Source: a virus. From it: 27,678 nt of DNA. The stretch lies in IMG/VR virus record IMGVR_UViG_3300032047_000105, positions 1 through 27,678 of that record. The stretch is one strand, 5' to 3'. The notes beneath the pieces were generated by a model. That model was not told where the DNA came from. It did no database searches and saw only the letters and a list, made by a program, of their open reading frames with translations. This document shows, piece by piece, positions 1 through 27,678 of this stretch (position 1 is the stretch's first letter; each line of letters starts with the position of its first letter). The position numbers were made by a program, and so were the translations under genes.

Positions 1-454
1 TATGTAAAGTATAAGTTGGTTTTAAACCAAAGGATGAAGAGGCTTGTACTATATGGCTAACTTTCTGAAGTGGTTCAGGCAGTTGGGAAAGGATCATATT
101 AGATATATGTTCCACGTGGAGCTTTGTTAATGCTCCATTGTTTGAGGTGACTCCGAAAGCCATTTGAGGTAGCGACAAGTTGTCTATATCTAATACCAAC
201 AAATCACTGTAGGCATTACGATCTGTCTTGCCTTTTCTGGATTCGTCTTCTAATTCTTTTTTGAGAGAGCCTTTGAGTAAACAATGGCCTTTGGTCGATT
301 GGTCTTTAAGTAATTCAAATAGTTCATCAATTGTTTGTATTTCGAAATGGTGGCTACTTACTTCTTTAACTAAAGGGTATGGTTTAGAACCATCCTTACT
401 GAAAGTTTTGGACAGCGACAGTCCATTACTCGCAGATAAAAAGTTTAACTGCAT
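1..454 (-). CDS. AEP-like primase/PrimPol, N-terminal part (runs off window start)
   Basis: This is an open frame of 151 codons from an ATG at 454 to the left edge with no stop, so the gene is cut by the window. The start has a good ribosome site (AGGAGG, 5-nt gap). Near residues 84-92 the protein reads DLLVLDIDN, a hydrophobic strand followed by DxD. It is preceded by a basic stretch ESRKGKTDR and followed later by QASSSFG, an order I associate with archaeo-eukaryotic primase (AEP) domains of phage primase and primase-helicase proteins. The role would be primer synthesis at the fork, consistent with DNA polymerase lying just upstream in the same direction. The gene follows csrA with only 33 nt between, so it is probably co-transcribed. 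The assignment rests on one motif and on context; a helicase domain, if present, is outside the window. Confidence 0.55.
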   Translation of the reverse strand, partial: MQLNFLSASNGLSLSKTFSKDGSKPYPLVKEVSSHHFEIQTIDELFELLKDQSTKGHCLLKGSLKKELEDESRKGKTDRNAYSDLLVLDIDNLSLPQMAFGVTSNNGALTKLHVEHISNMILSQLPEPLQKVSHIVQASSSFGLKPTYTLH

Positions 455-487
455 TCCATCCTCCTAAATTAAACGCGGCTGTGGATC

Positions 488-679
488 TTAGCGTTGGTCG
501 TTTGTTGGGTCAACTCTTTGTCGTTCAAGTCGTTCAATCTTTACTTCTTCAGGAGCTTCGAAGAGTAGACGTACTTGATTTCTATCTATACGAGCGACAG
601 TAATTAAGACAACTGTATCTTCATCTAATTGTACAGTTACCTGGTCATCACGCTTTCGAGTTAAGACTAGTCGGCTCAT
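488..679 (-). CDS. csrA: CsrA/RsmE-family post-transcriptional regulator
   Basis: The 63-residue protein matches CsrA along its length. Strand 1 is RLVLTRKRDD (family pattern LxLTRR/K), strand 4 is NQVRLLFEAPEEV, and the next strand KIERLER carries the arginine equivalent to the RNA-binding Arg44 of E. coli CsrA. CsrA dimers bind GGA-containing loops, often over ribosome sites, and repress or stabilise mRNAs. The start codon directly follows the DNA polymerase stop (TAAATG), so translation is probably coupled. CsrA is normally a cellular regulator; in a phage it could retune host metabolism or time phage genes. The primase leader just downstream contains two GGA motifs, AGGAGG and ATGGA, making it a possible target. 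Family assignment is secure; targets are inference. Confidence 0.93.
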   Translation of the reverse strand: MSRLVLTRKRDDQVTVQLDEDTVVLITVARIDRNQVRLLFEAPEEVKIERLERQRVDPTNDQR

Positions 680-2479
680 TTATTTACTATAGCACTTATC
701 CCATCCACCTTCTGCATCTAAAGGTAAGCCTAATGCCCAAGAAGGTGATTGTGTCATGGTAAATAACATGCTATCCAATTTCTTTTCTGGGTTGTTTTCA
801 TCTCCAATGGCAATGATCTCATCATGGACTGTAAGCACAACTTCGAATTCTTCTCTCTTTTGTATCTCTAGCATTTGATCGCATATAACTATTCTTGCTA
901 GAGCCTGGATAATATTCTCTGTGATTTTCCCACCATATGTGTATTCAGTTTTCTTATTAGATAAGTATTGTAGTTTGCCATCGGGTAGGAGTTGGAGGTT
1001 ATGGTATTTCAGGGCCATACCATTAGGTAATAGTATTGAATTAGGTGCAGCTTCCAGGCACTTATAGGTGTAACTAAAGCGATCTCCCTTCTGCAAACTT
1101 AGAGCTTGTCTCAGGATGCGCTCTGCCCTTTCCCAAAGTGCCGGGATAGCTGCGTATGTGCTACGGTAAGTATTTACTGCCGATAAACACTCTTCAAAGG
1201 GAAGCTCAATTCCAGCCGCTTTTAGTGTGGCTTTAAATTTATGCGCCCCCATTCCGTAGCCCAAACCTAGAATAGCAGTTTTTCCAACGAAGCGTTCTGT
1301 CTCATTTTCTTTTGTGATAGTTCGTCCATACAAATTACTTGCGAACGAAGAATATACATCTGCTCCATGTTCATAGAGTTCTATTAGATTATCCTGGTTA
1401 GCCAACCAAGCTAACATCCTTGACTCAATGTTAGATAGATCAGCTACATACATTAGTTTCCCTTCCGGTGCTTCAAGTACTTTACGTAACTCACTGTTTC
1501 TCGGTAGGTTTTGTAGGTTTATCTTTTCAGTACCTCCAAATCTACCTGTATGTGCTGCATAGTATTTAAGAGGGGCGGGGATACAGCCCTCGGCATTAGC
1601 GCTATCGATAAAGCGTTGTGCTCGTGTCTCATTGAGACGACTTTTAACTGCTTCTCGTCCAGCAAACACATGGGCATACTCTGGGTGTTGCTGTTGCCAT
1701 TGCCGATAGGCTGCATCGTTTTTACCAAAGGCAGGGATGGTCTTGCCTGTGGTAGGACTGGTCTTGGTTGGTATGACCAGCCCCTCCCCTTCCGCCCAAG
1801 CGGAAAACTTTTGATTACTTGCGAGTACATCGCGTTCTAATCCAGAAGCTTCGATAGCTTCTTTACTTTTTCTTTTTTCGTTTTCAAGAAATTGCTGTGT
1901 CTTTGGTATGTTAACTTTGATCTTGGGTTCACAGAACATACGAGTTGTCATGTCAATGATCTCGTATTCTTTTTCAGGTAACTCCAGGCACAACTTCATG
2001 TATATTGCATATGTTAGGTCAACGTCTTGTATGCAGTAGCCAGCAAGTGCTTCTTCAATGTCGGGAGGTAGATCATAAATACCTTTTGCATTTATAAGTT
2101 CTTCGCCTTTACGCATTGTAAAATCATCTGGGAAACATCTTTCTGCTGTGTGTTTTAGACTGGCGGATTGCCCAGGCCAAAGGCCCCTTGCCATAGCAGC
2201 AGTGTCTAAATAATAGTTAGGTTTGTGCCCATATAATTGAGTCAATAAGTAACCATCGAATGGTGTGTTGTGGCACAGTAAGTGTGCTTCTTCCCAATCT
2301 ATATCGTTAAGCCCTACTTCTACTTCGTTCTCGTCAAACCATTCTGTTTCTTCGCCTTCGATTTTTATACCAACTCCCCACACTTTGAACAGTGGGTCCT
2401 TGATATACTCCATCACAGTAAGTTTTGTTAGGGAAACTTTGGTATCAAAGTAGGTTTCAAAATCGAGGGTTATCAACAT
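680..2479 (-). CDS. Family A DNA polymerase with 3'-5' exonuclease domain
   Basis: This replicative polymerase is of the phage DNA polymerase I type. With the ATG at 2479 it is 599 residues. The exonuclease domain shows ITLDFETYF (Asp6, Glu8), CHNTPFDGYL (Asp75) and YCIQDVDL (Asp152), the DEDD metal-binding set. Polymerase motif A is ADLSNIESRMLAW (Asp347), motif B is RFVGKTAILGLGYGMG (Lys400) and motif C is LTVHDEI (His552, Asp553, Glu554). There is no 5' nuclease domain, as usual in phages. I chose 2479 because AAGGA lies 8 nt upstream and the protein then begins directly at the exonuclease strand; a GTG at 2524 and an ATG at 2497 are alternatives with weaker ribosome sites. The gene overlaps the upstream small gene by 23 nt and abuts csrA downstream. 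Confidence 0.93.
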   Translation of the reverse strand: MLITLDFETYFDTKVSLTKLTVMEYIKDPLFKVWGVGIKIEGEETEWFDENEVEVGLNDIDWEEAHLLCHNTPFDGYLLTQLYGHKPNYYLDTAAMARGLWPGQSASLKHTAERCFPDDFTMRKGEELINAKGIYDLPPDIEEALAGYCIQDVDLTYAIYMKLCLELPEKEYEIIDMTTRMFCEPKIKVNIPKTQQFLENEKRKSKEAIEASGLERDVLASNQKFSAWAEGEGLVIPTKTSPTTGKTIPAFGKNDAAYRQWQQQHPEYAHVFAGREAVKSRLNETRAQRFIDSANAEGCIPAPLKYYAAHTGRFGGTEKINLQNLPRNSELRKVLEAPEGKLMYVADLSNIESRMLAWLANQDNLIELYEHGADVYSSFASNLYGRTITKENETERFVGKTAILGLGYGMGAHKFKATLKAAGIELPFEECLSAVNTYRSTYAAIPALWERAERILRQALSLQKGDRFSYTYKCLEAAPNSILLPNGMALKYHNLQLLPDGKLQYLSNKKTEYTYGGKITENIIQALARIVICDQMLEIQKREEFEVVLTVHDEIIAIGDENNPEKKLDSMLFTMTQSPSWALGLPLDAEGGWDKCYSK

Positions 2480-2687
2480 CTTGTTGTTCCTTAGCATCTT
2501 GCTCTTGCCGATCAGCGTATACACTCGCTTCGATCTGCTGGAAGTTTTTGACTATGTCGTCATGTAGATCTGGCATTCTACTTTTTAACCATACAAATGT
2601 GTACTGCAGTTTTTCGTACGAGTTAAAGTCCTGGTTGAGATGTGATTCGATCTTCTTGGATTGCTCCAAGTATTCTTTTTTATCCAT
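2457..2687 (-). CDS. Small acidic hypothetical protein
   Basis: The 76-residue product has no motif I recognise. It is rich in Lys, Glu, Asp and Gln and looks largely helical, with heptad-like spacing of hydrophobics in residues 5-50 and an acidic, glutamine-rich tail (DRQEQDAKEQQD). Its ATG overlaps the stop of the zinc-ribbon gene by one base (TAATG), and its end overlaps the start of the polymerase gene. This tight coupling supports it as a real gene of the replication operon. It might be an accessory factor of the polymerase, but nothing in the sequence shows that. Confidence 0.7.
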   Translation of the reverse strand: MDKKEYLEQSKKIESHLNQDFNSYEKLQYTFVWLKSRMPDLHDDIVKNFQQIEASVYADRQEQDAKEQQDVDNPRF

Positions 2688-3175
2688 TAGTAATCCGACC
2701 TCCAGTATTCATTGTTGTAATCAGGGTCACGAACAGTTGTACGATTTATATCGTCACTTAGTGTGTAATCCTCTTCTCTGTAATTTAAGTCAAAGCTCTG
2801 AACAGTTAGTCCTTCATCAGCTCCTCTGTCGAAATACACTCTTATGCAGTCATCGTGTACTTCCCACTCTTCTACTTCATCTGGTGTTAAGCCGTCGGGA
2901 AGGATTATTTCGGTAGTGCAGTAAGCTGTAACTTCATGCTCTACTATAATAGTGCTAGATCTATTAGGTCTTTGCTCAGTAGTGCGGTTAAAAAATGGTT
3001 CTTTTGTTCGTTGAGAAGGCATGAATGTAGATTCGCAATCAGGACATACTAAAAATCCATCCTTCTTATTTACGAACGTATCCATGTCACACTCGATAAA
3101 CATTTCTCCCATGTCGTAACCACATTCATGGCACATCCATTCTGTTGTTGGTTGTTTGGCTATTGTTCTACCCAC
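2687..3175 (-). CDS. Zinc-ribbon protein of unknown function
   Basis: This 162-residue protein carries CHEC (Cys15, Cys18) and CPDC (Cys44, Cys47), with a further Cys29 between them: a zinc ribbon near the N-terminus. The rest is acidic, beta-rich by eye, and ends in an Asp/Tyr-rich tail (RDPDYNNEYWRSDY). I prefer the GTG at 3175, because AGGAGG then sits 5 nt upstream; a GTG at 3181 would overlap the ribosome site. The gene overlaps the upstream membrane protein gene by 16 nt and is coupled to the next gene by TAATG. Zinc ribbons bind nucleic acid or protein. Its place between the ubiquitin-like cassette and the polymerase does not settle which. An adaptor role in the conjugation system is speculation. 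Confidence 0.75.
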   Translation of the reverse strand: MGRTIAKQPTTEWMCHECGYDMGEMFIECDMDTFVNKKDGFLVCPDCESTFMPSQRTKEPFFNRTTEQRPNRSSTIIVEHEVTAYCTTEIILPDGLTPDEVEEWEVHDDCIRVYFDRGADEGLTVQSFDLNYREEDYTLSDDINRTTVRDPDYNNEYWRSDY

Positions 3176-3444
3176 ATCCACCTCCTGTATGGAAACTTTT
3201 TGATTTTAACTAATTCAAGTTTTTGATGTCGCATCGTGCGTTTCATAATGAACAGTACAATAGATACGATTAGTCCACCGAATAATGCCGCCATCATTCC
3301 ACTAAACGTACCGGCTAATGCAAGCATTAATAATGCAGTAATAACTATGTCAAAAAATATGTCGTAGTTTATTACTCTTCGTACACCAAATTTAAATAAT
3401 AGGAATAACATTCCTGTTGCTGCTACAAGGCCAGCCGTTATCAT
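3160..3444 (-). CDS. Small inner-membrane protein, three predicted TM segments
   Basis: The 94-residue product shows three hydrophobic stretches at about residues 2-20, 30-47 and 49-67, followed by a basic tail (KRTMRHQKLELVKIKKFPYRR) that should lie in the cytoplasm by the positive-inside rule. AGGAGG precedes the ATG by 7 nt. The gene ends inside the start of the zinc-ribbon gene, so translation is coupled. The family is not recognised. Early phage membrane proteins of this size often interfere with host membrane functions or superinfecting phage, but that is only a general possibility. A holin is less likely because the gene lies in the replication operon. Confidence 0.72.
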   Translation of the reverse strand: MITAGLVAATGMLFLLFKFGVRRVINYDIFFDIVITALLMLALAGTFSGMMAALFGGLIVSIVLFIMKRTMRHQKLELVKIKKFPYRRWMWVEQ

Positions 3445-3447
3445 TGT

Positions 3448-3648
3448 TTAGCCTCCTGTTCCATTGGAGTTAATAGTTGGTCCATCCTCTCTAATAGGGA
3501 TTGGATGTTTGTGAATATCTCCAGGAGTTTCGTTGCTTCCTCCTCGTCCATCGTCAGCTTCAGTTCTAATTGTTTCATCTTTAACATCCTCAATTATTTT
3601 TCGTATAGTCAGAAATGTGACTATGAATTCGACTAGCTTCATAAACAT
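3448..3648 (-). CDS. Small protein with hydrophobic N-terminus
   Basis: The 66-residue product starts right after the E2-like gene, with 2 nt between its ATG and that gene's stop, and ends 3 nt before the next gene, so it belongs to the operon. The first 16 or so residues (LVEFIVTFLTIRKII) could be a short membrane anchor or amphipathic helix. The remainder is polar and low in complexity (DDGRGGSNETPGDIHKHP), ending in Gly-Gly. Function is unknown. The C-terminal Gly-Gly sits beside a ubiquitin-like cassette but there is no beta-grasp pattern, so I do not call it a modifier. A second in-frame ATG at codon 3 is an alternative start. Confidence 0.55.
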   Translation of the reverse strand: MFMKLVEFIVTFLTIRKIIEDVKDETIRTEADDGRGGSNETPGDIHKHPIPIREDGPTINSNGTGG

Positions 3649-3650
3649 AT

Positions 3651-4628
3651 TTAACCTGCTTGTTGTTCTGAGTCTTCAAGTTGGCGATTAAATTCCGCCG
3701 CACTCCGAGTTTGTCGGTCTCTGTCCCACCATCTTTTCCAATGGCATCCTGCACCGTCTTGCGAATCGACTTGCTTAATGAACAATTCAAGGACTGTTAT
3801 TGCTAAAGGTATGTCGAGTTCTGTGATGGCCTCTGCTATGGGAGCATCGAAGTCTCCGAAACAAGGTCGTGTTATATTTGTTTGATGAGGATGTAATTGA
3901 CCTCGTGATACATAACCAGCTATACGATCTGTACTATTTACAGCTCGGAACCTAACTTCAGTACTTCCATAAGGTAGGCGTGTCATATCAACATACATTT
4001 CAGGTATGTTGATAAAGACTTCTTCACCGAATTCTTCAATGGGGTAGCGTTCCCTGTCTAAGTTATTCACAAGTGCTCTAGTAGCTTTTGTTTTGATAGA
4101 GAATTTGTATCTTGAAGCGTTGTTGTATTCGTTCTCGAACTCTCTTATTTTGAGAGAGCCTGGGATATACAGTTCACTGTTGCGTAAGTTATGGTCCCAA
4201 ATGTCCAGTGAATAGATAGTTGAATTCCGATTCTTTATTTCCAGACGGTCGATTTGATTTCGTAGATGGAATATTTTTTGTTTGCTGTTGGTAAGGTTCT
4301 CTTCTTCTCGAGCTATTCTATTCATCACGTGTTGTTCAGCATCTTCTATGGTGTCAAGAGTCCGCCTTAAAGTTGCCTCTAGTCCTTCAACTCCGTACTT
4401 ATCTCCTCCTGCTAGCTTAGCTATGACCCAAGAAGTAGCAGGGTTCTTCTTGTGTAGCCTAGCTGCTTTTACTTGGCGTCGTGTTTTGGCCAGTTCGATT
4501 CGATATCTTCGTGCGTCGTTATACGCTCGTTCTGCTATGCTTTCCTGAGTACAAAGTGTATCGCTTGCTTGAGCAATAGCCTCTGTATAAGGATGTACTT
4601 CAAGCGTCTTTATTAATTTACCAGGCAT
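3651..4628 (-). CDS. E2-like ubiquitin-conjugating enzyme with N-terminal coiled coil
   Basis: The product has 325 residues. Residues 30-135 are highly charged and helical with heptad character, a probable coiled coil. The C-terminal part carries HPHQTNITRPCFGDF at residues 246-260. In eukaryotic E2 enzymes the HPN motif precedes the catalytic cysteine by 8 residues; here the third residue of HPH (248) precedes Cys256 by the same 8. Upstream strands such as VFINIPEMYVDM and STEVRFRAV fit the E2 beta-meander, and CHWKRWW near 295-301 is a plausible C-terminal element. The enzyme would accept the ubiquitin-like protein from the E1 on Cys256 and pass it to a target. Its start overlaps the JAB gene stop by one base (TAATG). 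The E2 call is inferred from motif spacing plus the E1, JAB and Ubl neighbours; the coiled-coil extension is unusual. Confidence 0.72.
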   Translation of the reverse strand: MPGKLIKTLEVHPYTEAIAQASDTLCTQESIAERAYNDARRYRIELAKTRRQVKAARLHKKNPATSWVIAKLAGGDKYGVEGLEATLRRTLDTIEDAEQHVMNRIAREEENLTNSKQKIFHLRNQIDRLEIKNRNSTIYSLDIWDHNLRNSELYIPGSLKIREFENEYNNASRYKFSIKTKATRALVNNLDRERYPIEEFGEEVFINIPEMYVDMTRLPYGSTEVRFRAVNSTDRIAGYVSRGQLHPHQTNITRPCFGDFDAPIAEAITELDIPLAITVLELFIKQVDSQDGAGCHWKRWWDRDRQTRSAAEFNRQLEDSEQQAG

Positions 4629-5527
4629 TAGCTGTTACCTCCTGTTAGGTGGTGTTGTCTGTTGTATTCTGATTCCAGAGTTTCTCTTTCTTCAATGTCC
4701 ATGCCGTCTAACTCTTCTTGAGTTAGTTGAATGACGTCTCCGTCTACAGGATTTCTATAGACTAATTCATCAGTTCGGTACGGATCGTCCCAGTAACTAC
4801 CGTAGTAATCTTCTGTAGACAGAAGAGAAGGAGTGGGCTGTCTGTTGTTGAAGCTTAGGCTTATCTGCTGCCCCAGCGCAGGCTTTTTTATGGGAGACAT
4901 GTAACTCTTTGTTTGCTTTACGTTTTTCTTTATGAGTTTGTCTAACCTATCACTGAAGTTCTTATCTATAGGCAACGGCATAGGTCCGTTCCATACACAT
5001 TGATGGGCACAGTTGTTATCTACATCGTATATATCAACCTTGGAGTGCCCGTGTTTGTTGTATATGCCACGAATAAATAACTTGCAGCCATTGTCCAGGA
5101 ACTCTTCCACTTGTACTTCGTCCTGGGTCGAGGGGCTAACGCCCATGTTTACATGTGAATGTCCCCAATAGATAAGCTTCTCTGATTCTTTACCTGATTC
5201 TTCCAGCTCAACAGCTAGATCACATAAAGTTTCAGCAGCTATATCTGTCTCGGCTCCATTTACCTTTTGTTCAGGTATATAGATATCCGTTATGGTGAAT
5301 GAAACAACTTCGTCTTTGTCGTTTGTTTCGGTTTCGACAAGTCCAAGCCAACCAACTTCTGTAGATACAGAGTCTACAAGGTATCGAATCGTTGCCCAGG
5401 CAGTGTCTGTGTAAAACACTTTAGGAGGCTTCGGGTATTCGTATTCAAAAAGTTGTTCGGTCTCTGGACTGTCGGATGTGGTATCAAAACTTGCTGATTT
5501 TGATTTCATGTATTGTGTGTAGCTCAT
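4628..5527 (-). CDS. JAB/JAMM metallopeptidase (deubiquitinase-like)
   Basis: The 299-residue protein contains a perfect JAMM zinc site: Glu57 in STEVGWLG, then WGHSHVNMGVSPSTQDE with His123, His125, Ser133 and Asp136 in the pattern HxH-x7-SxxD. The MPN/JAB domain spans about residues 36-175. The rest (180-299) is low in complexity, with Gln-, Tyr- and Asp-rich stretches, and may bind a partner. In known systems such enzymes cleave a ubiquitin-like protein from its targets or trim its C-terminus. Here the neighbouring ubiquitin-like protein ends in Gly-Asn, so trimming one residue would expose a C-terminal glycine. The gene shares ATGA with the E1 stop and TAATG with the E2 start, showing coupled synthesis. 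The domain call is secure; the substrate is inferred. Confidence 0.9.
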   Translation of the reverse strand: MSYTQYMKSKSASFDTTSDSPETEQLFEYEYPKPPKVFYTDTAWATIRYLVDSVSTEVGWLGLVETETNDKDEVVSFTITDIYIPEQKVNGAETDIAAETLCDLAVELEESGKESEKLIYWGHSHVNMGVSPSTQDEVQVEEFLDNGCKLFIRGIYNKHGHSKVDIYDVDNNCAHQCVWNGPMPLPIDKNFSDRLDKLIKKNVKQTKSYMSPIKKPALGQQISLSFNNRQPTPSLLSTEDYYGSYWDDPYRTDELVYRNPVDGDVIQLTQEELDGMDIEERETLESEYNRQHHLTGGNS

Positions 5528-6216
5528 ATCTGGTCCTTAGTCGAGAACATCATGGGTTTAAAGAACACATCTAATTGAGCTGTGGCACACCCGTCATCTA
5601 ATAGGAAGTTCATGAACTCCCATACTGCTAGATTTGCAATGAGTGATGCAGTGGCTCCAACAGATATGCTGGTTCCACAAGGAGACATCTCTCCTTCATC
5701 GTCACTGATTAACGAGTCATACCACCTCTGCAATTGAATGCTGTTTATAGGGGAGAAGTGATATACATTTCCATGCGTTGATGCCATGCGTGTCTCAAAG
5801 ATTTGAAACAACTCACTATCCGCCCCTGTTGATTGTGCACTTACGATTTGTCTACGTGACTTCATCGTGTCAGTGAGCAAGAAAAGAAAGCCATTAAACT
5901 TTCTTTGGTCAACTCGTTCGTTAATGAATTGCATTGGCAATTGATCTTCGGCAATACCTAGTTTCATAGAAGCTAGATGTTTAAGTGCCTGGATCTTAGG
6001 CATACCTATGTGTTGATGTAGATATGCCTGGTTAGCGAGGTTATGTCCTTCTACTTTATCGTAGTCGTACACACTGATGTTGGTCAGACCAAGTTCAATG
6101 AGTGACATAAACACTCTTGACCCAGTAGCACCTGCACCAATGATATGTATGGGGTAGTTGTTGTAGTCATCGGCACGGAATACAGAGTCGTGTCGGATGG
6201 TCGAGATTAAACTCAT
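5524..6216 (-). CDS. ThiF/E1-like adenylating enzyme
   Basis: With the ATG at 6216 the protein is 230 residues. It shows the E1/ThiF Rossmann motif HIIGAGATGSR (Gly27, Gly29, Gly32), the following acidic loop YDYDKVEGHNLANQ (Asp51, Asp53, Asn59, Gln63), a lysine in HIGMPK (Lys74) and LLTDTMKSRRQ (Asp116). These are the ATP and C-terminal-glycine binding features of enzymes that adenylate ubiquitin-like proteins. Only two cysteines occur, Cys180 in SPCGTS and Cys210; Cys180 is the likelier catalytic one. GGAGG precedes this ATG by 4 nt. The frame stays open to 6363, but that extension lacks a ribosome site, begins inside a stem-loop and does not look protein-like. The gene is coupled to JAB by ATGA. 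Confidence 0.9.
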   Translation of the reverse strand: MSLISTIRHDSVFRADDYNNYPIHIIGAGATGSRVFMSLIELGLTNISVYDYDKVEGHNLANQAYLHQHIGMPKIQALKHLASMKLGIAEDQLPMQFINERVDQRKFNGFLFLLTDTMKSRRQIVSAQSTGADSELFQIFETRMASTHGNVYHFSPINSIQLQRWYDSLISDDEGEMSPCGTSISVGATASLIANLAVWEFMNFLLDDGCATAQLDVFFKPMMFSTKDQI

Positions 6217-6422
6217 AGATCCTCCATAGTTAAGGGTTGTAGGGAAACCTTCTCCGCACAGAAGAAAGAAAAATTGGATTACCTGTGCTACACGACTATG
6301 TAGGAGCCGAAGGGGTAGCCAGGCTAGTCTAACTTCTGTACGAAGAAGGCGATTCCCATGCATCTAGCAATAGAGGGAGATGAAACCTCTATGCATGGGA
6401 AAAGAGACGGTACGGTCAGGTC
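6217..6422 (-). promoter_or_regulatory. Structured leader between the Ubl and E1 genes
   Basis: This 206-nt non-coding stretch on the operon transcript is rich in inverted repeats. The largest pairs 6353-6363 with 6391-6401 (11 bp, TTCCCATGCAT) and, after an 8-nt bulge, 6372-6376 with 6386-6390 (AGAGG), leaving a 9-nt loop. Further stems are 6333-6337 with 6344-6348, 6289-6292 with 6299-6302, and 6256-6261 with 6283-6288 (GCACAG). No U-run follows the large stem, so it is not a standard terminator. It may protect or process the mRNA so that the Ubl is made in excess over the enzymes, or hold a small RNA. I found no tRNA or known riboswitch pattern. Confidence 0.5.
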
Positions 6423-6638
6423 TTAGTTACCCTTGGCACCTTGCGAGATAACTACTCGGTCTCCATCAGTCAGGGTATAACCCTGTTCGACGGTTTCAGC
6501 GCCGACTTTGATGGCTTCCGAACCAGTTGGCTCGATGCTTGCTGCACTAAGTGCATCAGCAACGGAAGCCCCCGCAGACAGAGCAACCTCTGTCACCGCA
6601 CCTGGAATGCGGATTACTTTGACGAATATCTCGTCCAT
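6423..6638 (-). CDS. Ubiquitin-like (ThiS/MoaD-type beta-grasp) protein
   Basis: The 71-residue product has a beta-grasp pattern: strand FVKVIRI, turn, strand TEVALS, the loop and helix GASVADALSAASI, then strand AIKVGAE, the segment YTLTDGD and the final strand RVVISQ followed by GAKGN. ThiS, MoaD and ubiquitin-like modifiers share this order, the LTDGD-VxI segment and a flexible tail ending in glycine. Here the last residues are Lys-Gly-Asn, so one residue follows the glycine; a precursor that must be trimmed is suggested, and the JAB enzyme nearby could do it. AGGAGG lies 6 nt before the ATG. It is the first gene of the cassette. A sulfur-carrier role is possible, but the E2-like partner argues for protein conjugation. 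Confidence 0.82.
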   Translation of the reverse strand: MDEIFVKVIRIPGAVTEVALSAGASVADALSAASIEPTGSEAIKVGAETVEQGYTLTDGDRVVISQGAKGN

Positions 6639-6694
6639 ATGACACCTCCTGTGTCTTGTGGCTGGTTGAAGAATTCATAACTAAATGCCACGGT

Positions 6695-6928
6695 TTAGCT
6701 ACGAACATTCCTGTTGAGGAATTCTTTTGCATCATCTAAAGCATCTCTCATGTCCTGAGTCATTTCTTTTTCAGGCACATCAGCTGTGATTTGCATCACT
6801 ACATCTGCTAGTCGCAGTATTGCTTGGCGTTTTATGCGCTCGTTGCTAGCAAGTGAGCTATCTGATGAATCTAGTTTGGTTTTAAAATACCAAAGCATGT
6901 ATCCGAAAGGATTGTTTTGTTTAGTCAT
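6695..6928 (-). CDS. Hypothetical helical protein, 77 residues
   Basis: I place the start at the ATG at 6928, where GAGG lies 5 nt upstream; the frame also has a GTG at 6934 that overlaps this site. The protein begins with an aromatic stretch (NPFGYMLWYFKTKLD), then helices with acidic and basic residues (ERIKRQAILRLADVVMQIT) and ends with DALDDAKEFLNRNVRS. It is soluble by composition. The family is not recognised. It lies 56 nt upstream of the Ubl gene on the same strand and may be part of the same unit. Confidence 0.62.
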   Translation of the reverse strand: MTKQNNPFGYMLWYFKTKLDSSDSSLASNERIKRQAILRLADVVMQITADVPEKEMTQDMRDALDDAKEFLNRNVRS

Positions 6929-6936
6929 GGTCACCT

Positions 6937-7101
6937 CTAGATTTTGTGCTGTCGTTTTTTGTTTGCTACTACAGATACAAGTTCTGCAGTACGCGGGAAA
7001 TGATTTTGTATATCAGAGAGTGCTACGGAGTTAAGTGTTTTTCGTTCGCATCCTTCGTCTGTTTTGAACACTACTTCAACGTCGAAGAGTCCTCTTTCCA
7101 T
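6937..7101 (-). CDS. Hypothetical 54-residue protein
   Basis: A short frame fills the gap between two better supported genes. The ATG at 7101 has AAGGAG 6 nt upstream; another ATG at 7107 directly abuts that site. The product starts MERGLFDVEVVFKTDEGCERK and continues with NSVALSDIQNHFPRTAELVSVV, which reads as a beta hairpin followed by a helix. It overlaps the upstream gene by 26 nt and ends 8 nt before the next start. The composition is protein-like and the ribosome site strong. Function is unknown. Confidence 0.6.
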   Translation of the reverse strand: MERGLFDVEVVFKTDEGCERKTLNSVALSDIQNHFPRTAELVSVVANKKRQHKI

Positions 7102-7303
7102 TGTCATCTCCTTGGGTTGTTGTTCGGAACTGCCCCGTTGCTGACCACAGGTGGGGCTGACCTGTAGAACGAGTGACTAGCTCGCTCTGAGAACTAAGAG
7201 TTTGGAGCGTTTCAGTCCAAAACTTTCTTGACCACGTCCTCAAGTTTCTTTGGTCCAGTATTCTTTGTACATTGTCTATGCGTTTTTGTTGGTTAGATGT
7301 CAT
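7076..7303 (-). CDS. Hypothetical basic protein, 75 residues
   Basis: I start this at the ATG at 7303, which overlaps the end of the upstream DUF3846-like gene by 11 nt. The frame is open further back but only inside that gene. The product begins MTSNQQKRIDNVQRILDQRN, then a Trp-containing basic segment (LRTWSRKFWTETLQTL) and a polar Ser/Thr/Arg-rich tail. The first 45 residues look helical and could bind nucleic acid; the tail looks disordered. The ribosome site (GAAAG or GGGAG) is modest, so this is less certain than its neighbours. Confidence 0.5.
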   Translation of the reverse strand: MTSNQQKRIDNVQRILDQRNLRTWSRKFWTETLQTLSSQSELVTRSTGQPHLWSATGQFRTTTQGDDNGKRTLRR

Positions 7304-7658
7304 AACTTTCTTTCTCCCAATGATCGTAAGCTTCATCTGGTGTTACGAAGGTTATTAACCTTTTCAGATAATCTAAATGTACCCATGGTTCAGTAATATC
7401 TCCAGTCTCTATTGCTGTGCCTAGGCACAACGCTTTGCCTGGTATGGGATCCGCCTTATGCTCAAGCACGAAGAAGTGTTGGTTCTCTCTATAGAGTCCT
7501 TCGTCTTCAATGTATAGAGTGTCCCAGTTACTGTTGATAACACACCCTTCTACTCGCTCGAATCCTAATGCTTGGTGTATGTCTTCCAGCTTGCAGTCAG
7601 CTGGCATGAGTATCGTGTCGATGGTTCTTTGGCTAGGGTCTATTAGAAATGCTTTCAT
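7293..7658 (-). CDS. DUF3846-like phage protein
   Basis: The 121-residue protein follows a pattern I associate with DUF3846 proteins of phages and plasmids: an N-terminal strand MKAFLIDP, then IHQALGFERVEG, the block DTLYIEDEGLYRENQHFFV and the block PIPGKALCLGTAIETGDI. The function of that family is unknown. The ATG overlaps the stop of the upstream gene (ATGA), so the two are probably translationally coupled. The protein is soluble and acidic. The family link is by pattern memory and would need a profile search. Confidence 0.6.
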   Translation of the reverse strand: MKAFLIDPSQRTIDTILMPADCKLEDIHQALGFERVEGCVINSNWDTLYIEDEGLYRENQHFFVLEHKADPIPGKALCLGTAIETGDITEPWVHLDYLKRLITFVTPDEAYDHWEKESYDI

Positions 7659-7861
7659 TTCTTACCTCCCGTTGGGTTTTTGCTAGGACTCAAGATCATT
7701 TTTGTGGCATGGAATCCAGGCTTTGGTCTTTTGGTCAGACCAAATAATTTTTTCTTGACGTTCAAAGGTCTGTCGGCACTTACCCCGCCAGGGATTCTCT
7801 TTATTTTTCCTCCCTTTTTAATGAACTCTTTGACTTGCTTGTCGATGTCGTCAGAGTTCAT
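7655..7861 (-). CDS. Small basic hypothetical protein
   Basis: The 68-residue product has an acidic N-terminal helix (MNSDDIDKQVKEFIKKGGKI) and then a Lys/Arg/Pro-rich half (LNVKKKLFGLTKRPKPG) ending in GGKK. The block EFIKKGGKIKRIPGG recalls short phage proteins of unknown function. It is coupled to both neighbours by ATGA overlaps. The basic tail suggests binding to nucleic acid or an acidic partner, which is inference only. Confidence 0.6.
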   Translation of the reverse strand: MNSDDIDKQVKEFIKKGGKIKRIPGGVSADRPLNVKKKLFGLTKRPKPGFHATKMILSPSKNPTGGKK

Positions 7862-8040
7862 TGCCTGCCTTCTTTATTTAGTATCATGGATAGGACTTGA
7901 GTACGACTTAACTGTATGCCAAGTTCCTTTTCTTTTTCGTTTCTGACCGCATCAAATTTTGCCCTTAAATCTTCGTTCATGGCTATATGAAACCTGTCGT
8001 TTTCACTTACTTCGTGTCTTGGTCGTCCTGGTCTAGGCAT
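7858..8040 (-). CDS. Ribbon-helix-helix-like small DNA-binding protein
   Basis: With the ATG at 8040 (GGAG 7 nt upstream) the product is 60 residues. A basic N-terminal arm MPRPGRPR precedes a strand DRFHIAM, a helix EDLRAKFDAVRNEKEKELG and a second helix LSRTQVLSMILNKE. That order, with alternating residues in the strand and a Ser/Thr start to the second helix, is the ribbon-helix-helix pattern of Arc/CopG-type regulators. The arm also resembles an AT-hook core (RPGRPR). The nearby tandem palindromic repeats at 8290-8328, upstream of this operon, are an obvious candidate operator, giving possible autoregulation. The fold is inferred from pattern only. The frame extends upstream of 8040 but only within the preceding gene. 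Confidence 0.55.
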   Translation of the reverse strand: MPRPGRPRHEVSENDRFHIAMNEDLRAKFDAVRNEKEKELGIQLSRTQVLSMILNKEGRQ

Positions 8041-8257
8041 TTTTAGTCTCCATCCATTGTCTAAGGTCATTGGTATCTGGGGCACATCGTAAGAACTTTT
8101 CCAATGCCCCCCAGCTGTCACATGTGAACTTCACAACTACTAAGTTGTCTGCTGAAGTTCCTCCGCGTGGGTCATACAATATTTCTGCTTGATCCAACGC
8201 ATCGATTGCCTGGTCGATGTTCTGAAAGTCGTCCATGTTTAGGTACAGTCCTGACAT
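8033..8257 (-). CDS. Hypothetical protein, first gene of unit three
   Basis: I start at the ATG at 8257, with AAAGGAGG 6 nt upstream, giving 74 residues; the frame is open to 8341 through the repeat region but without a ribosome site. The product has an acidic helix (MDDFQNIDQAIDALDQAEIL), then GGTSADNLVVVKFTCDSWGALEKFL. It overlaps the next gene by 8 nt. The family is not recognised. It is the first gene after the terminator at 8383-8423 and the repeats at 8290-8328, so it probably heads this transcription unit. Confidence 0.68.
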   Translation of the reverse strand: MSGLYLNMDDFQNIDQAIDALDQAEILYDPRGGTSADNLVVVKFTCDSWGALEKFLRCAPDTNDLRQWMETKNA

Positions 8258-8380
8258 TCTCAGCCTCCTTTGTTTGTTAATGTCAATAATTTTCGTGTTC
8301 AAACACTGTTTTTCGTGTTCAAACACTGAGTGTCTACTCAATGTTGGGTACGGTACGGCACAACGTATCTCCTTCTGGGG
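8258..8380 (-). promoter_or_regulatory. Leader and putative promoter/operator of unit three
   Basis: This stretch lies between a terminator and the first gene of the leftward operon, so a promoter should be here. A TTGACA hexamer on the minus strand (8286-8281) lies too close to the ribosome site to serve as a -35 box with an mRNA leader. TTGAAC hexamers in the two repeats are closer fits, but no convincing -10 box pairs with them. The promoter may be of a phage or non-sigma70 type. The region also holds two tandem 20-bp repeats. Confidence 0.4.
8290..8328. repeat. Two tandem repeats with a palindromic core
   Basis: The 19-nt unit TTTTCGTGTTCAAACACTG occurs at 8290-8308 and 8310-8328, a 20-bp period, or just under two helical turns. 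Each copy contains GTGTT-CA-AACAC, an inverted repeat suited to a dimeric regulator. The copies lie 33 to 71 bp upstream of the first start codon of the leftward operon. They look like an operator or activator pair. Confidence 0.7.
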
Positions 8381-8382
8381 AA

Positions 8383-8423
8383 AAAAATAGAGACTCTCAA
8401 CAACCTAAGTCGTCGAGAGTCTC
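8383..8423 (-). terminator. Rho-independent terminator of unit two
   Basis: The 9-bp perfect stem GAGACTCTC (8390-8398) pairs with GAGAGTCTC (8415-8423) around a 16-nt loop. On the minus strand it is followed by TATTTTTTT. It sits 14 nt past the stop codon of the gene at 8437-9042 and separates units two and three. Confidence 0.85.
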
Positions 8424-8436
8424 GTTGGGCTAGGGC

Positions 8437-9042
8437 CTATCCGTTATGCTCAGCCTTCAAGGTACGTAGGTGCGCAAGAACATTGGATGGCTTCGCTGCA
8501 TTGAGCTGCTCTGCTATCTCGTTCATGTGGATCTCTGCATCTCCGTACGAGTCTGCTTGATGGACGTTCACCCACTCCCCGGACTCGCTGTCCTTGGATG
8601 ATGGGTTGAAGAAGTGGAAGTTCCAGTCCCAGGTGATGTTCTGGTCTGGATCAAAGTTCATCATCATAGAGGTCAAGATGAAGAGCGAATTGTACTCTTC
8701 GGTGATAGTCTCTACGACATGCTCGGCTTCCATGCTGAATCCGAACTCTTCGACAATCTTCTCTGCCGGGTCAACTCCATAGATGGAAGACTCTGCGTCC
8801 ATTGCCTTTCGATACCGCCGTGCTAACCAGCAGCTACGATCCATCAGTGTCTGGCAGAAGCTCAAGAACTGGATGGGTTTATACGATGGATTCTCATCGA
8901 ACCCTGTCGAGAAAGCCTCGATGATCCGGTCCTCGATGTCTCCATCAAACTGGTTGATGTAGCGAGCCAGATTACCGAAGTAACCTTTGCTCTCGTTAGC
9001 AGTCAGTCGTTCGAACGCGATGTTTACGAATTGATAGGTCAT
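8437..9042 (-). CDS. Hypothetical early protein, 201 residues
   Basis: The protein is acidic and soluble, with many aromatic residues (for example YFGNLARYINQFDGD and TWDWNFHFFNPSS). No catalytic motif is recognised. AGGAGG lies upstream of the ATG with a 9-nt gap. Codons in this gene end in C more often (TTC, AAC, ATC) than in the flanking genes, which suggests strong expression or a different origin. It is followed directly by a strong terminator and preceded by a short non-coding stretch with an inverted repeat, so its level may be set separately from the genes upstream. An abundant early protein acting on the host is a reasonable guess but nothing more. Confidence 0.75.
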   Translation of the reverse strand: MTYQFVNIAFERLTANESKGYFGNLARYINQFDGDIEDRIIEAFSTGFDENPSYKPIQFLSFCQTLMDRSCWLARRYRKAMDAESSIYGVDPAEKIVEEFGFSMEAEHVVETITEEYNSLFILTSMMMNFDPDQNITWDWNFHFFNPSSKDSESGEWVNVHQADSYGDAEIHMNEIAEQLNAAKPSNVLAHLRTLKAEHNG

Positions 9043-9074
9043 GTGTTGGTACCTCCTGTACCTGTAGTTAAAAA

Positions 9075-9102
9075 TATGTGAGCTAACTTATGCTAACTCA
9101 CA
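9075..9102 (-). promoter_or_regulatory. Inverted repeat, possible weak terminator or attenuator
   Basis: TGTGAG (9077-9082) pairs with CTCACA (9097-9102), 6 bp with a 14-nt loop that itself holds two GCTAAC copies. On the minus strand TATTTTTAA follows. It lies between two leftward genes and could partly stop transcription upstream of the 201-residue gene. The stem is short, so this is weak. Confidence 0.35.
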
Positions 9103-9116
9103 AACGAAACCGACTC

Positions 9117-9326
9117 TTACGCCCGACTTTGGAGGGCGAGTGTGTCAAGTCTCAGTTCCTTCTCGTCTGGTGCTTCGAAGCTGAACACTTCATCGAACCA
9201 AACGGTGTCGGATACTAGCTCATCGTTATCGAAGTACGCTTTGGTATCGTCTTCGGGTGCGACCCAAGAGGGTCTGTTGAAATCTAATTCTTCAGGGTCA
9301 GCCTGATTCTTATAAGGGTAGGTCAT
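9117..9326 (-). CDS. Small acidic hypothetical protein
   Basis: The 69-residue product is strongly acidic (APEDDTKAYFDNDELVSD, FEAPDEKELRLD). Its ATG shares bases with the stop of the upstream 39-residue gene (ATGA), and GGGAG lies 5 nt upstream. Acidic early phage proteins sometimes mimic DNA or bind host polymerase; there is no motif here to say so. Codon use resembles that of the next gene, at 8437-9042. Confidence 0.68.
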   Translation of the reverse strand: MTYPYKNQADPEELDFNRPSWVAPEDDTKAYFDNDELVSDTVWFDEVFSFEAPDEKELRLDTLALQSRA

Positions 9327-9442
9327 TTACACTCCCGTAGTAGTCTTTTGTTTAAGGTCCTTTGCTTAGTTTTACGAATCTTTTTGTTGACTCGCTTCTC
9401 TCCCAAGCTGAGAGATTCGATGCTATGCCTGATCTCTTTCAT
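9323..9442 (-). CDS. Very small basic protein, 39 residues
   Basis: A short frame begins at the ATG at 9442 with AGGAGG 5 nt upstream and ends in an ATGA overlap with the next gene. The product MKEIRHSIESLSLGEKRVNK continues with a run rich in Lys and Arg and ends RLLRECK. About 15 of 39 residues are Lys or Arg. The strong ribosome site and the coupling at both ends argue that it is translated. Function is unknown; RNA or DNA binding would suit the charge. Confidence 0.6.
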   Translation of the reverse strand: MKEIRHSIESLSLGEKRVNKKIRKTKQRTLNKRLLRECK

Positions 9443-9596
9443 CCTTACCTCCTCGTAGTCGGAACCAGATAATAACACCACCTACTAGTAGTAGGATTGT
9501 GGATATGTAGAAGGCTGCTGTTAATAGCCCAGCTAATACAGGTAGTAACAGTACTGCTACTGCTACTACCGCTGCGAACATGAGTATTTGTTTCAT
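9423..9596 (-). CDS. Small membrane protein, two predicted TM segments
   Basis: This 57-residue protein begins MKQILMFAAVVAVAVLLLPV. Residues 4-24 and about 27-46 are hydrophobic, and the tail (RLRGGKDERDQA) is charged. It overlaps the upstream gene by ATGA and the next gene by 20 nt; the Shine-Dalgarno of the next gene lies inside its end. It is the first of two adjacent tiny membrane proteins in this unit with no recognised family. Confidence 0.62.
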   Translation of the reverse strand: MKQILMFAAVVAVAVLLLPVLAGLLTAAFYISTILLLVGGVIIWFRLRGGKDERDQA

Positions 9597-9856
9597 CGTC
9601 TCGCTTCCCTCGACTCAGTTAGTTTAGCTACACCAAATGTTGTACCGATCAGGAGCATGACCGGGAATACAAACATACCAAGTACAGTCACTATTACTTC
9701 GAATATGTTAGCTGCTCCTTGTATGTCAGCAGGTAGTATGGGTGATTGCATACCTATTTGTATGCCAATGAGTAGGGTTAAGGCTGATATTAGCCAGACA
9801 CCTACGAGTAGGGTTAAGACACCAAGGTCTATGTATGTATATCTTTTAAGTCTCAT
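9593..9856 (-). CDS. Small membrane protein, two predicted TM segments
   Basis: The 87-residue product has hydrophobic stretches at about residues 11-35 (LGVLTLLVGVWLISALTLLI) and 50-75 (FEVIVTVLGMFVFPVMLLIG), with basic ends (MRLKRY and ESREARR) that should both face the cytoplasm. It overlaps its neighbours by ATGA at both ends. Pairs of small membrane proteins in early phage operons may alter the host envelope or exclude other phages; no family is recognised. Confidence 0.7.
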   Translation of the reverse strand: MRLKRYTYIDLGVLTLLVGVWLISALTLLIGIQIGMQSPILPADIQGAANIFEVIVTVLGMFVFPVMLLIGTTFGVAKLTESREARR

Positions 9857-10062
9857 GTTCGGTCTCCAAATTCTTGCTTGGCCCAGTCGATATGCTTAGA
9901 TATATCAACAAGTGAGGGCCAAGTGGTTGTGTCATGTGCCATTAGTTTCAATACATCTTGTATTGTTGTGGCGGATTGTCCTACTCGCAGCCATGTGCGG
10001 ATACGAGTAGGGGTTAGGTAGTAATACGCAATGATGAATGCGTAACGTAGTCGTACGGTCAT
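9853..10062 (-). CDS. Hypothetical protein, 69 residues
   Basis: I choose the ATG at 10062 because GGAG lies 6 nt upstream; the ATG at 10068 abuts that site. The product begins with a basic aromatic stretch (MTVRLRYAFIIAYYYLTPTR), then IRTWLRVGQSATTIQDVLKL and an acidic tail. The first part could lie on a membrane surface. It overlaps the next gene by ATGA. No family is recognised. Confidence 0.62.
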   Translation of the reverse strand: MTVRLRYAFIIAYYYLTPTRIRTWLRVGQSATTIQDVLKLMAHDTTTWPSLVDISKHIDWAKQEFGDRT

Positions 10063-10074
10063 AGTCATCTCCGG

Positions 10075-10275
10075 TTAGTGTAATCTGCAAGGCTCATCTG
10101 CGTAGTACGATATGTCGCACACTTCACAGTATGCTTCGTCTTCTTGAGCCTCCTTAATTAGTTTAGCTTGGTCGTCTTTGCGCTTTTGTTCTCTAGCGCG
10201 TTGCTTTATTTTGTTCGCAAGCTTTTCAAACGAGTCTTTGTCGTAAGGGTAAAACCCTTTAGTTCTGTTGGTCAT
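10075..10275 (-). CDS. Small zinc-finger-like basic protein
   Basis: The 66-residue product has a long Lys/Arg/Glu-rich helix (KLANKIKQRAREQKRKDDQA) and a C-terminal cluster CEVCDISYYADEPCRLH, with the spacing C-x2-C-x9-C-x2-H, which could bind one zinc ion. AGGAGG lies upstream of the ATG. It is the first gene after the large repeat region and so heads unit two. A DNA- or RNA-binding role is plausible, and it could be tested against the adjacent repeats. Confidence 0.68.
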   Translation of the reverse strand: MTNRTKGFYPYDKDSFEKLANKIKQRAREQKRKDDQAKLIKEAQEDEAYCEVCDISYYADEPCRLH

Positions 10276-10295
10276 GTTGCCCTCCTTAGGCAGAT

Positions 10296-10611
10296 TGTGT
10301 GTCAGATATGGTCATGTGTGTCAGATTCTTTAGCCTGTGTGTCAGATTGTGTGACAGGTAGAAAAGGATCTAAGTTATTGATTCATAAATGAATAGTTAA
10401 ATGTGTGTCATGTGTGTCAGGTTATTTAAGGTTCTCTAAAAAAGAACTATTAATCTTTGTCTAAGGTCTATTGTAAAACAAAGGTTGATTTACCTGGCAC
10501 ACATGGCACACAAGGTTAAGATGTAAGCAATTGTTTAAGGAAATCAAAAGCTTAGGTGTGTGTCAGATTCTAAAGTAGCAGTTGGCACACACGTGTCACA
10601 CACGGCACACG
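10296..10611. repeat. Array of TGTGTGTCA / TGGCACACA repeats
   Basis: TGTGTGTCA occurs exactly at 10296, 10315, 10336, 10402, 10411 and 10557, with a one-mismatch copy (TGTGTGACA) at 10348. TGGCACACA, the same motif inverted with one change, occurs at 10495, 10504 and 10583, with variants at 10594 and 10603. The segments 10402-10422 and 10492-10512 form a 21-bp inverted repeat with two mismatches. Both contain two copies in tandem at a 9-bp step. Confidence 0.85.
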
Positions 10612-10683
10612 CATGGCGTTGGTGATTGTTGGGGAAGAGCACCTCGTTAAGGCACAAGGAGCACTACGTTCCCCCAGAAAAAG

Positions 10684-10707
10684 AAAAAAATGAGGGGCTT
10701 TCGCCCC
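10684..10707 (-). terminator. Rho-independent terminator of unit one
   Basis: On the minus strand GGGGC (10707-10703), the loop GAAA and GCCCC (10698-10694) form a 5-bp GC stem with a GNRA-type loop. TCATTTTTTT and then more T residues follow. It lies just past the stop of the gene at 10717-10983. Confidence 0.82.
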
Positions 10708-10716
10708 CCGGCCCTG

Positions 10717-10983
10717 CTAGTAGCGATGGTTGATGTATGAGTCTGCGTCTACGATTGCAGAGATTGCTGTTGAGTCTTCGATAGATTCGATTGAGTCGTC
10801 CATGTCCATTACCATGATGGTTATGAGGCCTACCATGATGTCGGATGGATTTTCTTTGGCGTATTTTAGTGCTTGGTTGCCGTATGTTTTGGCGGTGTCC
10901 ATGTTGAGGTCGATGTCTTTTAGCTTTGTCTTTGCTTGGTGTAGTGCTGTTTGGGCTTTTGCTTTTAGTTCGTTGAGTTTCAT
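10717..10983 (-). CDS. Hypothetical helical protein, 88 residues
   Basis: AAGGAG precedes the ATG by 9 nt. The first half is Lys- and Ala-rich and strongly helical (LNELKAKAQTALHQAKTKL), resembling small histone-like or coiled-coil proteins. Next comes a short hydrophobic stretch (IMVGLITIMVM) that could be a membrane segment, then an acidic tail (DMDDSIESIEDS). It starts 4 nt after the stop of the gene before it. No family is recognised. A competing frame at 10664-11002 is an out-of-frame shadow rich in Arg, Asn and His. Confidence 0.68.
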   Translation of the reverse strand: MKLNELKAKAQTALHQAKTKLKDIDLNMDTAKTYGNQALKYAKENPSDIMVGLITIMVMDMDDSIESIEDSTAISAIVDADSYINHRY

Positions 10984-10986
10984 TGG

Positions 10987-11163
10987 TTATTCTCCTTCGC
11001 ATATGTAGATGTTTTGGTACGCTTGGTGTTGGCAGTTTAGATCTGCTGGTATGTCCTGAGACTGTAGGTCGTGGTTGGTTAGTGCTGCGAATATCTGAGT
11101 ACTAAATACTACGATTGCTATTAAAGTTATGATGATAACGGGCTTAGGTATGTCGTTGAACAT
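10987..11163 (-). CDS. Small membrane-anchored or secreted protein with two cysteines
   Basis: A 58-residue frame with AGGAG upstream of the ATG at 11163 fills the gap between two supported genes. Residues 8-28 (PVIIITLIAIVVFSTQIFAA) form one hydrophobic segment after a short N-terminus. The polar remainder has Cys44 and Cys55 and ends ICEGE. If the N-terminus is cytoplasmic, the two cysteines would face the periplasm and could form a disulfide. The Ala-Ala after the segment could be a signal peptidase site. Function is unknown. Confidence 0.62.
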   Translation of the reverse strand: MFNDIPKPVIIITLIAIVVFSTQIFAALTNHDLQSQDIPADLNCQHQAYQNIYICEGE

Positions 11164-11167
11164 GTGA

Positions 11168-11488
11168 TTACTCTCCTGAGTAGATTGAAGTTATTGTTGC
11201 CATCGCTGTTGGGCGAGGAGTGAATGCCTTACCGGAGTAGACATTGTAGATTGCTAGCATTGTTGCTGCGGTGTTGACCTTGTCTTTGGGTGAGGTCTTA
11301 GTAACCTTGGTCCATTTGGTGGTGTTGATAGTTCCGTGCTGTTTGATCTCGTGCATTAGTTTGGCCGTGGCTTTTGGGTTGGCCGTTAACTTGTTGAGCT
11401 TGTAGATGTTTCCGCTCTTGGATGTTGCGTAGATCTGAAGGGGGTTGAGGTTGCCGTACTTAACGCCGACGATTTGTGCTTGTGCCAT
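11168..11488 (-). CDS. Hypothetical basic protein, first gene of the leftward arm
   Basis: I start at the ATG at 11488, with AAGGAG 7 nt upstream, giving 106 residues; the frame stays open to 11689, but that part is Ser/Pro-rich and has no ribosome site. The protein is basic and Thr-, Ala- and Lys-rich, with blocks such as SGNIYKLNKLTANPKATAKL and WTKVTKTSPKDKVNTAATML. It is the gene nearest the divergent promoter region and so probably among the first expressed. Early basic small proteins often act on host transcription or nucleoid; there is no motif to support that here. Confidence 0.68.
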   Translation of the reverse strand: MAQAQIVGVKYGNLNPLQIYATSKSGNIYKLNKLTANPKATAKLMHEIKQHGTINTTKWTKVTKTSPKDKVNTAATMLAIYNVYSGKAFTPRPTAMATITSIYSGE

Positions 11489-11850
11489 GATTGGCTCCTT
11501 TTGTTTAAGATGCATATATAACCGACTCTTCGAGCGACCTTGGAGCGAGTGGTTAGAAGGATGCTTTCTAATACAAGGTTCCTGTCTCTGATTCGGAAAC
11601 AAGGTTCCAGTGTGGGATCCCGGGGATGGGGGGTGGCTGGTGGTCGAGGGGGGAGATGATGCCTCAGTGATTCTGAAATATTTTTTCAAATTTTTTTTTC
11701 TAAAATTTTTCTGAGTGGCCGTCCGTGACCAGCACTTTTACATTTAAACTAGTCTTATAGGTATATCTATATCCATTTAATAAAAAGTAGTGGGCAGGGC
11801 GGCCAGAGGGGGCACTTGTGATTGGGTAGCACAACCTATACTATTCCGCA
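11489..11850. promoter_or_regulatory. Divergent intergenic region
   Basis: These 362 bases separate the leftward and rightward arms and must hold promoters for at least one of them. Visible elements are a direct repeat ACAAGGTTCC at 11573-11582 and 11599-11608, a G-rich stretch at 11615-11655, a long A/T tract at 11679-11710 and TATA-like hexamers at 11756-11772. TTTACA at 11738-11743 pairs with TATATC only at a 19-bp gap, so no strong sigma70 promoter stands out. TATACT at 11837-11842 lies only 8 bp before the first rightward ATG. Confidence 0.5.
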
Positions 11851-12102
11851 ATGAGCTATAGCAAAATGTTATCTATCGATGGCCTGGAGTTCGCAATACT
11901 TGGGACAGGTCATAGGGGCGAAGGACCCGAAGTATTAGTTTACGACGGTTATCAAGTTGAAGAACTATGTTCTTTAGAGGAGTACCGAGAAGAATTGGAG
12001 GGTGCAGGGTTATTACACATGGCACCTATATTCGTTTACCTAGACGACACTGTGCGGGACGAAATTGGCGGAACCAGAGAAAGAAACCGAACCATCCACT
12101 GA
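11851..12102 (+). CDS. Small phage protein upstream of terminase
   Basis: The 83-residue acidic protein contains the block GLEFAILGTGHRGEGPEVLV followed by YDGYQVEELCSLEEY and a C-terminal strand APIFVYLDD. I have seen this arrangement, a DGLxxAxxGxGxR opening and a final xxPIxVx, in small phage proteins of unknown function encoded near terminase genes. There is no clear ribosome site before the ATG; the ATG at codon 6 is an alternative, equally without one. The end overlaps terS by 38 nt. Confidence 0.6.
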   Translation: MSYSKMLSIDGLEFAILGTGHRGEGPEVLVYDGYQVEELCSLEEYREELEGAGLLHMAPIFVYLDDTVRDEIGGTRERNRTIH

Positions 12103-12574
12103 CGTATTAGAGTTCCAATCTCATATGCCCTACATGGGCCTGAGTCTTGGGGACTTAACAGTACAACAAGAAAAACTGGTAATGCTGGTTTTGAGCGGGA
12201 TGAGTATCGCTGCCGCTGGACGAGGAGCAGGGTACTCCAACACTAACGCTGTTTACGATGCGATCAAAAGGCCCAAAGTTTCCCAGGCCCTGGAATATTT
12301 TCGTGAGCAGATGAGAGAGGATGTTAAGTTCACTCGTTCTAATGCGCACCTTATGTATATGGATGCGTATCAAGCTTCGGCCACAGCTACTGAAATGAAG
12401 AACACTGTCGATAGCTTAGTTAAGCTGCATGGGTTAGGAACCCCCGACACTGCAACACAGGTTAATATCAATATAGACACTACCCCCAAACAGTTAGAAA
12501 GGATGTCTGACGAAGAACTATTAAAAATTGCTGGCAAGGACGCTGAATATTTAGAACCTGCATCTGATGGCTGA
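12065..12574 (+). CDS. terS: Terminase small subunit
   Basis: The 169-residue protein has the typical DNA-recognition helix-turn-helix of small terminases near residues 31-70: LTVQQEKLVMLVLSGMSIAA followed by AGRGAGYSN and KRPKVSQALEYFREQM. The middle is helical and would form the ring-building region; the acidic C-terminus (MSDEELLKIAGKD) would touch the large subunit. It binds the packaging site on the phage genome. The start is a TTG at 12065, the longest option; an ATG at codon 21 leaves the HTH intact and is possible. It overlaps terL by 8 nt (ATGGCTGA), and position alone would suggest the same function. Confidence 0.85.
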   Translation: MAEPEKETEPSTDVLEFQSHMPYMGLSLGDLTVQQEKLVMLVLSGMSIAAAGRGAGYSNTNAVYDAIKRPKVSQALEYFREQMREDVKFTRSNAHLMYMDAYQASATATEMKNTVDSLVKLHGLGTPDTATQVNINIDTTPKQLERMSDEELLKIAGKDAEYLEPASDG

Positions 12575-14213
12575 AGTATCCCAGATACAATGCAAGCGGT
12601 GCCATAACCTTCATCCTGAAACATTGTATTCAGGGAAAGATGGTTTTTGTGTATACTGCAAAGCGGATGAAGCCGATTCAATCCCTTCACCCGCACCAAC
12701 TGTGGTGGAAGAAGATGTACCACAGCAAACCGTAGAAGATAAAGCACGAGCCGAGTTAGCCTTACGGTTCTTAACTCGCAAAAGGCTGCTGCCCTTTGTG
12801 GAAAGATTTAACGCAGATTACCAAGCAGGGTGGGTACATAAAGATGTTTGTAAGAGACTGGAAGAATTTAGTAGGAGAGTTGTGGCGAAAGAGTCGCCTC
12901 GACTTATGTTATTCCTTCCTCCAAGACACGGTAAGTCAACTTTGGCTTCGGTGGCGTTTCCAGCATGGCACCTCGGGCGTAATCCCCAACATGAATTTAT
13001 TTCTTGTTCGTATTCAGGGTCATTGGCTATGGGATTTAGTCGTAAGGTTCGTGGACTCCTTAGGGAGCCAACCTATAAGACTGCATTTGAAACTCGGCTC
13101 GATCCTGAATCTCAGTCAGCGGAAGCTTGGCTTACTACTAATGGCGGCGGGTTTGTCGCTGCTGGTGTGGGCGGCGGTATCACTGGTAAAGGTGCTCATG
13201 TACTTGTTATCGATGACCCTGTAAAAAACCGTGAAGATGCCGAAAGTCAAAATAACCGAGACGCTAACTGGGATTGGTATACGTCTACAGCGTATACGAG
13301 GCTCGCTCCTGGAGGTGGGGTTCTGGTTATTCTTACTCGTTGGCATGATGATGATCTCGCAGGCCGGTTATTAAAAGCGACAACTGAGGGCGGCGATGAA
13401 TGGGAAGTGGTTCGTTACCCTGCCCTTGCCGAAGAGCCAGAAGAGTTTAGAAAAGAAGGTGAAGCTCTTCACCCTGAACGCTATAGTTCTGAAGCCCTAG
13501 ACCGTATACGAAAGGCGGTTGGCCCTAGAGATTGGTCAGCGTTATATCAACAAAATCCTGTGGCAGATGACGGTGAGTATTTCACCCGCGACATGATTCA
13601 ATACTATGACCCTGAAGATGTTGATATGGATGAGATGCGTTACTACTGCGCGTGGGACTTAGCCATTGGTAAAAATGACCGCAACGACTATTCAGTCGGC
13701 ATGGTTGTAGGTGTCAATGAGTTTGATGAGCTGTTCATTGTTGACGTCGTTCGTGGTAGATTTGACGGTTTTGAAATAGTAGAAAGAATTTTAGACCTAT
13801 ACGAAGAATGGAAACCTTCGATGATAGGCATTGAGAAAGGACATATCGAAATGGCCTTAGGGCCGTTTCTTGAAAAACGTGTACGGGAAAGAGGACTTTA
13901 CGAAGCTTATATAAAAGATCTACGTACTGGGCGAAGAGACAAAGAAGCAAGGGCAAGGGCTATCCAAGGGAGGATGCAACAAGGCATGGTTTATTTCCCG
14001 CGCGATGCAATATTTACGGGGCCGTTAGTAGCTGAACTACTGCGGTTCCCCGGCGGTGTACACGATGACCAAGTGGACGCATTAGCGTGGCTTGGTTTAA
14101 TGATGACAGAATTTGCGACCTACCAAGCGCCTGTTATTAGAGAACCTTCATGGAGGGATCGGTTGGACTATTTATCATCTTCTCCTAAAAATAAATCTGC
14201 GATGAGTGCGTAA
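12567..14213 (+). CDS. terL: Terminase large subunit with N-terminal zinc-ribbon extension
   Basis: The packaging motor has 548 residues. Walker A is FLPPRHGKST (about 116-125), Walker B is HVLVIDDP (Asp216, Asp217) and the coupling motif is LTRWHDDD (258-260). The RNase H-like nuclease shows CAWDLAIG (Asp364), IGIEKG (Glu423) and HDDQVDAL (Asp500, Asp501, Asp504). It drives DNA into the prohead by ATP hydrolysis and cuts the concatemer. Residues 9-31 hold CKRC and CVYC, two CxxC pairs 15 residues apart, followed by a linker rich in Pro, Glu and Val; this probable zinc ribbon precedes the normal ATPase domain and is not a standard part of the family. The gene overlaps terS and is coupled to the next gene by TAATG. 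Confidence 0.96.
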   Translation: MAEVSQIQCKRCHNLHPETLYSGKDGFCVYCKADEADSIPSPAPTVVEEDVPQQTVEDKARAELALRFLTRKRLLPFVERFNADYQAGWVHKDVCKRLEEFSRRVVAKESPRLMLFLPPRHGKSTLASVAFPAWHLGRNPQHEFISCSYSGSLAMGFSRKVRGLLREPTYKTAFETRLDPESQSAEAWLTTNGGGFVAAGVGGGITGKGAHVLVIDDPVKNREDAESQNNRDANWDWYTSTAYTRLAPGGGVLVILTRWHDDDLAGRLLKATTEGGDEWEVVRYPALAEEPEEFRKEGEALHPERYSSEALDRIRKAVGPRDWSALYQQNPVADDGEYFTRDMIQYYDPEDVDMDEMRYYCAWDLAIGKNDRNDYSVGMVVGVNEFDELFIVDVVRGRFDGFEIVERILDLYEEWKPSMIGIEKGHIEMALGPFLEKRVRERGLYEAYIKDLRTGRRDKEARARAIQGRMQQGMVYFPRDAIFTGPLVAELLRFPGGVHDDQVDALAWLGLMMTEFATYQAPVIREPSWRDRLDYLSSSPKNKSAMSA

Positions 14214-14785
14214 TGGCTAACTTATTTGACAGGTTGCTAAAGGATGTAGAGGTTAAATCTAGTACTGACTACGACCATTCTGAAACTAAATACGGGGAAG
14301 ATTCTGATACAGGTAAACCTGTAATTTATGTTAACCCTGACCAGTATCCCGAAGGCAGCGCCAGTCGAGATAAAATGATTAAGGGCGAAGCATTACATTT
14401 ATTAAAATTAAAGGAACCTAAGTTACATAAAGATTTGATGGATACCGCCCTAAAAGATCCTGAGTATATGAAGGCGGCCCGTCATTCTTTTGACGTTGTC
14501 CGAGGTTTGAAACCAGACGAAGAGGGTAACTACGTACCAGAAGAGAGACGGGAAAAAAGAGACTTTGATAAATGGCATACCGTATCTCGATTCGACCAGG
14601 TTATGGGCGGGTATATATTGGCCGGGGACAAGGATATACCTACAATGAAAAATTGGAACCGAGACAATATGCGTATGGGGCCAGAACTTCGTAGGAAGAT
14701 GGAAGTACTAGCCAAAGAGTTTAACTATGAAAAGCCTCGCTTAGACGAGAAGCCTAAACAACAGCAACGAGTACCTAAATTATGA
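14213..14785 (+). CDS. Conserved-looking phage protein between terL and portal
   Basis: The 190-residue soluble protein is rich in Lys, Asp and Glu and has a block KPVIYVNPDQYPEGSASRDK, then IKGEALHLLKLKEPKLHKDL and later HTVSRFDQVMGGYILAGDKD. The block GEALH lies where a zinc-peptidase helix would sit, but there is no HExxH, so I do not claim an enzyme. The start codon is coupled to terL by TAATG and the stop overlaps the portal start (ATGA). Its position suggests a packaging or virion role. Confidence 0.72.
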   Translation: MANLFDRLLKDVEVKSSTDYDHSETKYGEDSDTGKPVIYVNPDQYPEGSASRDKMIKGEALHLLKLKEPKLHKDLMDTALKDPEYMKAARHSFDVVRGLKPDEEGNYVPEERREKRDFDKWHTVSRFDQVMGGYILAGDKDIPTMKNWNRDNMRMGPELRRKMEVLAKEFNYEKPRLDEKPKQQQRVPKL

Positions 14786-16899
14786 AAAACCCACTAAAGA
14801 AAAAAAGGTCAATGTCTCCTGAAGAGGAGGGGCGAATTGCGTCTACCCAGTGGGATCGTTATGAACGGGCACGAGACAACGGGCATATTGAATATATAGA
14901 GATGGCGAAGAAGTGCGACTCTTATTATCAAGGCGATCAATGGGACATAGAAGATGTCTCTATACTTGATGCGGAAGGCCGACCTGCATTAACCGTAAAT
15001 ACAATCCTCCCGACTATTAACACTGTTCTGGGTGAGCAGTCCACCCGCCGTGCAGATATCCAATTCAAACCGCGAAGGGGCGGAAGCGCAGAAGTAGCTA
15101 ATACTTTAAACAAGTTGTACATGCAGCTGGCGGATAACAATAAGCTGGATTGGGTTGAGCAACAGGTGTTTAGTGATGGTTTGATTATGGATGGTCGTGG
15201 GTACTTTGATTGCCGCATGGATTTTTCAGACCACGTTGAGGGCGAGATTCGGATTACTGCTAAAGACCCTTTGGATATTCTGATTGACCCTGATGCCAAG
15301 GAGTATGATCCCAAGACTTGGAACGAGATTTTTGAAACGAAGTGGATGACCCTTGACGACGTTGAAGAACTATACGGAAAGGACAAAGCCGAAGATCTAA
15401 GGTTCATTGCTGAGAACGGTAACTCTTTTGGCCGTGACTCGGTTGAGTATGAAGAAACTCGATTCGGTGATACTGATGATCCAGACGAATACCTAGGCGG
15501 ATCTTATGATGCTGATGAGTATAAAACGGTAAGGGCTTTACGGGTGATAGAACGCCAGCATCGTAAACTAACTCGTGTTCAGTGTTTCGTTGATCCTAAT
15601 ACTGGGGATACGAGGAATGTTCCAGAGGCGTGGAATGACCGCAAGATCAAGAAGTTCGCCAAGGAATACGGACTAACTGTAATTAGCAAAATGTCTAAGA
15701 AGGTTCGTTGGACAGTGACCTGTGACAAGGTGGTACTCCATGATGATTGGAGTCCCTATACCAACTTTACCATTGTTCCTTATTTTGCATATTTCCGCAG
15801 GGGTACACCCTTTGGCATGGTTCGTAATCTACTGTCTCCACAGGAGCAGTTAAATAAGATTAGTAGCCAAGAGCTTCACATTGTTAACACTACTGCCAAT
15901 AGTGGTTGGATGGTAGAGAGTGGTTCTTTGGTTGGTATGACTTCCGATGACTTGGAAGAACACGGCGCGGAAACTGGTTTAGTAGTTGAGTATGCGCGAG
16001 GTACTACCCCTCCGATAAAAATTCAACCTAACTCAATTCCTACTGGACTAGACCGTATTGCTATGAAAGCTGCGGGTAACATCCAAGCGATCAGCGGTAT
16101 TAATGAGTCTATGTTGGGTACGGATTCAGCCGAGGTATCGGGTATTGCGATACAGGCCAAGCAGAACCGTGGCGCGATTATGATTCAGGTTCCATTAGAT
16201 AACCTGCGTAAGACCCGACATTACTTAGCTGAAAAAATATTGAACCTAATCCAGACGTTCTACACTGAGCAGCGGATTATTCAGGTTACCAACGAAGAGG
16301 ATCCATTAAAGCCTAGAGAGCCTATGGTCATAAACGAGATGACCCCCGAAGGCACAATTATTAATGACTTAACTGTAGGTGAGTACGATGTAGTAGTTGC
16401 AACGGCCCCCGCTAGAGACTCTTTTGATGAGGTTCAGTTTGCAGAAGCGCTTAACCTTCGACAAGTTGGAGTTGCTGTACCTGATGATGCGATTATTGAG
16501 TACAGCCACCTTGCAAGAAAAGGTGAACTGGCTAAACGCATCCGCATGATGACAGGGATCGAGAAATCACCACAACAAATGGAAATGCAAGCTATGGTTC
16601 AACAGATGCAAATGCAAGAAGCGCAGCTCGAACTTGAGAAGCTACAGGCTGAAGTACAAAAGCTTGGTTCTGAAGCAGCAGTAAATATAGCTAAGGCGCA
16701 ATCTACTCAGGCAGGACCTGATATTCAGATTGCTGAGTTGCAAGGTAAGATAGAAATGAAGATGCAAGAATTGCAGCTTCGAAGAGAGTTGGCTGATTTG
16801 ACTAACGAAGTTAGGACAAACCAGCAACAAACCCAAGCCGCTGCAAAGATAGCTGCTACAGCAATGCAAACCGGCGCTAAAAGTTCTTTAACTGAATAG
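14782..16899 (+). CDS. Portal protein (P22-like family)
   Basis: The 705-residue protein has the size and opening of P22-type portals: a helical start with YERARDNGHIEYIEMAKKCD, then YYQGDQWD and ALTVNTILPTINTVLGEQST, followed by a beta-rich middle with LDILIDPDAKEYDPKTWNEI. Later blocks are FGMVRNLLSPQEQLNKISSQ and SAEVSGIAIQAKQNRGA. Twelve copies form the ring through which DNA enters and leaves the capsid. Residues 595 to 700 are a Gln-, Met- and Ala-rich helix (QQMEMQAMVQQMQMQEAQLE), likely the barrel or coiled coil inside the head. It overlaps the upstream gene by ATGA and is followed by the scaffold gene after 11 nt. Confidence 0.93.
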   Translation: MKNPLKKKRSMSPEEEGRIASTQWDRYERARDNGHIEYIEMAKKCDSYYQGDQWDIEDVSILDAEGRPALTVNTILPTINTVLGEQSTRRADIQFKPRRGGSAEVANTLNKLYMQLADNNKLDWVEQQVFSDGLIMDGRGYFDCRMDFSDHVEGEIRITAKDPLDILIDPDAKEYDPKTWNEIFETKWMTLDDVEELYGKDKAEDLRFIAENGNSFGRDSVEYEETRFGDTDDPDEYLGGSYDADEYKTVRALRVIERQHRKLTRVQCFVDPNTGDTRNVPEAWNDRKIKKFAKEYGLTVISKMSKKVRWTVTCDKVVLHDDWSPYTNFTIVPYFAYFRRGTPFGMVRNLLSPQEQLNKISSQELHIVNTTANSGWMVESGSLVGMTSDDLEEHGAETGLVVEYARGTTPPIKIQPNSIPTGLDRIAMKAAGNIQAISGINESMLGTDSAEVSGIAIQAKQNRGAIMIQVPLDNLRKTRHYLAEKILNLIQTFYTEQRIIQVTNEEDPLKPREPMVINEMTPEGTIINDLTVGEYDVVVATAPARDSFDEVQFAEALNLRQVGVAVPDDAIIEYSHLARKGELAKRIRMMTGIEKSPQQMEMQAMVQQMQMQEAQLELEKLQAEVQKLGSEAAVNIAKAQSTQAGPDIQIAELQGKIEMKMQELQLRRELADLTNEVRTNQQQTQAAAKIAATAMQTGAKSSLTE

Positions 16900-16910
16900 G
16901 AAGTTCAAAT

Positions 16911-17957
16911 ATGTCCGAAACTACTGAAACAACCGTTGAAACAATGCCCGGTGCAGACCCCGTAGAAGTCGAAGAAAAGGTCCTAGACTTAAACTTCGGG
17001 CTTGGTGAAGAAACCGAAGAAGAAGATGCGGAGGCAGAGGGAGATACGGAAGAAACCGAAGCCCAAGCGGAAGAGGAGGTTGAGGATGCCGATGAGCAAG
17101 ATAGCGAGGATCAAGGCGAGGGAGAGCTTCAAGAAGAAGAGGGCAATGCAGAGCCTGAAGAGCAACCCGATACCGGAGAACAATCCGAAGAGGCCCCCGA
17201 AGAAGTAGAAGATTCGGCAAAGGATACTGAGAAAAAGCCGATGGTTCCGAAATCTCGGCTGGACGAAGTGCTTTCTAAGCAGAAAGCCTTACAAAAACAG
17301 CTCGATGACATGAAGGCCGCGCAGGAAGTTGCTGAAAGCGCACCCGAAACCTACGATTTCGCGGAAAAAGAAGTGGAATATCAGTCTCTGGTGCTTGATG
17401 GCGAGGCAGAAAAGGCTGCGGCACTGCGTCAAGAGATGAGGACTGCGGAAAAAGCGCAGATTGCCTTTGAAATGCGCCAGGAAATGACTCAAACCGTTAC
17501 CCAAAATCAGCAAGCCACTGCTTTACAGTCAGCTGCCAATGATTTGGAGTCAAATTTCCCTGTATTTGACCAAAACGCAGCTGAATATAACGCTGAGTAC
17601 ACCCAGGAAGTCATCGATTTGCGTGATGCGTTCATTACACAAGGGTTCGGAGCAGTAGAGGCCTTAGGCAAAGCGGCAAACTTTGTAGTTAAGAGCTATG
17701 ATTTAGTCGGTTCTGCCACAGAAGAGGGTTCAACCTTAACTGGACAAAAGGCTCCTACTGCACCTGACGAAGTTGCGAAGAAACGAGCTGAAGTTACCAA
17801 GAAACTCAAGGCTGCGGAGTCTCAACCTCCTGAATTGCCGGGGGAAAGTTCGGCTGACAGGGGCGAGAAGGCCCTGGATATCTCTTCGATGTCCGAAGAA
17901 GAGTTTAACGCGCTCCCTAAAGATACGTTAAGGCGTCTTAGGGGCGATATTTTATAA
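16911..17957 (+). CDS. Scaffolding / capsid assembly protein
   Basis: The 348-residue protein has an extremely acidic, Glu-rich N-terminal third (about residues 18-115). Next comes KPMVPKSRLDEVLSKQKALQ, then a helical, coiled-coil-like middle and an acidic C-terminus ending LRRLRGDIL. The PKSRLDEV-helix arrangement is common in scaffold proteins of podoviruses with P22-like portals. Scaffolds guide assembly of the major capsid protein and leave before or during packaging. Position between portal and capsid genes agrees. AGGAAG precedes the ATG by 7 nt. Confidence 0.85.
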   Translation: MSETTETTVETMPGADPVEVEEKVLDLNFGLGEETEEEDAEAEGDTEETEAQAEEEVEDADEQDSEDQGEGELQEEEGNAEPEEQPDTGEQSEEAPEEVEDSAKDTEKKPMVPKSRLDEVLSKQKALQKQLDDMKAAQEVAESAPETYDFAEKEVEYQSLVLDGEAEKAAALRQEMRTAEKAQIAFEMRQEMTQTVTQNQQATALQSAANDLESNFPVFDQNAAEYNAEYTQEVIDLRDAFITQGFGAVEALGKAANFVVKSYDLVGSATEEGSTLTGQKAPTAPDEVAKKRAEVTKKLKAAESQPPELPGESSADRGEKALDISSMSEEEFNALPKDTLRRLRGDIL

Positions 17958-17960
17958 TGC

Positions 17961-18188
17961 ATGAAAGGTACAATCCTAGCTTTTATGCTGATAACGGTTA
18001 TAGAAGGCAATGTTGTTGATGGCGCACAGCAGATGTTGTTTAAAGACATCCATCGCTGTCAACAATTCGCCTACTGGATCGAGCATAACTGCAGGGATTC
18101 CCGTTGTAGAGGGGGGATAAAACAGCATAATATAACAGCTTACTGTAAGCCGGTAATGACGGCAGCTAACCAGAAATTTTGGGATTAA
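17961..18188 (+). CDS. Small secreted or membrane protein with four cysteines
   Basis: The 75-residue product opens with a hydrophobic stretch MKGTILAFMLITVIEG, which could be a signal peptide or a short membrane anchor, then GNVVDGAQQMLFKDIHRCQQ. Cysteines at 33, 44, 49 and 62 could form two disulfides in the periplasm. Small phage proteins with this opening are frequent and unassigned. It begins 3 nt after the scaffold stop. Confidence 0.65.
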   Translation: MKGTILAFMLITVIEGNVVDGAQQMLFKDIHRCQQFAYWIEHNCRDSRCRGGIKQHNITAYCKPVMTAANQKFWD

Positions 18189-18190
18189 AC

Positions 18191-18304
18191 ATGAGCGCAT
18201 ATAACGGATTATTTTATATTAACGAAGAAAAACGATTTGCTCGATGGAAAGAATATATAGAGTTCTATAAACAACAACGACAATTAAACGATAATAATGG
18301 CTAA
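18191..18304 (+). CDS. Tiny hypothetical protein, 37 residues
   Basis: This frame exactly fills the gap between two genes, starting 2 nt after one stop and overlapping the next start by 8 nt. The product is MSAYNGLFYINEEKRFARWK followed by EYIEFYKQQRQLNDNNG, aromatic and helical. No clear ribosome site precedes it, so translation would depend on coupling. Support is its tight fit and sensible composition. Confidence 0.5.
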   Translation: MSAYNGLFYINEEKRFARWKEYIEFYKQQRQLNDNNG

Positions 18305-18617
18305 AAATTTACAACATGATTCGGTCTGGGCTAAGTATGACATCGACAACGATGGCATTGTTAGTGATGAGGAGCTTGAACGCGCTACTCAAATGATTGA
18401 ATTAGATCTCAGGGAAGAGAAACAGGATAGTCAGCGACGGATTGCTTGGGTGGCGATGTCTTCTATGGTCGCCTACTCGTTATTGCCCCTTATGCCTTTT
18501 GTACCAGAGGCTAGGTTGGCTACCCTTTCTTCACTCAGTGACATGTTATTCTTGAGCCAAGCCAGTATTATCGGCCTGTACTTTGGCGCAACGGCGTATA
18601 TGTCTCGAAAACCGTAA
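18297..18617 (+). CDS. EF-hand protein with two membrane segments (possibly holin-like)
   Basis: Residues 15-26 are DIDNDGIVSDEE, a complete 12-residue EF-hand calcium loop (Asp15, Asp17, Asp19, Gly20, Glu26). A charged helix follows (ERATQMIELDLREEKQDSQR), then two hydrophobic segments at about 48-70 and 78-102, ending in a short basic tail. I recall similar proteins, one EF-hand plus two TM segments with SQRRxAW at the junction, from phages of aquatic bacteria; their role is not established. Two TM segments and a position in the late operon would suit a holin or holin regulator, which is inference. A calcium-sensing switch is possible. Confidence 0.75.
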   Translation: MAKNLQHDSVWAKYDIDNDGIVSDEELERATQMIELDLREEKQDSQRRIAWVAMSSMVAYSLLPLMPFVPEARLATLSSLSDMLFLSQASIIGLYFGATAYMSRKP

Positions 18618-18626
18618 GGTTCTCCC

Positions 18627-19088
18627 GTGATAATCGAATCGGTCGCCGCCGCTGCCGCAATTCTAAACCAAATTGGTAAATTAATAGAAAGCGCTAGTGA
18701 AGCTCAAGGCGGGGCACAAAGAGTTATGGCTGCTGTTCTCGACTTTGGGCAGGGATTAGATGATCTTGAGAGGAACGAAAGGGATAAATTCGTAAACGTA
18801 AGCCACGGTGATCTGCTAAAAATTACTATGATGCGTAGACAACAAGAAAGATATGAGAAGGACTTAGAAAACTTACTTATAGTGGCTGACCCAGTTCTGC
18901 ATACGCAGTACAGAGAAGCCAAGGCCAATCAAGAAAGGAAGCGCAGGCAACATATGGAGATGCTTGCTAAGAAAAGAAAAGAACGTAAAGAGCTTATGAA
19001 TCAAATAGCAGTGGTAGCAGCTATATCAGTAACTGGCCTAGTCGCTGCTGGTATTTTGGTAGGTCTGATTATATTAATGTTTGGGTAA
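18627..19088 (+). CDS. Membrane-anchored coiled-coil protein
   Basis: The 153-residue protein opens with a mildly hydrophobic helix (VAAAAAILNQIGKLIES), then a long charged helical middle (residues 55-125, for example RQQERYEKDLENLL and ERKRRQHMEMLAKKRKERKE). It ends with a strong membrane segment at 126-152 (IAVVAAISVTGLVAAGILVG). The start is GTG at 18627 with AAGG upstream. It follows the EF-hand protein after 9 nt, so the two may act together at the inner membrane, for example in lysis. No family is recognised. Confidence 0.68.
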   Translation: MIIESVAAAAAILNQIGKLIESASEAQGGAQRVMAAVLDFGQGLDDLERNERDKFVNVSHGDLLKITMMRRQQERYEKDLENLLIVADPVLHTQYREAKANQERKRRQHMEMLAKKRKERKELMNQIAVVAAISVTGLVAAGILVGLIILMFG

Positions 19089-19097
19089 GGAGCCACG

Positions 19098-19349
19098 ATG
19101 ACTCTGGACGGTGATGTTGAGTCCATGCTTGATGCCCCCTGTATAGGGTGGTGTACAACAAGACAATTTGGCGATGATCGATGTAAAGGTTGTGGGAGAC
19201 AGGAATGGGAAGTTAGGGATTGGTCCCGCTTACCTGAAATGTACAGAAGGCTGCGAATAATTGCTTTAGCAGAAGAAGGTTTCACTATAAGGCATGTCCA
19301 ACCTATAGGTTGGAGGCCCACTCCGGACAAGCATTTAAACCTTAAATAG
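19098..19349 (+). CDS. DUF1289-like small zinc-binding protein
   Basis: The 83-residue protein contains PCIGWC (Cys15, Cys19) and RCKGCGR (Cys29, Cys32, Arg34), followed by a Trp-containing helix EWEVRDWSRLPEMYRRLRII. This is the DUF1289 pattern (CIGxC, then CxGCxR), found in many proteobacterial proteins, presumably a small zinc site. Function is unknown in the family. AAGGAG lies 7 nt before the ATG. Its presence in a virion operon is unusual and suggests acquisition from a host. Confidence 0.8.
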   Translation: MTLDGDVESMLDAPCIGWCTTRQFGDDRCKGCGRQEWEVRDWSRLPEMYRRLRIIALAEEGFTIRHVQPIGWRPTPDKHLNLK

Positions 19350-19598
19350 GGTTGTTTATTTAATTTTATATGAGTACTATCTAACCTTCGTCCGTCTACA
19401 CGATAGTAGGCCGTGCCGTACACGTAAAAACCGTATTCGCCTACAAAGGCGTAAAACCTGTCGAGGTCGAACCTCGCTAAAAACCGCTAAGACGTCGCCC
19501 TACGATACGGGTAACGGATTAGCCGCTCCAAAAGTCGGCTTTTAGTGGCACTGGCTTGCCAGTGTATATTGAAAATAAAACGCATAAGGAGGCCTTAG
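19350..19598 (+). promoter_or_regulatory. Structured leader of the major capsid gene
   Basis: This 249-nt non-coding stretch precedes the capsid gene. It contains ACTATC (19376-19381) pairing with GATAGT (19402-19407) around a 20-nt loop, then three small hairpins each followed by a TAAAAACC-type sequence. A near-perfect palindrome CACTGGC-TT-GCCAGTG lies just before the capsid ribosome site AAGGAGG. No strong sigma70 promoter is apparent. The structures may stabilise the mRNA or carry a late promoter of another type. Confidence 0.5.
19412..19486 (+). repeat. Three hairpin plus TAAAAACC modules
   Basis: The stems are CGTG/CACG (19412-19415, 19421-19424), CGCCT/AGGCG (19438-19442, 19447-19451) and CGAGGT/ACCTCG (19462-19467, 19471-19476). 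The sequence after each is TAAAAACCG (19425), TAAAACCTG (19452) and TAAAAACCG (19478), a 26-27 bp period. The stems differ in sequence but keep pairing, while the linker is constant. Confidence 0.65.
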
Positions 19599-20750
19599 AT
19601 GGCTCTTACTAACTTTGCGTCTCTGACTTCAAACCAGCTGACCGCTTGGAGCAGAGACTTTTGGCAGGTTGCTCGCAACATGTCTTTCATTAATCAGTTC
19701 GCTGGAGCTGGTCAAAACGCGATGGTTCAGCGCATTACTGAACTAACTAAAAACGAGAAAGGTACTAAAGCAGTTATTACGCTACTAGCGGATATGACTG
19801 GAGACGGTATCACTGGTGACAATACTCTGGAAGGTAACGAAGAAGCGCTAAGAGCATACGACATAACTGTCGAGCTTGATCAGCTACGATTCGCAAATAG
19901 ACTTTCTGGTAGATTGGCTGACCAAAAATCCGTTGTTAACTTTAGAGAAAACTCTCGTGACGCACTTGCTTATGCAATGGCTGATCGTATGGACCAGTTG
20001 TCATTCTTGACTCTATCTGGTATCGCCTACACTCATAAAACCAATGGTGCTTTGAGAGCTACTTCAGGTACTAGTGGGCATGAGTTAGCCGACCTAGAGT
20101 ATGCCTCTGATGTATCTGCTCCTACTACTAATCGTCACAGACGATGGGACCAAGGTACCGCAACTATTGCAGCTGGTGATACAACTGCAGTTGTTGCAGC
20201 AGACACAATCACTTACAAAGCTCTTGTAGAGTTGAAAGCTTACGCTAAAGACAACTACATTCGGGGCTTACGTGGTGCTGGCAACGAAGAAGTGTTCCAT
20301 ATGTTTGTAACACCTCAACAAATGGCTGACCTGAAGTTGGATTCTGATTTCCTAGCGAACGTGCGAAATGCAGGTGTTCGAGGATCTAGCAACCAACTGT
20401 TTTCTGGTACTAGCTCGTTAATGGTTGATGGAATCATGGTTCATGAATTCCGTCACGTATTCAGCACGGAAGGCGCTACTTCTGGTACTTCTTCTAACGC
20501 TGGTGCGGCCGGTTATAAATGGGGTGCAAATGCCGATCTTAATGGCGCACGTGCTCTATTCTGTGGTGCCCAAGCTCTTGCGATGGCCGATATTGGTACT
20601 CCTGAGATTGTCGAAGATACTTTCGACTATCAGAACCAAGCCGGTATCTCCATTGGTAAGATCTTCGGTTTAAGGAAGCCCAAGTACAACAGTGACTACA
20701 ATGGATCTGTTGAAGACTTTGGTGTAATTGCATTCGATACAGCTCAGTAG
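19599..20750 (+). CDS. Major capsid protein (N4-gp56 family)
   Basis: The 383-residue protein follows the pattern of N4-gp56-type major capsid proteins: an opening SRDFWQVARNMSFINQFAGA, then ITLLADMTGDGITGDNTLEG with NEEALRAYDITVELDQLR, and DRMDQLSFLTLSGIAYTHK. These proteins have the HK97 fold and form the icosahedral shell. Position after the scaffold and before a small decoration-like protein agrees. AAGGAGG is placed 7 nt before the ATG, and the long structured leader suggests strong late expression. The adaptor and internal virion genes downstream make a podovirus-like particle likely. Confidence 0.93.
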   Translation: MALTNFASLTSNQLTAWSRDFWQVARNMSFINQFAGAGQNAMVQRITELTKNEKGTKAVITLLADMTGDGITGDNTLEGNEEALRAYDITVELDQLRFANRLSGRLADQKSVVNFRENSRDALAYAMADRMDQLSFLTLSGIAYTHKTNGALRATSGTSGHELADLEYASDVSAPTTNRHRRWDQGTATIAAGDTTAVVAADTITYKALVELKAYAKDNYIRGLRGAGNEEVFHMFVTPQQMADLKLDSDFLANVRNAGVRGSSNQLFSGTSSLMVDGIMVHEFRHVFSTEGATSGTSSNAGAAGYKWGANADLNGARALFCGAQALAMADIGTPEIVEDTFDYQNQAGISIGKIFGLRKPKYNSDYNGSVEDFGVIAFDTAQ

Positions 20751-20768
20751 GGCAAGGAGAATACATAA

Positions 20769-21212
20769 ATGGCTACTTTAACTTCTGGCGCAGTATCGGG
20801 TAACAGCTCGTTTAAACCTCATCCGCAAGGAAACGTAGGTGTACGACAAGCTACTTACACTGTAACTGCAGCCTTAGCAGGCTCCGATGTCGTACAAATG
20901 GTTGATGTTTTCGAAGGTGAAACTGTTGTTGGTATAGTACTTACTACTACTGACCTAGACACCAACGGATCCCCCGCCATTGTACTTGACGTTGGTTATG
21001 GCGGTGCAACCGCAGCTTTCATCGATGGTTCAACTATCGGTCAAGCAGGCGGAACTGCAAGCTCGTTTGCAATTGGTAACGCAACACACGGTTCAACTGC
21101 AACCGCACCTGTTGCTTTTACTGCTGACGATACGATTGATGTACTTGTTCAGACAGCCCCAGGAACTGGTGCTACTAGCGGTACTATCACTTTATACGCC
21201 TTTATAGCGTAA
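20769..21212 (+). CDS. Capsid decoration or minor head protein
   Basis: The 147-residue protein is rich in Thr, Ala, Gly and Val, with alternating strand patterns (YTVTAALAGSDVVQMVDVF, GTITLYAFIA) and almost no basic residues after residue 30. A small beta-rich product directly after the major capsid gene and before a strong terminator is typical of decoration or head-stabilising proteins. AAGGAG precedes the ATG. No specific family is recognised. Confidence 0.68.
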   Translation: MATLTSGAVSGNSSFKPHPQGNVGVRQATYTVTAALAGSDVVQMVDVFEGETVVGIVLTTTDLDTNGSPAIVLDVGYGGATAAFIDGSTIGQAGGTASSFAIGNATHGSTATAPVAFTADDTIDVLVQTAPGTGATSGTITLYAFIA

Positions 21213-21219
21213 AGCTAAT

Positions 21220-21244
21220 GCCCCCTCTTCGGAGGGGGCTTTTT
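21220..21244 (+). terminator. Rho-independent terminator after the capsid genes
   Basis: GCCCCCTC (21220-21227) pairs with GAGGGGGC (21232-21239) around a TTCG loop, the very stable UUCG tetraloop closed by C-G. A run of five T (21240-21244) follows. It lies 7 nt after the decoration gene stop and would set capsid mRNA levels above those of the downstream tail genes. Confidence 0.95.
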
Positions 21245-21260
21245 ATACGAGGTATAAAGA

Positions 21261-21767
21261 ATGTCAGGAATTAGAAGACGTAGAAGAGACCGTAAGGTCA
21301 AAACACAAACAACAGCTGAACGTAAGAGAGGGGGCAATAGTCCTTCAGCTCGACGGGCGGCAGCGAAAGCAAATGTAAGAGTAAGACCTACAGCGTCCGG
21401 GTTTACTAAAGTTGATAGAACACCTAAAACTAAAGTTACATCTCCTACAACTAAACCCAAAATAACTCAGGCTTCTCCAAGTGAATTGCGTGGGAATAAA
21501 AAAGTTACTACTACACAAACTACTGGGAAGGCGAAGAAGACGGATTCTATTCCTAAAAGGCCAAAGGTAACTGGTAAAGGAAGCAGAAATGTTTCGAGGA
21601 CTGGTGCTACAACCGGTAAAAGAACTTTGGCTAACGTAACACGTGAGCAACTAAAGAAAGCTGGTCTAACTGGTGGTCCAAAAGGCCTACGTAAATATCT
21701 TAATTTTATGGATAAAAACGGCAGAAGACCAACAGCAAAAGACTTTAGACCTAAGCCCCAACGCTAA
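21261..21767 (+). CDS. Very basic low-complexity protein
   Basis: The 168-residue protein starts MSGIRRRRRDRKVKTQTTAE and stays rich in Lys, Arg, Thr and Pro through about residue 120, with repeated TKxK-type stretches (TKVTSPTTKPKITQ, KRPKVTGKGSRN). It ends with a more ordered segment, VTREQLKKAGLTGGPKGLRK followed by YLNFMDKNGRRPTAKDF. The first part resembles histone H1-like tails and would bind DNA or RNA. In a virion operon it may be packaged with the genome or bind DNA at the portal. GAGG lies 10 nt before the ATG, right after the terminator. It is unassigned. Confidence 0.7.
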   Translation: MSGIRRRRRDRKVKTQTTAERKRGGNSPSARRAAAKANVRVRPTASGFTKVDRTPKTKVTSPTTKPKITQASPSELRGNKKVTTTQTTGKAKKTDSIPKRPKVTGKGSRNVSRTGATTGKRTLANVTREQLKKAGLTGGPKGLRKYLNFMDKNGRRPTAKDFRPKPQR

Positions 21768-21778
21768 GGAGTATTAAT

Positions 21779-21934
21779 ATGCCTGACGGAAAAGGAACTT
21801 ACGGGACTCAGGTGGGTAGACCGCCGAAGAAGCCGAAGAAGCCAAAAGGAACAAAGGGCGGTTTTGGTAACAAAGTACAGTCCCCCTACCCAACACCTGC
21901 AGCAGCTAAAAAAATGATAAAGGAGACCTATTAA
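21779..21934 (+). CDS. Small basic protein, 51 residues
   Basis: AAGGAG precedes the ATG at 21779 by 8 nt. The product begins MPDGKGTYGTQVGRPPKKPK, goes on with KPKGTKGGFGNKVQ and ends AAKKMIKETY. It carries a Pro-Lys repeat and an AT-hook-like GRPPKKPKK. It lies between two supported genes and ends 2 nt before the next start. It is probably a virion or DNA-binding accessory with the preceding basic protein. Confidence 0.65.
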   Translation: MPDGKGTYGTQVGRPPKKPKKPKGTKGGFGNKVQSPYPTPAAAKKMIKETY

Positions 21935-21936
21935 TC

Positions 21937-22350
21937 ATGAAGATTGTTTCTGACACGGAAGTTAGAATAGCCACATTAAGTGGCGCGGTTGTTTTATTAC
22001 ATCCAGGACAAGAACGAGAAGTCTCGGATGAGATTGGATTACTTGCGGTGCAGATGGGCGCAACAGCCTTATCTGGTTCATCCGTACCCGACGAACAACC
22101 AGTTGAGGACGAGGTTGAAATCGAAGTAGAAGAGGAAGTAGTAGAAGAGGTCGAGGAAGAACTTGATCCTAAACCACTTAACCCCCGTGAAGGCTTAGTT
22201 GAAGCTTTTATTGAAATAATTAATGCGGGTGATCCAGACGACTTTAAAGCTGACGGCGGCGTAAAAGCAGCTGTTATAAACAAGAAAATGGGGGATACGA
22301 TTCCTTCTGAAGAGCGTGAAGCTGCTTGGCAAGAAGCCTTAAATAGATAG
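21937..22350 (+). CDS. Acidic virion-associated hypothetical protein
   Basis: The 137-residue protein starts with an ordered beta-like domain (MKIVSDTEVRIATLSGAVVL, PGQEREVSDEIGLLAVQMGA). Next is a Glu/Val linker (EDEVEIEVEEEVVEEVEEE) and then a helical C-terminal domain with GLVEAFIEIINAGDPDDF and ERE..WQEAL. I recall similar openings in proteins just downstream of the capsid gene in other phages, of unknown function. AAGGAGACC precedes the ATG. Confidence 0.68.
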   Translation: MKIVSDTEVRIATLSGAVVLLHPGQEREVSDEIGLLAVQMGATALSGSSVPDEQPVEDEVEIEVEEEVVEEVEEELDPKPLNPREGLVEAFIEIINAGDPDDFKADGGVKAAVINKKMGDTIPSEEREAAWQEALNR

Positions 22351-22359
22351 AGGTTTGAT

Positions 22360-23079
22360 ATGACTGTAACCGTACAAAGCGTCTTAGATCGTGTACAGGC
22401 GACGTTGCAGGATACTACTGGAATACGGTGGCCTGTTGTCGGTGAGTTGGTTTTATTCGTAAACGATGCTCAAAGAGAAATCGCATTATTAAAGCCTGAC
22501 GCAAGTGCCACAACTGCTAATGTGCAGTTAGTGACGGGTACTCGGCAGACTATACCAACTGCAGGTAATCGGCTCTTAGCATTAGTTAGAAATATGTCTG
22601 ATGCTTCTGGGGGCGCTACGGGCGGTAGAGCGATTAGGTTGGTTTCTGGTGAGGTGTTAGATTCCCAAACTCCTAACTGGCATAGCGCTAGTGCGTCAGC
22701 TGGTACAGATGCAGCACATACTACTGTTGTTAAACATTACGTTTACGATGAGCAGAATCCTCGTGCTTTTTACGTTTATCCAGGTGTTGCGGGTAATGCA
22801 TACGCTGAGATAATTTACTCAGCGAACCCTTCTACAGTTGCACAGAATGGGAATTTAGACGTTCCTGATATTTTTGCCAACGCAGTTATGGACTATGTTC
22901 TATTTAGAGCCTATACCAAGGACGCTGAGTTTGCAGGCAACGCTGCAAGAGCGGGTACGCATTATAATCTTTTTGTTAACTCAATTACGGGTAAGGCTCA
23001 GATTGATATAGTTACATCACCGAACTCTGACATGGTTAATAATATCACTTTGCCTTCTCAACAAGCCCAAATGAGGTAA
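22360..23079 (+). CDS. Head-tail adaptor (DUF6682-like)
   Basis: The 239-residue protein has the pattern of phage adaptor proteins now grouped as DUF6682: VQSVLDRVQATLQDTTGIRW, then LVLFVNDAQREIALLKPDAS, later YVYDEQNPRAFYVYPG and AEIIYSANPSTV, and a C-terminal helix FANAVMDYVLFRAYTKDAEF. Adaptors of this kind form a ring beneath the portal and link it to the tail. Position after the capsid genes agrees. AGAGG lies 7 nt upstream of the ATG. Confidence 0.82.
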   Translation: MTVTVQSVLDRVQATLQDTTGIRWPVVGELVLFVNDAQREIALLKPDASATTANVQLVTGTRQTIPTAGNRLLALVRNMSDASGGATGGRAIRLVSGEVLDSQTPNWHSASASAGTDAAHTTVVKHYVYDEQNPRAFYVYPGVAGNAYAEIIYSANPSTVAQNGNLDVPDIFANAVMDYVLFRAYTKDAEFAGNAARAGTHYNLFVNSITGKAQIDIVTSPNSDMVNNITLPSQQAQMR

Positions 23080-23086
23080 TTGTATA

Positions 23087-23767
23087 ATGGCTTCCTATGA
23101 GTCGTTACTCCCTCAAATCATACCAGTGGTCCCCGGTTGTACGGATACGCTTATTGAGCAGAACATCCGTGCCGCTGTAATAGAACTGTGTGAGAAAACT
23201 GAGGTATACCAACAGGAATTAGACCCTGTTACTACGGTAAAAAATATATTTGAATATGATTTAGAACCCCCTTCTGGTACGTCTGTGCATAAAATTATAT
23301 GGATGACGTATGATGGGGAAGATTTAGAAGCTATTACGAATGCGTTGTTAGAACAACGTAAACCTAAATGGCGGCAAGCCGGGTACGAAAGTAGACCAGA
23401 GTATTTTGTAAAGCAGTCTCCCTCGCTATTTTATGTATCACCTGTTCCGAATGAGACAAAAGCATCTTCATTGTTGCTTAGGGTTGCGTTAAAACCCACT
23501 CATACATCGAGTTCGTGCAGTGATGATATAATGAATGATTACAGAGACACTATAATCAACGGTACTATTTTTAGGTTATTAAGACTTCCAGGTAGGGAGT
23601 GGACGGATTACGCGGGAGCGCAGGTTTATGCGTCGTTGTTTGCGGAAGGGTTAGGGGAAGCGGAAAAACGTGGAAGGCAAACAGCATCAAGAGTAGCTAG
23701 AAAGGTGAGGTACAGTGGAACAGGTCCAAGTTATAGACTTACACGAACAAAGTATTCAAAACGATGA
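23087..23767 (+). CDS. Virion structural protein (connector or tail tube-like)
   Basis: The 226-residue protein opens with helix-rich segments (LLPQIIPVVPGCTDTLIEQN, RAAVIELCEKTEVYQQELD), has a beta middle (VHKIIWMTYDGEDLEAI, YVSPVPNETKASSLLLRV) and ends in a basic tail (RGRQTASRVARKVRYSGTG). This resembles connector or tail proteins that follow the adaptor in related phages, but I cannot name the family. The end overlaps the next gene by 53 nt in another frame. GAGG lies upstream of the ATG. Confidence 0.7.
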   Translation: MASYESLLPQIIPVVPGCTDTLIEQNIRAAVIELCEKTEVYQQELDPVTTVKNIFEYDLEPPSGTSVHKIIWMTYDGEDLEAITNALLEQRKPKWRQAGYESRPEYFVKQSPSLFYVSPVPNETKASSLLLRVALKPTHTSSSCSDDIMNDYRDTIINGTIFRLLRLPGREWTDYAGAQVYASLFAEGLGEAEKRGRQTASRVARKVRYSGTGPSYRLTRTKYSKR

Positions 23768-24176
23768 AGGAACGACTGAACCAGTTATTGGTGATATTCG
23801 TGAAGACTGGGATAGCGTTCGTCCTTGTCTGCAACTTTTGTTGGCGGATTGCCAGAACTTATCTTTCCGAGTGGAAGACGTCTATGCAGAAGTGGTTGCG
23901 GGGCAAGCCGTTTATTGGAAAGCTCCTGAAGGATTTGTGGTATCGACTACAGAGGTTGACCAGTTCACTAACCGAAAGACTTTCTTAATCTGGATAGCAT
24001 GGGCACATGAGCAAGGTAATAAGAATATGTTGAAGTACTATCCGTTTTTTAAATCTGTTGCTAAGCATTTAGGTATGGAGGCTTTAGAAGTACGCACTCC
24101 TCATAATGCGGTTGAACATATTTTATTAGATGCGGGTTGGAAATTAGACACCGTTGTTTATCGACTTGAGGTATAG
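23715..24176 (+). CDS. GNAT-like phage protein (T7 gp13-like position)
   Basis: The 153-residue protein starts at a GTG (GAGG 4 nt upstream) inside the end of the previous gene. It reads like a reduced acetyltransferase fold: SVRPCLQLLLADCQNLSFRV, then a strand block VYWKAPEGFVVST, NRKTFLIWIAWA, a helix YYPFFKSVAKHLGMEALEV and the closing EHILLDAGWKLDTVVYRLEV. Podoviruses often carry such a GNAT-like protein, for example near the T7 gp13 locus, as an inessential or structural factor. Activity is doubtful because the usual acetyl-CoA loop (Q/RxxGxG/A) is not visible. Confidence 0.55.
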   Translation: MEQVQVIDLHEQSIQNDEGTTEPVIGDIREDWDSVRPCLQLLLADCQNLSFRVEDVYAEVVAGQAVYWKAPEGFVVSTTEVDQFTNRKTFLIWIAWAHEQGNKNMLKYYPFFKSVAKHLGMEALEVRTPHNAVEHILLDAGWKLDTVVYRLEV

Positions 24177-24178
24177 AG

Positions 24179-24757
24179 ATGGGTTCAAAACCAAAAAAAC
24201 AAGACTATGAAGCTTCTGAAGAAGAAAAGGTTTCTGCATCTGTTGCTAAAGCTAACTATGATTTTTTTAAACAAAACTATGCGCCTTTGCTTAAAGACAT
24301 GCGGGACCAAAGTATGTCTGATGATAATAGAAGGGCCTTACGAGGTAGGGCTAGTGCAGATACGATGCAAGCTTTAACGTCTGAGCCTACTTATATGAAG
24401 ACGCAAAATGTGGAAGGAACGGGGGATCTTTCACAGGCTCTTGGAGGTCAATTAGGAGTAGCCGATAAAAGTGCTTTGGGTATAAAGAACAAAGCCGCTT
24501 CAAATGTGTTGGGAGTTGCTAGAGGTCAAGCTGCAGATGCGGCCTCAGGTATGGCCAAAGCCTCAAGGTTAGCTACTAGTGACGCCTTAACTCGTGCTCG
24601 AAATAAACTAGCGGTTAAGAATGCTAGAAATGCGGCAATTGGAAAGGTGGCGGGGGCTACGATTGGTGGAGCTTTTGAAAAGTTTGCTCCAGACTCAAAC
24701 TTAGGGAAGTTTAGCAAGGAATTTTTTGAGGCATTACCTTCTCAAGTTGGGGGGTAG
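24179..24757 (+). CDS. Internal virion protein-like (helical, Ala-rich)
   Basis: The 192-residue protein has a charged helical first half (YEASEEEKVSASVAKANYDF) and an Ala-, Gly- and Lys-rich second half with NAAIGKVAGATIGGAFEKFA, which could be an amphipathic or membrane-active helix. Proteins of this kind before larger internal proteins match the T7 gp14 position; those are ejected with the DNA and form a conduit across the envelope. The match is by position and composition. GAGG lies 8 nt upstream of the ATG. Confidence 0.55.
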   Translation: MGSKPKKQDYEASEEEKVSASVAKANYDFFKQNYAPLLKDMRDQSMSDDNRRALRGRASADTMQALTSEPTYMKTQNVEGTGDLSQALGGQLGVADKSALGIKNKAASNVLGVARGQAADAASGMAKASRLATSDALTRARNKLAVKNARNAAIGKVAGATIGGAFEKFAPDSNLGKFSKEFFEALPSQVGG

Positions 24758-24767
24758 GGGATAAAGT

Positions 24768-25361
24768 ATGGAGCGTTATTTTGATGTAAGAGGAAGGCTG
24801 GGGGAAGCGGCGTACGCTGGCCAGCAAACAAATGCTGGGTTACCTGTTGTTTCTGATCCTCAGAAAACATTTGCCGGTATAACTCGGGGCGAATACGAGG
24901 ACTATGTTAAAGATTATCGTGACTTTGAACTGAAGCAGATTGAAAGAGCTACTACTGATACTTCACTGATAGACTCAGCAAGAGAGGATTCTAAGGTAGC
25001 CGGGCGTATTGCAGGAGAGGTTGCGGGGAGAAATGTGAGTCGTTACGGTGCTCAGTTAACCCCTGCTCAATTGCAGCAACAGCAAAGAGGATTACAACGT
25101 GCTACTACGTTAGGTTCTATACAGTCGTTGAGCGATTCTAGGATCGCCCAACGTGAAGCTAATCAAGCCCTTTTATCGGATCTTATTAACATTGGGCAGG
25201 ATTTAAATAGATCTTCTCAAAGTCAGCTTGGCAATGCAGCAGCAGATGCGTCTGCTCGTAAACAGGCTTACGATAGTGCTAAAGCACAATCTAAAGCCCA
25301 AACATATTCAACAGCTGGATCGTTGGCATCAGCTGCCATCATTGCAGCGTTTTTGGTATAG
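24768..25361 (+). CDS. Internal virion protein (T7 gp14-like candidate)
   Basis: The 197-residue protein is mostly helical, Ala-, Gln- and Ser-rich, with a long middle such as LTPAQLQQQQRGLQRATTLG and NQALLSDLINIGQDLNRSSQ, and ends in a hydrophobic tail (TAGSLASAAIIAAFLV). A helical Gln/Ala-rich protein with a hydrophobic end placed before a very large protein is typical of the ejection proteins of podoviruses. Family assignment is by composition and order only. GGGG lies upstream of the ATG. Confidence 0.58.
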   Translation: MERYFDVRGRLGEAAYAGQQTNAGLPVVSDPQKTFAGITRGEYEDYVKDYRDFELKQIERATTDTSLIDSAREDSKVAGRIAGEVAGRNVSRYGAQLTPAQLQQQQRGLQRATTLGSIQSLSDSRIAQREANQALLSDLINIGQDLNRSSQSQLGNAAADASARKQAYDSAKAQSKAQTYSTAGSLASAAIIAAFLV

Positions 25362-25370
25362 GTAACTGTT

Positions 25371-27678
25371 ATGGGATTACTTGAAGGGTTTGCTGGAGGG
25401 CTTGGAGGATTCCAAAGAGCTAGAGCTAGGCGAGATCAAGAGGACTACAACCAAAAACGTATAGGCCTACTTGAGAATGAAGATAAGCGTGCGCAAGCCG
25501 ACTTTGACCGAGAGCAAAAACAACGGGGGTTAAATAAGCTATATACAGCAGGCCGTGATAATGAATGGATTATGCAGGGTGCAGGTAAAGGCGGAAAAGA
25601 CGGCATAGGGTTAACAGATAAATTAAAGCAATCTATGACAGAGGCAGGTAGTAACGCACAAAGATTTGCACTTGCTAACATCAATGCAGGAGGAGCTAGT
25701 AAGTTTCCTCCAGGCTTTAAAGTTACAGTTATAGAATCTAAAGGTACAAACGAAGACGGTGAAGAAGTCTTTGCAGCCCGTGGTAACTATAACGGAGACC
25801 CCGAACAATTTGGCGCACTTACTGTAACTGGAAGTAATGACCCTGATGCCGAGACAAAATTGTTTACGAGAGATGAGTTGTTTGAGCAAACTCAGCAGGC
25901 TTTTCGTACTACAGATGGCGGGGTTTTGTATGGACAGACTTTAATTGATTTGCATGATCGTCGAAACAATGTCGATCTCATCAACGCATATAATACCGAT
26001 CAGCTTGCGGATAAAGCATTAGAAGTAGGGGGTCCAGAGCTACAGCGAGAAGTCACAGGCGTTATTGCTTCAGCGACCGACCCTAAAGACAAAGCTGAAG
26101 CGATAGGAAAGCTAGCTGACGACTTACAGGTAGACCTTACATCTGAAGTGCCGAAGCAAGAGCAAGGTGTAAGTCAATCTACAATAGATGCCTATGATGA
26201 TTTTGCTTCGGGTGGGGCATCAAGTCCTGCTCCTAATTTAGCAACTCCTCCCAGTGATAATAAAAAGCCTGTAATGGAAAGCCCCGTGACGACGGTATCA
26301 CAGACTTCTACAGGCCGTGTTGCAGCTGACCAGCTGGTTACTGAGGGGGATAAACGCCTACAAGCAGCTATGGACGAGTATCGTGAGAGAACTGGGTCTG
26401 AGATGCCCCCAGAGATGATTGAAAAATTTGTAGAGGATGATATTGCTCCTGCCCCAATAGGGCAGGCCCAACCACCTGCTTCACAGTCTGCGGTAGATAC
26501 ACAAGATTTAACTGAGGTTGCAAGGCTAGAAGACGAGTTAGCTTCGATAGAAGCTCGTAAAACAAGTAATAGTCCAGCTAATGTGGCAGCAGCAGAGAGA
26601 AAACGAGAAGAAATAGCCGCTGCAAAAGAGCAAGCATCACCAAGATCAAATCGTCCTATGCCAGCTCGCGGGGCGGCGGAATTTAATCGTCAACTTGATG
26701 AAGGGGACTTAACTCTAAAACCTCAACCCGAATCTAATTTTAAAGAGAATGTTCAAAGTTTTGTAGATAGTGTATTTCCTAAAGGTATACCCGATACACG
26801 ATCAGCGGAGTACCAACAGTCAGTTGAATCTGGTGAAGCTATGCCTCCTGTAGTAGAAGAAAAAGCGGCTCCTGCTCTCGAAGGAAAATCCGTTAAGCAG
26901 ATTGATGACGATCTTGATAACGAGAGAATACCAGAGCTTAAAGATCCTGAAGTTGTACAAGCTGCAGCAGAAGATCTTAGAAAAGAAGGCGTAGAAACCG
27001 TTGCTGACTTAGCTAAATTGTCACGGCGTAAGCAATTATTGGCTTATGCCATGATTGTTGCTTCTACTCCGAATGATGGTAATAGAGTAAATGTACGTAA
27101 CCAGTTAATAAATGTTTTAGAGACGGGGCTTTCAGATCGTGGTAAATCAGTTGTGGATGCACAGAAAGCCGATACTGCTGCTAGAAGGCTTTATTTTGAT
27201 GCGCAAGTACGCAATGACAATTTACGGAAAGAAGGATGGGATGCAGCGGCAACTGCAAATGAAGAGTTAATAAATGCCATGTACAAAAATGAGGACGGGG
27301 ATATAGTTCCTGCACAGCTTACTAAGGCTAAAGCAAATGAAGTTGCAAACACCTTGTTTCCTAAAGTTCTTACGCAATGGGCGGGATTTTTGGATAGGGG
27401 TAATATCGCAGCTGCAGAAGCCCTTAGACCGCAACTTAACGCTGGTATAAGTTTTGTTGTGCAAAGTCTCGTGAAAGATGGTGAGGAAACACTATTAGAT
27501 TCTTTCCTTACTTGGTTTAACCCTGATCCTCAAGGTCAGTTTAACGGAGACCTTTCTAATATCTTCCTTGCAGATGTGAAGAAAAACCAAGATGGGGAAA
27601 TAATTGGCGGGGAGCTTGTGTATGTTGAACGCAATCAAGAAACAGGTAACCGCCTAGATATTTCACAGTTGCAAGCCA
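25371..27678 (+). CDS. Large internal virion/ejection protein (runs off window end)
   Basis: The ATG at 25371 opens a frame of 769 codons that reaches the right edge without a stop, so the gene is partial. The product starts MGLLEGFAGGLGGFQRARAR, then a charged helix (RRDQEDYNQKRIGLLENED). It continues with long polar stretches rich in Asp, Glu, Ala, Pro and Gln, and ordered segments such as SRRKQLLAYAMIVASTPNDG and DSFLTWFNPDPQGQFNGD. Size, glycine-rich opening and position after the two smaller Ala-rich proteins suggest an internal core protein comparable to T7 gp15 or gp16. No lytic transglycosylase motif is visible in the part shown. The ribosome site AGGT is modest. Confidence 0.65.
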   Translation, partial: MGLLEGFAGGLGGFQRARARRDQEDYNQKRIGLLENEDKRAQADFDREQKQRGLNKLYTAGRDNEWIMQGAGKGGKDGIGLTDKLKQSMTEAGSNAQRFALANINAGGASKFPPGFKVTVIESKGTNEDGEEVFAARGNYNGDPEQFGALTVTGSNDPDAETKLFTRDELFEQTQQAFRTTDGGVLYGQTLIDLHDRRNNVDLINAYNTDQLADKALEVGGPELQREVTGVIASATDPKDKAEAIGKLADDLQVDLTSEVPKQEQGVSQSTIDAYDDFASGGASSPAPNLATPPSDNKKPVMESPVTTVSQTSTGRVAADQLVTEGDKRLQAAMDEYRERTGSEMPPEMIEKFVEDDIAPAPIGQAQPPASQSAVDTQDLTEVARLEDELASIEARKTSNSPANVAAAERKREEIAAAKEQASPRSNRPMPARGAAEFNRQLDEGDLTLKPQPESNFKENVQSFVDSVFPKGIPDTRSAEYQQSVESGEAMPPVVEEKAAPALEGKSVKQIDDDLDNERIPELKDPEVVQAAAEDLRKEGVETVADLAKLSRRKQLLAYAMIVASTPNDGNRVNVRNQLINVLETGLSDRGKSVVDAQKADTAARRLYFDAQVRNDNLRKEGWDAAATANEELINAMYKNEDGDIVPAQLTKAKANEVANTLFPKVLTQWAGFLDRGNIAAAEALRPQLNAGISFVVQSLVKDGEETLLDSFLTWFNPDPQGQFNGDLSNIFLADVKKNQDGEIIGGELVYVERNQETGNRLDISQLQA

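Follow-up and report, generated by a model that had tools for sequence, protein, structure and literature searches.

A putative phage-encoded ubiquitin-like conjugation and deconjugation pathway in a replication gene block

A contig of 27,678 nucleotides from an uncultivated bacterial virus (IMG/VR record IMGVR_UViG_3300032047_000105, analysed at full length and called the window below) carried four consecutive minus-strand genes (3651–6638) for a ubiquitin-like protein (Ubl), a ThiF/E1-like enzyme (E1), a JAMM peptidase (JAB) and an E2-like protein (E2), in this order. Judged from sequence, these genes probably (about two chances in three) constitute a pathway of the phage's own for conjugation and deconjugation of the Ubl, and on the best reading it would work early in infection. 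Since such systems are best known as antiviral defences of bacteria, a set with intact catalytic residues owned by a virus was unexpected.

The cassette and its gene block

The contig encoded terminase, portal and major head protein, in agreement with the phage origin claimed in an earlier, sequence-only reading of this DNA, and all four genes were present on the minus strand as the single leftward unit which that reading had described. As shown in Table 1, a DNA polymerase and CsrA lay in the same leftward block; both had been named as neighbours and matched PF00476 (polymerase A) and PF02599 (CsrA), respectively. A third neighbour, described as primase-like, was incomplete at the contig end, and a relative of it matched a PHROG of replication-origin-binding proteins rather than a primase. 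The E1 and JAB genes overlapped by 4 nt (5524–5527) and the JAB and E2 genes had base 4628 in common, indicating that E1, JAB and E2 were tightly coupled. A start of E1 at 6216 was preferred to one at 6363, because GGAGG preceded it and the lengths of homologues fitted. None of 200 shuffled sequences was as stable as the spacer between Ubl and E1 (6217–6422); it had no match in Rfam searches, and Rfam and tRNA searches found nothing. L004 contained a structured spacer related to that of the window.

Table 1. Features of the window, with positions on the 27,678-nucleotide stretch
Feature	Position	Strand	Basis or remark
CsrA homologue	488..679	-	PF02599 1.3e-10; same leftward block
Family A DNA polymerase	680..2524	-	PF00476 8.5e-28, phrog_17 3e-75; same leftward gene block
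E2-like protein, 325 aa	3651..4628	-	N-terminal coiled-coil hairpin and C-terminal E2-like domain (about residues 133-325)
E2 active-site segment HPH246-248 ... Cys256	3861..3893	-	Aligned to HPN...C of UBE2D3
JAMM/JAB metallopeptidase, 299 aa, variable C-terminal tail	4628..5527	-	Zinc motif and Prok-JAB matches of the family
JAB zinc motif H123-x-H125-x7-S133-x2-D136	5120..5161	-	Glu57 at 5357-5359
ThiF/E1-like adenylating enzyme, 230 aa	5524..6216	-	PF00899 1.6e-17
E1 Cys180, predicted thioester cysteine	5677..5679	-	Cys in 92/92 aligned sequences
Highly structured untranslated spacer, Ubl-E1	6217..6422	-	MFE -75.4 kcal/mol, z -6.2
Ubl, 71 aa, ends ...AKGN	6423..6638	-	Family profile matches SAMP2; strong SD AGGAGG upstream
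Ubl C-terminal Lys-Gly-Asn	6426..6434	-	Predicted JAB cut after Gly

The four proteins and a proposed mechanism

The Ubl had been claimed as a beta-grasp protein, and both a fold profile match and a C-terminal Gly were found. Its family profile matched archaeal SAMP2 (8.4e-6) and PF1061 (2.2e-5) in PDB, and family members matched Pfam ThiS, Ub-Mut7C, RnfH and SAMP2. The C-terminus in the family was (A/V/I)KGN; KGN was the end of 52 short Ubl entries, a count that takes in locus copies, other entries had extra residues after GN, and some relatives encoded tandem Ubls of 2–3 units with GN at the unit ends. A short tail after the Gly, which was frequent, is as expected of a precursor that would be trimmed by JAB.

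E1 scored 63.9 bits with PF00899 (cut-off 28.1), so its naming as a ThiF/E1-like enzyme held, and its profile matched UBA5 (6e-13) and also ThiF, UBA1 and BubCD in PDB. G27, G29, D51 and K74, from the nucleotide-binding GxGxxG and the conserved Asp/Lys that mark the ThiF/E1 superfamily, were invariant, and Lys74, like Cys180, was present in 92/92 aligned sequences. The region of Cys180 scored 16.7 with human UBA5 (shuffled maximum 16.8), and its alignment with the matching UBA5 region is only suggestive.

JAB contained the predicted HxH-x7-SxxD motif as H123-S-H125-x7-S133-x2-D136. The two His, the Ser and the Asp were found in 94/94 aligned sequences and E57 in 95/95, giving the complete JAMM/MPN zinc site (Glu ... 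HxH-x7-SxxD). Pfam Prok-JAB was matched at E <= 1 by 19 of 34 family members (best 5.8e-5), the window's own protein having no match; the JAB profile also matched BRCC36 weakly (E 0.12).

The assignment of the fourth protein as an E2 is based on profile similarity and motif. Direct HMM scans (Pfam, PHROG, NCBIfam and PADLOC) gave no meaningful match, and the E2 profile matched mainly coiled coils in PDB. AlphaFold models were confident (pLDDT 94.1 for the full length and 94.4 for the core, which was folded alone because the coiled coil swamped Foldseek of the full model), but no UBC structure was among the 50 PDB matches listed; matches in BFVD were uncharacterised phage proteins. The homology with UBC therefore rests on hhalign, in which the E2 profile scored 33.7 against UBC sequences (of which only UBE2D3 was checked against PDB), compared with a mean of 11.4 (sd 1.8, maximum 16.5) for 59 shuffles and at most 17.4 for other phage families. 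HPN, Cys and NPDDP of UBC aligned in register with HPH, Cys and N-x-x-D-x-A-G of E2. Homology of E2 to eukaryotic UBC is thus supported by the shuffle-controlled profile comparison and the motif. All 105 sequences aligned at His248 had this residue, and 105/106 had Cys256, but the first two HPH positions varied (H246 54/106, P247 86/106). All the residues named in the sequence-only reading (GAGATGS, Lys74, Cys180, HPH and Cys256) were located where it had put them and were conserved over 92–106 aligned sequences, an agreement far beyond chance.

In the proposed pathway, JAB would remove Asn from the Gly-Asn end of the Ubl precursor, exposing Gly; in relatives it would also remove longer tails and split head-to-tail Ubl copies. 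E1 would adenylate this Gly with ATP and then load the Ubl on Cys180, from which it would move to Cys256 of E2 for attachment to proteins, and JAB would also detach it from the conjugates. Precursor trimming, the relay from E1 to E2 and the targets are what we infer; the latter would most likely be proteins of early infection or DNA replication, i.e. the phage replisome or host proteins meeting it. Because none of the genes was recognised as a separate E3 and the E2 gene evolved fastest of the four (51% identity where E1 had 90%), the coiled-coil arm of E2 may select targets.

The Ubl could instead be thiocarboxylated, as ThiS or MoaD, and serve as the sulfur donor for a cofactor, a tRNA or a nucleobase. 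The Ubl resembles ThiS as well as SAMP2, the nearest NCBIfam models of E1 are ThiF-type enzymes (56.9 bits, below the cut-off of 159), and phage thiF genes are frequently annotated as thiamine or cofactor genes. However, the Ubl is accompanied by an E2-like protein, itself conserved, whose active-site pair H...Cys is invariant, and rhodanese, ThiG and sulfur genes were absent among the recurrent neighbours, leaving a sulfur carrier very improbable.

Spread of the cassette and its possible role

Searches of IMG/VR identified >90 distinct relatives of each cassette enzyme, and the four-gene set, a search for whose gene order in phage genomes the sequence-only reading had proposed, was present in dozens of different phage contigs. 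All four genes were present in 46 of 58 non-redundant loci lying away from contig ends, in at least five gene orders, and this co-occurrence points to selection on the whole set, not on one frozen arrangement. Values of dN/dS for the cassette against L004 were 0.05–0.30. Every contig with a polymerase at least 68% identical to that of the window (10/10) contained the cassette. Some relatives were without a recognisable Ubl or E2, with only JAB-E1 in crAss-like phages. No relative of E1 or JAB was detected in 72,556 plasmids, nor one of E2 by tblastn against named phages. In PhiXhv-12, the small ORF after E1 and the next ORF were considered as Ubl and JAB, respectively; by eye, neither resembled them.

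The recurrent annotated neighbours in other phages were helicases, polymerases, primase/helicase and exonucleases, and no structural genes were among the recurrent neighbour families. The neighbour counts were not taken as exact because the grouping drops some E1 genes overlapping JAB. A role in replication or in counter-defence may be proposed. The sequence-only reading had suggested modification of host or phage proteins, a block of a host Ubl-based defence or marking of replication proteins; genomic context favours, but does not prove, replication or early takeover over the others, gene location being weak evidence for a role in replication. We tentatively raise the possibility that many tailed phages run complete Ubl signalling of their own, whose E2 family is specific to phages, and that it is central to genome replication, e.g. 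by reversible tagging of the replisome of phage or host.

Bil and type II CBASS, bacterial antiphage systems, are built from the same Ubl-pathway parts (Iyer 2006; PMC11354881; PMC13373217), and the cassette, or mainly its JAB, might remove the Ubl conjugates that such systems make in the host, or compete with them, its own Ubl, E1 and E2 being decoys or saturating the host pathway. The fast evolution of E2 fits a conflict, and cassettes occurred in many phages and few bacterial genomes. This counter-defence is nevertheless rather unlikely: a decoy would not need joint invariance of the E1 cysteine, the E2 cysteine and the JAB zinc site, the cassette lies in a replication block as a core part of its clade and not in a variable accessory island, and host defence is not known for the cassette phages. 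The same position and core status also speak against a defence carried by the phage, in which the cassette, like Bil, would tag the virions of competitors and exclude superinfection. Four parts as in Bil and the existence of tandem Ubl forms agree with this, but exclusion genes are usually accessory, and the CEHH motif of E2 and the two-domain E1 that define Bil are missing, making it improbable.

Significance and comparison with known systems

Bacterial Ubl conjugation has so far meant mainly antiphage defence or loci without an assigned role. Our literature search, which covered subscription papers and preprints in part, found for phage-encoded E1-E2-Ubl sets only the tail-assembly Ubl-JAB pair of 2006. 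A recurrent intact set in phages would show that bacterial viruses also own Ubl pathways. Its E2 is a divergent HPH-type recognised by no Pfam family, and the cassette offers testable substrates. It also suggests that some phage 'thiF' genes labelled thiamine or auxiliary metabolic are really E1 enzymes, and is relevant to the spread and diversification of E1-E2-Ubl-JAB sets before eukaryotes.

The cassette was not identified with Bil, PRTRC or type II CBASS, as it lacked defining features of each. It resembles Bil in its separate Ubl, E2, JAB and E1 genes and in the predicted trimming of the Ubl C-terminal tail by JAB. However, BilA has two Ubl domains (here one, or 2–3 in some relatives), BilB has CEHH with the catalytic His after Cys (here HPH before Cys256 and no invariant His after it), BilD has an inactive and an active adenylation domain (here one 230-aa domain), and Bil is a bacterial defence whereas the cassette belongs to phage replication blocks.

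PRTRC operons, which we take to be the type 6d in Iyer et al. (2006), are carried by mobile elements and likewise encode Ubl, E1, E2 and JAB in standalone genes. In the type 6d E2 the upstream His is missing and a conserved His follows Cys, unlike the cassette E2 with its invariant upstream H248, and a direct comparison of E2 with PRTRC-type E2_D proteins scored 21.6, near the shuffled maximum of 20.6. With the PRTRC models of NCBIfam, E1 scored 32.8 (TIGR03736, cut-off 144.75) and the other three proteins had no match.

Type II CBASS (Cap2/Cap3) and 6A-MBL systems also contain E1, E2 and JAB parts, and the active-site segment of Prok-E2_B, PHx(n)C, is similar to HPH...C of the cassette E2. 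Cap2, however, is a fusion of E2 with E1 that is linked to a CD-NTase, whereas here the genes are separate with a dedicated Ubl, and no CD-NTase was recognised among the scanned proteins of the gene block. The lambda-type tail-assembly proteins TAPI/TAPK are a phage-encoded Ubl and JAB (JAB-NlpC), but occur among tail-assembly genes without E1 or E2, unlike the cassette in its replication block.

Adjacent E1 and JAB genes were also found in Crassvirales and related phages (e.g. Bacteroides phage DAC15 and Flavobacterium phage FpV4), next to a candidate E2-like gene (Y-M/I-H-S-H...C-x-G); these E1 proteins are very divergent (24–27% identity) and no Ubl was recognised. The E1-JAB genes of such loci were annotated as hypothetical or thiamine biosynthesis. 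With UBE2D3, the cassette E2 has in common the distance of 10 residues between the first His of HPx and Cys, an NPDDP-like segment after Cys and a significant profile alignment, but differs in an insertion before HPH, a Cys at the start of a helix and the N-terminal coiled coil.

Genomic setting and distribution

The rightward genes of the window, a 27,678-base virus record in IMG/VR, encode a large terminase, portal, major head and other virion proteins, indicating that it belongs to a tailed phage; its terminase was closest to those of Aeromonas and Pseudomonas phages (42–48% identity). The leftward block comprised the four cassette genes and, downstream, genes for a small predicted membrane protein, a zinc-ribbon protein, a family A DNA polymerase and CsrA. 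The gene at the extreme window end was truncated; its family member in the relative L010 matched a PHROG of replication-origin-binding proteins.

A JAB scan yielded 57 viral loci; an E1 scan found 226 relatives, 80 of which were kept. All four genes were present in 46 of 58 groups of loci (non-redundant at 90% E1 identity, away from contig ends). The longest contig reached 208 kb. Among the gene orders seen were Ubl-E1-JAB-E2 (window type), Ubl-E2-JAB-E1, E2-JAB-E1-Ubl, E2-E2-JAB-E1-Ubl and Ubl-E2-E1-JAB, and several loci had two E2 genes. The contigs of L096/L097 and L101 also carried a second, divergent Ubl-E2-JAB set, separated from the first by a few kilobases. Bacterial genomes yielded six loci; each lay on a MAG contig that may derive from a phage. 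Among 395 genomes of one phylum, the E1 family scored in one MAG alone (4e-86; next best 1e-22), the one through which that phylum was reached. PLSDB plasmids gave no match to E1 or JAB.

Coordinates of the cassette and of features in relatives
Feature	Source	Position	Strand
Ubl	window	6423-6638	minus
Ubl-E1 spacer	window	6217-6425	minus
E1	window	5524-6216	minus
JAB	window	4628-5527	minus
E2-like	window	3651-4628	minus
Second tandem E2 gene	L021	4563-5924	
E2-like domain protein	L035	825-5897	
Second Ubl-E2-JAB set	L096/L097	9416-12587	
Second Ubl-E2-JAB set	L101	9370-12592	
E1 and E2-like protein	PhiXhv-12 (L142)	3247-6621	

Identity and conservation of the four proteins

The window E1 matched ThiF PF00899 at 63.9 bits, and PDB matches of its family profile were UBA5, ThiF, MoeB, UBA1, Cap2 and BubCD. 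JAB carried the full Glu, HxH and SxxD set, with Prok-JAB matched in 19/34 family members. The 71-aa Ubl has a family profile matching archaeal SAMP2 (8.4e-6).

The E2-like protein had no meaningful match in HMM libraries. Its family (>100 distinct sequences) shared a single conserved core, usually H-P-H-x(6-8)-C-x-G ... D-x-A-G. AlphaFold models were confident (full protein, pLDDT 94.1; C-terminal domain, pLDDT 94.4 and pTM 0.86), and UBC was absent among the 50 PDB matches listed by Foldseek for them. Compared with seven eukaryotic E2s, the family profile scored 33.7 (59 column shuffles: mean 11.4, maximum 16.5), and the alignment placed the HPN motif, the catalytic Cys and the NPDDP segment in register. 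Prok-E2_B scored 21.8 (shuffled maximum 14.5) over the PH...C segment, and the PRTRC-type E2_D 21.6 (shuffled maximum 20.6). We regard the protein as a divergent E2 bearing a coiled-coil arm; among the family assignments, this one is the weakest link. In the relative L035, the domain is part of a protein of 1690 aa, and further domains may thus be appended to E2.

E1 K74, D116, R143 and C180 were invariant in all 92–93 aligned sequences covering them, as were JAB H123, H125, S133 and D136 (each 94/94) and E2 H248 (105/105). E2 C256 was found in 105/106, the exception coming from a tandem E2 pair in L021 (on the same contig as L098), whose second gene encodes Val at the catalytic Cys position and may be an inactive, UEV-type-like partner. 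Between the window and the relative L004, dN/dS was 0.17 (Ubl), 0.05 (E1), 0.20 (JAB) and 0.30 (E2).

Ubl ends and the spacer

Ubl C-termini were KGN or had additional residues beyond GN, and tandem head-to-tail polyproteins occurred with three units (L036, L099) or two (L024, L030, L031, L044, L107), G-N closing the units in nearly all. Processing after Gly is therefore predicted, and JAB would be the obvious enzyme for it. The Ubl-E1 spacer folded far more stably than shuffles (z -6.2) and had no match in Rfam. Many relatives had hairpins, some terminator-like, immediately 3' of the Ubl gene; for the Ubl-E2 gene order, 11/13 gave z below -2. Such hairpins could let Ubl output exceed that of its enzymes.

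Role, distant versions and known systems

The cassette was present in 10/10 contigs carrying the polymerase at >=68% identity, and is thus core in the window's clade. Recurrent annotated families among 106 neighbour proteins at diverse loci were helicases, polymerases, primase/helicase, DnaB and exonucleases. This gene context suggests a function that is early or tied to replication; a role in counter-defence is the main rival.

Distant versions occurred in cultured or named phages. In Bacteroides phage DAC15 (L144), FpV4 (L143) and Dulem virus 41 (L145), adjacent E1 and JAB genes had a candidate E2 upstream with the motif Y-M/I-H-S-H...C-x-G. It scored 28.6 in DAC15 (shuffled maximum 17.9) and 24.0 in FpV4 (17.6); the 21.6 in Dulem virus 41 (21.0) was not significant. 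These loci, from crAss-like and other named phages, were annotated as hypothetical or thiamine biosynthesis, and no Ubl was recognised at them. In Xanthomonas jumbo phage PhiXhv-12, E1 (annotated as a thiamine biosynthesis protein) adjoined an 892-aa E2-like protein with an HPH...C-L-G motif; thiF of Xanthomonas phage X1 has been given as an auxiliary metabolic gene (PMC13384950).

No description of a phage-borne four-gene Ubl/E1/E2/JAB set was found in the searchable literature; since this is incomplete, the novelty of the set is provisional. Iyer et al. 2006 (PMC1779556) set out bacterial operon types 6a–6e and a phage tail Ubl-JAB pair, the latter, unlike the cassette, without E1 or E2. From Bil, PRTRC and type II CBASS, the cassette differed in at least one tested defining feature of each.
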